NCBI RefSeq assembly: GCF_003864255.1
Contig: NZ_QWEZ01000001.1
Coordinates: 1,302,001 to 1,366,000, forward strand
Length of the DNA: 64,000 nt
Source of the DNA: Aestuariirhabdus litorea
GTDB lineage: Bacteria > Pseudomonadota > Gammaproteobacteria > Pseudomonadales > Aestuariirhabdaceae
Direction: 5' to 3'
In this document: positions 1 through 64,000 of the stretch, piece by piece
Position numbering within the stretch: position 1 is the first letter of the stretch
Layout: the number at the start of each line of letters is the position of its first letter
Position numbers and translations under genes: made by a program
The notes under the pieces: model-generated
Database searches by the model: none
What the model was told of the DNA's origin: nothing
Seen by the model: only the letters and a program-made list of their open reading frames with translations

Positions 1-1179
<1,179 letters not shown>

Positions 1180-1192
1180 ACCGTCACCCAGT

Positions 1193-1223
1193 AAAAAGCC
1201 GGAGCTTGTCTCCGGCTTTTTAT
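1193..1223 (+). terminator. Rho-independent terminator of fadA
   Basis: Twelve-base perfect stem (AAAAAGCCGGAG, 1193-1204) with loop CTTGT and complement CTCCGGCTTTTT (1210-1221), ending in a T run. It closes the fadA transcript and separates it from the DUF1653 gene. The A-rich left arm could let it work in both directions, but no gene faces it from the right. Confidence 0.9.
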
Positions 1224-1237
1224 TTGCAGGCTAAAAA

Positions 1238-1459
1238 ATGAAAGATTTAAAGCTCGGCGTCTATCGCCATTACAAAGGTAATGAATACCTGGTTCACGGC
1301 GTTGCCCGCCACTCTGAAACCGAGGAGTATCTGGTGCTCTACCAGCCACTCTATGGGGACCGGGAGCTCTGGGTTCGGCCTCTGGATATGTTTACTTCCG
1401 AGGTGGTGAGTGAGGGGCATTCTTGCCTTCGCTTCACCTGGATCAGGGAAAAACCCTAA
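1238..1459 (+). CDS. DUF1653 domain protein
   Basis: Small 73-residue protein of the DUF1653 family, seen from its layout: an N-terminal GVYRHYKGNEY segment, a central YLVLYQPLYGD strand pair and a C-terminal WVRPLDMF. Function is unknown; the family is cytosolic and looks like a small all-beta domain. There is no signal peptide or membrane segment. It starts 15 bp after the fadA terminator, so it probably has its own promoter or depends on read-through. The same position between fadA and topA is conserved in pseudomonads as far as I recall. Confidence 0.85.
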   Translation: MKDLKLGVYRHYKGNEYLVHGVARHSETEEYLVLYQPLYGDRELWVRPLDMFTSEVVSEGHSCLRFTWIREKP

Positions 1460-1602
1460 CATTTTCATTGTCATGTGAAGGGGCTTTCTTCTTGACCCCT
1501 GCAAAGTCTGCCCTTATATATGTCGCAACTTTGCTAAAAAAGCAGTATTTAGGTGCTATCGGATAGGGTGGCACATTCCATTAGCCATGAAGTCAGGATT
1601 CT

Positions 1603-4245
1603 ATGGGTAAATCATTAGTTATCGTCGAGTCTCCCGCGAAAGCCAAAACCATCAATAAATACCTTGGTCGGAATTTTATTGTGAAGTCCAGCGTGGGCCA
1701 TATTCGAGATCTCCCCACCAGTGGTGGCGCGCGCAAACCGGTGGATGCCAAGGCGCGTGCCAAGTCGGCCGCGATAACACGTAAACTCAGCCCGGAGGCA
1801 AAGGCTGAGCACAAGCAGAAAAAGGCGCGTGAGCAGCTGATTGCCCGAATGGGGGTGGATCCTGAGCATGGCTGGACCGCCAACTACCAGGTCCTGCCCG
1901 GCAAGGAGAAGGTTGTCGACGAGCTGCGTCGACTGGCCAAAGATGCTGACCAGATCTATCTCGCGACCGATTTGGATCGCGAGGGGGAGGCGATTGCCTG
2001 GCACCTGCGTGAAGCGATTGGTGGGGATGAAAGCAAGTATCGCCGCGTTGTCTTCAACGAAATTACCAAAAAGGCCATACAGGAGGCCTTCGAAGAGCCC
2101 TCCACGCTCGACATGAATCGCGTCAATGCCCAGCAGGCTCGCCGCTTTCTGGACCGGGTAGTGGGTTATATGGTTTCTCCACTGCTGTGGGCAAAAATTG
2201 CCCGTGGCTTGTCAGCAGGGCGAGTGCAGTCGGTAGCCGTCAAACTGGTGGTTGAACGTGAGCGTGAAATTCGTGCTTTTGTACCGGAGGAGTTTTGGGA
2301 GGTAGATGCTGACTGTACCACTCAGGCTGGCGCAGCGCTCAAGCTTGACGTTAGCAAGCACCAGGGTTCAGGGTTCAGGCCGACCAGTAAAGAGCAAACC
2401 GATCAGGCGCTGGCAATCCTCAAAGATGCCCACTACGAGGTTTCACGGGTGGAAGAAAAGCCCACCTCAACCAAACCCAATCCGCCCTTCATTACCTCCA
2501 CTTTGCAGCAGGCGGCCAGTACGCGCCTGGGCTTTAGCGTGAAAAAAACCATGATGCTGGCCCAGCGTCTCTATGAGGCGGGTCACATCACCTATATGCG
2601 TACCGACTCGACCAACCTCAGTGAAGAGGCTGTGTCGGCCTGTCGTGACTTTATAGCGAGTGAATATGGGGCCGAGTACTTACCTGATCAACCGGTGCGC
2701 TATAGCAGCAAAGAGGGGGCACAGGAGGCGCATGAGGCGATCCGTCCCTCATCCGTCACCACGCAAGCCTCTATGCTAAAGGAGGTGGAGCCCGATGCGG
2801 CACGGCTTTACGATCTGATCTGGCGACAGTTCGTCGCCTGCCAGACCAACCCTGCGCGATACCTGAGTACCAGTGTTGTCGTGGCAGCCGGTGACTACGA
2901 GTTGCGGACCAAGGGGCGCGTGCTCCTGTTTGATGGCTACACCCGTATTCTGCCTACGGCCGGTAAAAAGGGGGAGGATGTGATCCTTCCAAAGCTTAGC
3001 CAGGGAGAGGGCCTTAGCCTTCGGCAGCTCAATCCCGCACAACACTATACCAAACCACCGGCCCGCTTCAGCGAGGCCGCATTGGTTCGCGAATTGGAAA
3101 AACGGGGGATCGGACGCCCCTCCACCTATGCCTCCATTATTTCCACTATTCAGGATCGGGGTTATGCCTCCATCAAGCAGAAGCGCTTTTACGCTGAAAA
3201 GATGGGAGACATTGTTACTGACCGCCTTACCGAATCCTTCACGGACCTGCTCGACTATGGCTTTACCGCGCGCATGGAGGAGGGCCTTGATGAGGTAGCT
3301 GAAGGGCAGTTTGACTGGAAAGCCCTACTTGACGATTTTTATCGGAATTTCAGTGAACGCCTGGTCGAAGCAGAGAATAGCGACCAGGGAATGCGCTCAA
3401 ACCAGCCCACGCCGACCGATATTCCCTGCAGTGACTGCGGCCGTCCCATGCAGATCAGGACCGCGAGCACGGGGGTCTTTTTGGGCTGTTCGGGATACGC
3501 ATTGCCTCCCAAGGAGCGCTGCAAAAATACGGTTAACCTGATCCCCGGAGAAGAGGTCATCGCCCTTGACGACGACGAGGCTGAGGTTAAAGCGTTGCGT
3601 GCAAAGCACCGCTGTACCCTGTGCGGTACCGCAATGGAAAGCTACCTGATTGATGAGAGCCGGAAGCTTCACGTCTGTGGAAATAACCCTGACTGTGCGG
3701 GTTATGAGGTCGAGCAGGGGCAGTACAAGATAAAGGGATACGAAGGGCCAGTCCTTGAGTGCGATAAGTGCGGCGCCCAAATGGAATTGAAGACCGGGCG
3801 TTTCGGCAAGTATTTTGGCTGCACCGGACCGGAGTGCAAGAACACCCGCAAGCTATTGCGCAGCGGTGAAGCGGCTCCGCCCAAAATGGACCCGATACCC
3901 ATGCCTGAGCTGGCCTGCGAAAAGGTCGAGGATACCTATGTATTGCGTGATGGGGCCGCGGGCCTGTTTCTGGCAGCCAGCCAGTTCCCTAAAAACCGGG
4001 AAACTCGCGCCCCCCTGGTGGCTGAGCTGCTCCCGCACCAGGCTGAACTTGATCCGAAATACCATTTCCTGCTCGATGCTCCGCGGCAAGACCCCGATGG
4101 CAACCCGGCCATTATCCGTTACAGCCGAAAAACCAAGGAGCAATATGTCATGAGCGAGGTCAAGGGCAGGGCATCCGGCTGGCGTGCGACCTTTAAAGGC
4201 GGGGTGTGGGTCGAAGAGGGCGCTCCGCGGAAAAGTAAATCGTGA
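1603..4245 (+). CDS. topA: DNA topoisomerase I (type IA)
   Basis: Relaxes negatively supercoiled DNA through a 5'-phosphotyrosine intermediate. The N-terminal Toprim domain has E9 and the metal-binding D123-x-D125-x-E127 ([10 protein letters not shown]). The active-site tyrosine is Y331 in [10 protein letters not shown]. The C-terminal part after about residue 605 has at least three zinc-ribbon repeats opening with CSDCG, CTLCG and CDKCG. At 880 residues it is close to the usual length for the group. The ATG at 1603 gives [16 protein letters not shown], the conserved family start. It overlaps the next gene by four bases (GTGA), so the two are probably translationally coupled. Confidence 0.97.
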
Positions 4246-4700
4246 GTGATTCCACCAAGGTGACCAACCGCTCGCTGCATCAGGTGTGGCTGATGCTGGA
4301 GCAGTGGTCATCGCTTGATTTGAAGTCGGGGTCCCCGCTCGGTAATGCCTTTGCTGAAGCGCTTTTGTGTCTGCTAAACAGGGCCTTTAACGCCCTCTGC
4401 GCAGAACTGGCAGCGGGCTGCGGGTATCGGGGGGAGTGCGCACAACTTGAACAGGTATGCGCTGAGCTGGCCGCGCAAGGTCAAACCAGTCCAGAGCTGA
4501 TGGAGCTGCTGTCTCTGGCACAAGCCCCCCGGGGTTGGCTATCCCAGATGCTTCATGCCCGTGTCCGCTACGAGGATACGGCCAGTGGTGCTCTCACTAT
4601 CGCGGTCGGTGGAGGTCTGGATGCGGAACAGTGCCGTGACTGGCATCGCCACCTCAGCCAGCTGGCAGCTCGCTTGAGGGAATCCTCGGCACACTGGTAG
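4242..4700 (+). CDS. DUF6586-like hypothetical protein
   Basis: A 152-residue, mainly helical cytosolic protein without signal peptide, resembling the DUF6586 family (N-terminal [15 protein letters not shown]). The GTG start overlaps the topA stop in GTGA. Composition is rich in Ala, Leu and Cys. Function is unknown; its coupling to topA and position before lexA is shared with Pseudomonas, which suggests a conserved but uncharacterised partner of the topA locus. Assignment to the exact family is from memory of the N-terminal motif. Confidence 0.75.
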
Positions 4701-4766
4701 TGGCGCTGTAGTGGTGAGGGGCGGAAAGTGATAGACTAGTCGTCCACTCAAGCGAGAGTCGTGATC

Positions 4767-4997
4767 ATGCCCGCATCTTATTTGGAAATTGTTGAACTCC
4801 CCACCGGTGAGATCGTACTTCAGCGCTCCGACGATGAAGAGCCGCTGGTGACGATTGACTTCTCCGAGGAGGCCAAGCTGTTCCTGCAAGAGGGGCATGT
4901 CGAAGTGGCCAAGGCGATGATCAATGCTGGCATTGCGGTAGTCGGAAGCATGGCAGAAAATCCCTCTGCAATGGAAGCCCCCCGTACCGTCCATTGA
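4767..4997 (+). CDS. Small conserved hypothetical protein
   Basis: A 76-residue acidic protein beginning MPASYLEIVELPTGEIVLQR. An in-frame GTG at 4761 would add two residues, but the purine-rich AGCGAGAG at 4751-4758 is well spaced only for the ATG at 4767. No signal peptide, membrane helix or known motif is visible; the sequence alternates short beta-like segments with an amphipathic helix (EEAKLFLQEGHVEVAKAMINAG). In the corresponding Pseudomonas region a protein of similar size lies before sulA-lexA. Function unknown. Confidence 0.75.
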   Translation: MPASYLEIVELPTGEIVLQRSDDEEPLVTIDFSEEAKLFLQEGHVEVAKAMINAGIAVVGSMAENPSAMEAPRTVH

Positions 4998-5074
4998 TGG
5001 CCTATTGAGCCCCTTGACCCTGGTGGCGCTAAACCATCAGGGACCTTATCTCTTTTCTCTATGACGATCTGCGG

Positions 5075-5674
5075 CTAACGCCGGATCACACCAACACTTA
5101 ACCCCTCAATCTCGAAGTGATCCTGGGACAGGTCGATCTCGATCGGTGCAAACTCTTCGTTTTCCGGGAACAGGGTGACCCGGTTCCGGGTTTTGTGGAA
5201 CCGCTTTACCGTCACCTCATCCTCTACCCGGGCAACCACAATCTGCCCGTTTCGAACGTTCTGGGTTTTGTGAACGGCGAGCAGGTCGCCATCCATGATG
5301 CCAATATCTCGCATGCTTTCACCCCGCACCCGCAGCAGGTAATCCGCGCTGGGGCTGAAGAAGTCGGGCTTAACCGGGCAGTGCTCCTCGATATGTTCGA
5401 TGGCCAGAATAGGGCTTCCGGCGGCCACCTGGCCCACAATAGGTAACCCCTCCTGCTCACGGGTGTCCGGGATTCGAATACCGCGGGAGGCTCCCGGTAT
5501 AATTTCAATGGCCTGTTTGCGCGCCAGGGCTTTGAGGTGCTCTTCGGCGGCATTGGGTGACTTGAAACCCAGCTCTTTCGCGATCTCTGCTCGGGTAGGG
5601 GGGAAACCGCTATCCTCCAGGTAGGACTTGATGAATGCCAGAATCTCAGCCTGTCGTGCCGTCAGTTTTTGCAT
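5075..5674 (-). CDS. lexA: SOS-response transcriptional repressor LexA
   Basis: Represses SOS genes and inactivates itself by RecA-stimulated autoproteolysis. The N-terminal winged helix-turn-helix covers about residues 1-70 ([24 protein letters not shown]). The self-cleavage bond lies at A85-G86 in QVAAGSPIL. The Ser-Lys dyad is S120 (VRGESM) and K157 (EVTVKRFH). The 199-residue length is typical. Two perfect SOS boxes lie just upstream, so it should repress itself. In Pseudomonas sulA sits beside lexA; here the 4998-5074 gap on its downstream side holds no sulA and the upstream side is psrA. Confidence 0.98.
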
Positions 5675-5686
5675 GGACCTACCTTT

Positions 5687-5702
5687 CTGTGAATTTATAC
5701 AG
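5687..5702. promoter_or_regulatory. SOS box (LexA operator) 1, lexA-proximal
   Basis: CTGT-N8-ACAG with AT-rich centre (CTGTGAATTTATACAG), an exact match to the gammaproteobacterial LexA consensus. It ends 13 bp upstream of the lexA start codon, between promoter and gene, where bound LexA would block its own transcription. Confidence 0.93.
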
Positions 5703-5705
5703 TAA

Positions 5706-5721
5706 CTGTCATTATATACAG
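5706..5721. promoter_or_regulatory. SOS box (LexA operator) 2, overlapping the lexA -10
   Basis: A second exact CTGT-N8-ACAG (CTGTCATTATATACAG), three bases from the first. On the minus strand it contains TATAAT (5716-5711), 16 bp downstream of TTGCGA (5738-5733), a good sigma-70 promoter for lexA. Tandem boxes allow cooperative autorepression, as at Escherichia coli lexA. Confidence 0.93.
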
Positions 5722-5788
5722 TTTATCCCCTGTCGCAAACGCACACACTGCACGCTTCTGGTTTTGGGGCGCTAAGGTCCTGTAATGA

Positions 5789-5819
5789 TTGACATTGCGG
5801 GAATGCAAACGTATGTTTG
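5789..5819 (+). promoter_or_regulatory. psrA promoter with overlapping PsrA operator
   Basis: A consensus -35 TTGACA (5789-5794), a 17 bp spacer and TATGTT (5812-5817) form a sigma-70 promoter. CAAACGTATGTTTG (5806-5819) covers the -10 and exactly fits the PsrA consensus (G/C)AAAC-N2-4-GTTTG(C/G) known from Pseudomonas. This implies autorepression. The transcript should begin near 5824. Confidence 0.85.
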
Positions 5820-5858
5820 AAACGACCGTACACAAACATAGATGCAAGAATAACAACG

Positions 5859-6488
5859 ATGGCTCAATCCAAAACCGTAGTTCGAATCTTGGATGCAGCA
5901 GAGCAGCTGTTCGCAGAAAAAGGTTTTTCCGAAACATCCCTTCGAACCATAACCGGTCAGGCAGGAGTCAACCTGGCTGCAGTCAATTACCATTTCGGCT
6001 CTAAAAAGGCGCTCATTCAAGCGGTCTTCGCCCGTTTTCTGGACCCCTTCTGTGCTTTGCTGGATGCCGAGCTTGAGCGGGTTGAGCAGCAGGGCAGCCT
6101 GGATTCCGCTAATGTTGAGGAGCACCTGAAGCTACTGGTCGATACCCTGCTGCGGGTAGAGTCTCGTTCCGAAAACGATCTGTCCGTCTTTATGCGGCTA
6201 CTGGGCTTGGCTTTCTCCCAGTCACAAGGGCATCTGCGCCGTTATATGCGTGAAACCTATTCGGGCGTGTTCAATCGCTACATGAGGCTGCTAACCGCCT
6301 CCACCCCGAACCTTACCCCTGCCGAGCTCTACTGGCGCGTTAACTTTATGCTGGGAAGCCTTGCGTTTACCATGTCTGGCTTCAGTGCCATGCAGGCGAT
6401 CTCCGAGCGTGACTATAATGAGAAACCCTCGGTGGCTACCATTCTTTATCGAATGGTTCCCTTTCTCGCATCAGGGCTTCGACACTAG
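5859..6488 (+). CDS. psrA: TetR-family regulator PsrA
   Basis: Fatty-acid-responsive TetR repressor and activator; in Pseudomonas it controls itself, rpoS and beta-oxidation genes. The N-terminal helix-turn-helix is at about residues 25-47 (SLRTITGQAGVNLAAVNYHFGSKKALI) and is nearly identical to PsrA of Pseudomonas as I remember it. The C-terminal helical ligand domain is normal; total 209 residues. An in-frame ATG at 5817 would add 14 residues but lies inside the -10 region and operator, so the ATG at 5859 (MAQSKTVVRILDAAEQLF) is chosen. It is transcribed away from lexA. Confidence 0.92.
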   Translation: MAQSKTVVRILDAAEQLFAEKGFSETSLRTITGQAGVNLAAVNYHFGSKKALIQAVFARFLDPFCALLDAELERVEQQGSLDSANVEEHLKLLVDTLLRVESRSENDLSVFMRLLGLAFSQSQGHLRRYMRETYSGVFNRYMRLLTASTPNLTPAELYWRVNFMLGSLAFTMSGFSAMQAISERDYNEKPSVATILYRMVPFLASGLRH

Positions 6489-6551
6489 CTCAAAGCCCGG
6501 TTTTACTGGCGCAGCTTTTTCAGTACCCTAGCACTCACACAAGGGGGTACT

Positions 6552-7031
6552 TTGACCGTATATATCTCGATTGCACAACAGCAACTTCGCCATGAGCGAA
6601 ATGGCTACCCACCCTTTGTCGCTGCGATATCCACCGCAAGCAAAGGAGCAGGCCAATGCAAAGGGAGCGAGCAGACCCCACTTGGGGTGCATCGTATACG
6701 CGCACTGATTGGGGAGGGGGCACCAGAAAACGCAGTGTTTGTGGGCCGCCGACCTACGGGCGAAATCTACACGCCGGCGCTGGCCCTAAGGTATCCCCGG
6801 CGAGACTGGATACTGACCCGCATTCTCTGGCTTTGTGGCGAAGAGCCCGGCTTTAATCGACTCGGATCGGTAGATTCCATGGCACGTTATATCTATATTC
6901 ACGGCACACCGGACACCGAGCCCATGGGCATCCCCGCATCCCACGGCTGTATTCGCATGCATAACCCGGATCTACTGACCCTCTTTGGGCGTGTGCATAC
7001 CGGGGAAAAAGTAATTATTTCAGACCGCTGA
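6552..7031 (+). CDS. Cytosolic YkuD-domain protein, probable L,D-carboxypeptidase (ElsL-like)
   Basis: A 159-residue single-domain YkuD (L,D-transpeptidase catalytic) protein with the signature H117 in YIHGT and S130-H-G-C133-I-R-M. C133 is the nucleophile. The TTG start at 6552 is preceded by AAGGGGG at 6541-6547. There is no signal peptide, lipobox or membrane helix, so it should stay in the cytoplasm, where a crosslinking transpeptidase has no substrate. Cytosolic YkuD proteins such as ElsL of Acinetobacter baumannii are L,D-carboxypeptidases that trim recycled murein tetrapeptides. The neighbour nagZ works in the same recycling route. The family is certain; the carboxypeptidase role is inferred. 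Confidence 0.85.
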   Translation: MTVYISIAQQQLRHERNGYPPFVAAISTASKGAGQCKGSEQTPLGVHRIRALIGEGAPENAVFVGRRPTGEIYTPALALRYPRRDWILTRILWLCGEEPGFNRLGSVDSMARYIYIHGTPDTEPMGIPASHGCIRMHNPDLLTLFGRVHTGEKVIISDR

Positions 7032-7049
7032 TCATTAGGAGGTAGTGGG

Positions 7050-8064
7050 TTGAGACAGGATCCTGGACCCCTCATGCTGGACCTTGCTGGCTGCGAACTC
7101 AGCCCGCAGGAGCGAGCCTTGTTGGCCCATCCACAGTGTGGAGGGGTCATTCTCTTCACGCGCAATTTCGCGAGCCGAGAGCAGTTAACCCAACTGACCG
7201 GCCAGATCCGACAAGCTAATCCTGCGTTGCTGATCGCCGTCGACCACGAAGGTGGCCGGGTACAGCGCTTTCGCGAGGGTTTTACCCGGCTTCCGCCCAT
7301 GGCGAGCTTTGAAGCGCTTTATAACGTGGCTCCCGAGGAGACCCTCGACCTGCTTAAAGACACCGGGTGGCTACTGGCGACTGAGCTGCTTGCTTGCGGC
7401 GTGGATTTCAGCTTTACGCCGGTTCTGGATCTGGATTTCAAGCGCAGCGATGTGATTGGCGATCGCGCCTTTTCCGCAGATCCGGTGCGGGTGGCGGTGC
7501 TGGCCGGAGCACTCATTGAGGGGATGCACGAAGCGGGGATGCCCGCCACAGGCAAGCATTTCCCGGGGCATGGTTGGGTCACGGCCGACTCCCATATCGC
7601 CATACCGACCGATACGAGAGCGCTCGACAGTATTCGCCGCCAGGACCTTGTCCCCTTCGCCCAGCTTGCCCGCCAGGGTCTGGACGCGGTGATGCCGGCC
7701 CATGTCATCTATGAACAAGTGGATCCATTGCCGGCCGGTTTTTCCCCCTATTGGCTGCAGCAGGTACTGAGGGGTGAGCTTGGCTTTGAGGGGGTGATCT
7801 TCAGTGACGACCTTTCCATGGAGGGGGCCAGTGTTGCCGGTGGCTTCAGTGAGCGCGCCCAGTCGGCCCTCAGTGCCGGCTGCGATATGGTATTGGTCTG
7901 CAATAATCCCGAGGGGGCCCGGGAAGTGCTTGGCTACCTCGAACAAGCAGACCTGACCTTGAGCCCGCGCCTGTCACGGCTAAAGGGGCGCATTGGCCCC
8001 CTTCAGGACCGGTCTCGCCAGCAGCGCACCGCCCAGCGCCTGGCCGAGCTGGAGGAGTGTGCCC

Positions 8065-8072
<8 letters not shown>
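7050..8072 (+). CDS. nagZ: Beta-N-acetylhexosaminidase NagZ (GH3)
   Basis: Cytosolic glycoside hydrolase family 3 enzyme that removes GlcNAc from 1,6-anhydroMurNAc-peptides during peptidoglycan recycling, supplying the AmpR ligand route. It has the family signatures KHFPGHG (169-175), the mobile histidine loop GHGWVTADSH, and the nucleophile D253 in FSDDLSM. The TTG start at 7050 has AGGAGG at 7037-7042. The 340-residue length is normal. It lies 18 bp after the YkuD gene and overlaps the MscS gene by eight bases (ATGAGTGA), so all three are probably cotranscribed. Confidence 0.96.
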
Positions 8073-9920
<1,848 letters not shown>

Positions 9921-9937
9921 TCCACAGAGGGGGTGCC

Positions 9938-10873
9938 TTACTGTACTGGCAGGTCATTCCCGGGGGGTGCCAGGGTGCTTATCTCACTGGCGGGCGCACT
10001 CGCTTCGATAGAAGGCTGCTCAAAGGGGATAAGCCTCACCAGCACGCCCATCACCGGTGAGTCCAGATAGTGCAGTTCTGAACTACGCATCCGGCGGCTT
10101 TGGGTCAGGTCGAAACGCCGCAGTGGCTCATACCCACGCGCTTGAGAGGTCGACGCAGAATCAGGCATGGCCAGTATCTGCTCTTCCGCATTGCTGACGT
10201 AGTCATCGGGTATCTCGGTGGTGAGGCTCTGGAAGGGTTCAAACTCCGTCAGGCTCAAGCGTGTGCGGATATGCAGGTAGCGTTTCAGTGAAAAGCTGAC
10301 TGAACCGGCCAGGGTCGGGCTAGCGCCGTAATAATCTCCACCCTCGATACGGATCCAGGGGGCACTGGAGGACTCAACCAGGGGTTGACGCCAGGCTTGG
10401 TGAAACAGCACCCGGTAGGCCTCACTCTTGTCGAGTCTTTCACGCTGGGTCGTCAGGGTAAATTGATCCGAAGGCAGAAGCATCAATGGTTTGTCCGGCG
10501 CCTGGTTTTTTTTCCCAGTTTCTTCCTCGCGGTTGAGCGGGGGCAGCAGGGGGCTGCCATCAGCCAGCAGGAGTTCGACCAGGGGGGCAGCTTCTTCCCC
10601 GGCAGCCACAGGGGGGGATAGCTCCATTGGTTGCTCCCGGTGCGGGTAGAGATCCTCCTCAAACGGGGACTCCGCTGCGAGACTGTTCTCCTCGCCTGCT
10701 TGGTACTCTTCACTCCAGATTTCATCGCTGTTGGGGTCGATGTGTTCAAAAACGATCATCTCCACCTGAAACCAGCGTTCCTCAGGCGCCTCATTGGCGG
10801 AAACACCGTTAGGGCTGAAATAAAACAGCGCGGCCGCCAAAAGGGCGGGCTTGAGAGTAAAGCGAGTCATCAT
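9938..10873 (-). CDS. csiV: CsiV-family periplasmic protein
   Basis: A 311-residue exported protein with a signal peptide (about residues 1-26, ending NGVSA) and the conserved opening WFQVEMIVFEH. It resembles CsiV, the Vibrio cholerae periplasmic factor needed with LpoA and PBP1a for cell-wall synthesis. The middle is low-complexity and acidic; the C-terminal half contains the conserved RYLHIRTRLSL and LHYLDSPVMGVLVRLIPFE segments. The ATG overlaps the mfd stop (ATGA), so it is translationally coupled to mfd. It converges with mtnP with only 17 bp between the stops and no clear terminator. Confidence 0.85.
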   Translation of the reverse strand: MMTRFTLKPALLAAALFYFSPNGVSANEAPEERWFQVEMIVFEHIDPNSDEIWSEEYQAGEENSLAAESPFEEDLYPHREQPMELSPPVAAGEEAAPLVELLLADGSPLLPPLNREEETGKKNQAPDKPLMLLPSDQFTLTTQRERLDKSEAYRVLFHQAWRQPLVESSSAPWIRIEGGDYYGASPTLAGSVSFSLKRYLHIRTRLSLTEFEPFQSLTTEIPDDYVSNAEEQILAMPDSASTSQARGYEPLRRFDLTQSRRMRSSELHYLDSPVMGVLVRLIPFEQPSIEASAPASEISTLAPPGNDLPVQ

Positions 10874-13800
10874 GCGGTCAGCAGGCCCAGTAGTTGTTCG
10901 GTTTGTTGAAAGCGTTGTTCATAGCCATCCATATCCAGGTTGTATTTCAGCACAGTCGCCCCTTCAAGGCGATATTTCTGGGGCTGTGACTGGACCAGTT
11001 TCACAATGGTCAAGGGATCCACCCGGGGTTGGCTGGTGAACTCGATTCGTCCAGCGGAGGCTGAGGCTTCGATTTTACGGATCCCCCAGACACCCGCCTT
11101 GAGTTTCAGCTCGGTCAGGCGGAACAGGTACTTGGCCGGGTCAGGCAGTAACCCGAAGCGGTCGATCATCTCTACCTGCAACTCCCGGAGGGCGTCACTA
11201 TCGGTCGCACTGGCGATGCGTTTATAGAGAATCAGGCGGCTATGAATATCCGTCACGTAATCGTCAGGAATCAGGGCCGGGACACGCAGGTTGATCTCGG
11301 GGCCCTGCTCGGGTTCGAGGTTGGTGTCCGGCGTCTCCCCGTTGCGTATTGAGGTGATCGCCCGATCGAGCATCTCCATATAGAGGGTGAAGCCGACGGT
11401 CTCAATCTGGCCGCTCTGGTCGTCACCCAGCAGCTCTCCGGCGCCCCGGATCTCGAGGTCGTGGGTGGCCAGGGTAAAGCCAGCACCCAGGTCCGATGCC
11501 AGTGAGATCGCCTCGAGGCGTTTCTGGGCGTCCTTGGTCAGGGCCTTGGGGGAGGGGGTCAGCAGATAAGCGTAAGCCTGGTGATGTGAACGTCCCACGC
11601 GACCCCGCAGCTGGTGCAGCTGGGCCAGCCCAAACTTGTCGGCCCGGTCGATGATGATGGTGTTGGCACTGGGAACGTCGATACCGGTCTCGATGATGGT
11701 GGTGCACACCAGCACATTGAAGCGCTTGTGATAGAAGTCCGACATCACCTGTTCGAGTTCGCGCTCGCGCATCTGTCCGTGGCCAATACCGATCCGCGCC
11801 TCGGGAACCAGTTCGGAGAGCTCACGGGTGACCCGCTCGATGCTCTTGACCTCATTATGCAGGTAATAGACCTGCCCGCCACGCAACAGCTCCCGCAGGA
11901 TCGCCTCTTTGACCAATGAGGAATCCTGCTGACGGACAAAGGTATTGACCGACAGGCGGCGGGCAGGGGGGGTAGCGATGATCGATAGGTCCCGCAGGCT
12001 GGCCATGGCCATGTTCAGGGTGCGAGGAATCGGGGTGGCGGTCAGGGTCAGGATGTCAATCTCGGCTCGCAGCGCCTTGAGACGCTCCTTCTGGCGCACT
12101 CCGAAGCGGTGCTCCTCGTCGATGATCAGCAGGCCCAACTGCTTGAAGTGGACGTCGCCCTGCAGCAGCTTATGGGTGCCGATCAGGATATCCACCTTAC
12201 CTTCACTGATCTTCTGCTGAATCTCCGCTACCTGCTTGGCGCTCTTGAAGCGGGACATCACCTCCACATTGACTGGCCAGTCGGCAAAACGGTCGCGGAA
12301 GCTCTCATAGTGCTGCTGGGCAAGGAGGGTGGTGGGTACCAGAATGGCGACCTGGCGGTTGCTCTGTACAGCCAGGAAAGCGGCCCGCATGGCCACCTCG
12401 GTTTTACCGAAGCCCACATCGCCGCACACCAGGCGATCCATCGGTTTTTTGCTCGCCATGTCCTCGATCACCGCGGCGATGGCAGATTGCTGGTCGGGGG
12501 TCTCCTCGAAGGGAAAGTCGGCGGCGAACATGCGGTAGCTGGTATCCGGCGGTGCAAAACGGAACCCTTCCCGGGCCGCGCGGCGTGCATAGATATCCAG
12601 CAGCTCAGCAGCAGCATCGCGGGCCTTTTCGGCAGCTTTGCGCTTTGCTTTTCCCCAGTGGTCGCTGCCCAGCTTATGCAGGGGGGCCAGGCCCTCTTCA
12701 GCGCCGCTGTAGCGGCTGATCAGGTGCAGTGAGGAAACCGGCACATAGAGCTTGGCCTCATTGGCGTAGAGCAGGGTCAGGAACTCGGCGGCCTGGCCAT
12801 CAATTTCGATGGTCTGCAAGCCCTGGTAGCGGCCGACACCGTGATCGAGGTGCACTACGGGTGCGCCGATCTGCAACTCGGTGAGGTTACGTACCATGAG
12901 GTCGGACTGGTCCTGCTGCTGCTTGTCACGGCGCCTGCGCTGCATTACCCGCTGCCCAAACAGCTCACCCTCGGTCAGCAGTAAGATACCCGTCTGGGCG
13001 TGGAAGAACCCACCTTCGATGGGGGCTACTGTCATACCAAAGCGTTGATCGCTGGCACAGAAGGCTTGAAAACTGTCACTGGGTGCCGGCTTGATGGCGG
13101 CCCGGTTGAGCAGCTCAAGAAGTTGCTCCCTGCGCCCCGCTGACTCGCTGCAAAACAGGACCCGGGCGGGGGTTTCCTGCAAGAAAGCCTGCAAGCGTTG
13201 CAGAGGCGCCTCCTGATGAGGGTCAGCGGTCAGGTCTGGAGGTGGAAAAAAGCCGAAATCATGTGCACCTGCGCGGGACTCACTCGGCCCCTGTGTCGAC
13301 ATTATTCGCAGGTACTGCTTGGTGTGACGGTGGTACTCCTCCTCGGTCAGAAACACCTTATGGGGGGGCAGTAGTGGACGCTGCCGATCATAGCGGCGGC
13401 TCTCGTAGCGCTCGGCGACTTCACTCAGGAACTGATGGAGTTGCGCATCCACCCCCTCCAAACCGACGAATAGGGTCTCTTTGGGCAGGTAGTCAAAGAG
13501 GGTGGCGCACTGCTCGAAAAAGAGCGGCAGGTAGTACTCCACTCCCGCCGGGCTGATGCCCTGGTTGACGTCCATAAAGAGCGAGCAGTCCCGGTGATCC
13601 ACATCGAAGTGTTCATGCCAGGCGTCCTTGAACTGCCGGATAGCGGACCGGGAGAGAGGAAACTCCTTGGCGGGGAGGAGCTTGATGCTGTCTACGCGGT
13701 CGATCGAACGCTGGGTTTCGGGATCAAAGGTGCGCAGGCTGTCGATCTCATCATCAAACAGGTCAATTCGGTAGGGGCACTGGCTACCCATGGGAAAGAT

Positions 13801-14328
13801 GTCGAGGATAGAGCCACGAATTGCAAACTCACCGTGTTCATAAACCGTATCGACACAGCGGTAACCGGCATACTCCAACTCACGGCGACGCGCTTCAAGG
13901 TCGAGCCGCTCCCCCTCGCTGAGTACCAGACTGTTGCCCACCAGGTAATCCACTGGAGGAAGGCGGTGCATCAGGGTAGTCACCGAAACGATCATCACTC
14001 CGGTGGTCACCCTTGGCAACTGGTAGAGTGTCAGCAGGCGCTGGGAGATGATGTCCTGGTGGGGGGAGAAATGGTCGTAGGGCAGGGTTTCCCAGTCGGG
14101 AAAGGGCAAAATTTCCGCCTCCTGGCTGCCCTTCAGGAAAAACCCCAGCTGTTGCTCCAGTCGCTCAACGCTCGATGAGTCCGGAGTGACCACCAGTACC
14201 AGGCCTGGCTTTTGTGCGATGGCGGTAGCGATCGTCAGCCCCAGGGCGGCACCGTGCAACTCTCCCCAGTAGCGCTTTTCCGGGGCTTTGGCGGGGGTGG
14301 GCAGAGGGGAGGGTAATAGGCTGGCCAT
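10870..14328 (-). CDS. mfd: Transcription-repair coupling factor Mfd
   Basis: A 1152-residue ATP-dependent translocase that removes RNA polymerase stalled at lesions and recruits UvrA. In order: a UvrB-like N-terminal module, the RNA-polymerase-interacting domain (VVHLDHGVGRYQGLQ), the RecG-like motor with Walker A GDVGFGKTE and Walker B DEEHRFG, the motor motifs TLTATPIPRTL and GRVGRS, and the C-terminal autoinhibitory domain. Length is typical. It is transcribed divergently from gap and runs into csiV with an ATGA overlap. Confidence 0.97.
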   Translation of the reverse strand: MASLLPSPLPTPAKAPEKRYWGELHGAALGLTIATAIAQKPGLVLVVTPDSSSVERLEQQLGFFLKGSQEAEILPFPDWETLPYDHFSPHQDIISQRLLTLYQLPRVTTGVMIVSVTTLMHRLPPVDYLVGNSLVLSEGERLDLEARRRELEYAGYRCVDTVYEHGEFAIRGSILDIFPMGSQCPYRIDLFDDEIDSLRTFDPETQRSIDRVDSIKLLPAKEFPLSRSAIRQFKDAWHEHFDVDHRDCSLFMDVNQGISPAGVEYYLPLFFEQCATLFDYLPKETLFVGLEGVDAQLHQFLSEVAERYESRRYDRQRPLLPPHKVFLTEEEYHRHTKQYLRIMSTQGPSESRAGAHDFGFFPPPDLTADPHQEAPLQRLQAFLQETPARVLFCSESAGRREQLLELLNRAAIKPAPSDSFQAFCASDQRFGMTVAPIEGGFFHAQTGILLLTEGELFGQRVMQRRRRDKQQQDQSDLMVRNLTELQIGAPVVHLDHGVGRYQGLQTIEIDGQAAEFLTLLYANEAKLYVPVSSLHLISRYSGAEEGLAPLHKLGSDHWGKAKRKAAEKARDAAAELLDIYARRAAREGFRFAPPDTSYRMFAADFPFEETPDQQSAIAAVIEDMASKKPMDRLVCGDVGFGKTEVAMRAAFLAVQSNRQVAILVPTTLLAQQHYESFRDRFADWPVNVEVMSRFKSAKQVAEIQQKISEGKVDILIGTHKLLQGDVHFKQLGLLIIDEEHRFGVRQKERLKALRAEIDILTLTATPIPRTLNMAMASLRDLSIIATPPARRLSVNTFVRQQDSSLVKEAILRELLRGGQVYYLHNEVKSIERVTRELSELVPEARIGIGHGQMRERELEQVMSDFYHKRFNVLVCTTIIETGIDVPSANTIIIDRADKFGLAQLHQLRGRVGRSHHQAYAYLLTPSPKALTKDAQKRLEAISLASDLGAGFTLATHDLEIRGAGELLGDDQSGQIETVGFTLYMEMLDRAITSIRNGETPDTNLEPEQGPEINLRVPALIPDDYVTDIHSRLILYKRIASATDSDALRELQVEMIDRFGLLPDPAKYLFRLTELKLKAGVWGIRKIEASASAGRIEFTSQPRVDPLTIVKLVQSQPQKYRLEGATVLKYNLDMDGYEQRFQQTEQLLGLLTA

Positions 14329-14483
14329 ATTCAGGAATACCGGGTTACGGAGGGCGTTAAAAACGGGGAACGCATAGTACCAGTTAATAGACGCGAAATC
14401 AGTGCACAGGCAACCGCTTGCACAGCCCTAGGTATTGGTCGCGAAAATCCTAGAAATTACCCTTATATAGGCCTAAATGACGG

Positions 14484-14512
14484 TTGCGTTGATGGACGCT
14501 TGGCTAGATAAT
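14484..14512 (+). promoter_or_regulatory. Candidate gap promoter
   Basis: TTGCGT (14484-14489), a 17 bp spacer and GATAAT (14507-14512) resemble a sigma-70 promoter. The match is moderate. The -10 overlaps an in-frame ATG at 14511, which argues that translation starts at the downstream GTG. Confidence 0.5.
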
Positions 14513-14555
14513 GGGCGCCCTTTTTTACCGTCATCAGCTAGCAAGGGGTGTACCC

Positions 14556-16010
14556 GTGACTCAGGAAACAATCAGCGGAAGTTTTGATAAGTGGAAAGCC
14601 CGTGAAGCCATCGCCGAGGCGATGATTCCCCTCATCGGCAAACTGTACCGCGATTACAACGTAGTGACCTCTATCTACGCTCGCGCGATTATCAACCGTT
14701 CGGTAATCGATATCATCAAGGCACACCGTTTTGTGCGCCAGATCGAGAGTCGTGGCCTTACCGTTGAGGATAGCTACCCCATCCTCAAGGCGCTCAGCGA
14801 AATGAACCTGGGGCCTGCCCGTATTGACCTCGGCAAGCTGGCGATCAAATACAAGACCCAGGGTGAAGGGCGCTCCGTCGAGGAGTTCCTGCGTACCGAG
14901 CTGGCCGATATCATCGACCAGAAGGGCAACGGCGTGAATGCCGGTGGCCAGGATGTGATTCTCTACGGTTTTGGCCGAATCGGGCGCCTGATGGCCCGCA
15001 TCATGATCGAGCGCGCCGGCGGCGGTGACGGGATCAACCTGCGCGCCATTGTTGTGCGCAGGGGTAATGCCGCGGACGACCTGGCCAAGCGTGCCAGCCT
15101 GCTTCGCCGCGACTCCATCCACGGCTCCTTCCAGGGCACCCTGACCATTGATCACGAGAACGAATACATCATCGCCAACGGTAACCCGATCAAGGTGATC
15201 TACGCCAACTCCCCTGACTCCATCGATTACACCCAGTACGGTATCAAGGATGCGATCGTGGTGGATAACACCGGCGTGTGGCGTGATGAGGCGGGCCTCG
15301 GCCAGCACCTGAAGTCCAAAGGGGTGGCCAAGGTGATCCTGACCGCACCGGGCAAAGGTGATATTAAAAACATCGTCTATGGCGTCAATGACAGCCTGAT
15401 CAGCGAAGACGACACCATCCTCTCAGCCGCTTCTTGCACCACCAATGCCATCACGCCGGTACTCAAGGCGATCAATGACGAGTATGGGGTTGAGTCTGGC
15501 CACGTTGAGACGGTTCATGCCTACACCAACGACCAGAACCTGATCGATAACTACCACAAGGGTGATCGTCGTGGTCGTGGCGCCGCTCTCAACATGGTCA
15601 TCACCGAGACCGGTGCGGCCAAGGCGGTTGCCAAGGCGCTCCCCGAGCTGGCGGGCAAGTTGACCGGTAATGCGATCCGCGTACCCACCCCCAACGTCTC
15701 CATGGCGATCCTGAATCTTAACCTGGGCAAGAGCACTGATGTGGAGTCGCTCAACGACTTCCTGCGCCACACCTCACTCTACTCCGACCTGCAGAAGCAG
15801 ATCGACTACGTGAAATCTCCCGAGGTGGTGTCCAGTGACTTTGTAGGCTCCCGCTACGCGGGCATCGTTGATGCCGAGGCTACCATCGTAAACGGCAATC
15901 GCTGTGTACTCTACGTCTGGTACGACAATGAGTTTGGCTACAGCTGCCAGGTAAACCGTATTCTTCAGCACCTGGCTGGGGTCAACTATCCGGCCTTTCC
16001 CAAGGCCTGA
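14556..16010 (+). CDS. gap: Glyceraldehyde-3-phosphate dehydrogenase, long (N-terminally extended) type
   Basis: A 484-residue GAPDH with the NAD-binding GFGRIGR, the catalytic cysteine in SAASCTTNAI, and C-terminal WYDNEFGYSCQV. It carries about 130 extra N-terminal residues before the Rossmann fold, a form common in Pseudomonas and relatives (PA3001 matches closely from memory). Whether it mainly serves glycolysis or gluconeogenesis is not evident. The GTG at 14556 has AAGGGGTG at 14543-14550; the longer frame from the ATG at 14511 would start inside the likely -10. It is monocistronic, with a terminator 16 bp after the stop. Confidence 0.93.
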   Translation: MTQETISGSFDKWKAREAIAEAMIPLIGKLYRDYNVVTSIYARAIINRSVIDIIKAHRFVRQIESRGLTVEDSYPILKALSEMNLGPARIDLGKLAIKYKTQGEGRSVEEFLRTELADIIDQKGNGVNAGGQDVILYGFGRIGRLMARIMIERAGGGDGINLRAIVVRRGNAADDLAKRASLLRRDSIHGSFQGTLTIDHENEYIIANGNPIKVIYANSPDSIDYTQYGIKDAIVVDNTGVWRDEAGLGQHLKSKGVAKVILTAPGKGDIKNIVYGVNDSLISEDDTILSAASCTTNAITPVLKAINDEYGVESGHVETVHAYTNDQNLIDNYHKGDRRGRGAALNMVITETGAAKAVAKALPELAGKLTGNAIRVPTPNVSMAILNLNLGKSTDVESLNDFLRHTSLYSDLQKQIDYVKSPEVVSSDFVGSRYAGIVDAEATIVNGNRCVLYVWYDNEFGYSCQVNRILQHLAGVNYPAFPKA

Positions 16011-16025
16011 TTTTTGAGCCACCCC

Positions 16026-16052
16026 AAAAAACCCGCTTCGGCGGGTTTTTTT
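16026..16052 (+). terminator. Rho-independent terminator of gap
   Basis: Perfect stem AAACCCGC (16029-16036), UUCG tetraloop, GCGGGTTT (16041-16048) and a T run. Short and very stable. Confidence 0.93.
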
Positions 16053-17838
<1,786 letters not shown>

Positions 17839-17841
17839 TCA

Positions 17842-19053
17842 ATGGGCTTACGAGCGTTTCTCGATAAGATCGAGCCGAATTTTGAAAAAGGTGGTAAGTA
17901 TGAGAAGTGGTACGCCCTCTATGAGGCTGCGGACACCATCTTTTACTCTCCCTCCGCTGTCACCAAAAACAGTGCGCATGTGCGCGACGGGATTGACCTC
18001 AAGCGGGTCATGATCACCGTCTGGTTCTGCGTATTCCCTGCGATGTTTTACGGCATGTACAACGTTGGCCTGCAAGCCAACGGGGCCATGCAGGCACTGG
18101 GTGTTGCCGAAGCAGAAGGGTGGCGCGGTGCGCTGATCTCCCTGTTCGCTACCTACGACCCGACCAGCATCTGGGATAACCTGATTCACGGTGCGGCTTA
18201 CTTCCTACCTATCTATATGACCGTCTTTATCATCGGTGGTATCTGGGAGGTACTGTTTGCCATGGTACGCGGTCACGAAGTGAACGAAGGTTTCTTTGTT
18301 ACCTCCATCCTGTTTGCGCTGATCGTTCCACCGACTTTGCCTCTGTGGCAGGCGGCTCTGGGCATCACCTTTGGCGTGGTTATCGCCAAAGAGGTGTTTG
18401 GCGGTACCGGTAAGAACTTCATGAACCCTGCGTTGGCGGGTCGTGCCTTCCTGTTCTTTGCCTATCCTGCCGAAATCTCCGGTGATGCCGTCTGGACCGC
18501 CGTGGATGGCTTTAGTGGCGCGACCGCCCTGAGCCTGGCTGCCAGTGGCGGGGTTGAGCAGATCCTTGCCAACGGTATTACCTGGTGGGATGCCGCTGTC
18601 GGTAGCATCCAGGGATCCATTGGTGAAACCTCCTTCATTGCACTGACCCTGGGTGGTGTGGTGTTGATGGTGATGGGGATCGCCTCCTGGCGGATCGTTG
18701 CGGGTGTGATGATCGGCATGATCGCCACCTCCCTGCTGTTTAATCTCATCGGTTCCGAGAGCAACCCGCTGTTCGCCCTGCCGTGGCATTGGCACCTGGT
18801 GTTGGGTGGTTTTGCCTTTGGTATGTACTTCATGGCAACCGATCCCGTATCGGCGTCAATGACCAATACCGGAAAGCTCTACTTTGGTGCGCTTATCGGG
18901 GTCATGGTGGTGTTGATTCGTGTTGTGAACCCTGCCTTCCCTGAAGGCATGATGCTGGCGATTCTGTTCGCGAACCTGTTTGCACCGCTGATCGACCACT
19001 TCGTGGTTCAGGCTAACATCAAACGTCGGGAGGCTCGTACGAATGTCAGCTAA
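17842..19053 (+). CDS. nqrB: Na+-NQR subunit B
   Basis: A 403-residue integral membrane subunit with about ten helices. It carries a covalently bound FMN through a phosphoester on threonine; the ApbE acceptor motif is SGAT with T228 (DGFSGATAL). It also holds riboflavin and contributes to the Na+ channel in characterised homologues. It has the conserved [23 protein letters not shown] segment. It overlaps nqrC by 11 bases. Confidence 0.97.
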
Positions 19054-19819
19054 TAACGACACAATTCAGAAAACGATTACGGTTACCGTGCTGCTGTGCC
19101 TGGTGTGCGCAGTGGTGGTAGCCGGGGCGGCGGTATTCCTGAAGCCGCTTCAGGAGAAGAACAAGCTGTTGGCCAAGCAGGAGTCGATTCTCAAGATCGC
19201 CGCCATCCCGTTTGAGCCCAAAGCGGTCAGCGAAACCTTCCAGACCGTTACCCAAAAGGTAGTGGACCTGCGTAGCGGCAAGTTTACCGATGAGGTTTCT
19301 GCAGCGAACTACGACCAGCGCTCTGCCGCCAAGAACCCCAGTATGTCACAGCCGCTTTCCGGGGCTGAGGATATTGCCAGCATCAAGCGTCGTGCCGATT
19401 TCGCCACTGTTTACCTGGTGGAGAAGGATGGTCAGGTTGAGAAGGTGATTCTGCCCGTCCACGGCTATGGACTCTGGTCCACCATGTACGGCTTCCTGGC
19501 GCTGGAAGGGGACACCAAGACCGTGGTGGGCTTCGGCTTCTACGATCAGGGGGAAACTCCCGGTCTGGGTGGTGAAGTCGATAACCCCCGCTGGACGGGT
19601 ATCTGGCCTGGCAAGAAGGTTTTTGATGAAAACTTCAGTGTAAAGCTTGAGTTTCCGAAAACCGGTGCCGACCGCAACAGCCCGAACTACGATCATCAGA
19701 TCGATGGTCTGGCCGGGGCTACCCTTACAACCCGCGGTGTTGAGAATCTGGTTAAATTCTGGCTGGGAGAGAGTGGCTTCGGTCCCTTCCTCGCCAACCT
19801 AAGAGCAGGGGAGGCTTGA
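19043..19819 (+). CDS. nqrC: Na+-NQR subunit C
   Basis: A 258-residue subunit with one N-terminal membrane helix (about 11-33) and a periplasmic FMN domain. The covalent FMN attaches to T227 in [10 protein letters not shown]. Most homologues read SGAT; here the first position is Ala, at a place that tolerates small residues. The Ala, Gly and acceptor Thr needed by ApbE are intact. The ATG lies inside the end of nqrB; nqrD starts one base after the stop. Confidence 0.97.
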
Positions 19820-19820
19820 T

Positions 19821-20489
19821 ATGTCCACTCCATCAGTAAAAGAGGTTCTGCTGAACCCGGTATTTGCCAACAATCCGATCGGTCTCCAGATTTTGGGTAT
19901 CTGTTCGGCACTGGCGGTTACCAGTAGTCTGCAGGTTACTATTGTTATGTGTCTGGCGGTGATCGCTGTAACCGGTTTTTCAAACCTGTTCGTATCGATC
20001 ATCCGCTCGCAGATGCCCAACAGCATCCGCATTATCTGCCAGATGACCATCATTGCTTCGCTGGTAATCGTGGTTGACCAGACCCTTAAGGCGTTTGCTT
20101 ACGAAATCAGTAAGCAGCTGTCGGTATTTGTCGGCCTGATCATCACCAACTGCATCGTTATGGGTCGTGCGGAAGCCTTCGCCATGAAGAACCCGCCGTT
20201 CATCAGTTTCATCGATGGTATCGGTAACGGTCTTGGCTACAGTATCGTCCTGCTGGCAATGGCCTTCATTCGTGAGCTGTTCGGCGCCGGCAAGCTGTTC
20301 GGTGTTGCGATCCTGCCGACCGTCAACGACGGCGGCTGGTACGTACCCAACGGCATGCTGCTGCTGCCGCCCAGTGCGTTCTTCATCATTGCACTGCTGA
20401 TCTGGGCACTGCGCACCTGGAAAACCGACCAGGTTGAGAGCCCGGACTTCACGATTGCACCCAATAGTAAAGCGACGGAGGCTGCGTAA
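19821..20489 (+). CDS. nqrD: Na+-NQR subunit D
   Basis: A 222-residue membrane subunit with six predicted helices, paired with NqrE in an inverted-topology dimer that carries an intramembrane iron-sulfur centre in known structures. It has the family segments [25 protein letters not shown] and [13 protein letters not shown]. It begins one base after nqrC and is followed two bases later by nqrE. Confidence 0.97.
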
Positions 20490-20491
20490 TC

Positions 20492-21103
20492 ATGCTGGAG
20501 TATTACTTAAGCCTGTTCGTTAAGGCGATCTTTATCGAAAACATGGCTCTGGCCTTCTTCCTGGGGATGTGTACCTTCCTGGCGATCTCCAAGAAGATCC
20601 AGACCGCTATCGGCCTGGGTGTGGCGGTGGTTGTGGTCCTGACCATCACCGTTCCAGTCAACAACCTGATCTACACCTACCTGCTCAAAGATGGTGCTTT
20701 GGCCTGGGCGGGGCTGCCCGATGTTGACCTGAGCTTCCTGGGATTGCTCAGTTACATCGGCGTTATCGCCGCCCTGGTACAGATCCTCGAGATGGTGCTG
20801 GATAAATACGTACCTGCGCTTTACAACGCACTGGGTGTGTTCCTGCCCCTGATCACCGTGAACTGCGCCATCATGGCCGGTTCCCTGTTCATGGTGGAGC
20901 GTGATTACAACCTGGCTGAAAGCACCGTGTATGGCATGGGTGCAGGTATCGGCTGGGCACTTGCAATCGCTTCACTGGCGGGTATTCGCGAGAAGTTGAA
21001 GTACAGTGACATTCCTCACGGTATGCGCGGTCTGGGAATTACCTTCCTGACCGTTGGCCTTATGTCACTTGGCTTCATGTCCTTCTCTGGCATCCAACTC
21101 TAA
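20492..21103 (+). CDS. nqrE: Na+-NQR subunit E
   Basis: A 203-residue membrane subunit homologous to NqrD and RnfA. It has six predicted helices and the conserved [18 protein letters not shown] and [12 protein letters not shown] segments, whose cysteines, with those of NqrD, ligate the intramembrane iron-sulfur centre in known structures. The spacing inside the operon is two bases before and 15 bases after, where nqrF has its own GGTAACGAACT region. Confidence 0.97.
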
Positions 21104-21118
21104 TGCGGGTAACGAACT

Positions 21119-22351
21119 ATGTCTGAAATGGGTGTAATCATACTTGGCGTGGTCATGTTTACCGTCGTGGTGTTATCACTGGTGGCGGTGATTCTGGTAG
21201 CCCGCTCCAAGCTGGTCTCTGCTGGAGACGTGACCATCGAAATTAACGATGATCCGGAAAAAACGATCAAAACTGCCGGTGGCGGCAAGCTGCTACAGAG
21301 TCTTGCCGGTGAAGGCATCTTCCTCTCTTCCGCCTGTGGTGGCGGCGGAACCTGTGCTCAGTGCAAGTGCAAGGTCTTCGAAGGGGGTGGCTCCATGCTA
21401 CCCACCGAGGAGTCCCACTTCACCAAGCGTGAAGCGGCCGAAGGCTGGCGACTCTCCTGCCAGGTTCCGGTCAAGCAGGATATGAAGATCGAGGTCGAAG
21501 AGGACGTATTTGGCGTCAAGAAGTGGGAGTGCACCGTGCGCTCCAACCACAACGTGGCGACCTTTATCAAGGAGCTGGTTCTGGAGCTTCCCGAGGGCGA
21601 GAACGTTGACTTCCGCGCCGGAGGTTACGTGCAGCTCGAATGTCCCCCCCATGAGGTGGATTACAAGGACTTCGATATCGAGAAGGAGTACCACCCCGAC
21701 TGGGATAAGTTCAATATCTGGCAGTACAAGTCCAAGGTGACGGAAGACACCATCCGCGCGTACTCCATGGCGAACTATCCGGAGGAGAAGGGTATCGTCA
21801 AGTTCAATATCCGGATCGCTTCACCGCCTCCCGGTACGGACTTCCCTGCCGGAAAGATGTCCTCTTACGTCTTTAGCCTCAAGCCGGGTGACAAGATCAC
21901 CGTGTACGGACCTTTTGGTGAGTTCTTCGCCAAGGAAACCGACAACGAGATGGTGTTTGTAGGTGGTGGTGCCGGTATGGCTCCCATGCGTTCACACATC
22001 TTCGATCAGCTCAAGCGGATCAAGACCGACCGTAAGATGTCCTTCTGGTACGGTGCCCGTAGCCTGCGTGAGATGTTCTACTCGGATGAGTTCGAGGGGC
22101 TGGCCAAAGAGAACCCGAACTTCTCCTTCAACGTGGCTCTGTCTGACCCGCAGCCGGAAGATAACTGGGAAGGTTATACCGGCTTCATCCACAACGTGCT
22201 GCTCGAGAACTATCTGAAGGACCACCCGGCTCCCGAAGATTGTGAGTTCTACATGTGTGGACCGCCCATGATGAACGCTGCCGTTATCAAGATGCTTGAA
22301 GATCTGGGTGTTGAGCCCGAAAACATTCTGCTTGATGACTTTGGTGGCTAG
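21119..22351 (+). CDS. nqrF: Na+-NQR subunit F (NADH dehydrogenase subunit)
   Basis: The 410-residue electron-entry subunit. It has one N-terminal helix (about 5-26), a ferredoxin-type 2Fe-2S domain ([14 protein letters not shown] plus a later Cys in LSCQV), an FAD domain (RAYSMANYP) and an NADH domain ([19 protein letters not shown]). It takes hydride from NADH and passes single electrons to NqrC. The stop is followed by two strong hairpins, the second a terminator. Confidence 0.97.
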
Positions 22352-23444
22352 TTCCGCTCAGGGTAATGGATCAGCGGCTAAGCCGCTGATCAAGGCCCCC
22401 CGACATCTCATCGGGGGGCTTTTTCGGCCCGCTGTAGCGGTTGTGCTCTTCGCACAGCTGGCTATCGCGGGCTGCTCATTTGAGGAGGCCCCTGAGGTAC
22501 GTGCCTTCGATGGCCATACCATGGGGACCACCTACCAGGTTAAATACGTTGCCGATCAGCCTGTCCAGGCGAGCGAGCTGCAGGCGGCGGCTGAACAAGC
22601 GCTGGACGATGTCAACCGGCGTATGTCGACCTACCGAGAGGACTCCGATCTGATGCGGTTTAACCGCCTGCCTGCTGGCGGCCAGGCCGTCGTCTCTGCG
22701 GACCTCGTCGAGCTGGTCCAGATCAGCCATTACCTGTCACGCATCAGCTCGGGTGCTTACGACGTCACCGTCGGGCCCCTGGTGAACCTCTGGGGGTTTG
22801 GCCCCGATAAGCGACCAACCAAAGAGCCCAGCGAGAGCGAGATCGAGCAGGCTAGGGCACGCATAGGCTACCAGTACCTGGAAGTGGGCAGTGACGGTGT
22901 TACCCTGACCAAACAGCGCGAGCTGTTCGTTGATCTCTCCTCCATAGCCAAAGGGTATGGGGTTGATCGGGTAGCGGCCGAGATCGAGGCCCTGGGTATC
23001 CAGAACTACCTGGTCGAGGTAGGAGGGGAGGTGCGCATGAAAGGGACCAAGCCCGGTAAGGTCAGCTGGCGCATCGGCGTGGAAAAGCCCTCGATGGGCG
23101 AGCGTGAGGCGACCCTTGTGATCAGCGCCGATAACAAGGGGATAGCGACCTCAGGGGACTACCGCAACTACTTCGAAGTGGACGGTAAGCGCTATTCGCA
23201 TACCATCGACCCCCGCAGTGGCTACCCCATCGACCACAAGCTGGTCTCCGTCACCGTCGTGGATGACTCAACAGCGCTGGCCGACGGTTTGGCAACTATG
23301 TTCATGGCGCTGGGTCCAATAGAGGGTATGGAGGTCGCACTCAGGGAAAAGATCTCTGCACTCTTTATCGAGAAAGCGGGCGACGAGTTTCGCTATACCA
23401 GCACACCGGGCTTTCAGCCGTATGTGCTGAGTAAACCCGAATGA
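22335..23444 (+). CDS. apbE: FAD:protein FMN transferase (ApbE), probable lipoprotein
   Basis: Transfers FMN from FAD to threonine in NqrB and NqrC. It has the family motifs [33 protein letters not shown] and [11 protein letters not shown]. The frame reaches a lipobox-like LAIAGC whose Cys codon is at 22473-22475, suggesting periplasmic anchoring. The start is uncertain: between GTG 22344 and GTG 22443 there is no ATG, GTG or TTG in frame, and 22443 leaves too short a signal. The ATG at 22335, inside nqrF, is the most orthodox choice and gives a long N-terminus of 46 residues before the Cys. The coding frame would then run through a terminator hairpin. Confidence 0.85.
22369..22391 (+). repeat. 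Perfect inverted repeat after nqrF
   Basis: GATCAGCGGC (22369-22378), loop TAA, GCCGCTGATC (22382-22391): a 10 bp perfect stem 18 bases after the nqrF stop. It stands directly before the terminator hairpin and may stabilise the upstream nqr message or act with it. Confidence 0.85.
22395..22424 (+). terminator. Terminator-like hairpin between nqrF and apbE
   Basis: GCCCCCCGA (22395-22403), loop CATCTCA, TCGGGGGGC (22411-22419), then five T. All features of an intrinsic terminator are present. It probably reduces transcription into apbE-nqrM relative to nqrA-F, which fits a catalytic need for the assembly factors. Confidence 0.8.
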
Positions 23445-23455
23445 GGTAACTGATT

Positions 23456-23692
23456 ATGATGATTTTTGTACTTACGTTTGTCGCCTTACTGGTCATAGTA
23501 ACGGCCATGGCGCTGGGAGTAATCTTCGCCAACAAACCGATCAAAGGCTCTTGTGGAGGCCTGGGGGCGGTCGGAATCGAATCCACCTGCGAGATCTGTG
23601 GTGGTGACCCCAATAAATGTGAAGAGGAGCAGGTGAGCTCCGAATCTGCTGGCAGCGAAGATAAAGGCAAATTCTACGACGCAGCAAAATAA
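23456..23692 (+). CDS. nqrM: Na+-NQR maturation protein NqrM
   Basis: A 78-residue membrane-anchored assembly factor (DUF539) with one N-terminal helix (about 1-24) and four cysteines (SCGGLG, TCEICGG, NKCEEE) thought to deliver iron to the NqrD-NqrE centre. It is needed for a functional Na+-NQR in Vibrio. It lies 11 bp after apbE with a GAGGTAA Shine-Dalgarno overlapping the apbE stop. Confidence 0.95.
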   Translation: MMIFVLTFVALLVIVTAMALGVIFANKPIKGSCGGLGAVGIESTCEICGGDPNKCEEEQVSSESAGSEDKGKFYDAAK

Positions 23693-23777
23693 GCAACACT
23701 GTACGAAAAATAACAGGGTCGGTGCTCACGCAGCGCTGACACGAACAGGTTCGACTAGGTGATCAGGGAGTTCCCGG

Positions 23778-25172
23778 ATGGGTGTTAAGAATTACGACGT
23801 AGTGGTATTGGGGTCAGGGCCAGCGGGTGAGGGGGCTGCAATCAATGCAGTCAAGCTTGGCAAGCGGGTGGCAGTAATAGAGATGGCTCCTATGTTGGGG
23901 GGCAACTGTACCCATCTGGGCACTATCCCCTCGAAGGCCTTGCGTAACTCGGTCAAGCAGATCATCACCTTCAACACCAACCCCATGTTCCGGGAGATTG
24001 GTGAACCCCGTTGGTTCAGCTTCCCCAACGTCTTGCGCAGCGCCGAGAAGGTGATCGGAAAGCAGGTCAAATCACGCACCAGCTACTATGCCCGTAATCG
24101 GGTTGACATCTATTTCGGGCGCGGCAGTTTCGTCGATGCCAATACCATCGAAGTGATCGAGCGCAACGGCAGTGTCGAGCGGCTGCACACCGAAAAAGTG
24201 GTGATTGCTACCGGGTCTCATCCTTACCGACCCGCTGATATCGACTTTAACCACAGCCGTATCTACGACAGCGATACTATTCTTAAGCTCAAGCACACTC
24301 CCCGCCGACTGATAATCTATGGGGCCGGGGTCATTGGCTGTGAGTACGCCTCTATTTTCAGCGGCCTCGGGGTCAAGGTTGACCTCATCGACACCCGCGA
24401 TAAGCTGCTCTCATTCCTCGATACAGAGATCTCCGATGCACTGAGCTACCACCTTCGTAATATTGGTGTAATGGTGCGCCACGACGAAGAGTACAGCAAA
24501 GTGGAGGCCTTTGATGACGGCGTGGTGATGCACCTGCGTTCGGGCAAGAAGGTCAAAGGGGATGCCTTGCTATGGGCCAATGGCCGCTCCGGTAATACCC
24601 AGGGGCTGGGGCTTGAAAACATCGGCCTTGAAGCCAACTCTCGCGGCCAGCTTGAGGTGGACCAGAACTACAGAACCAAGGTCGAGTCGGTCTATGCGGC
24701 CGGTGATGTCATCGGCTGGCCAAGCCTGGCAAGCGCTGCCTTTGACCAGGGTCGCTCTGCGTCGGGCAACGCCAGCAGCGAAGATGAGTGGCGGTTTGTT
24801 GATGATGTGCCCACCGGTATCTATACGATTCCTGAAATCAGCTCTTTGGGTAAAACCGAAAAGGAGCTCACCGATGCCAAGATTCCCTATGAGGTAGGGC
24901 GGGCTTACTTCAGCGCCATGGCAAGGGCACAAATCTCCAACGAGCCGGTGGGCATGTTGAAAATCCTTTTCCACGTTGAGACGCTGGAGATCCTCGGCAT
25001 TCACTGCTTTGGGGATCAGGCCTCAGAGATTATCCATATCGGGCAAGCCATCATGAACCAGCCGGGGGAGGGCAACACCCTGCGCTATTTCGTGAATACC
25101 ACTTTCAACTACCCGACGATGGCAGAGACCTATCGGGTAGCCGCCCTGGATGGACTCAACCGCCTTTTCTAG
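23778..25172 (+). CDS. sthA: Soluble (Si-specific) NAD(P)+ transhydrogenase
   Basis: A 464-residue cytosolic flavoprotein that equilibrates NADPH and NADH. It has the FAD site GSGPAGEGA, the NAD(P) site [17 protein letters not shown] and the C-terminal dimer domain. The redox motif reads [14 protein letters not shown]44 is kept but the second disulfide cysteine of lipoamide-dehydrogenase relatives is T49, the diagnostic of SthA. It lies 85 bp after nqrM and ends in a bidirectional terminator; its place next to Na+-NQR groups NADH-consuming functions. Confidence 0.96.
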
Positions 25173-25188
25173 AGGGTAAACATGTGTG

Positions 25189-25219
25189 AAAAAAAGGCCG
25201 CGGAAGCGGCCTTTTTTAT
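25189..25219. terminator. Bidirectional terminator, sthA and the opposing small gene
   Basis: AAAAAGGCCGC (25191-25201), loop GGAA, GCGGCCTTTTTT (25206-25217). A and T runs flank the stem, so it can end the sthA transcript and the converging minus-strand transcript. Confidence 0.92.
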
Positions 25220-25227
25220 AGCACCAG

Positions 25228-25515
25228 TTAGTTCGAACGAGCCTTTTTGTGCAAAACGCTGTGCAACACTCGATCACCTTCAAAGTAGACGCTGAAGTTT
25301 TCGTAACGCCAGGTGGTAATGGGGGGCGAGCCGACTGTGCTTTGGCTTTGGGGAGCGCCATAGGCCTGTTCAACGGCCTGCATGGTTTCACCCGCCTGGG
25401 GGCGAGCCATATCAGCGAGTTCCGGGCTTTGTTGGCCAATATCCACCCGAATCTGCTCGGCAAGCACCATGGGGGTTGATGCCAAAAGGGCGGTCAATAA
25501 TAGAGTTTTTTTCAT
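25228..25515 (-). CDS. Small exported hypothetical protein, BamE/SmpA-like C-terminus
   Basis: A 95-residue protein with a clear signal peptide (MKKTLLLTALLASTPMVLA) and no lipobox. The mature part has a segment like the SmpA/BamE or DUF2845 fold: helix VEQAYGAP, then TTWRYENFSVYFEGDRVLHSV. It is probably periplasmic. The start overlaps the stop of the PilZ gene (ATGA), so the two are coupled. Function unknown; the fold suggestion rests on a short pattern only. Confidence 0.8.
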   Translation of the reverse strand: MKKTLLLTALLASTPMVLAEQIRVDIGQQSPELADMARPQAGETMQAVEQAYGAPQSQSTVGSPPITTWRYENFSVYFEGDRVLHSVLHKKARSN

Positions 25516-26096
25516 TTTTGATCCTGTTCGGCTTGAGTGACATGGTGGCGCCTCAAGAGTGCCTGGTACTGAATGATGTGCCTGGCCAGTAACTGCCGGT
25601 CAGGCTCGGTTATCTCTTCGAATATAATACTGTGTCGATAGCCTCCATCCTGCGCGATACTTTCGAGAACGCGGCCCGTGGCCATAATGCCCGCGTAGGA
25701 GGGGAAAAGGGTAAGCTTCATGGCCAGGTATTGGCTAGGAGCGAAGGAGGTGTCCGTGATGATGGAGATTCCCCCCTCGCTGAGGTCGGCCTCTACCAAC
25801 TCCGGATTGGTACTGTTAAAACTGATAGCTGAGACCATACGGCTTAACAGCTGAATCCGCTTATCAATGCTTTTCAGGTACTGCGATACCAGTCGGTTGT
25901 CCTCGTGGATGGCACGAAGAATATGCTGGGACTCGGTTTCAATTGACTGGATTTCGCTGGCGAGCGAGAAGGCTTCGCCGGTGTGCTGATAGGGGAACCC
26001 ACTCTCCTTCGGGTGAAGCGGGAGATCAATCAGCTGATACTCCAATGCCACCTTATCGGTAATGCGGAAAAAATTGCGCCTCTCATCCTGATCCAC
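25512..26096 (-). CDS. PilZ-domain protein (predicted c-di-GMP receptor)
   Basis: A 194-residue cytosolic protein with the two c-di-GMP motifs of PilZ domains: RxxxR at R7-R11 (RRNFFR) and DxSxxG at 104-109 (DLSEGG). They are separated by about 90 residues, of which roughly 38-95 look helical or coiled-coil (SEIQSIETESQHILRAI and following), an insertion in the N-terminal arm of the barrel. PA2989 in the matching Pseudomonas region is also a PilZ protein. It is transcribed divergently from the Lol operon. Target unknown. Confidence 0.85.
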   Translation of the reverse strand: MDQDERRNFFRITDKVALEYQLIDLPLHPKESGFPYQHTGEAFSLASEIQSIETESQHILRAIHEDNRLVSQYLKSIDKRIQLLSRMVSAISFNSTNPELVEADLSEGGISIITDTSFAPSQYLAMKLTLFPSYAGIMATGRVLESIAQDGGYRHSIIFEEITEPDRQLLARHIIQYQALLRRHHVTQAEQDQK

Positions 26097-26188
26097 TCTC
26101 TGTTTCCTCCGCCTAACCTAGGCAAACATACCAACTTACTTTAATATTTTAGCCTTTCAAATGAAAGGCGAAAGCCGGACCCCATCGG

Positions 26189-27433
26189 ATGTTCAAACCC
26201 CTACCGCTGTTCGTTGGCCTGCGTTACACGCGCGCCAAGCGACGCAATCATTTTATCTCCTTTATTTCACTCACCTCCATGACCGGGTTAACACTGGGGG
26301 TGATGGTGCTGATTGTCGTCCTTTCTGTAATGAACGGTTTCGATCGCGAGCTCAAGCAGCGAATTCTGGGCATGGTGCCCCACGCCACGATCAGTGCCGC
26401 CTACGGTAGCATCCCGGATTGGCAAACGCTGGTAAACCAGGTTGAGCAACATGAAGGGGTCCTCAAGGCAGCCCCCTTTATCAACAATCAGGGCATGCTC
26501 AGCGCCGGAGGACGGGTGAAAGGGGCATTGATCTACGGGGTTGAGCCGGCCTACGAGAAGCAGGTATCCATCGTTGAAAAGCATATTAAAAGCGGCTCAC
26601 TGGATCAGCTCAAGGGAGGCGAGTTCGGGATCATCCTTGGCGATATCCTTGCACGCCAGCTGGGACTAAGCACGGGTGACAAGGTAACGCTGGTACTGCC
26701 TGAGGCCACCACCAGCCCTGCAGGCGTTTTTCCTCGCCTGAAGCGGTTTACCCTGCTGTCCACCTTTGCCGTCGGCGCCGAGCTGGACAGCAACCTGGCC
26801 ATGATCCACATAGAAGATGCGGCACGCCTGAAGCGCCTTGATGGCGGTGTCGAGGGCATCCGACTGTTGACCGATAACCTGTTCGAGGCTCCGCGCCTGG
26901 CCTGGGAGGTGGCTAACAGCCTACCGGGCCGTTATTACGTTCGGGACTGGACCCGCACCCACGGTAGCCTCTTTCAGGCGATCAAAATGGAAAAAACCAT
27001 GGTGGGCTTGCTGCTGACCCTGATCATTGCCGTGGCGGCATTCAACATAGTGGCCACTCTGGTGATGGTGGTGACCGACAAACAGGCCGATATTGCTATT
27101 TTGCGTACCTTTGGCGCTACGGCCAGTACCATCATGGGGGTCTTCATGGTTCAGGGGGCGGTGATCGGTGTCTTCGGCACCCTGTTGGGCGTGCTGCTGG
27201 GGGTGCTGATTGCCCCTAATGTGCCCGAACTGGTCGGTGCGCTGGAGAGCCTGTTGGGAACCCAGTTTCTCAGTTCCGACGTCTATTTCATTAGCTACCT
27301 CCCTTCGCAGCTGGAGTGGTCCGATGTCGGCATGGTGGCCTCGGCTGGCCTGGTGATGAGCTTCCTGGCCACCCTCTATCCCGCTTACCGGGCCTCCAAA
27401 ACTGAACCGGCCGAGGCGTTGCGCTATGAGTGA
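26189..27433 (+). CDS. Lipoprotein-releasing ABC transporter permease (LolC/LolE/LolF family)
   Basis: A 414-residue inner-membrane permease of the LolCDE exporter, which extracts lipoproteins from the inner membrane for LolA. It has one N-terminal helix (about 25-47), a large periplasmic domain with a Hook-like [13 protein letters not shown], and three C-terminal helices with the FtsX fold. It overlaps lolD by eight bases. No second permease gene follows lolD, unlike the lolC-lolD-lolE order of Pseudomonas and E. coli, so it may act as a homodimer (LolF type). The symbol is left open for that reason. Confidence 0.93.
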
Positions 27434-28115
27434 TCAGGTTGTGGTACTTGAGTGTTCCGAACTCGAGAAAGTATACCAGGAGGGCCCCCAGGCTGTACGC
27501 GTCCTCAAAGGGATCAACCTGACTCTTTATGCAGGTGAGCGTATCTCAATTATAGGGTCCTCAGGTTCTGGCAAGAGTACCCTGCTCAACCTGCTGGCCG
27601 GGCTGGACAGCCCAACCAGGGGGCAGGTGTCGATTCAGCGCCAAAGCCTTAACCAGCTCAGTGATAACGCCAAGTCTGAACTGAGAAATCGCTGCATGGG
27701 CTTCGTCTACCAGTTCCACCACCTGCTACCGGAGTTCAGCGCACTGGAAAACGTGGCCATGCCCCTGTTGCTGCGCAAGGGTTGCACCGTTGCCGAGGCC
27801 CGCGAGCGCGCACAGTCATTGTTGGAGCGGGTCGGGTTGGCGCAGAGGGTCGCCCACAAGCCAGCAGAGCTTTCCGGTGGCGAGCGGCAGCGGGTAGCCA
27901 TCGCGCGGGCGTTGGTTACCGAACCCGCAGTCGTGCTTCTGGATGAGCCGACAGGCAATCTTGATCAACACACGGCACAACAGATCCATAGCCTGATTCA
28001 GGAGCTGAGCCAGCAGCTCAAGACCGCCTTTATCATGGTGACTCACGACCTGGAACTGGCGCGCAGCATGGATAAAACCTACCAGCTCAATGATGGGGCG
28101 CTTGAGGTGATTTAG
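27426..28115 (+). CDS. lolD: Lipoprotein-releasing system ATP-binding protein LolD
   Basis: A 229-residue ABC ATPase that drives lipoprotein release. It has Walker [10 protein letters not shown], signature [15 protein letters not shown], Walker [13 protein letters not shown] and the H-loop MVTHD. The ATGAGTGA overlap with the permease gene indicates coupled translation. It converges with the minus-strand gene ending at 28168; the 52 bp between contain a 12-base palindrome (CTTCAGCTGAAG, 28150-28161) but no typical terminator. Confidence 0.96.
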
Positions 28116-28167
28116 CGGGTCTGTAAGGGGGACTCCGAGTACTGCGGGCCTTCAGCTGAAGATGGGC

Positions 28168-28455
28168 TCAGCTGTTGTAGGTGGCGGGATCAATCCACAA
28201 ACCCAGTGAGCGCTTATCGATCCGTTTGCTGGTCCCTACTATCTGGTAGCGGAAGACAACCGTATCTCCAATCTTCACATCCAGTACCTCGTCGGCACTC
28301 AGGTAACTGTACTCCTCCCCATCAACGGTCAGGGTGTGAATGAAGTAGTCAGGCATACCCAGCCATTCACGGTGAGGGCCATCAGTTTCGATGCTGGTCA
28401 GCTCTCCTCGAGCTTGCTGCTTCTGAGGGCGGCGAGAAAAATTTCTACGATTCAT
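28168..28455 (-). CDS. Hypothetical protein, possibly beta-rich
   Basis: A 95-residue basic protein that I do not recognise. The N-terminus is Arg/Gln-rich (MNRRNFSRRPQKQQ); the rest looks like a small beta-barrel (EYSYLSADEVLDVKIGDTVVFRYQIVG), with a strand order that recalls an OB-like fold. No signal peptide. It starts 8 bp after the DUF2062 gene stop, so the two are probably cotranscribed. Nucleic-acid binding is possible but unsupported. Confidence 0.7.
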   Translation of the reverse strand: MNRRNFSRRPQKQQARGELTSIETDGPHREWLGMPDYFIHTLTVDGEEYSYLSADEVLDVKIGDTVVFRYQIVGTSKRIDKRSLGLWIDPATYNS

Positions 28456-28463
28456 GAGCTCGT

Positions 28464-29000
28464 TTACTCCTTGGTGTCGGTGTTGCGGCTACGACGCATT
28501 TGGCGTGCTCGCCAGCTTCTCCCGACAGACCAACGCCAGTAGAAACGAATGACAAAATAGCAAAAGGCGCCCAGCAGAAGCCCCGTAAGCATAGATCCCG
28601 CGAGCAGAGGCTCCCAGATCGCACTGAGCTCTCCCTCAACCCACTGGGGAGTCATCTCAAACGGGACCTCGCGTATGGGCGTATCAAGCAGGTAGCAGCC
28701 GACTTTGTAAGTGAAATAAAAGATAGCGGGCATGGTCAGTGGATTGGTGATCCAGACCAGGGCCACGGAAAGGGGGAGGTTGCAGCGAACGATCACGGCG
28801 AGCGTTGCAGCAGCCACCATCTGGAAAGGAATCGGCAAGAAGGCGCAGAAAATGCCTACAAAAAATGCAGCCGCGGCTGATCGTCGGTTCAGGTGCCAGA
28901 GGTTAGGATCGTGGATCCTGTGCCCAAGAAAACTAAGGTAACGGTTCCCCTTTATGGAGTGCGGGTGAGGAAGATACCGTTTGATTAGTTTACGTGGCAT
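28464..29000 (-). CDS. DUF2062 membrane protein
   Basis: A 178-residue inner-membrane protein of the DUF2062 family. The conserved core GIFCAFLPIPFQMVAAA and ITNPLTMPAIFYFTYKVG lies between predicted helices, and a further helix is near the C-terminus. The frame opens farther upstream (29036), but family members begin MPRKLIKRYLP, so the ATG at 29000 is chosen. It is transcribed divergently from comEC. Function unknown; in some bacteria the domain is fused to glycosyltransferases. Confidence 0.85.
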   Translation of the reverse strand: MPRKLIKRYLPHPHSIKGNRYLSFLGHRIHDPNLWHLNRRSAAAAFFVGIFCAFLPIPFQMVAAATLAVIVRCNLPLSVALVWITNPLTMPAIFYFTYKVGCYLLDTPIREVPFEMTPQWVEGELSAIWEPLLAGSMLTGLLLGAFCYFVIRFYWRWSVGRSWRARQMRRSRNTDTKE

Positions 29001-29066
29001 ACAAAAATGCTGGCAGAGTCCACAGAAGGCCCACATTATGCCTGTATTTAGTTAGGTTCTCTAGCG

Positions 29067-31376
29067 ATGCAAACAGGGATCGTTGCTTTCGCTATGGGGG
29101 TTGTTATCCCGCTGTTGTGCAGCACACTTGCACAAGCGGGCGCCCTCGGTTTACTGCTTTTTTTCGGGGTGCTACTGCTGTTGCTCGCTTCAGGCGGACG
29201 CTCTTTGTTATTGCTTCCGCTCAGCTGCCTGCTTCTCGGTAACCTCTACGGTACGGCCTGGGGCCACTGGGCCCTTGGCCACCGGCCGCCGCCCGCGCTG
29301 ATGGACGGTCTTGTTAATGTTGAGGCACGCATCGACTCTGTCCGCCGTCATGAAACGGGCACTCTGGCTCTGGAGTTGAGTGAGATTGAGTCGCTCGACC
29401 GCCCTCCACTGATGGCCGTTGAGAGGGTGAGGCGGCTGCGACTGAGTTGGTTTTCGCCGCTGACCAGTCCGGCTGTAGGCGAACGCTGGCGCTTCGCGGT
29501 CAGGCTCAAACCCATACGGGGGTTTGCCAGTCCCGGGAGCTTCGATTACTCGGGGCAGCTTTTGCGCAACGGAATCGACGCACGTGGTTATATTCCAAGC
29601 GGCTATCCCCCCGCCAGGGTGGCCGCGGCCAGCGGTTTATCCATGGCCGGGTTTAGAGAGCGCCTGGGGGAAGGTATAGAGAGGGCCGTTCCTGTCGCCT
29701 ATCAGGCAACCGCCCATGCCCTTATGCTGGGGGATAGTCGTGGTTTCAGCCAGGCCCAATGGGAGGCTCTCAGGCGCAGTGGCACCCTTCATCTTATGGT
29801 GGTTTCAGGGCTCCACATTACCCTGTTCGCCGGGGCTGGGTTTCTGCTGGCCCGGCTTCTGATCCGGTTGGCCGGTGCCGGCGAACGGATACCCTTTTAT
29901 CCTTTCGCAACACTGGTCGCCCTGCTGTTTGCCACACTCTATGCGTTCATCACAGGGTTTGCGCTGCCCGCTCAACGGGCCCTTACCATGCTGACAGTCC
30001 CCCTGGTCTGTGCCCTGATGGGCATACGCCCAGCCCCCGGCTCGGTATTGGCCTGCGCACTGTTGCTGGTACTGTTGGTTGATCCACTGGCGCCGATCAG
30101 TGCCGGATTCTGGTTCTCCTTTATCACCGTAGCGGCCTTGATGCTGATGGTGCTTAACCGGCCCCAGCCCCAACGGCGGTGGAGCCGGGCGCTTTACAGC
30201 CAGCTGACGGTATTTCTTGTTGTGATTCTCGTGGCCAGCGAATGGGGCGGGAACTGGAGCCCGGTGGCACCACTGGTCAATCTGCTTGCTATTCCTCTGG
30301 TGGGGCTGCTGCTTGTGCCCCTGATGGCGCTAATGTTGCTCATCACGCTCCTGGTACCGGCGCTCTCACCTATGGCCAGCAGCCTGATTGAGTGGCCTCT
30401 GTGGGGCCTCTGGTGGCTGATTGACAGCGGAGCCCAATTCTCAGCCAACGCACTTTTGCCCGTCCTTCCCCTTTCCCTGCTTGGGCTGGGCACCATCGCG
30501 GTGATCCTGGTCTTGCTACCGGCCACGTTACAATTAAGGCCTCTGGTCGCCACAATGACCTGCCTCGCCCTTGTGGGGTTTGAATATACAAGGCCCTCCC
30601 TCCAGATAGATGTGTTGGATGTGGGGCAGGGGCTATCGGTTGCAGTTCATACACCGAACCACCTGCTCCTGTTCGACACCGGCATGGCTTTTTCCCCCAC
30701 GTTCAGCGCCGGTAACGCTGTGGTCTTGCCCTACCTTAGGGAGATGGCCCGAGCCCGCATTGATCGTATGGTCATCAGCCACGATAACCTCGACCACCAG
30801 GGAGGCGCGCGCCACATTATTGAGGGCGTTCCGGTGGGGCAGGTGCTGGCCGGTGGAAACCATACCAGCATACCCTTGGCGTCCATCCACCCCTGCCTGC
30901 CTGGGGAGCAGTGGATATGGGATCGGGTTAAATTTTCACTCCTCTGGGGCGGGGGGGCAGGAGACAACAGCAATGACCAATCCTGTGTACTGCTGATTGA
31001 GAGTGAGCAGTCACGGATTCTGCTTACCGGCGACATAGGAGAGCGGGTAGAACGGGTATTACTTGACACCCTGAAGGCGAAGGAGGGGGTGCCCCAACCT
31101 TCCCTGAGCTTGTTGGTCGTCCCCCATCACGGCAGCGCAAACTCCTCCTCCTGGCCATTTGTAAAGGCTTTACGCCCCAGCTATGCCGCCATCTCTGCGG
31201 GCTACCAAAACCGGTTTGGCCACCCACACCCCGCTGTCGTAGAGCGCTACCAGCAGGTAGGGGCGCGCCTGCTCAATACGGCCATAAGCGGCACCCTGAG
31301 CTTTATCCAAACCCCTTCAGGGGGGCTCGAGTTACAAACCGAGCACCGTCTCTCAAACCGTCACTATTGGTGGTGA
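29067..31376 (+). CDS. comEC: DNA internalization competence protein ComEC/Rec2
   Basis: A 769-residue inner-membrane channel for single-stranded DNA uptake in natural transformation. In order: N-terminal helices, a DUF4131-like soluble domain, the Competence domain with many helices (MLGDSRGFSQAQWEALRRSGTLHLMVVSGLHI region), and a C-terminal metallo-beta-lactamase domain from about residue 510. The last has the metal motif SHDNLDHQGG and VVPHHGSAN, the probable nuclease that degrades the non-transforming strand. The domain set is intact. Type IV pilus genes needed for uptake are not here except pilZ at 57.7 kb. Confidence 0.95.
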   Translation: MQTGIVAFAMGVVIPLLCSTLAQAGALGLLLFFGVLLLLLASGGRSLLLLPLSCLLLGNLYGTAWGHWALGHRPPPALMDGLVNVEARIDSVRRHETGTLALELSEIESLDRPPLMAVERVRRLRLSWFSPLTSPAVGERWRFAVRLKPIRGFASPGSFDYSGQLLRNGIDARGYIPSGYPPARVAAASGLSMAGFRERLGEGIERAVPVAYQATAHALMLGDSRGFSQAQWEALRRSGTLHLMVVSGLHITLFAGAGFLLARLLIRLAGAGERIPFYPFATLVALLFATLYAFITGFALPAQRALTMLTVPLVCALMGIRPAPGSVLACALLLVLLVDPLAPISAGFWFSFITVAALMLMVLNRPQPQRRWSRALYSQLTVFLVVILVASEWGGNWSPVAPLVNLLAIPLVGLLLVPLMALMLLITLLVPALSPMASSLIEWPLWGLWWLIDSGAQFSANALLPVLPLSLLGLGTIAVILVLLPATLQLRPLVATMTCLALVGFEYTRPSLQIDVLDVGQGLSVAVHTPNHLLLFDTGMAFSPTFSAGNAVVLPYLREMARARIDRMVISHDNLDHQGGARHIIEGVPVGQVLAGGNHTSIPLASIHPCLPGEQWIWDRVKFSLLWGGGAGDNSNDQSCVLLIESEQSRILLTGDIGERVERVLLDTLKAKEGVPQPSLSLLVVPHHGSANSSSWPFVKALRPSYAAISAGYQNRFGHPHPAVVERYQQVGARLLNTAISGTLSFIQTPSGGLELQTEHRLSNRHYWW

Positions 31377-31439
31377 GAGGGTATTCGGCGAGGCTGTTTG
31401 TTGTGATAGAGTGTGGCCACTACATTGGGGGAGTTTGCT

Positions 31440-32075
31440 GTGTTCGAGCTGGTTAAATCCGGCGGCTGGTTGATGCTGCCGATCATGATGTGTTCAATTT
31501 TTGCGGTGGCGGTCTGTGCAGAGCGTTTCTGGACCCTGCGTGAGTCTCGCATTGCACCCAAATACACCCTGGCCCTGGTTTGGAAGTGGATCAAAAGCAA
31601 CCAGCTCGATGCCAAAAAACTGCGCGAGCTAAAGGCCAGCTCTCCCCTTGGAGAGATCCTGGCAGCGGGCTTGAGCAACTCCAAGCACGGTCGAGAAGTG
31701 ATGAAAGAGAGCATCCAGGAGAGTGCCTCCCGGGTGATTCATGAGATGGAGCGCTACCTGACGGCACTGGGGACGGTTGCTGCGGTTGCACCGCTGCTGG
31801 GCCTGTTGGGCACGGTTATCGGCATGATCAAGGTATTCTCGGCCATCATGCTGGAAGGAACCGGCAACACCGGGGTGCTGGCCGGAGGTATTTCTGAAGC
31901 CCTGATCACCACCGCGGCCGGGTTAACCGTTGCCATTCCGGCCGTGATCTTTCACCGCTATTTTGTACGCCGTGTCGAGGAACTGGTCGTAACCATGGAG
32001 CAGGAGGCCACCAAACTGGTTGAAGTGCTGCATGGAGAGCGCGAAGTCGAGACCAAGGGAGCCGCAAAGCGATGA
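31440..32075 (+). CDS. exbB: MotA/TolQ/ExbB proton channel family protein
   Basis: A 211-residue inner-membrane protein with three helices, homologous to ExbB/TolQ. It uses the proton gradient with ExbD to power an outer-membrane process. It has the conserved VAPLLGLLGTVIGMIKVF segment. The frame is open from a GTG at 31413, but GGGGGA at 31427-31432 is spaced for the GTG at 31440, giving MFELVKSGGWLMLPIMM, like PA2983. It overlaps exbD by ATGA. No TonB follows, so the energised partner is unknown. Confidence 0.92.
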   Translation: MFELVKSGGWLMLPIMMCSIFAVAVCAERFWTLRESRIAPKYTLALVWKWIKSNQLDAKKLRELKASSPLGEILAAGLSNSKHGREVMKESIQESASRVIHEMERYLTALGTVAAVAPLLGLLGTVIGMIKVFSAIMLEGTGNTGVLAGGISEALITTAAGLTVAIPAVIFHRYFVRRVEELVVTMEQEATKLVEVLHGEREVETKGAAKR

Positions 32076-32491
32076 TGTTTCGCCGTCAAAAGACGGAGGA
32101 TGTCAGCGTTAACCTGACCCCTCTGATTGACGTTGTCTTTCTGTTGCTGATCTTTTTTATGGTCTCTACCACCTTTACCAAGGAGACTCACCTGAGCATC
32201 GACCTGCCCGAGGCGACCGGCAAGCCAGCCGTCGAAAACAAGCAGCAGGTCGAGATCGTGATCGGCAAGCAGGGTGGCTACGCGGTAAATGGCAAGCCCC
32301 TGGTTAACAGTGAAGCCAAAACACTGATGACCGCCCTGGCCAAGGAGTCCAAGGGCGACAGCTCGTTGCCGCTGGTGATCACCTCCGACGCCAAAACGCC
32401 TTACCAGGCAGTGGTCACGGCGATGGATGCGGCCGGTCAGCTCGGCTTTGTTCACCTGACCATCACCACCATGGAGGCGACGAGGGAGTGA
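32072..32491 (+). CDS. exbD: ExbD/TolR family biopolymer transport protein
   Basis: A 139-residue partner of the ExbB-like channel. It has a short cytosolic tail, one helix with the proton-carrying Asp (LTPLIDVVFLLLIFF) and a periplasmic domain. Two adjacent ATG codons are possible starts. It overlaps exbB (ATGA) and lpxK (GTGA), which ties it to lipid A synthesis in expression if not in function. Confidence 0.93.
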   Translation: MMFRRQKTEDVSVNLTPLIDVVFLLLIFFMVSTTFTKETHLSIDLPEATGKPAVENKQQVEIVIGKQGGYAVNGKPLVNSEAKTLMTALAKESKGDSSLPLVITSDAKTPYQAVVTAMDAAGQLGFVHLTITTMEATRE

Positions 32492-33501
32492 GTTTTGGCG
32501 AGCGCTTGAGCCGCGCCTGGTACAGCGGTCAGCGTTGGCCTCTACTCTTCACCCCCTTGAGCTGGGTGGTGTCTGCGGTAGCCCAACATCGCCGTTCCCG
32601 CTTCCTGGAGCAAGGGCCCCGGTGGCAGCCCCCGGTACCTCTACTGGTGGTGGGCAATATCACCGTTGGCGGTACCGGTAAAACCCCTCTGGTACAGACC
32701 CTGGTTCGTGAGCTGCGCGACTGGGGGTATCGCCCCGGAATCATCAGTCGGGGCTATGGCGGCCAAGGTGGCCACTACCCGCTTCAGGTGACCCCCGAGT
32801 CCGATCCAGCGCTCTGTGGCGATGAGCCGCTCCTGCTGGCACAAACCACCGGCTGTCCGGTATTTGTTGACCCGGACCGCTGTGCAGCGGCCCAGGCCCT
32901 GCTGGCCCATTCCGACATCGACCTGATCATCTCCGATGACGGGCTGCAGCACTACCGCCTCGGCCGGACGATCGAGTGGGCGGTGTTGGATAGTACTCGT
33001 GGACTCGGTAATGGTCGCCTGCTTCCCGCCGGCCCCCTGCGTGAGCCTGCCACCCGCCTTGAGAGCGTGGACCAGGTCATCATCAATGGCGGCGAAGGGG
33101 AGAGCCCGTACCCAAACGGTTACCGTATGCAGCTGGCACCCCAGGCCCTGGTGAACCTGCTTACCGGCCAGCGCTGGTCTCCCGAGGAGATCACCATGGT
33201 GCTTGGGCAGGCTCCTGTCCTGCTGCTGGCGGGGATCGGCAACCCCCAACGCTTTTTTGAAACCATGGCTGGGCTGGGTGTTACTGGGGAGACCCGTGAG
33301 TTTCCCGATCACCATGCTTATAGGGCCGCCGATATCGCGTATAATGGCCCGGTTATTATGACGGAGAAGGATGCGGTCAAGTGCCGCCACCTTGCTGCCC
33401 CCAACCACTGGTACCTGCAGGTGGGAGCTTCGCTCCCACAGGAGCTTCTCGATCAGCTCAGGCAGCGTCTGTCGACTTTACGAGGAAAAACACATGGATA
33501 A
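32488..33501 (+). CDS. lpxK: Tetraacyldisaccharide 4'-kinase LpxK
   Basis: A 337-residue membrane-associated kinase that phosphorylates the 4' position of the lipid A disaccharide. It has the P-loop [13 protein letters not shown] and the catalytic Asp pair in [12 protein letters not shown]. The N-terminal amphipathic helix typical of LpxK is present ([21 protein letters not shown]). The GTG start overlaps the exbD stop, and the end overlaps the Trm112-type gene by eight bases. Confidence 0.96.
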
Positions 33502-33676
33502 GAAGTTGCTCGAAATTCTGGCTTGCCCGCTCTGTAAAAGCGACCTCAAATACGACAAGCAGAAGCAGGAGCTGATCTGTAAGAACGATGCACTGGCGTT
33601 CCCGGTACGCGATGGCATTCCCGTGATGCTTGAAAACGAAGCCCGTACCCTGAGCAGTGAAGAGCGCCTGGGATGA
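33494..33676 (+). CDS. Trm112-family zinc-ribbon protein (UPF0434/YcaR)
   Basis: A 60-residue protein that starts at the ATG at 33494 inside the end of lpxK. It has CPLCKSDL near the N-terminus and a second half ending [18 protein letters not shown], the YcaR/Trm112 pattern. The second cysteine pair seen in some members is reduced to one Cys (LICKND). Its position between lpxK and kdsB is conserved across gammaproteobacteria. The molecular role in bacteria is not established. Confidence 0.93.
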
Positions 33677-34434
33677 GTTTCAGCGTTATTATCCCGGCCC
33701 GTTACGCCTCCAACCGTCTGCCCGGAAAGCCACTGGCGGATATCGCCGGCCAGACGATGATCGAGCGGGTGTACCGACAGGCGATCCAGAGCTCCGCAGA
33801 CCGTGTCATTATCGCCACGGACCACCCCGACATTGAAGCGGCAGCCCATGGGTTTGGCGCCGAGGTAGTGATGACCTCGAGTGATCACCCCTCGGGAACG
33901 GACCGCCTGCAGCAGGTGGCGGCAACCCTGGGGTTCGGTGATGACCAGATCGTGGTCAACGTGCAGGGGGATGAGCCCCTGATCCCCCCCTCTCTGATTG
34001 ACCAGGTGGCCGACAACCTGGCCAATGACCCTGAGGCCTCGGTGGCCACCCTCTGTGAGCCGATCCGCGAAGCCAGCGAACTGTTCAACCCCAATGCTGT
34101 CAAGGTGGTGATGGATGCGCGCTCTCACGCGATCTACTTCAGTCGTGCGGCGCTCCCCTGGGCCCGTGATGCATTTGCTCTTTGTACCCAGACTCTGCCC
34201 GAAACAGTGCCCTTTAATCGCCATATTGGTATCTACGCGTACCGGGTAGGTCTGCTGAATCGCTTTGTACACTGGGGACCCAGCCCGCTGGAATCCATCG
34301 AGTGTCTTGAGCAGCTCAGGGTTCTCTACCATGGGGATCGAATCCATGTTGAGCAGGCGTGTGAAACGCCGCCAGCCGGTATCGACACGCCGGAAGACCT
34401 GGAGCGTGTTCGAAGACTCTTGAGCGGACACTAG
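33673..34434 (+). CDS. kdsB: 3-deoxy-manno-octulosonate cytidylyltransferase KdsB
   Basis: A 253-residue enzyme that makes CMP-KDO for the lipopolysaccharide inner core. It has the nucleotidyltransferase opening [17 protein letters not shown], the [12 protein letters not shown] metal/CTP motif and the [12 protein letters not shown] segment. It overlaps the preceding gene by ATGA and is followed two bases later by ptpA. Confidence 0.97.
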
Positions 34435-34436
34435 CC

Positions 34437-34904
34437 ATGGTCCGCATCCTTTTCGTCTGCCTGGGGAATATCTGTCGCTCGCCGACCGCCCATGGGGTGT
34501 TCCAGGGCCTGGTAGATAAACATGGTCTGGGTGACCGTTTTGAGGTCGAGTCGGCCGGTACCAGCGCCTACCACGTTGGGAACTCACCCGATCATCGCTC
34601 CACCGCGGCAGCGGCCGCTCGCGGCTACGACCTGAGTGAGCTCCGGGCACAGCAGGTCGTGGAAGCGGACTTTTCCCATTACGACCTGGTACTGGCGATG
34701 GATGGAGAAAATTTACGCAACCTCACTCGACTGTGCCCCCCCCAACATCTTCACAAGGTGCAGTTGTTTCTCGATTACGGCTCAAAGGGCGTTAAAGAGG
34801 TTCCAGATCCCTACTATGGCGGAACCAATGGCTTCAACGAGGTGCTTGACCTGGTTGAGGATGCAGCCCGGGGCCTGTTTGAGCAACTACGAAGCACGCA
34901 ATGA
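34437..34904 (+). CDS. Low-molecular-weight protein tyrosine phosphatase
   Basis: A 155-residue cytosolic phosphatase. The phosphate loop is C8-LGNIC-R14-S15 and the general acid Asp is in VPDPYYGG. Related enzymes (Wzb/PtpA) act on capsule tyrosine kinases, but no kinase or export locus is near. It lies between kdsB and murB and overlaps murB by ATGA, an arrangement shared with Pseudomonas (PA2978). Substrate unknown. Confidence 0.93.
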   Translation: MVRILFVCLGNICRSPTAHGVFQGLVDKHGLGDRFEVESAGTSAYHVGNSPDHRSTAAAAARGYDLSELRAQQVVEADFSHYDLVLAMDGENLRNLTRLCPPQHLHKVQLFLDYGSKGVKEVPDPYYGGTNGFNEVLDLVEDAARGLFEQLRSTQ

Positions 34905-35929
34905 TTGAGCATCAGGTAGACCTCACCACCTTCAACAGCCTTCGCCTCACCTCGACTGCCAGCCACTACTGCAGGGCCGGTAGCAATGATGCACTGCGCG
35001 AAGCCGCCCGTTTTGCTCGCGGACGTGGGCTGCCGCTGATACTGCTGGGCCAGGGCAGCAATATGGTTCTCCCCACCCAGCTCGACGCCCTGGTGGTACA
35101 GGTGGCCCTCGAGGGGGTCCAGGTCACCCCTACCAGCCGAGGGGCTGAGATAACCGCGGCGGCGGGGGAGGGGTGGGATCGGCTGGTAGCGCGTACCGTG
35201 GATCTCAACCTGTGGGGGCTGGAAAACCTTTCTCTCATTCCAGGTACCGTGGGGGCGGCACCGATCCAGAATATTGGCGCCTACGGGGTGGAGATCAAAG
35301 ACAGGCTGAAGCAGCTAAGGGTGCTCGATCTGGCCAGCGGGGAGATCGAGACGCTAGGGGTTGATGACTGCCTCTTCGGCTACCGCGACAGTATCTTTAA
35401 ACAGGCTTACCGGGGTCGCTTTGCGGTTATTGATTGCACCTTCAGCCTCACCTCTCAAGCGTCTCCGCAACTTGAGTACGGCGCGCTGTCCAGCCTGCAA
35501 ACGGTAGCGGATCTCAGCCCGCTGCAGGTGCGGGAGTCGGTGTGCCAACTGCGCCGGGAAAAGCTGCCCGACCCTGCAGTTGTGCCCAATGCCGGCAGTT
35601 TTTTCAAGAACCCGGTACTGCCTGAACCCAAAGCCCTTGAGTTGGAGGCAAAGTTTCCCGACCTGGTAAGCTTTCGCCTGGACGGCGCGCGTAAGCTGGC
35701 CGCCGGCTGGATGATCGAGAAAGCTGGCTTCAAGGGCTGCCAGCGAGGCGCGGTCGGAGTGTATCCCAAGCAGGCCCTGGTTCTGACCAGCGACGGCACC
35801 GCCGATGCGGACCAGCTTTCCCTGTTGGTGAACGAGATCCAACAGAAGGTCGACCAGCTGTTTGGAGTCCGCCTGGAGGTTGAACCCCAGTGGTACAACG
35901 AAGATGGCTCGCTGAGGCAGGGGTTTTGA
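34901..35929 (+). CDS. murB: UDP-N-acetylenolpyruvoylglucosamine reductase MurB
   Basis: A 342-residue FAD enzyme that reduces enolpyruvyl-UDP-GlcNAc to UDP-MurNAc. It has the FAD-binding LGQGSNMVL and IPGTVGAAPIQNIGAYG, the catalytic Ser in NAGSFFKNP and a C-terminal Glu in LEVEPQW. The extra insert of type I (E. coli-like) MurB is present, consistent with the length. Last gene of the exbB-murB run. Confidence 0.97.
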   Translation: MIEHQVDLTTFNSLRLTSTASHYCRAGSNDALREAARFARGRGLPLILLGQGSNMVLPTQLDALVVQVALEGVQVTPTSRGAEITAAAGEGWDRLVARTVDLNLWGLENLSLIPGTVGAAPIQNIGAYGVEIKDRLKQLRVLDLASGEIETLGVDDCLFGYRDSIFKQAYRGRFAVIDCTFSLTSQASPQLEYGALSSLQTVADLSPLQVRESVCQLRREKLPDPAVVPNAGSFFKNPVLPEPKALELEAKFPDLVSFRLDGARKLAAGWMIEKAGFKGCQRGAVGVYPKQALVLTSDGTADADQLSLLVNEIQQKVDQLFGVRLEVEPQWYNEDGSLRQGF

Positions 35930-35987
35930 CAGCCTGCCACGCTCGTCGCACAATCAACCCTCAACCTAGAAGGATCCCCTTGTTGCG

Positions 35988-36656
35988 ATGACCACGTTTG
36001 CGTTCGATGTTTACGGTACCCTGATCGACACCTCCGGAGTGACCCGGCAACTGGCCCTCTACCTGGATGAGGAGGCGGTCGCCTTTTCAACCCTGTGGCG
36101 GGAAAAGCAGCTGGAGTACTCCTTCCGTCGAGGGCTGATGGAGGATTACAACACCTTTAGCGGTTGTACTGAGGACGCCTTCGATTACTGCTGTGAGCGC
36201 TTCGCCCTCGAGCTCAGCGAAGAGCAACGCCATGAGCTGCTTGCCGGCTACCAGACCCTGCCTGCCTTTGAGGACGCGGCCCCCTCGTTGCAGTTGCTAC
36301 GCACAATGGAGCTGCCGCTGTGGGCCTTTTCCAACGGCACGGAAGAGGCTGTGACACGGGTTCTGGACAACGCTGGTCTGGGTGCCTTCTTCAAGGGAGT
36401 GGTCAGCGTCGATGATGTTAAAACCTTCAAACCCTCCCCCAAAGTCTACCGTCACTTTTGCCAGCGCAGTGGTAGCAGGGCAGCCGACTGCTGGCTGGTC
36501 TCCGCCAACCCGTTTGACATCATTGGAGCCATCCGCCAGGGCATGAAAGGAGCCTGGATCCAGCGCGATCCCGACACAGTGTTTGACCACTTCGGGGTGG
36601 AGCCCACGCTCAGGCTTTCAAGCCTCTCCCAACTGCCCCAAACCCTCGAGCTCTGA
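35988..36656 (+). CDS. Haloacid dehalogenase type II-like hydrolase
   Basis: A 222-residue HAD enzyme. The nucleophile is D7 (FAFDVYGTLID), motif II is FSNGTEEAV, the motif III Lys is in FKPSPKVYRHF, and motif IV reads SANPFDIIGAIRQGMKGAWIQR. This pattern, with SANPFD, matches L-2-haloacid dehalogenases (type II). Actual dehalogenase activity cannot be read from sequence; many homologues are general phosphatases. Shine-Dalgarno AAGGATCC precedes the ATG. It stands alone, converging with the ABC transporter genes 15 bp away. Confidence 0.88.
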   Translation: MTTFAFDVYGTLIDTSGVTRQLALYLDEEAVAFSTLWREKQLEYSFRRGLMEDYNTFSGCTEDAFDYCCERFALELSEEQRHELLAGYQTLPAFEDAAPSLQLLRTMELPLWAFSNGTEEAVTRVLDNAGLGAFFKGVVSVDDVKTFKPSPKVYRHFCQRSGSRAADCWLVSANPFDIIGAIRQGMKGAWIQRDPDTVFDHFGVEPTLRLSSLSQLPQTLEL

Positions 36657-36671
36657 CGCTGGCCCTTCTTG

Positions 36672-37529
36672 TTAGCCTCTGGCGGGGCGTTGGACAAAAA
36701 CCGAGGCCATGGCCAGGGCACCCGAAAACAGCATCAGCAGCGTTGATACTGCATTGATCACCGGTGTGGAGCCCTCTCGCAAACGGTCAAACATGGCGAT
36801 CGTCAACGGGGCATCAGAACCGACCAGCATCAGGGTGGTATTGAAGTTCTCAAAGGACATCAGGAAGCTGACGATGGCGGCACCCACCAGCGCTGGCCGC
36901 AGGTAGGGAAGGGTGATGGTACGGATCGCCGTCCATCGACTGGCCCCCAGGTTGAGCGCTGCCTCCTCCAGGCTTTGGTCAAATTTGCGCAAGCGTGCAG
37001 AGATAACCAGCGTGCAGATGGTGGTAATAAAGGCAAACTGTCCCAAAACGACCAGCGGCAGGCCGGGCCGCAGCCCTTCTATATCAAACCCCCACCAGGC
37101 TTCAATGTGGTTGGCCAGGCTACTGCCAAAAATAAGAATGGACACGCCCAGAATAACCCCGGGGATCACCAGTGGAACCAGCATCATCAGGTAGAGCAGG
37201 TTTTTACCAGCAAACTCTTCACGCTCAAACAGGAACGCGTTGCAGAGTGAGACCACCACACTGAGGACAGTGGTGGCTGCGGCCACTACAACACTGGTCC
37301 ATACGGATTCCAATAGTTCACTATCGTGGAAGATCCCCAGGCGAGGCTCCCGCGTACCCAGGTACCAATCGAGGGTAAAGCCTTTCCACGGCAGGGAAGG
37401 GAACAGGCTGTCGTTGAAGGAGAAAAGAATAACAATGGTCAGCGGCAGTAACAGGTAGATGAAAAAGGCTACCACATAGAAGCGATAGGTGAGCTGAAAC
37501 AGGCGGCTGCTGGGAATCGATGGAATCAT
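36672..37529 (-). CDS. Polyamine-type ABC transporter permease (PotC-like)
   Basis: A 285-residue inner-membrane permease with six predicted helices and the EAA motif EEAALNLGASRWTAIRTITLPYLRP. By order and sequence it is the second permease of a spermidine/putrescine-type importer. Last gene of a four-gene minus-strand operon (binding protein, ATPase, two permeases), 7 bp after the first permease gene. Confidence 0.92.
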   Translation of the reverse strand: MIPSIPSSRLFQLTYRFYVVAFFIYLLLPLTIVILFSFNDSLFPSLPWKGFTLDWYLGTREPRLGIFHDSELLESVWTSVVVAAATTVLSVVVSLCNAFLFEREEFAGKNLLYLMMLVPLVIPGVILGVSILIFGSSLANHIEAWWGFDIEGLRPGLPLVVLGQFAFITTICTLVISARLRKFDQSLEEAALNLGASRWTAIRTITLPYLRPALVGAAIVSFLMSFENFNTTLMLVGSDAPLTIAMFDRLREGSTPVINAVSTLLMLFSGALAMASVFVQRPARG

Positions 37530-37536
37530 AGCGCGA

Positions 37537-38397
37537 TCAGCTCATGACTTTGCGGAAGGACTGACCGCTGAGTAAGAGTCCGGCCCAGACGATGAGCGAG
37601 GAAAGCAGCAACAAGAGTATGCCCAGCGCCGCTCCCTGCTCCCAGTTAAAGCGGGTAATAAATTGAGTGTAGATCTGCTCGGTAAACCATAGGCTACTCT
37701 TGCCACCCAACAGCACCGGGGTCAGGTAATTACCCAGAGACAACATAAATACCACTATGCAGCCGCTGGTAATGCCGGGGGCGGCATGAGGGATAATCAC
37801 CTCTCGTAACACGTTCCAATGGTTTCCTCCCAGATCGTAACCCGCCTCGACCAGGCTGTCATCCAGACTGCCGAGGGTAGTCACCAATGGCACCACCATA
37901 AACAGCATCGACCCATAGACAAGACCGATCATGATCGCTACATCGTTGTAAAGCATCTCCAGGGGCTGCGAGGTGATTCCTATCCACAGTAACCCCTGGC
38001 TGATGATCCCTGACTCGCGCAGCAGGATCATCCAACCATAGGTTCTCACCAACTCACTGACCCAGAAAGGGATCAGGCACAGGAGAAACAGAAGGTGCTG
38101 GCTCCGCCCCCTCGCCATTTTCGCTATGTAGTAGGCCACGGGAAAGGCGATCAACAGTGTAATCCCTGTGGCCAGGAGGCTCATGAGAGCAGTTCGTATG
38201 AAGGTGTTGATGTACAAGGGTTCCGTAAAAAACTCCAGATAATGACTCATGCTTAGCTGATATTGGCGAGCCGCGACCCGTTCCTGTAGCGAAATGAGCA
38301 ACATGTCGAGGTGCGGAATAAGGATCAACAGCACCAGCCACAGCAACAGTGGCGTCATCAGCAGGAATAACCCCAGCGAGCGCTCAGGTCTGGCCAT
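37537..38397 (-). CDS. Polyamine-type ABC transporter permease (PotB-like)
   Basis: First permease of the importer, 286 residues from the ATG at 38397 (MARPERSLGLFLLMTPLLLW); an alternative ATG at 38409 would add four residues. Six helices are predicted, with the EAA motif VEAGYDLGGNHWNVLREVIIPHAAPG. It overlaps the ATPase gene by 14 bases. The binding-protein family suggests a polyamine or similar small cationic substrate. Confidence 0.92.
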   Translation of the reverse strand: MARPERSLGLFLLMTPLLLWLVLLILIPHLDMLLISLQERVAARQYQLSMSHYLEFFTEPLYINTFIRTALMSLLATGITLLIAFPVAYYIAKMARGRSQHLLFLLCLIPFWVSELVRTYGWMILLRESGIISQGLLWIGITSQPLEMLYNDVAIMIGLVYGSMLFMVVPLVTTLGSLDDSLVEAGYDLGGNHWNVLREVIIPHAAPGITSGCIVVFMLSLGNYLTPVLLGGKSSLWFTEQIYTQFITRFNWEQGAALGILLLLLSSLIVWAGLLLSGQSFRKVMS

Positions 38398-39490
38398 GGG
38401 TAGCTCCATCTAATGGAAAGATGAGCATGTCTTTCTTCATCCAGCCGATACGGATTGCCTGGCCTATTGCCAGCGAACGCTCTCCGCCCTGAAGATAGGC
38501 TAGGCTGATAGTCTCTTTTAAGGCCGGATGGGTAACCAGCAGCTGGCTTCGGGCGCCATCAAAGATCAGGCTTTCAACACGCACCTCCAGCTGGTTGTCA
38601 CAGGAGGTACCAGGCTCCAGCACCGAGATAAACTCGGGGCGTATAAAGAGGCTTACGGTCTCGCCCGAAACAAGCTCACGGGGGACACCACAGAGTTGGC
38701 CAACCGGCGTTTCAATCGAGGTGTGGCTGGCTGCAGAGGCGGAAACGACGCCCTCCAGCCGGTTTGTATCACCAACAAAGGAGGCTACAAAAGGGGTTTG
38801 AGGCCGGTGATAGAGCTCTTCCGGTGGCGCAATCTGTTCGAACTCGCCAGCATTCATCACCGCAACCCGGTCCGACATTACCAGTGCCTCAGACTGGTCG
38901 TGGGTGATATAGACAAAGGTGGTGCCGAACTGAGCCTGCACCCGTTTCAGCTCAAGCTTCATCTGCTCCCTTAACTTGAGGTCCAGCGCACCCAGGGGCT
39001 CATCCAGCAACAGCAGATCGGGCTCCAGTACCAGGCAACGCGCTATGGCAACCCGCTGCTTTTGCCCACCCGACAGCTGGGAGATGGTTTTCTCACCGGA
39101 ACCGGCCAGCTCAATACGCTCCAACACCTGAGCAACTTTCGCACGAATGGTCGATGCCGATTCATTGCGCCGGCGCAGCCCGTAGCCGATGTTATCTGCG
39201 ACGTTCATGTTGGGGAAAAGCGCCAGGTGTTGAAACACCATATTCACCGGCCTGTGGTTGGGGGGGGCCTGGGTTACCGAGCGTCCGCGGATGAGGATAT
39301 CGCCATTGTCCGGGCTCTCAAAACCCGCCAACATTCGAAGCAATGTGGTCTTGCCACAGCCAGAGGGCCCCAGGATTGAAAAAAAGGAGCCTTTTTCGAT
39401 GGTAAAGGAGAGGTTCTTAACCGCTTCAAAGTCGCCAAAGCGCTTGCTCAGGGATCGACACTCAAGATCGGGGATATCGGATTGATGCAA
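38384..39490 (-). CDS. Polyamine-type ABC transporter ATPase (PotA-like)
   Basis: ATPase subunit with Walker A GPSGCGKTT, signature LSGGQKQRVAIARCL, Walker B LLLLDEPLGALD and a C-terminal TOBE-like regulatory domain. The frame opens at a GTG at 39535, but that codon touches AGGAGG directly and lies in a hairpin. The TTG at 39490, with AAGGCGG at good spacing, gives MHQSDIPDLECRSLSKRF, a normal family N-terminus and 368 residues. The real start should be tested. Confidence 0.9.
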   Translation of the reverse strand: MHQSDIPDLECRSLSKRFGDFEAVKNLSFTIEKGSFFSILGPSGCGKTTLLRMLAGFESPDNGDILIRGRSVTQAPPNHRPVNMVFQHLALFPNMNVADNIGYGLRRRNESASTIRAKVAQVLERIELAGSGEKTISQLSGGQKQRVAIARCLVLEPDLLLLDEPLGALDLKLREQMKLELKRVQAQFGTTFVYITHDQSEALVMSDRVAVMNAGEFEQIAPPEELYHRPQTPFVASFVGDTNRLEGVVSASAASHTSIETPVGQLCGVPRELVSGETVSLFIRPEFISVLEPGTSCDNQLEVRVESLIFDGARSQLLVTHPALKETISLAYLQGGERSLAIGQAIRIGWMKKDMLIFPLDGATHGQT

Positions 39491-39521
39491 GGTTGCCGCC
39501 TTGTCTAAAGGGCCAGGGGTA

Positions 39522-39543
39522 GGCAGGAGGCGCACCTCCTGCC
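39522..39543 (-). promoter_or_regulatory. Intercistronic stem-loop between binding-protein and ATPase genes
   Basis: GGCAGGAGG (39522-39530), loop CGCA, CCTCCTGCC (39535-39543): a perfect 9 bp stem ten bases after the binding-protein stop on the minus strand. It is not followed by a T run. It contains an AGGAGG on the transcribed strand. Such hairpins after binding-protein genes usually protect the upstream message and lower expression of the membrane components. Confidence 0.75.
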
Positions 39544-39553
39544 GCTAAGGTCA

Positions 39554-40627
39554 CTATTGGGCTGCCTTGATGCGGTCCAGGGTTTTACCCTCCATCTCTT
39601 CAAGGCCGGGGGGGACGGGCGGGTACCATTTAATGTTGTCGATATCCGCCTTGGAGAAACTCTCCTGGAACTGGGCTTTGAGCTTGGCAGTGACAAACTC
39701 ATCTCCGCCATTGGAGGCAGTAAAGTTACCCGCCGATTCAGTAATCTTGGCTGCGATCTCTGGCCGCATAACGAAGTTTATCCACTTGTAGGCGGCATCC
39801 TCGGCTTTGCTCTTGCGGGGGATGGCGAAGGTATCGATCCACCCCAGCGCACCGGACTTGGGGGCCACGAAGGTGACATCAGCGATCTCGTTATTGAGTT
39901 TCCAGCCACCAGCGTCCCACGCCATCGCCGCTACCACTTCGTTGGAACGCACCAGGTTCATCAACGCATCACCGCCGCTCCAGTAGGCTTTCACATTGCC
40001 TTTACAGGCAACCAGCTGTTTCTCAACCTTATCCAGGATCTGCTGGTAGGCCGCTTTATCGTTGTAGGCCGCAAAGGGATCCTCTCCCATGGCGTAGGCA
40101 AAGCCGATCAGGGTAGGGCGCTTCAGTCGATAGGATACCCGGCCAGCAATGGCAGGGTCACAAAGGTCCGTGTAATCTTCGACCATTGTGGCCTGCTTGC
40201 GGTTCACGACAAGGCCGCTGGTTCCCCAAACATGAGGGATACCATATACCTGACCGTCATAGGTTGTGCTCTTCTTGGTGGCATCAAGCATGGAGGGAAT
40301 AATTTGTGCCGCATCGATCCGGTTCAGGTCGATGGGCTTGTAGATATTGAAGTCTGCCTGGGCGCTGCTGATACGGTCCTGGCTGGGTTGTGCCAGATCA
40401 AAACCCGAACCGCCGGTAGCACGCAGCTTGGAGATCATATCCTCGTTGTTGGATTTGGTGACTTCGACCTCGATACCCGTCTCCTTGGTAAAGGCCTCAA
40501 TCACCTCCTGAGGGGCATATCCACCCCAGGTCAGCAGACGCAAGGTTTCGGCCTGCGCCATGGTTGCCGATACCAGCAGTGTCGTGGCCAGTGCGCCTAT
40601 AAATCCCTTTTTAACACGCTTGTTCAT
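39554..40627 (-). CDS. Periplasmic polyamine-type substrate-binding protein (PotD/PotF-like)
   Basis: A 357-residue extracellular binding protein. The signal peptide spans about residues 1-26 (MNKRVKKGFIGALATTLLVSATMAQA). The mature protein opens LRLLTWGGYAPQEVIEAFTKETGIEVEV, the family signature, and has VYGIPHVWGTSGLVVN. The frame is open 22 codons farther upstream, but only the ATG at 40627 gives a proper signal peptide. Substrate is inferred from family; spermidine, putrescine and related amines are all possible. Confidence 0.92.
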   Translation of the reverse strand: MNKRVKKGFIGALATTLLVSATMAQAETLRLLTWGGYAPQEVIEAFTKETGIEVEVTKSNNEDMISKLRATGGSGFDLAQPSQDRISSAQADFNIYKPIDLNRIDAAQIIPSMLDATKKSTTYDGQVYGIPHVWGTSGLVVNRKQATMVEDYTDLCDPAIAGRVSYRLKRPTLIGFAYAMGEDPFAAYNDKAAYQQILDKVEKQLVACKGNVKAYWSGGDALMNLVRSNEVVAAMAWDAGGWKLNNEIADVTFVAPKSGALGWIDTFAIPRKSKAEDAAYKWINFVMRPEIAAKITESAGNFTASNGGDEFVTAKLKAQFQESFSKADIDNIKWYPPVPPGLEEMEGKTLDRIKAAQ

Positions 40628-40775
40628 TGTTTCTACCCCAATTATGTTGCGTTGCGAATTCCTATGTATAGGTGAGAGGAGAATATCTGGCAACTATGAC
40701 AGGACAATGACGCACAACCCGGGTTATAGAAAAAGAGGAGGCGCTGTATTAATCCATGAGGTGGGATCTATGGCC

Positions 40776-41507
40776 TTAATGTTCTCGTCCAAGAAAACGG
40801 TCAGGGTAGTCGGTAAATACGCCATCCACTCCCGCAGTGATCCAGCGGTCAAACTGTCTGCGCTGATTGAGGGTGTAAAGAAACAATGGGTATCCCTGCG
40901 TTTTAACCCTCGCCACATCAGCTTCCGTTATACGGCTGGCGTCGGCGTGAATGGTGGCCGCACCAACGGACTCCGCCAACGATTGCCAATCGGAGGGGAT
41001 CCCTTCAAAGAGATAGCCAATGGCATGCCGTGGCTGAAGTCGGTGGTAGGCTTCCAGGGCCGCGTGAGAAAAACTCGATACCACAAGACCGTTATCGTTT
41101 TTTTCGTCACGCTTTTCCATGCGTTCGGCCACGGCTGAAGCGAGCGCCTCGGCTTCTGTATCGTGTACTTTGAGTTCAAGGTTAAGCATCAGGCCAAGCT
41201 CAGTCGTCAACGCCAACAACTGATCAAGCTGAAGGATTCTACTGCCTGCAAAGCGGCGGTCAAACCAGCTCCCATTATCCAGTGCAGCAAGGTAGTTCCA
41301 ATCAGCATCACGAATACTGCCGCGGCCATTGGTGCAGCGGGAGAGCGAGTTGTCATGAAAAATCGGTAGCATCCCTTCACGGGTCAAGGCAACGTCAACC
41401 TCAACGGCCTTCACCCCCAGCGATGCCGCCAGGCGCAACGCTGCTTCGCTATTTTCGGGCGCAAGCCCGGCACAGCCGCGATGGCCTATTACCCTGTCCA
41501 GATACAT
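40776..41507 (-). CDS. Glycerophosphodiester phosphodiesterase (UgpQ-like, cytosolic)
   Basis: A 243-residue GDPD enzyme hydrolysing glycerophosphodiesters to glycerol-3-phosphate and an alcohol. It has the catalytic HRG (residues 9-11), PEN, VEVDVALTREG and LELKVH motifs. No signal peptide, so it is the cytosolic UgpQ class. The ATG at 41507 follows AAGGAC; a longer open frame to 41630 runs through the rne terminator and is not used. No ugp transporter is adjacent. Confidence 0.93.
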   Translation of the reverse strand: MYLDRVIGHRGCAGLAPENSEAALRLAASLGVKAVEVDVALTREGMLPIFHDNSLSRCTNGRGSIRDADWNYLAALDNGSWFDRRFAGSRILQLDQLLALTTELGLMLNLELKVHDTEAEALASAVAERMEKRDEKNDNGLVVSSFSHAALEAYHRLQPRHAIGYLFEGIPSDWQSLAESVGAATIHADASRITEADVARVKTQGYPLFLYTLNQRRQFDRWITAGVDGVFTDYPDRFLGREH

Positions 41508-41608
41508 GCTGTTGTCCTTGCGTAGTCTACCGAGGCTACAGTGTAGACCGGATGCATCCATCGGGTGATATTCGATCCAGCTTTGCTGCCACGGAAGCAG
41601 TTGGCCAT

Positions 41609-41641
41609 AAAAAAAGGCGACGTTGATCACTCAACGTCGCC
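41609..41641 (-). terminator. Rho-independent terminator of rne
   Basis: On the minus strand: GGCGACGTTGA (41641-41631), a four-base loop, TCAACGTCGCC (41626-41616), then seven T (41615-41609). A perfect 11 bp stem 18 bases after the rne stop. Confidence 0.95.
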
Positions 41642-41659
41642 CTGGCTTAGCCAGCCGCT

Positions 41660-44600
41660 TTAGCTATCGCTGCCCTGATCGGCTGCTTCACCCTTGGGTG
41701 CGGTCTCCTCATTTGAGGCAGAGCCACTACGCGGGTCGTTCGGTGCCCGGCCGCGGGGACGGCGAGTGCGCCGTGGCTGACGAGGCTTGGCCGCTTCGGC
41801 TTTCGCTTCAGGACTCTTCTCAGCCGCAGCCTCAGTGGGCTGGGCATCGCTTGCCTCCGGAGACTTGGCCTCAGGTTTGGGCGCTGCCGGCTTCTTGCGG
41901 GGCGCACTTCGGCGGGCCTCACGGCGAGAGGGCTTTTTTCCGCCCTCTTCAGCGGATGTCTGCTCCTGAGCAGAAGTCGGCTCGGAAGCCGAAGCCTCAC
42001 TAGCGGGAGCAGGGGGTACAGAAGCTTTTTCCTCGCGCTCCTGGGCCGGTTTGGCGTTCTCCTCTGCCTTTGCAGCCGATGCAGGAGCCTCCGGTTTCAC
42101 AGGCTTTTGCGGCTCTTCTGTGGGCGCGGGCTCTTCTACCGGCGCCGTTACCGGAGCCGCTTTGGTTTCAGCCTCGACCGGCTTGGGTGACTCTTGTTGT
42201 GCCACTTCAGCGTTAGGCTCAGCCTTATCAGCTTGCCCTGGGGCGGGAGACTCCGTAGCTGACGCCGACTTTTCGATGGCGCGCTCTACCGGAGCTGATT
42301 CCGCCGACTTCGACGGCTCAGAGCTATTATCAGCAGACTCAACCTGGGCACCTTCGGTACCTGCTTCAGTCGCTGCATTTTCAGCAGAAGGCTCACGATT
42401 CTCGTTACGGCGACCACGACGTGCGCTGCGGCGCCGGGATGGCTTGGCAGAAGCCTCAGCCTCACTCGGGGCAGCAGCATCCTCAGCCTTGGCCGCGGGT
42501 TGATCACTCACCACCACGCTGGGAAGGTTATCCTGCCCTTCAACCTCATCACCCTTGGGCAGGTCGCGTTGCGATACACGGTTGCTGCGACGCCCCTGAG
42601 CTGAGCGTGGACGACGCTGGCGCTGGCCTTCATTGCCATCAGAGTCCGTGGAGCCGGCCTCTGGATTGGCGGCTAGCTGGCTGCTGTTCTCTGAAGCATC
42701 GGTCGCCTCCTGGTCACGACGACGCTTGCGACCGCGTCCCTCATCGCCACGAGATTGACGGTTACCATCTCGAGAACCGCTGTTTGCAGACTGACGATCA
42801 TCATCCCGGTTCCGCTCCTGGCGAGGCTTGCGATCATCATCCCGGCTACGCTCCTGACGAGGTTTGCGATCGCCGTCCTTGCGGGACTTGTTACCACCCG
42901 AGCTACGCTCACCTTTGTCTCGACGTGAGCCTTTTTCACCACGACCTTCACCGCGGCTATCACCACGCTCATTGCGACGGCCACCACGGTTGCGACGGTC
43001 ATCACTATTGCCGGAGCGGCTTTTCTGTGACGGTTCTTCCTGCTTGCCGGTTTCCGCCTCTTCGGCAGAGAAAATACCCGCCAACGACTTTACCAGCGAC
43101 TTGAACAGTCCCGGCTTAGTGGGAACCGGAACAGGAACCGGGGTAGGGGCGGGCTGGGTAGGTGCAATATTCTTTACCGCCGCCTCAGCGCGTTGTTGAG
43201 GAGCACGGGTGGGAGCAACAGGCTCGACAAGCGATTCGAGCTCTGTATCGATCTCATAGCTGGACTCACCCGCCATAACCGCTTCGTGATCATCACGCAG
43301 GCGCTGGATTTCAAAATGGGGGGTATCGAGGTTCGGGTTCGGGATAATGACCACGCGAACCTTGTTACGCGCCTCAACCTGCTCAATCACTCGACGTTTT
43401 TCGTTCAACAGGAAAGTGGCCACGGAAACAGGCACCTGACCACGCACTTCAGAGGTGCGCTCCTTAAGAGCCTCCTCTTCAATAATCCGCAGAACCGAAA
43501 GTGCCAGCGACTCGATATCACGAATACTACCCTGGCCGTTACAGCGGGGGCAGACAACGCCACTGGTTTCACCCAGGGAGGGCCGCAGACGCTGGCGCGA
43601 CATCTCCATCAGGCCAAAGCGGGAGATACGGCCCACCTGGACACGAGCACGATCCATCTGCAGCGCATCACGCATACGATTCTCAACTTCTTTCTGGTTG
43701 CGAACCGGTCCCATGTCGATAAAGTCGATCACCACCAGGCCACCGATATCACGCAGGCGAAGTTGACGGGCAATCTCATCGGCCGCTTCCAGGTTGGTAT
43801 TGAGAGCGGTTTCTTCGATGTCGCTTCCACGGGTTGCGCGGGCCGAGTTGATATCAATAGAGACCAGGGCCTCGGTTGGATCAATCACAATGGAGCCGCC
43901 GGAGGGAAGCTTAACCTCCCGTTGGAAAGCGGTTTCAATCTGGCGCTCGATCTGGAACTTGTTGAACAGCGGAATGCTGTCCTCGTAGAGTTTGATTTTG
44001 TTCTGGTACTGGGGCATCACCTGGGAGATGAAGTCCATGGCACGTTGGTAAGCCGCCGGCTTATCGATGAGAACCTCGCCAATGTCCTGGCGCAGGTAAT
44101 CCCGAACAGCGCGGATCACCACATCGCTTTCCTGATAGATGAGGAAAGGGGCCTTCTTGTTGGCGGCTTCAGACTCAATCGCAGTCCACAGCTGAATCAG
44201 GTAATCGAGGTCCCATTGCAGCTCTTCAGCGCTTCGTCCCAAGCCGGCGGTACGCACGATTACGCCCATCTCTTCGGGAATATTGAGTTTGCTGAGCGCT
44301 TCACGCAGCTCAGTACGCTCATCGCCTTCGATACGTCGGGAGATGCCACCGGCACGGGGATTGTTTGGCATCAGTACCAGGTAGCGACCGGCCAGGCTCA
44401 CCATACTGGTCAGGGCAGCCCCTTTGTTACCACGCTCCTCCTTGTCCACCTGAACGATAATCTCCTGACCCTCTTTGATCGCCTCTTTGATATTGGGGCG
44501 ACCCTTGCTGCTGGCAGCGGAGGGCTGGAAATATTCGCGGGAGATCTCTTTCAGTGGGAGAAAGCCGTGGCGCTCAGCACCGAAGTCGACGAAGGCGGCC

Positions 44601-44761
44601 TCCAGGCTGGGCTCAACGCGGGTAATCTTACCCTTGTAGATATTGGCTTTCTTTTGTTCACGAGCACTGGATTCAATATCCAGGTCATAGAGGCGTTGGC
44701 CATCAACCAACGCTACACGCAACTCCTCAGGCTGGGTTGCGTTTATCAGCATTCTTTTCAT
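41660..44761 (-). CDS. rne: Ribonuclease E
   Basis: A 1033-residue endoribonuclease, scaffold of the RNA degradosome. The catalytic half matches E. coli numbering: S1 domain about 35-125, metal-binding D303 and D346, and the Zn-link C404-PR-C407. At 551-566 [16 protein letters not shown] is an amphipathic helix like the membrane-targeting segment. Then follow an Arg/Asp/Gly-rich RNA-binding tract (580-685), including a 12-residue tandem repeat, and a long Ala/Glu/Pro/Lys-rich tail to the end. A long leader precedes it and a strong terminator follows. Tail partners cannot be read from the sequence. Confidence 0.97.
42800..42871 (-). repeat. Two 36 bp tandem repeats within rne
   Basis: Residues 631-642 ([12 protein letters not shown]) and 643-654 ([12 protein letters not shown]) of RNase E are a direct repeat differing at one residue. 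At DNA level the two 36 bp units are similar, consistent with a recent slippage or duplication in the RNA-binding tract. Confidence 0.8.
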
Positions 44762-45279
44762 GTAGTACCAATAAGATCAGAGCGTTCCGATCAAGGCACC
44801 CTACATCAGTCTCGCAGTGTCAGGCACTGACCCGGCCGAGCAACAACTAAAGGCTGTGCACGGGTTGTGTTGGCTATCAGACTCACATCGTTTTTCTGTG
44901 TAACGATATAGCTCTTTTTCATGGGGATTTTTGGTCACCCCAATACGGAGGAATAGGCCATAAGTACCGGATCAGGTTCTGTTTTAACCACGCGCTCAGT
45001 TATACTCTGTCCGTGGTAGTCCGGTCGGCTTTACATCTCCACCTTACACGTCAAATCTGGTATGGGGCCGTTGACGAAAAGCGGCTGTAAATCGGTTGCC
45101 GGGCTAAGCCCTGGCACCGTCCCATTTAATCCCGGGTCAAGGACCCAGGTTTCGTAATTTTTACCGCGTTCATGGGTGCAATAGTCATCTTGCGCGCACC
45201 CACTACAATCCGCAGCAGCGCGAATATAACAGGAAAAGCTAAGTGCTTCAAATACCTAGAAAACTGGTAAAATGCCTGA
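44762..45279. other. Long intergenic region with the rne leader and rluC promoter
   Basis: 518 bp without a gene between divergent rne and rluC. It is AT-richer near rne. It holds a long hairpin at 45093-45119 (CGGTTGCCGGGC against GCCCTGGCACCG, two single-base bulges), a smaller one at 45134-45146 (GGGTC-AAG-GACCC) and GGGTGC/GCACCC between about 45175 and 45202. Gammaproteobacterial rne genes have a structured 5' leader that RNase E cleaves to limit its own synthesis, so part of this region is probably that element. I cannot place the promoters firmly. Confidence 0.55.
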
Positions 45280-46254
45280 ATGAATAACCAGATACAGCAA
45301 AACCGGCCAGAGGGGACGACCTCTCCCCGCGTGCAGCAGCACGAAATCGACGAGGAGCGTGCCGGCCAGCGGCTCGACAACTACCTGTTAACCCAGCTCA
45401 AGGGCGTGCCCAAGACGCTGGTCTATCGCATTATTCGCAAAGGTGAGGTCCGTGTTAACAAGGGCCGGGTCAAGGCCGACTACCGCCTGAAAGGGGGTGA
45501 TGTGGTCCGCATCCCCCCCGTACGCATCAGCGAAAAGAGCACACCCAAGGCCGGCCAGCGCCTGATCGATAGCGTAGAGTCGAGCATCATTTATGAGGAT
45601 GAGCGCATTCTGGTGGTAAACAAACCCTCCGGTCTTGCGGTCCATGGCGGCAGCGGCATCAGCCTCGGGCTAATCGAAACCCTGCGAGAAGCACGCCCCC
45701 AGCAGAAGTTTCTCGAACTGGTGCACCGGCTCGACAGAGACACATCGGGCTGCCTGATGGTTGCCAAAAAACGCAGCGCCCTGCGCGATCTGCATGAACA
45801 AATTCGCACGGATCGGGTCAATAAGACCTACTGGGCCCTCGTGGAGGGTCGCTGGGCAAGCCGTACCAGTCAGGTGAATGCCCCTCTGCGCAAGAACACC
45901 TTGCAGTCAGGGGAGCGGGTTGTTCGCGTAGACCCTGAGGGAAAACCCTCGCTGACCCGATTTCGGGTACTCGAACGCTTGCGCGATTGCACGCTGATAG
46001 AGGCCACCCCGGTCACCGGGCGCACGCACCAGATTAGGGTTCATACACTGCACGCGGGTCATCCGATCATTGGTGATGACAAATACACCGCCAAAGAGGT
46101 GAATCAGCACTTCAGGGAGCAGGGAGTTCGGCGCCTTTTTTTGCATGCTGCCGCATTGGAGTTTGATCTTCCCGGCAGTGGAAAGAGACAACGCTTTACG
46201 GCCCCGCTGCCGGACGAGCTTGAACAGAGTTTGGTGACCTTACGCCATGAGTAA
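45280..46254 (+). CDS. rluC: 23S rRNA pseudouridine synthase RluC
   Basis: A 324-residue enzyme making pseudouridines 955, 2504 and 2580 of 23S rRNA (E. coli numbering). It has an N-terminal S4 domain (RLDNYLLTQLKGVPKTLVYRIIRKGEVRVN) and the catalytic motif HRLDRDTSG with D152. The RluC assignment over RluD rests on the divergent position next to rne, as in E. coli and Pseudomonas. It overlaps the next gene by eight bases (ATGAGTAA). Confidence 0.94.
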   Translation: MNNQIQQNRPEGTTSPRVQQHEIDEERAGQRLDNYLLTQLKGVPKTLVYRIIRKGEVRVNKGRVKADYRLKGGDVVRIPPVRISEKSTPKAGQRLIDSVESSIIYEDERILVVNKPSGLAVHGGSGISLGLIETLREARPQQKFLELVHRLDRDTSGCLMVAKKRSALRDLHEQIRTDRVNKTYWALVEGRWASRTSQVNAPLRKNTLQSGERVVRVDPEGKPSLTRFRVLERLRDCTLIEATPVTGRTHQIRVHTLHAGHPIIGDDKYTAKEVNQHFREQGVRRLFLHAAALEFDLPGSGKRQRFTAPLPDELEQSLVTLRHE

Positions 46255-46915
46255 ACGCTATCAACTGGTCATTTTCGATTGGGATGGGACCCTGGTGGAT
46301 TCCGCCGCCCGCATCTGCCACTGTCTGTCGCTAGCCGCCGAGGAGTCCGGACTGGAGATCCTTGCAACAGACCAATACCGCGACATTATCGGCCTCGGGT
46401 TGCCCGAGGCCTTTCGTAAGCTTTATCCCGAGGTCCAGGATAGCGACACCCTGGAGCGGATGCGCGAACGGTACTCGCACCACTTCCTAAGCCTGGAAGC
46501 CTCACCCTCCGCTTTTTATGAGCGGGTAGAGGAGGGTCTGGAAAGCCTGTGGCGCTCCCCTGTAAAAACAGCCGTAGCCACCGGCAAGAGTCGCCGGGGC
46601 CTGGATCGGGTGCTCGACAAACAGGGATGGCACACCTCCTTTGATGTCACGCGCTGCGCCGACGAAACCCAGTCCAAGCCCCACCCACAAATGCTGCTCG
46701 AGATACTGGAGCAAACCGGGGTTTCACCCTGCGAAGCGGTCATGGTGGGCGATACGGAATACGATATGGAGATGGCGCTACGGGCAGGCGTGGATGCCAT
46801 AGCCATGGGCTACGGCGCTCATAGCATAGACCGGCTGACCGGTTACAACCCGGTCCTGACTGCTCACCACTTTGATGAAGTGATGACCTTTCTTACCCCT
46901 TCAGTGACGACCTGA
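46247..46915 (+). CDS. HAD-family phosphatase (HAD-IA, Gph-like)
   Basis: A 222-residue phosphatase. The nucleophile Asp is in FDWDGTLVDS, motif II is TGKSR, the Lys is in QSKPHPQML, and motif IV is VGDTEYDMEMALRAG. It resembles phosphoglycolate phosphatases and their relatives; the natural substrate is unknown. Coupled to rluC by overlap, as in Pseudomonas (PA2974). Confidence 0.92.
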   Translation: MSKRYQLVIFDWDGTLVDSAARICHCLSLAAEESGLEILATDQYRDIIGLGLPEAFRKLYPEVQDSDTLERMRERYSHHFLSLEASPSAFYERVEEGLESLWRSPVKTAVATGKSRRGLDRVLDKQGWHTSFDVTRCADETQSKPHPQMLLEILEQTGVSPCEAVMVGDTEYDMEMALRAGVDAIAMGYGAHSIDRLTGYNPVLTAHHFDEVMTFLTPSVTT

Positions 46916-46982
46916 GCGGCCATTAGCGGAGCGCCTTGGTCCCGATCACCGACGTATAATCCTCAGCAGGAATCAGTAACGA

Positions 46983-47987
46983 ATGACACAGGATAACTGG
47001 AAAGAAGAGAGTCCCCGGCACGACGCAGCGGCGAGTGAGGGGCAGCTGGCCGATACCCAGCACAGAGTCCTCGACAATCTCGTTAACTCGGTAGTTGCGG
47101 AGCAGCGCCGCAGTCGACGCTGGGGGATCTTCTTCAAACTCCTCACCTTCGCCTACCTGTTTTTCCTGGGCTACCTCTTTCTGGCTTCCGACCGCCTGCA
47201 GATCAGCGGCAGCGCTGACTCCCTCAGTCACACCGCCCTGATCGATGTGCAGGGGGTGATCGCCGACAACGAACCCGCCAGTGCCGACAACATCGTATCG
47301 GCGTTGCGAGAGGCGTTCGAGGACAACGGCACTAAGGGCGTCATACTGCGAATCAATAGCCCTGGGGGAAGCCCGGTTCAGTCCGGCTACATCTACGACG
47401 AGATCAATCGCCTGCGTAGCCTTCATAAGGAGATCCCGGTGTATGCGGTGATCAGCGATATAGGGGCTTCCGGTGCTTATTACATAGCTGCCGCCGCTGA
47501 CCAGATCTATGCCGATAAGGCGAGCCTGGTCGGCTCCATCGGCGTAGTCTCAGCCGGGTTCGGTTTTGTCGATCTGCTTGAAAAACTCGGGGTAGATCGG
47601 CGCATCTATACCTCTGGAGAACACAAAGGCTTTCTCGACCCCTTCCAGCCACAGAACCAGGACGAGGTAGCATTCTGGCAAAGTGTTCTCGACACCACCC
47701 ACCGACAGTTTATCGATAGCGTTAAAAAGGGCAGGGGGGATCGCCTCAAGCAAGACCCCGCCCTCTTCTCCGGATTGGTGTGGTCCGGTGAACAAGCTCT
47801 CGATATGGGGCTGATCGATGGGCTGGGAAGTAGCAGCTTTGTGGCACGGGAACTGATCGGCGAAGAGGAGATCCTGGACTTCACTCGAGAAGAGTCGCCT
47901 CTTGAGCGCTTCGCCAAACGTATTGGAGCCGGCGCCGTTGAAGCGCTGGCCCTGCGCCTGGGAACAGAGGGCTCACCGCTTCGATAA
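46983..47987 (+). CDS. sppA: Signal peptide peptidase SppA, 36K type
   Basis: A 334-residue inner-membrane serine protease that degrades cleaved signal peptides. It has one N-terminal helix (about 48-67). The Ser-Lys dyad is S163 in DIGASGAYY and K215 in SGEHKGFLDPF. It is the short single-domain form, not the 67K E. coli type. It starts with an AGGAA-type Shine-Dalgarno and converges with maf 12 bp after its stop. Confidence 0.95.
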   Translation: MTQDNWKEESPRHDAAASEGQLADTQHRVLDNLVNSVVAEQRRSRRWGIFFKLLTFAYLFFLGYLFLASDRLQISGSADSLSHTALIDVQGVIADNEPASADNIVSALREAFEDNGTKGVILRINSPGGSPVQSGYIYDEINRLRSLHKEIPVYAVISDIGASGAYYIAAAADQIYADKASLVGSIGVVSAGFGFVDLLEKLGVDRRIYTSGEHKGFLDPFQPQNQDEVAFWQSVLDTTHRQFIDSVKKGRGDRLKQDPALFSGLVWSGEQALDMGLIDGLGSSSFVARELIGEEEILDFTREESPLERFAKRIGAGAVEALALRLGTEGSPLR

Positions 47988-47999
47988 TTGCCAGCCTTC

Positions 48000-48605
48000 T
48001 TAGCTCGACTGCCCAAGCAGCGGGTCTACCCCTTCGGCATAGAGTGCATCACAAAGGGCAATCAGGGGAAGACCGATCAAGCTGGAGGGATCCTCCCCAT
48101 ACTGGGCACTGAACAGGGCGGCGCCCAGCCCTTCAACCTTGAAGCTGCCTGCGCAGTCGAACGGCTGCTCACGGTCGATGTAGCGCTCAATCTGGGTCGG
48201 GCTCAACACCCTGAACTGAACGGCATAGCGGCTAACAGAAAGCCTCTCCACTCCGCTCGTGCTGTTGAACACACAAAGGCTGGTCAAAAAATCGACCCTG
48301 CGACCACTGCAAATCCTCAGCTGCTCAACCGCCCGCTCCCGCGACCCCGGCTTACCAAGCAGCTGATCACCCAGCACCGCCACCTGGTCTGAGGCAATTA
48401 ACAGGTGGTTCGGGTAGCGGTCGCGCAGACAAAGCGCCTTCTCCCGGGCCAACCGCAACGCCAGCGTCTCCGGGTGCTCGCCCAGGGCCGGGGTTTCATC
48501 GATGCCCGGTGCCTCCCAGTCATATACAAGACCCAACTGGTCAAGCAGCATCCGCCGATAGCGAGAGCTGGAAGCAAGCAATAATCTGGGGGGGGAGCTG
48601 TTCAT
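48000..48605 (-). CDS. Maf-family nucleotide pyrophosphatase (YceF type)
   Basis: A 201-residue house-cleaning NTPase with the Maf opening LLLASSSRYRRMLLDQLG, IDETP and ASDQVAVLG. The YceF subgroup prefers 7-methyl-GTP; membership is inferred from synteny next to yceD-rpmF. The frame is open farther upstream over the yceD promoter and 5' end, but the ATG at 48605 gives the family N-terminus. It is divergent from yceD. Confidence 0.94.
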   Translation of the reverse strand: MNSSPPRLLLASSSRYRRMLLDQLGLVYDWEAPGIDETPALGEHPETLALRLAREKALCLRDRYPNHLLIASDQVAVLGDQLLGKPGSRERAVEQLRICSGRRVDFLTSLCVFNSTSGVERLSVSRYAVQFRVLSPTQIERYIDREQPFDCAGSFKVEGLGAALFSAQYGEDPSSLIGLPLIALCDALYAEGVDPLLGQSS

Positions 48606-48731
48606 GGGGAGGCGTTCGATCGTCAAAAGGGGCAACCCACATAATAACAGAGGCAAAACCTTTATTTTTAGTGGGTTGCAGCGCTTTTTCCCTTTGACAG
48701 CGGGGCGCCATATCCCTATGATTGCGCGCTT

Positions 48732-49259
48732 ATGTTGACCGAGACCCTTCCCAAGCGAATAGATCCGCGAAAACTGGCCCGTAAAGGGGTTAAGATGAGC
48801 GGCACCATTAAGCTTGGCGAGCTTCAGCGATTGCAGGACTATCTTGCAGAATCCGAGGGCGCCATCACGGCCTCTCTGGACTTTTATCGTGATGATCAGG
48901 GTTTCTTTGTCATAGACGCAAAGATGAGCGCGCCGGTTGTGATGATCTGCCAACGCTGTCTCGAAGCGGTCAATCTAAACGTCGAGGGTGAGTGTCAACT
49001 GGCGGTCGTCTGGAGTGAAGAGGACGCCAAAGCACTGCCCAAGCATTACGAGCCCGTTGTGGTGGGCGAAGAGGAGTTGGAAACAGCCTCCCTTCTAGAG
49101 GAGGAGTTGATTCTGGCTCTGCCTCTGGTTCCCTACCACCGGGAGGATGAATGCAAGTCGCGTAAAGGGTATTCCACCGGTGAATTTGCCGATGAGGCAG
49201 AGGAGTCGGGAAAGCCCAACCCCTTTAGCGTGCTTGCCAACCTTAAATCTGACAATTGA
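48732..49259 (+). CDS. yceD: YceD family 23S rRNA accumulation protein
   Basis: A 175-residue DUF177 protein, associated with 23S rRNA accumulation and ribosome assembly in E. coli and plants. It has the conserved ICQRCLEAV and the second Cys in EDECKSR, followed by KPNPFSVLANLK. It lies 20 bp before rpmF, the universal arrangement of the cluster. There is no strong Shine-Dalgarno before the ATG at 48732. Confidence 0.94.
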   Translation: MLTETLPKRIDPRKLARKGVKMSGTIKLGELQRLQDYLAESEGAITASLDFYRDDQGFFVIDAKMSAPVVMICQRCLEAVNLNVEGECQLAVVWSEEDAKALPKHYEPVVVGEEELETASLLEEELILALPLVPYHREDECKSRKGYSTGEFADEAEESGKPNPFSVLANLKSDN

Positions 49260-49279
49260 TTTGATCAGGAGCTACTAGC

Positions 49280-49462
49280 ATGGCTGTTCAGCAGAACAAA
49301 AAAACCCGTTCACGTCGCGACATGCGTCGTTCACACGACGGACTGGATGCACCAACCCTGTCCGTTGATGCGACCACCGGCGAAACCCACCGTCGTCACC
49401 ACGTAACCGCTGACGGTTTCTACCGTGGCAAAAAAGTGGTTGCCACTAAAGACGACGAGTAA
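49280..49462 (+). CDS. rpmF: 50S ribosomal protein L32
   Basis: A 60-residue ribosomal protein beginning [20 protein letters not shown], the standard gammaproteobacterial form, without the zinc cysteines of some other bacterial L32 proteins. Shine-Dalgarno AGGAGC precedes it. Cotranscription with yceD and plsX links ribosome and phospholipid synthesis. Confidence 0.98.
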
Positions 49463-49469
49463 TTCGCCC

Positions 49470-50480
49470 ATGGCAACGACGGTTGCCCTTGATGCGATGA
49501 GCGGGGACCTAGGTCCCCGCGAAGCCGTTCTGGCAGCAGTTTCCAGCCTGCAGGAACACCCCGAGCTCTCCCTGATCCTGGTTGGGGACACCCCTATCCT
49601 GAGGCAACACCTCAGCGACTGCCCTCCCTACGATCGTTCACGACTTTCCATTGCCCACGCTGCCGATGTCATCAATATGGATGACAAACCTTCGGTTGCG
49701 CTGCGCTCAAAGCGTGCATCCTCTATGCGCATTGCCCTCGAGCAGGTGTCTCTTGGCGCGGCCCAGGCCTGCATAAGTTGCGGCAATACCGGGGCTCTGA
49801 TGGCCCTCGGGCGCTTTCTGCTAAAAACCTTCCCCGGCATTGATCGCCCGGCCATCATTACCCGCTTGCCCACCGAAAGCGGCTTTACCTATATGCTCGA
49901 CCTGGGTGCCAACGTAGACTGCACCGGCGACCACCTCTATCAGTTTGCCGCCATGGGTGCCGCCATGGTGGAAGCACTGCACCAACTTCCCAGCCCACGC
50001 ATCCGCCTGCTCAACGTCGGCTCCGAAGAGATGAAGGGCAACGAGCAGGTTCGCCTTGCCGCACGCCTGATCAAGCACAACGAGGCCCTCAACTATCAGG
50101 GGTTTATCGAGGGCTCAGAGCTTTTTTCCGGTGTTTGCGAGCTAATTGTCTGCGACGGGTTCGTTGGCAATATCGCCCTCAAAACCAGCGAAGGGGTAGG
50201 GCGAATGCTGCAGCACAACCTCCAGCAGATCGCCACCAGCTCCTGGTATACCCGCCTGGCGTCATTACTGCTCAAACCCTACATCGAGAAACTGCTCCAC
50301 AGCGGGGACCCCGATCGCTACAACGGGGCTAGCCTGCTGGGGCTGCAGGGCATCGTTATCAAGAGCCATGGACAGTCCGATAGCAAGCGGATCCAGCAGG
50401 CGATCCGCCAGGCGATGGCCGAAGCCAAAAACAATGTTCCCACGCTACTTAACGAGCATCTCGAACAGTTACTGATTTAA
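49470..50480 (+). CDS. plsX: Phosphate acyltransferase PlsX
   Basis: A 336-residue enzyme converting acyl-ACP and phosphate to acyl phosphate, for PlsY in phospholipid synthesis. It has the conserved VALDAMSGDLGP and GNTGALMALGRFLLKT segments and VCDGFVGNIALKTSEG. The ATG at 49470 lies 7 bp after rpmF; a longer frame into rpmF is not used. fabH, which follows plsX in E. coli, is absent here. Confidence 0.96.
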   Translation: MATTVALDAMSGDLGPREAVLAAVSSLQEHPELSLILVGDTPILRQHLSDCPPYDRSRLSIAHAADVINMDDKPSVALRSKRASSMRIALEQVSLGAAQACISCGNTGALMALGRFLLKTFPGIDRPAIITRLPTESGFTYMLDLGANVDCTGDHLYQFAAMGAAMVEALHQLPSPRIRLLNVGSEEMKGNEQVRLAARLIKHNEALNYQGFIEGSELFSGVCELIVCDGFVGNIALKTSEGVGRMLQHNLQQIATSSWYTRLASLLLKPYIEKLLHSGDPDRYNGASLLGLQGIVIKSHGQSDSKRIQQAIRQAMAEAKNNVPTLLNEHLEQLLI

Positions 50481-50634
50481 GTAAAGTCGTTAAACGGAAA
50501 CATATCGTTACCCCCAGGGCGACAGGGTTCCCCTATACTATGTCCCCTTGATCCTGGCGACCCCGGCCCCCGTATAGACCCGGTCCAGCCTAAGGGATCG
50601 AACGAACTAACCTACTGTGAGATACCCGATACCC

Positions 50635-51576
50635 ATGAGCAGTCATATAGCCTTTGTATTTCCGGGGCAGGGCTCCCAACAAGTTGGCATGCTTGCCGAC
50701 CTCCACGATCAGGAGCCCGTTGTCCGCGATACCTTCTCCGAAGCCTCCGATGCACTCGGGATCGACCTATCCGGCCTTATCCTGCAAGGACCTGCAGAGC
50801 AGCTGAACTCCACCGAAATCACCCAGCCCGCACTGCTCACCTGCAGTGTTGCGCTGTGGCGCCTGTGGCAACAGCGCAGCGAACTGCGCCCTGGCTACAT
50901 GGCCGGTCATAGCCTGGGCGAATATTCAGCCCTGGTCTGCGCCGGCAGCATGGGTTTTGCCGATGCGATTCGCGTGGTTAACCTGCGCGGTCAATTGATG
51001 CAAAAAGCGGTACCGGCGGGAGAGGGGGCCATGGCCGCTATTCTCGGACTGACCGACGACGATGTTCGCGCCGCCTGCGAGCAAGCAGCCAATGGCGACA
51101 TCGTCAGTGCCGTTAACTACAACTCGCCGGGCCAGGTTGTGATCGCCGGCAGCAGTGCGGCGGTCGAGCGCGCCATCAGTAACTGCAAGGAGGCGGGTGC
51201 CAAGCGTGCATTGCCGCTGCCCGTTAGCGTCCCGTCCCACTGCGCCCTGATGAAGCCGGCAGCCGAGCAGCTGGCTGAGACCCTCAACCAGATCCCTCTG
51301 GTCTCACCGCAAATTCCCGTTGTGCAGAACGTTGCTGCACGGGTCGCCAGCAGCCCTGAGCAGGTAAGGGAAAGCCTTTTGCAGCAGCTCTATAGCCCGG
51401 TACTCTGGGTGGACAGCATGCAGATGCTGGCCAACAACGGTGTGACGCTGTTGCTGGAGTGCGGCCCCGGAAAAGTGCTTTCCGGCCTCGCCAAGCGCAT
51501 TGATCGTAACTTGAATGCTGTCTCAATGGAGAGTGCAGACGCCTTCAAAAAGGCGCTGGAAACTGCTTCGTTATAA
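50635..51576 (+). CDS. fabD: Malonyl-CoA:ACP transacylase FabD
   Basis: A 313-residue transacylase loading malonyl groups on ACP. The catalytic Ser is S93 in GHSLGEYSAL and the His is H202 in VPSHCALM. The opening AFVFPGQGSQ is standard. The ATG at 50635 fits homologues; an in-frame GTG at 50617 would add six residues. A 154 bp gap separates it from plsX and may hold a promoter (TATACT at about 50534). Confidence 0.96.
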   Translation: MSSHIAFVFPGQGSQQVGMLADLHDQEPVVRDTFSEASDALGIDLSGLILQGPAEQLNSTEITQPALLTCSVALWRLWQQRSELRPGYMAGHSLGEYSALVCAGSMGFADAIRVVNLRGQLMQKAVPAGEGAMAAILGLTDDDVRAACEQAANGDIVSAVNYNSPGQVVIAGSSAAVERAISNCKEAGAKRALPLPVSVPSHCALMKPAAEQLAETLNQIPLVSPQIPVVQNVAARVASSPEQVRESLLQQLYSPVLWVDSMQMLANNGVTLLLECGPGKVLSGLAKRIDRNLNAVSMESADAFKKALETASL

Positions 51577-51599
51577 CTTTAACTCTAGGTAGCAACCTT

Positions 51600-52343
51600 A
51601 TGAATCTGAATGGAAAAATAGCCCTGGTCACTGGCGCTAGTCGTGGCATTGGCCAGGCGATCGCCCTGCAGCTGGGCAAGCTTGGCGCCACCGTAGTGGG
51701 TACCGCAACCAGTGATGCAGGCGCAGAAAAAATCGCCGCCACACTCGCTGAAAACGGCGTCACCGGAACCGGAATGACTCTGGACGTCTGCGATGACCAG
51801 TCCATCGATACCCTGATCAAGGCGATTACCGAACAGTTTGGTGCCCCGCTGATTCTGGTGAACAATGCCGGCATCACCCAGGACAACATCCTGATGCGCA
51901 TGAAAGACGCCCAGTGGGATGACGTGATCAGTACCAATCTCAGCTCCATCTATAAGCTGAGCAAGGCCTGCCTGCGAGGAATGACCAAGGCGCGTTGGGG
52001 TCGCATCATCAATATCAGCTCGGTTGTGGGCTCCATGGGTAACCTGGGACAAACCAACTATGCGGCAGCCAAGGCCGGGGTAGAGGGCTTTAGTCGCTCT
52101 CTGGCACGTGAAATCGGTTCCCGCGGCATCACCGTAAACTCGGTGGCGCCCGGCTTCATCGATACCGATATGACCAAGGATCTTCCCGAGGATCATAAAA
52201 CCCACCTGCTGGCACAGATTCCCGCTGCGCGACTCGGCAAGCCCGAAGAGATTGCCGCCGCCGTTGCTTTTTTAGCCAGCGAAGGGGGCGGTTATGTCAC
52301 CGGTGAAACCCTGCACGTGAATGGCGGCATGTACATGAGCTAA
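51600..52343 (+). CDS. fabG: 3-oxoacyl-ACP reductase FabG
   Basis: A 247-residue NADPH-dependent short-chain reductase of fatty-acid elongation. It has the cofactor loop TGASRGIG, the catalytic S141, Y154 and K158 (SVVGSMGNLGQTNYAAAKAG) and the NNAG motif. It follows fabD after 23 bp. Confidence 0.97.
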   Translation: MNLNGKIALVTGASRGIGQAIALQLGKLGATVVGTATSDAGAEKIAATLAENGVTGTGMTLDVCDDQSIDTLIKAITEQFGAPLILVNNAGITQDNILMRMKDAQWDDVISTNLSSIYKLSKACLRGMTKARWGRIINISSVVGSMGNLGQTNYAAAKAGVEGFSRSLAREIGSRGITVNSVAPGFIDTDMTKDLPEDHKTHLLAQIPAARLGKPEEIAAAVAFLASEGGGYVTGETLHVNGGMYMS

Positions 52344-52425
52344 CCGTTCCCGGGCGGTTTGATTCTTTTTTAACCAAAATCACTACCGATTCGATGGATA
52401 TTTGGTTAGATTACGTAACACCCGC

Positions 52426-52453
52426 TTGAAATGGCAGTTATCGTTTATATAAA
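52426..52453 (+). promoter_or_regulatory. Probable acpP promoter
   Basis: TTGAAA (52426-52431), 16 bp spacer, TATAAA (52448-52453) in an AT-rich stretch 55 bp before the acpP start. A strong separate promoter is expected because ACP is among the most abundant cell proteins. Confidence 0.7.
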
Positions 52454-52507
52454 ATTAGCCCGCGACCTTAGAAGTCGACCGAATTCTCAATAGGAGTTAA
52501 ACAAGGT

Positions 52508-52741
52508 ATGAGTACCATCGAAGAACGCGTCAAAAAGATTGTTTGCGAACAACTTGGCGTAAAAGAAGAAGAAGTTAACAACAGCTCGTCGTTCGTAGAA
52601 GACCTTGGCGCTGACTCTCTGGACACAGTAGAGCTGGTAATGGCTTTGGAAGAGGAGTTCGAGACCGAAATCCCTGATGAAGAAGCTGAAAAGATTACCA
52701 CTGTCCAGGAAGCCATCGATTACGTTATTGCTCACCAGTAA
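52508..52741 (+). CDS. acpP: Acyl carrier protein
   Basis: A 77-residue acidic protein that carries acyl chains on phosphopantetheine attached to S37 in [12 protein letters not shown]. Shine-Dalgarno AGGAG is at 52492-52496. It has its own promoter and a terminator-like hairpin after it, so it is partly uncoupled from the fab genes on either side. Confidence 0.99.
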
Positions 52742-52761
52742 TCAACGTTTTGCTTCTGTGG

Positions 52762-52796
52762 AAAGCCGCCCTACGCTGTAGTGCGGCTTTTCTTTT
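52762..52796 (+). terminator. Terminator between acpP and fabF
   Basis: AAAGCCGC (52762-52769) pairs with GCGGCTTT (52783-52790), the stem continuing as CTAC-GCT-GTAG across one mismatch. A T-rich tail follows. It should set a high acpP to fabF ratio. Confidence 0.88.
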
Positions 52797-52847
52797 GTTT
52801 ACAGGGTAAAAAACACCCTGCGTGGTTGGAGTAAGGAGACGGACGCA

Positions 52848-54092
52848 GTGACACGTCGGCGCGTAGTTGTTACCGGGCTGGGTATGCTCAGCCCACTGGG
52901 ATCATCGGTAAAATCGAGCTGGGACGCCGTACTGGCCGGTCGCAGCGGAATCGGGATGATTGAGCATTTTGATGCTTCCGCCTACAGCACCCGGATCTGC
53001 GGGCTCGTAGAGGGATTCGATGTAACCGATTACATGGCGGCCAAGGATGCGCGCAAGATAGACGTCTTTATGCAGTATGGCATTGCCGCTGCTGCCCAGG
53101 CGATCGAAGACTCCGGTATCCAGATCACTGAGACCAATGCCCGCCGGGCTGGCGTGGCGATGGGCTCAGGCATCGGCGGTTTAAGCATGATTGAAGATAA
53201 CGTCAAGCTTCTTGCCAGTAGTGGCGCTCGACGCATCTCTCCCTTTTTTGTCCCCGGCGCGATCATCAACATGATCAGTGGCCGCCTATCGATCATGTAT
53301 GGTCTCAAGGGACCTAACTACGCCATCACCACTGCCTGCACCACCGGCACCCACTGCATCGGAATGGCGGCCCGCAACATCGCTTACGGCGAGGCGGACA
53401 TCATGGTTGCCGGCGGTGCCGAGAAAGCCTCCTGCGAGCTCGGTATGGCCGGTTTCGCAGCCGCCAGGGCACTCTCTACCCGCAACGATGACCCGGCCGC
53501 AGCCAGTCGTCCCTGGGATCAGGATCGTGATGGCTTTGTGCTGGGTGATGGCGCCGGAGCCCTGGTGCTTGAAGAGTATGAGCACGCCCTCAAGCGAGGA
53601 GCAAAGATCTACGCCGAGCTCAAAGGCTTCGGCATGAGTGGTGATGCCTTCCATATGACGGCCCCGCCAGAGAGCGGTGAAGGTGCGGCAGCCTCCATGC
53701 TCAACGCTATAGAGGATGCGGCACTGGAGCCCGCTCAAATCGATTACATCAACGCCCACGGCACTTCGACCCCCGCCGGAGACATTGCCGAAAGCAGGGC
53801 CGTCGAGTCGATTATGGGCGACCACGCACAACGTGTGGCCGTCAGCTCCACAAAATCGATGATTGGTCATCTTTTAGGGGCCGCGGGCGCTGTTGAAGCC
53901 ATTTTCAGCATTCTCTCCATCCGTGACCAGGTTGCGCCCCCCACCATTAACCTGGATAACCCGGGGGAGGGCTGTGTGCTGGACTACGTGCCCCATAAGG
54001 CACGGGAGATGAAAATCGACCACGCACTCTCCAACTCCTTCGGCTTTGGCGGAACCAACGGCTCCCTGCTGTTTTCTCGTATTCAAAGCTGA
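52848..54092 (+). CDS. fabF: 3-oxoacyl-ACP synthase II FabF
   Basis: A 414-residue condensing enzyme of fatty-acid elongation. The nucleophile is C164 in TTACTTGTH, with the two His in NAHGTSTP and [11 protein letters not shown]. The GTG start has AAGGAG in front. It overlaps pabC by one base. Confidence 0.97.
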
Positions 54093-54912
54093 TGTCCCTG
54101 ACCTGGTTAAACGGAGAGCCCCGTACCGAGATTGGCATACTGGATCGCGGACTTGCCTACGGTGACGGGCTCTTCGAAACCATCCGTGTGGAAGCCGGAG
54201 AACCCCGTCTGCTTGAGCTTCATATCCAGCGCCTGAGCTCCGATGCCCGGCGTCTTGGAATCAAGCTCGAACCTCAGCGCCTTCGTTCTGAAATCAGGCA
54301 GTGCCTGAAGGCCAGTGAACTGACCCGCTGTATCCTCAAAGTGGTGGTCACACGGGGGGTAGGAGGTCGTGGATACAGTCCCGCAGACTGCATCAGCCCG
54401 TCGCGTATCATCGCCTGCTTTGACCCGCCCGAATACCCCGGCCAGCCCTCCGTTAACGGGGTTCGGCTGTTCGAATGCCAAACCCCGCTGGGACTGTCCC
54501 CAGCTCTCGCCGGCATGAAGCACCTCAACCGGCTTGAACAGGTTCTTGCCCGTGCCGAGTGGAGCAGCCCTGAGTATGCCGAAGGCTTAATGCTCGACCT
54601 CAACGGCTTTCCGGTCGAGGGTACCATGAGCAACCTGTTCCTGGCCTCCGGGGGAAGGCTGCTGACGCCGGACTTACGCCTTTGCGGTGTCGCTGGCGTC
54701 TGTCGCCAGTACATAATCAATCAGGCTCAGGCGTGGCAGCTGCCGCTGGAGATAGCTTCTTTTTCCTGCGCGGATATGGTGGCTGCGGATGAGGTATTTG
54801 TCTGTAATTCAGTCTTTGGGGTTTGGCCTGTGGTGGCCTGGGGCAACCACCAGTGGTCAATCGGCCCGCTCACACGAGCGGTTCAAAAGCGGGTAGGGGA
54901 GGCACTCAGCGA

Positions 54913-54916
<4 letters not shown>
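54092..54916 (+). CDS. pabC: Aminodeoxychorismate lyase PabC
   Basis: A 274-residue PLP enzyme that releases p-aminobenzoate for folate synthesis. The PLP lysine is K143 in GMKHLNRLEQ. It has the class IV aminotransferase motifs RGLAYGDGLFETI and EGTMSNLF. The place between fabF and mltG is conserved in gammaproteobacteria. It overlaps mltG by ATGA. Confidence 0.95.
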
Positions 54917-56587
<1,671 letters not shown>

Positions 56588-56588
56588 T

Positions 56589-57602
56589 ATGAACCCCCTG
56601 CACGGTGAGCCCAGACTTCACCCCTATCCCTGGCAAGCAGACCAGTGGCAGCGCCTCTGCGCGCAGCACCAGGAGGGGCGGCTTTCCCACGCCTACCTGC
56701 TGAAGGGGGCACCCGGGGTCGGTAAATTTGCCTTTGCCAGCGCCTTTGCGGGCTATGTCCTGTGCGAACAACCTGAAGGCGATGCCGCCTGTGGTGGTTG
56801 CAAAAGCTGCCACCTGTTTCGCTCAGGCGGGCATCCCGATCTACGGATTCTTCAACCCGAAGAGGGCGGCCGTGTAATCAAGGTCGATCAGGTGCGAGCG
56901 TTGATCGAATTTGCCTCAAAAACCGCCCAGCAGGGTGGCTATCGGGTGATTATCATCAATCCGGCCGAGGCGATGAATAGCAATTCCGCCAATGCCCTGC
57001 TTAAGTCGCTGGAGGAGCCCGGGGCCCAAACCCTGATCCTGCTGGTGACGGCCCGTCAGGGCGCCATGCTGGCGACCATCAACAGCCGCTGCCAGCAACT
57101 TCCTTTTACCCTGCCGCAGCGCCAGCAGAGCCTCGACTGGCTGGCAGGTCTCTCCAACGAGGAGAGCGACCAGCTCGAACTGCTGTTGGTGCTGGCTGAC
57201 GGGCAGCCACTCACCGCTTTACAGTTTGCTAATGAGCAGATGCTGAAGGAACGTGCACGCCTGATTGAGGAAATAGGCTCCATCACCAAAGGCAAACACT
57301 CCCCCATCGAGATTGCCCAGCGCTGGAAAGACCAGGACCTCCCTCGCTTGCTGGGGTGGGTTTCAGGCTGGGTTGCCGATATCCTGCGCCTGCAGCAGGG
57401 AGGGGAGGAGACGCCCCTCAATAACCCGGACCTCAGGGCCATGGCCACCTATATCGCAAAAAAGGCCAACACCCGGTCACTCTTTGAACTGCAGCAGTGG
57501 ATCAATGAGCAGCGGGCCCTCTGCCAGGGAGCAGGAAACCTCAACCGGCAGCTGCTGCTGGAGGATCTCCTGATACGCTGGCTGCATTTAACTCTCGGCT
57601 AA
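56589..57602 (+). CDS. holB: DNA polymerase III subunit delta'
   Basis: A 337-residue clamp-loader subunit. It has the zinc cysteines C59, C68, C71 and C74 at the family spacing. The P-loop region reads GAPGVGKF, lacking the Ser/Thr of a working Walker A, as expected for delta', which does not hydrolyse ATP. The SRC motif reads NSRCQQ. Next in the order tmk-holB-pilZ. Confidence 0.95.
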   Translation: MNPLHGEPRLHPYPWQADQWQRLCAQHQEGRLSHAYLLKGAPGVGKFAFASAFAGYVLCEQPEGDAACGGCKSCHLFRSGGHPDLRILQPEEGGRVIKVDQVRALIEFASKTAQQGGYRVIIINPAEAMNSNSANALLKSLEEPGAQTLILLVTARQGAMLATINSRCQQLPFTLPQRQQSLDWLAGLSNEESDQLELLLVLADGQPLTALQFANEQMLKERARLIEEIGSITKGKHSPIEIAQRWKDQDLPRLLGWVSGWVADILRLQQGGEETPLNNPDLRAMATYIAKKANTRSLFELQQWINEQRALCQGAGNLNRQLLLEDLLIRWLHLTLG

Positions 57603-57657
57603 AATAGTGAATAATGGCTGTGACCAATCACCTTTCTGATCGTGCTGCTGGATAATC

Positions 57658-58011
57658 ATGAACCAAGCCAAACCATCGCCCCGCAACGGAATACTGTCGC
57701 TGACCATCAAGGACAAAGCGGTACTTTACGCTGCCTACATGCCCTTTGTGAGTAATGGCGGCCTCTTTATACCGACCAACAAAAACTATGGGCTCGGTGA
57801 TGAGGTGTTTATGCTGCTCAACCTGATGGACGAGCCCGAAAAGATCCCCGTAGCGGGCAAAGTGGTCTGGGTTACTCCGCGGGGAGCCCAGGGCAACCGT
57901 GCTGCCGGCATAGGTGTGCAGTTCAATGAAAAGGATGAGATTGCCCGCAACAAGATTGAAACCTACCTCGCCGGCGCCCTCGAGTCGGACCGACCGACAC
58001 ATACCATGTAA
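57658..58011 (+). CDS. pilZ: Type IV pilus assembly protein PilZ
   Basis: A 117-residue protein, the founding PilZ type, needed for type IV pilus biogenesis. It has the conserved LSLTIKDKAVLYAAYMPFVSNGGLFIPT and GKVVWVTPRGAQGNRAAGIGVQF. It lacks the RxxxR and DxSxxG c-di-GMP motifs, as PilZ itself does. Its usual neighbour tatD is not downstream; a terminator and unrelated genes follow. Confidence 0.96.
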   Translation: MNQAKPSPRNGILSLTIKDKAVLYAAYMPFVSNGGLFIPTNKNYGLGDEVFMLLNLMDEPEKIPVAGKVVWVTPRGAQGNRAAGIGVQFNEKDEIARNKIETYLAGALESDRPTHTM

Positions 58012-58022
58012 TGGATATAAAG

Positions 58023-58050
58023 AACCCCGCCACTGGCGGGGTTTTATTTT
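58023..58050 (+). terminator. Terminator of the fatty-acid/pilZ operon
   Basis: AACCCCGCC (58023-58031), loop ACT, GGCGGGGTT (58035-58043), then TTATTTT. Strong on the plus strand; possibly also serves the converging aacS transcript. Confidence 0.92.
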
Positions 58051-58065
58051 AGGCCTTGCGCACGC

Positions 58066-60039
<1,974 letters not shown>

Positions 60040-60117
60040 GCATGTGTCCTTGAAATGGGGGGAGGGCTATGCCACCGGTTAGGCGGCTCCCGGCAGGGAG
60101 AAGACCACTCTATCACA

Positions 60118-60141
60118 GCTTACGCTTACGTAAAGGTAAGC
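60118..60141. promoter_or_regulatory. Imperfect 24 bp palindrome upstream of aacS (LiuR-like operator candidate)
   Basis: Outer arms GCTTAC and GTAAGC are perfect and the centre TTACGTAA is a perfect palindrome; only the GC/AG pair between them mismatches. On the minus strand CTTACC and GATAGA lie 20 bp apart around it, a spacing typical of MerR-activated promoters. The TTACG repeats resemble what I recall of LiuR sites, a MerR regulator of leucine catabolism whose regulon can include aacS. Identity is inference. Confidence 0.55.
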
Positions 60142-60161
60142 CGCACCGGGAGCACCGAGGG

Positions 60162-61085
60162 TTAAATCTGTACCCCTCCGCGACCAAACTCCTTGAGTGC
60201 CATGGCGGTGAGGAATGAGCGCATCCAGATGCTGGAGGCATCATGCTCAGAGTTATCGTGCCAGTAAAGATGACACTGCAAAGGATCCACTCCCTTGAAG
60301 GGGAGTTCAAGAACCCGAAGGTCAGGGTCATTGGCGACCAGGCTGTAGGGAATGGTCAACGCCATATCGGTTTTCTTCACCACCCGGGAGGCCATCAGGT
60401 TGTAGTTGGCTCGCAGGGCGATGCGCCGCTGCAACCCCAGTTTTCCGAGGGCAAGGTCGACGTAGCCCAGCCCGCTGCGGCGGCTGGAGACCTGGATATG
60501 GTCGAGGGCGAGGTACTGTTCAGGGGTGATGCTCTCCACCGACAACGGATGATCCTTGCGCAGCACGCAAACGTAGCGCTCTTCGTAGAGCTGGACATGG
60601 TGCAGCTGTTCGTCAAGCGGCAGGTTGGCGTCGATAACAAAGTCGAGGCGGCCACTGGCCAGCTCCTTGGAAGCCTCCCGCCGACGCACCTGAAAGCTTT
60701 CGATGCGGACCCTCGGCGCCACCTTGGCAAGGCCGGAAAACATTGCTGGCAGAAAGAGCGCCTCAGTCAGGTCGCCCATGCTGAAGCGGAACAGCTTATC
60801 CGCCTTGGCGGGCACAAACTCGTTGCCATGCTGCACGCTGTTGCGCATCAGCTGCAGCGACTGGCGGATGGCGCCGATGATATTTTGCGCCAGGGGGGTA
60901 GGCACCATCCCCTGGGAGGAGCGGATAAAAAGCTGGTCATCAAAGGTATCGCGCAGGCGGGAGAGGGCATTACTGACCGCCGGCTGGGTAATTCCGACCA
61001 CCTGCCCGGCCCGGGTCAGGTTACCTTCGTTGTAGATCGCTTCAAACACCACAAAGAGGTTGAGATCGATATCGCTGAGGTTCAT
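60162..61085 (-). CDS. LysR-family transcriptional regulator
   Basis: A 307-residue regulator. The N-terminal winged helix-turn-helix (DLNLFVVFEAIYNEGNLTRAGQVVGITQPAVSNALSRLR) is of the NodD/PA0477-like type, followed by a periplasmic-binding-like effector domain. The ATG at 61085 fits homologues; an upstream in-frame ATG at 61100 would add five residues. It is on the same strand as aacS and just after xthA, so either may be a target. Effector unknown. Confidence 0.92.
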   Translation of the reverse strand: MNLSDIDLNLFVVFEAIYNEGNLTRAGQVVGITQPAVSNALSRLRDTFDDQLFIRSSQGMVPTPLAQNIIGAIRQSLQLMRNSVQHGNEFVPAKADKLFRFSMGDLTEALFLPAMFSGLAKVAPRVRIESFQVRRREASKELASGRLDFVIDANLPLDEQLHHVQLYEERYVCVLRKDHPLSVESITPEQYLALDHIQVSSRRSGLGYVDLALGKLGLQRRIALRANYNLMASRVVKKTDMALTIPYSLVANDPDLRVLELPFKGVDPLQCHLYWHDNSEHDASSIWMRSFLTAMALKEFGRGGVQI

Positions 61086-61099
61086 AGCAGTGCTCCGCA

Positions 61100-61915
61100 C
61101 TAAGAGGCAAAATGGACAATGACGGGGCAGTGGTCGGAGGGTTTCTCCATCGCCCGGATTTCATAATCGATCAGAGCCTCGGTGCACTGCGCACTCAGGG
61201 CCGGGGTGGCGAGCAGGGTATCGATCCTGAGTCCACGCCGCGGCGTATCATCAAAGCCGCGGCTACGGTAATCAAACCAGCTGTAATGGTCGGTAGCATC
61301 AGGGTGAAGCGCCCGGTAGCAGTCCTCCAGCCCCCACCCCATCAAGCGCTGATACCACTCGCGCTCCTCGGGCAAAAAACTGCACTTGCCAGTGCGCAGC
61401 CAGCGTTTGGCGTTGTCGGGGCCGATACCGATATCGGCGTCCGTCGGGGAGATGTTGAAATCCCCCATCACCAACAGTCGCTCCTGGGGCTGATGATACG
61501 TTTCCAGATAATGCTGGAGGTCGGCGTAGAAGCGCTCTTTAGCCGGAAACTTGATCGCGTGGGAGCGGTTATCCCCCTGGGGAAAATAGCCGTTGAGCAC
61601 CATTAAGGGCTGGTGCCCCTCAATCCGGTATTCGGCCATGATCATTCGGCGCTGGGCATTGGGCTCATCCCCGGGAAACCCCTTAATCACCTTAAGCGGA
61701 GCGGTCCGGCTCAACAGGGCGACTCCGTAATGCCCCTTCTGGCCATGGATTTCGGCGTGATAGCCCATCTCTGCGATCGCCTCGATGGGGAACTCGTTAT
61801 CGACCACCTTGCTTTCCTGAATACCGATCACGTCGGGCTGGTGACGATCCACCAAAGCCTGCAGTTGATGAAGGCGTGCGCGTATACCATTGACGTTAAA
61901 TGAGACCAATTTCAT
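61100..61915 (-). CDS. xthA: Exodeoxyribonuclease III
   Basis: A 271-residue AP endonuclease and 3'-exonuclease of base excision repair. It has [19 protein letters not shown] (metal Glu), [13 protein letters not shown] and the catalytic His in [10 protein letters not shown]. The stop lies 14 bp before the LysR start, so they are probably cotranscribed. Confidence 0.96.
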
Positions 61916-62103
61916 ATTTTTTCCGAGTGTAATCCAGGATGCAAAACAGACATGAAATCAGAAGCTTACCACACAACTCCAAGCCAATACCGTACCTTTG
62001 GCAGAAAACAGGGCAGGGGGGATTGGTCAACCGGGGATCCTTTTGCTAGGTTAAATATCACACAATCGCTCAACAACCTGACCCCGGAGCGGAGGTAATG
62101 CCC

Positions 62104-62748
62104 ATGCAAGGCACCCAGTCCCATGGTACCCCCCAGAATGTACAGATCATCCAGCTCAACCTGAGCTGGAAACGCGAGGCGCGCGCCGTCCTGTTCAATG
62201 CCTATCGGGAGTGCCCCCTTTACCAGCGGCTCTTCTCCTCCGAAGTGGAAGGCTTTGTACAGCGATTACGCAGTGGTATCCGGGAGATGTGCAGTATCTA
62301 CTTCGACTCCGACGACCTTATTCTGGGGTTACTGGTGAATGATCGACTGAGCGGTGTCGCGGTACTTTGCCCCCCCAATCGCAAACGGCTGGCCGACATC
62401 TTCAGCTGGCGTTGGAAGATGTTTCTCACCGCCGGGTTTGGCTGTACCGAGCGAATCAACGAGTACCAGGCGCGGGTCGCCAACCACTTGCACAACTGTT
62501 ACCAGGTCCCCCTGATCGGCATCAACGCCGAACAGCGCCACCTGGGGCTGGGTAAGCAGCTGTTCGACGAGATTCATCGCCAGGTTGAAAGCGACCGGAG
62601 TGCCCGTGGCGTGGTTATAGATACTGCCAACCCCTATTACCTCGACTACTTCGCCGCCCAGGGCTACCAGGTGATCGAAACACTGTCGATTGACGGGCTG
62701 GAGGAGAAGATCCTGTTGCGGCCCAACCCGGTTCGCCTGGTGCAGTAA
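62104..62748 (+). CDS. GNAT-family N-acetyltransferase
   Basis: A 214-residue acyl-CoA transferase. The acetyl-CoA loop is RHLGLGKQLFDEI and the C-terminal part (VVIDTANPYYLDYFAAQGYQVIETL) is typical of GNAT motif B. GGAGG at 62091-62095 is too near the ATG at 62098 but ideal for the ATG at 62104. Substrate unknown. It stands alone between xthA (divergent, 188 bp) and the small peptide gene. Confidence 0.88.
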   Translation: MQGTQSHGTPQNVQIIQLNLSWKREARAVLFNAYRECPLYQRLFSSEVEGFVQRLRSGIREMCSIYFDSDDLILGLLVNDRLSGVAVLCPPNRKRLADIFSWRWKMFLTAGFGCTERINEYQARVANHLHNCYQVPLIGINAEQRHLGLGKQLFDEIHRQVESDRSARGVVIDTANPYYLDYFAAQGYQVIETLSIDGLEEKILLRPNPVRLVQ

Positions 62749-62817
62749 CCTCACCCCCGGGGAGGTTCGCATAGGGGCCTAAGGGTTGGCCGCAAGCGGA
62801 TGGGTAGTTCTGCGAAT

Positions 62818-62844
62818 GGTTGCCAGCCGGCTTTGCTGGCAACC
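62818..62844 (+). repeat. Perfect 10 bp inverted repeat upstream of the small peptide gene
   Basis: GGTTGCCAGC (62818-62827), loop CGGCTTT, GCTGGCAACC (62835-62844). No T run follows. It could terminate the GNAT transcript weakly, or form a leader hairpin 15 bases before the Shine-Dalgarno of the next small gene. Confidence 0.8.
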
Positions 62845-62873
62845 TAGGCAATAACTACCGGAGGATACCCACC

Positions 62874-62963
62874 ATGTTGGTTTTCAGCCTTATCTTTATT
62901 GCCCTGACTGCGGCGCTGATGAGCATCGGCACACCGGCCTTTCTGCAAGTTGAAAAGCAGTAG
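62874..62963 (+). CDS. Candidate 29-residue single-helix membrane peptide
   Basis: ATG at 62874 with CGGAGGA at 62859-62865 at ideal spacing, 29 codons, TAG stop. The peptide (MLVFSLIFIALTAALMSIG, then a short tail ending VEKQ) is almost wholly one transmembrane helix. A hairpin lies upstream, and a GC-rich hairpin (GGGGGC/GCCCCC, 62963-62980) begins at the stop codon. Composition, Shine-Dalgarno and flanking structures support a real small protein. I do not recognise it. Confidence 0.6.
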   Translation: MLVFSLIFIALTAALMSIGTPAFLQVEKQ

Positions 62964-62996
62964 GGGGCTTTAACGCCCCCCGCCAGCAGCACCGGT

Positions 62997-64000
62997 TCAT
63001 TGGAGCAGGCGGGCGGCCTGTGCCGGTAAGATGAGCGATTCTCCTTCGCTTAAGCCTGCAATCACCTCCAGCCGACCGTCTGCTAATACCCGCCCCAGGC
63101 GCACCACCCGTTTCTCCACGCCGCCCGCGCGGGGCACCCATACCAGATTAAGCTGGCCAACTTCGGTCAGGTATTGACGGGGAATCACCACCCGCTCAAC
63201 GGCCTCGGTGGGGACCCGTATACGCGCGTACATGCCGGGTAACAGCGGCTGGCCAGACACCTGAACCTTGACCAGAAAACTGCGGGTGCTGGCATTAGCG
63301 GCTGGCACGATCTCTTCAATACGCCCGCTCAGCTCTGCCCCCAGTGCCGGCACCTCCACCTCCAGGCTATCCCCCGGTTGCAGGCTGAGTGCCAGGGATT
63401 CCCGCACAGAGGCTTCTACCTGCATCGCAACCGGGTTGTATAGATCCAGCAACGGAATACCGGGTTGTGCCGTATCGCCAGGCTCGGCGTAACGGTCAAC
63501 CACCCGGCCGGCGATCGGGGAACGAATCACAGTGTAGGAGAGGGCCGTGCGCGCCTCACTGAGCGCCTGGGCAGCCGCCCTCAGCTCCGCTTGCAGCTCA
63601 CTGAAACTGGCGCGCGCCCGGTCAAGTTCAGCCTGGGATACCGCGCCCTGGGTAAAGAGGGTTTCCATGCGACTCAACGAACTGCCCACCTCCTTTTGAC
63701 GCGCCTCCAGCAGATCAATACGGGCACTGGCCTGCTGCACACGGGCCGCCAGATCGGCTTGCTCTAGGGTAACCAGGACCTGGTTCGGCTCCACCGTATC
63801 ACCGGCGCGGACCTCAAGCCGCTCTATACGCGCCAGCAAGCGGGACGAGATCTGGGTCGATTGCCGTGCCCGCACGGTAGCGGGGACCGGCTCGCTACGC
63901 TCAACCTGCTCCAGCGCAACCCGGTATCCGGCCTCAGGCGTTACGCCGGAAGCACTCAGTGCCGGGGGAAGCTTGCGGTCGAACAGCCCGGCCATGTAGC
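62997..64000 (-). CDS. RND efflux periplasmic adaptor (membrane fusion protein), 5' end outside window
   Basis: HlyD/AcrA-type adaptor linking an RND pump to the outer-membrane channel. It has a lipoyl half-motif (IERLEVRAGDTVEPNQVLVTLE), a coiled-coil hairpin (QASARIDLLEARQKEVGSSLSRMETLFTQGAVSQAELDRARASF), the second lipoyl half (VIRSPIAGRVVDRYAEPGDTA) and a beta-barrel. An ATG lies at 63995, but the frame is open to the window end and residues MAGLFD look like the end of a signal anchor, so the true start is probably beyond 64000. The pump gene would be expected downstream, yet the GNAT and peptide genes lie there. Confidence 0.88.
   Translation of the reverse strand, partial: YMAGLFDRKLPPALSASGVTPEAGYRVALEQVERSEPVPATVRARQSTQISSRLLARIERLEVRAGDTVEPNQVLVTLEQADLAARVQQASARIDLLEARQKEVGSSLSRMETLFTQGAVSQAELDRARASFSELQAELRAAAQALSEARTALSYTVIRSPIAGRVVDRYAEPGDTAQPGIPLLDLYNPVAMQVEASVRESLALSLQPGDSLEVEVPALGAELSGRIEEIVPAANASTRSFLVKVQVSGQPLLPGMYARIRVPTEAVERVVIPRQYLTEVGQLNLVWVPRAGGVEKRVVRLGRVLADGRLEVIAGLSEGESLILPAQAARLLQ

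Follow-up and report, generated by a model that had tools for sequence, protein, structure and literature searches.

A probable ElsL-type cytosolic L,D-carboxypeptidase encoded beside nagZ in Aestuariirhabdus litorea

The closest known counterpart of the protein studied here is ElsL (LdtK) of Acinetobacter baumannii. In the parts of the original report that we consulted, ElsL is a cytosolic enzyme that needs C138, that converts disaccharide tetrapeptide into tripeptide and that leaves pentapeptide uncleaved; the same source counts 788 orthologues, 624 of them in Gammaproteobacteria (PMC8649774). The consulted parts of another study also place ElsL in the cytosol and report that ElsL rescues an E. 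coli ldcA mutant and LdcA an elsL mutant; they already state that many bearers of ElsL lack both LdcA and LdcV (PMC8630537). The assignment as a cytosolic L,D-carboxypeptidase finds further support in the passages seen of PMC9239154, while those seen of PMC10864386 make no mention of ElsL. NagZ is treated as a step of the pathway and not as a neighbouring gene in the consulted parts of PMC8630537 and PMC9239154, and nagZ occurs 0 times in the main text of PMC8649774. Among the literature that was searched, and at the level of titles, none names a psrA-nagZ-YkuD or a YkuD-oppB murein-peptide operon.

Here, we analysed a window of 64,000 nucleotides from A. litorea, i.e. the whole stretch of DNA under study, in which an initial annotation had taken a YkuD-domain protein encoded next to nagZ for a probable recycling L,D-carboxypeptidase. 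As far as sequence can tell, this proposal is supported by the ElsL profile, by the leaderless reading frame, by the presence of a single YkuD protein in the genome, by the set of recycling genes and by the absence of LdcA. The features of the locus are collected in Table 1.

Table 1. Features at the elsL-nagZ locus, in window coordinates.
Feature	Position	Strand	Size and basis
PsrA-like TetR regulator, upstream, start codon uncertain	5817..6488	+	NF053516 222.9 bits, below cut-off 300
AAGGGGG, likely ribosome-binding site of the TTG start	6541..6547	+	reading of the sequence
elsL-type gene: leaderless YkuD-domain protein, predicted cytosolic L,D-carboxypeptidase	6552..7031	+	159 aa, TTG start; ORF, PF03734, NF040925, YkuD-like model
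Active site, H117 codon (6900-6902) to S130-H-G-C133 codons (6939-6950)	6900..6950	+	sequence; alignment
AGGAGG, putative ribosome-binding site of nagZ within the 18-bp gap	7037..7042	+	reading of the sequence
nagZ, family 3 beta-N-acetylhexosaminidase	7050..8072	+	340 aa; NF003740 481 bits (cut-off 207); PF00933 (Glyco_hydro_3) 288.5 bits
MscS-type mechanosensitive channel	8065..9174	+	PF00924 76.7 bits (scanned with the longer frame from 7993)

The protein carries YkuD as its only Pfam domain (PF03734, 68.2 bits for a cut-off of 23.4); neither S66 LdcA (PF02016) nor LAS (PF02557) was found in it with Pfam. The ElsL profile NF040925 ranks first, with E=7e-52 and residues 4-158 aligned on positions 9-160 of a model of 164, whereas the NCBIfam models for L,D-transpeptidases score 4e-7 or weaker. 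The strict naming rule of NF040925 has its cut-off at 270 bits, well above the 175.5 bits of our protein. Yet, this cut-off is reached in 0 of 145 genomes sampled from the order and in 0 of 281 sampled from the class, and we therefore read it as a rule for naming near relatives of the Acinetobacter protein. By the criteria of PMC8649774, members of the ElsL class combine a YkuD catalytic domain, including its Cys and His, with a clear relation to A. baumannii ElsL. The window protein has the former, and the profile match, which extends over 155 residues, establishes the latter. We aligned it with 15 of 30 relatives fetched from the order: H117 and S130-H131-G132-C133 are invariant in all 16 sequences. 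The complete active site described initially is indeed there.

The class is also defined by a length of 105-200 aa and by the lack of signal peptide, transmembrane helix and peptidoglycan-binding domain, and the available starts, the Pfam content and the hydropathy all suggest that this holds for our protein. The sole usable start in the frame is the TTG at 6552, the preceding in-frame stop being at 6486-6488. The 21 codons in between include no ATG, GTG, TTG, CTG, ATT, ATC or ATA, hence no leader can be fitted into this frame, and the export signal expected of a periplasmic L,D-transpeptidase (LDT) is missing. The maximal hydropathy over 15 residues near the N terminus is 0.71. Among the 30 loci of the order, many frames extend upstream of the YkuD domain. 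At one of them (L008) an in-frame upstream ATG would yield a lysine-led hydrophobic start, and a nearer ATG following a purine-rich stretch is also available.

An AlphaFold2 model built from the 16-sequence alignment has a YkuD fold with a mean pLDDT of 85 and is weak beside the active site (pLDDT of 49 for residues 101-110 and of 62 for residues 121-130). By sequence, even the nearest solved structure is distant (E=2e-5). The first two Foldseek rows are Bd1075 and Csd6. VIA-align puts YkuD of B. subtilis first (Z 15.0, 2.4 A over 109 residues) and gives Z values of 14.2 for Csd6, 13.8 for Pgp2 and 13.4 for Bd1075, among many transpeptidases. Csd6, Pgp2 and Bd1075 work on the sacculus, i.e. 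not in the cytosol, and L,D-carboxypeptidase activity is reported for Csd6 and Pgp2 in the material consulted. The model confirms the fold, and sequence and modelled fold together would fit an L,D-carboxypeptidase as well as an L,D-transpeptidase.

The gene lies 18 bp upstream of nagZ on the same strand, as had been noted at the outset, and NagZ is a cytosolic enzyme. A psrA-like gene ends 63 bp upstream of elsL, and the ATG of mscS (8065) overlaps the end of nagZ. Judging from this spacing, elsL and nagZ probably belong to a longer transcription unit, which would include the psrA-like gene and mscS as well. A scan of the window with Rfam gave no match. The initial suggestion of a two-gene recycling module is supported, with one refinement: the nagZ neighbour recurs in relatives, and the unit probably exceeds two genes.

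We examined this recurrence in the best 80 of at least 392 confirmed candidates from GTDB genomes, counting nagZ as adjacent when it follows elsL on the same strand at a distance of no more than 200 bp. A second set, of 30 loci from the order, overlaps the first in part (L014/L039, L015/L044) and was counted apart. Of the best 80 of at least 392, 35 have nagZ directly downstream of elsL on the same strand and 25 have a psrA-like gene upstream; 24 have both. In the remaining 45 of these 80 nagZ is not adjacent, and 4 of the 45 have 600 bases or less downstream. Among the 30 loci of the order nagZ adjoins elsL in 17, or in 18 with one at 215 bp. Being recurrent in 35/80 and 17/30 relatives, the adjacency is not due to chance. 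The fractions themselves describe close relatives only, since the larger set consists of the best 80 of at least 392 candidates. Among the matches listed, the closest named relative is an Aestuariirhabdus MAG (L037, 67%).

Other neighbours are found in the same 80 loci, i.e. the best of at least 392. Genes for oppB- and oppC-type permeases lie on the elsL strand in 12 of them (L050, L051, L055, L066, L075, L078, L083, L087, L089, L103, L110, L113), and a gene for a family-5 solute-binding protein (SBP5) lies upstream of elsL in 9. Three importer loci, four when L050 is counted, have nagZ 1.9-2.4 kb downstream. The loci that combine elsL with oppBC, some of which also have SBP5 ahead of elsL and nagZ some 2 kb after it, are possible operons for the import and trimming of murein peptides. 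A fusion of ElsL to a solute-binding protein was considered and rejected: in the long open frames of L070, L060/L139, L140 and L141, SBP5 is in another frame than elsL. A tadA-like deaminase gene lies near elsL, within the stretch fetched, at 15 of the 80 loci, several of which are labelled betaproteobacterial (L045, L057, L074, L077, L080, L090-L092, L094, L100-L102, L108, L114, L116). At locus L093 the neighbour of elsL is a gene for a tRNA pseudouridine synthase. Finally, mscS follows elsL directly in 1 of the 80 and in 4 of the 30 loci of the order (L020, L022, L025, L030 and L107, with Pfam confirmation for L025 and L107), which is what the loss or relocation of an intervening nagZ would leave.

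The A. litorea genome (7 contigs, 98.7% complete) encodes a single YkuD match, the window protein itself. One YkuD match per genome is also what we found in 23 of the 64 ElsL-bearing genomes of the order. This single match leaves no room for a leader, hence the genome seems to lack an exported YkuD LDT. The follow-up proposed with the initial annotation, whether the genome lacks ldcA, was carried out, and PF02016, the S66 LdcA family, has no match at this level of completeness. The genome has matches for Mpl (733 bits), AmpG (483) and AnmK (455), and an Amidase_2 protein of AmpD type (121 bits). Its only PF02557 match (51 bits) is a protein of 313 aa, L117:779-1720 (G000:C1), that begins with MKRRDFLEG. 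By eye this is a Tat-like leader, and the protein is therefore probably an exported zinc peptidase. With the window protein as the L,D-carboxypeptidase, no step between import and Mpl would be missing from this genome.

To see ElsL in its wider context we used two samples, with E-value limits and a division of LAS matches into long and short that were chosen after inspection of the data. The order sample has 145 genomes from 47 families; ElsL was counted there when full-length with a best E <1e-40, and LAS matches were called strong at E <1e-16. The class sample has 281 genomes, with ElsL counted at a best E <1e-30, and repeats four genomes of the order sample (G000, G020, G035, G036). Long LAS matches span about 429 bases or more and short ones 378 or less. 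We read 18 of the strong LAS proteins, 8 of the long and 10 of the short type, and the split agrees with their similarities in BLAST. With these limits, ElsL is present in 64 and strong LAS in 61 of the 145 order genomes, and no genome has both (p = 1e-23, kinship being ignored). The strong LAS matches divide into 57 long and 4 short; ElsL and long LAS are thus found together in 0 of 145. When families are counted, 23 of the 47 have ElsL, 19 have long LAS, none has both and 5 have neither (Fisher test, p = 7e-9). In the class sample 214 of 281 genomes have ElsL and 10 have long LAS, again with none shared (p = 3e-7). That ElsL and long LAS never occur together in these counts suggests that both carry out one peptidase task.

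Two broader statements were rejected. ElsL does not exclude all strong LAS as a general rule: short LAS is found with ElsL in 8 of 21 class genomes. Nor is ElsL a simple replacement of LdcA: in the order, LdcA occurs in 9 of 64 genomes with ElsL and in 9 of 81 others (Fisher test, p = 0.62). In the class, LdcA scores over the cut-off in 31 of 281 genomes, 5 of which are among the 214 with ElsL, a mutual avoidance with p = 6e-14; two matches that fall short of this cut-off (G169, G188) are excluded from the count. One genome with ElsL (G395) falls in neither LAS class, its LAS match scoring 63.9 bits over profile positions 32-131 within a frame of 851 aa, and G349, with an ElsL match of only 3.3e-16, was not counted as having ElsL. 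Weak LAS matches were left out of all counts; they occur in 11 order genomes, 8 of which have ElsL, including A. litorea itself, and in 21 class genomes, 18 of which have ElsL. Other than that of A. litorea, they could include divergent LAS enzymes.

Eight long LAS (PF02557) proteins were inspected (L118, L120, L129-L133, L135); these eight have about 227-257 aa and are leaderless by eye. The short LAS protein L125 has a leader-like hydrophobic N-terminal stretch. A hydropathy scan alone fails to separate leaders, giving 1.57 for the Tat-like L117 and 1.63 for the long LAS protein L133. In several genomes (e.g. G003, G068, G105) mpl lies at 10 kb or less from the long LAS gene on the same contig. 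Mpl scores over its cut-off in 120 of the 125 order genomes with ElsL or strong LAS, versus 9 of the 20 others. Four of the five exceptions are genomes less than 90% complete (G052, G053, G091, G113). The fifth (G019) is 100% complete and has ElsL with no Mpl over the cut-off.

We conclude that the window protein is, with a probability of about 90%, an ElsL-type cytosolic L,D-carboxypeptidase. This assignment draws on the sequence class, the catalytic residues, the lack of room for a leader, the gene context, the pathway genes and the zero overlap with long LAS. Its substrate, the hydrolytic outcome, the cytosolic location and the order of steps are taken over from Acinetobacter ElsL and from knowledge of the pathway. 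AmpG would import anhydro-muropeptides into the cytosol, where NagZ would take off GlcNAc and AmpD would free the stem peptide. Cys133, with His117, would then attack the mDAP-D-Ala bond of the tetrapeptide. The acyl-enzyme would be resolved by water, and not by another stem, yielding tripeptide and D-Ala, and Mpl would join the tripeptide to UDP-MurNAc.

Other explanations can be set against this one. The nagZ neighbour might be a matter of chance and the protein a cytosolic peptidase or acyltransferase of unrelated role. One might argue so from the 45/80 loci, among the best of at least 392, where nagZ is not adjacent, and from the other neighbours encountered, i.e. the tadA-like deaminase, mscS and the tRNA pseudouridine synthase of L093. 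But this is the least credible of the alternatives, and one to which we give almost no weight, given the adjacency in 35/80 (best of at least 392) and in 17/30 loci, the oligopeptide-importer genes in 12/80, the zero overlap with long LAS and the association with Mpl. YkuD acyl-enzymes can in general be resolved by amines, and one might thus speculate that the enzyme acts in the cytosol by exchanging D-Ala at the end of recycled tetrapeptides for another D-amino acid, with hydrolysis as a side reaction. This L,D-exchange seems very improbable. It is at odds with the zero overlap with long LAS, from which we infer a shared peptidase job, and with the observations that Acinetobacter ElsL fully turns tetrapeptide into tripeptide and that E. 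coli LdcA restores the mutant, as given in the parts consulted of PMC8649774 and PMC8630537.

An equally faint prospect is that the protein is a true L,D-transpeptidase that is exported without a classical leader and makes 3-3 cross-links or anchors lipoproteins. The YkuD domain has, after all, its complete catalytic motif, and as the sole YkuD protein of the genome it is the only candidate if 3-3 cross-links made by YkuD enzymes exist there. However, the frame leaves no room for a leader, YkuD is the sole Pfam domain in 159 aa and the gene sits with that of NagZ, a cytosolic enzyme. Besides, the protein is close to a family whose tested member is, in the parts consulted of PMC8649774, cytosolic and unneeded for 3-3 cross-links. 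The gene most likely encodes an ordinary member of a family of cytosolic L,D-carboxypeptidases known since 2021, and both its neighbours and its distribution among bacteria agree well with that role.

This reading has consequences for annotation and for the study of murein recycling. An annotation by domain alone would call the protein an L,D-transpeptidase, implying 3-3 cross-links and carbapenem targets that are probably absent from A. litorea. Naming it ElsL fills the gap in the recycling pathway of an organism that lacks LdcA. As ElsL and long LAS show zero overlap, one can test whether lineages replace one L,D-carboxypeptidase by another. A wider scheme, to which we give about even odds, is that ElsL and the leaderless long LAS proteins fill one slot. 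One of the two would be kept per Mpl-recycling lineage and fixed at the family level, with the S66 LdcA as an optional addition. Some of the Gammaproteobacteria would encode ElsL in an SBP5-elsL-oppBC importer operon, sometimes with nagZ nearby, as a dedicated unit for the import and trimming of murein peptides. Three observations go beyond the literature examined, namely the recurrence of nagZ beside elsL, the importer operons and the zero-overlap count; they are supporting facts and not a new kind of system.

Among known systems, Csd6, Pgp2 and Bd1075 share the YkuD domain with the window protein but are longer, with 268-316 residues in the solved chains against 159 aa. LdcA of E. coli (peptidase S66) would catalyse the same reaction at the same place of the pathway, by analogy with ElsL. 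It differs in belonging to another family, that of a serine peptidase in the parts seen of PMC8649774, and the A. litorea genome has no PF02016 match. LdcV of Vibrio cholerae, of the LAS superfamily, would by the same analogy also perform this reaction, as a zinc metallopeptidase according to the consulted parts of PMC8649774. The long LAS (PF02557) proteins behave as an either/or partner of ElsL and may be orthologues of LdcV. Closest of all is ElsL of A. baumannii, which like the window protein is a single leaderless YkuD domain with a catalytic Cys, in a genome without LdcA, as described in the parts seen of PMC8649774. The window protein scores below the NF040925 cut-off, and its gene adjoins nagZ. 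It is also the sole YkuD protein of its genome, whereas A. baumannii, in the same parts of that source, has a periplasmic LdtAb as well (PMC8649774).
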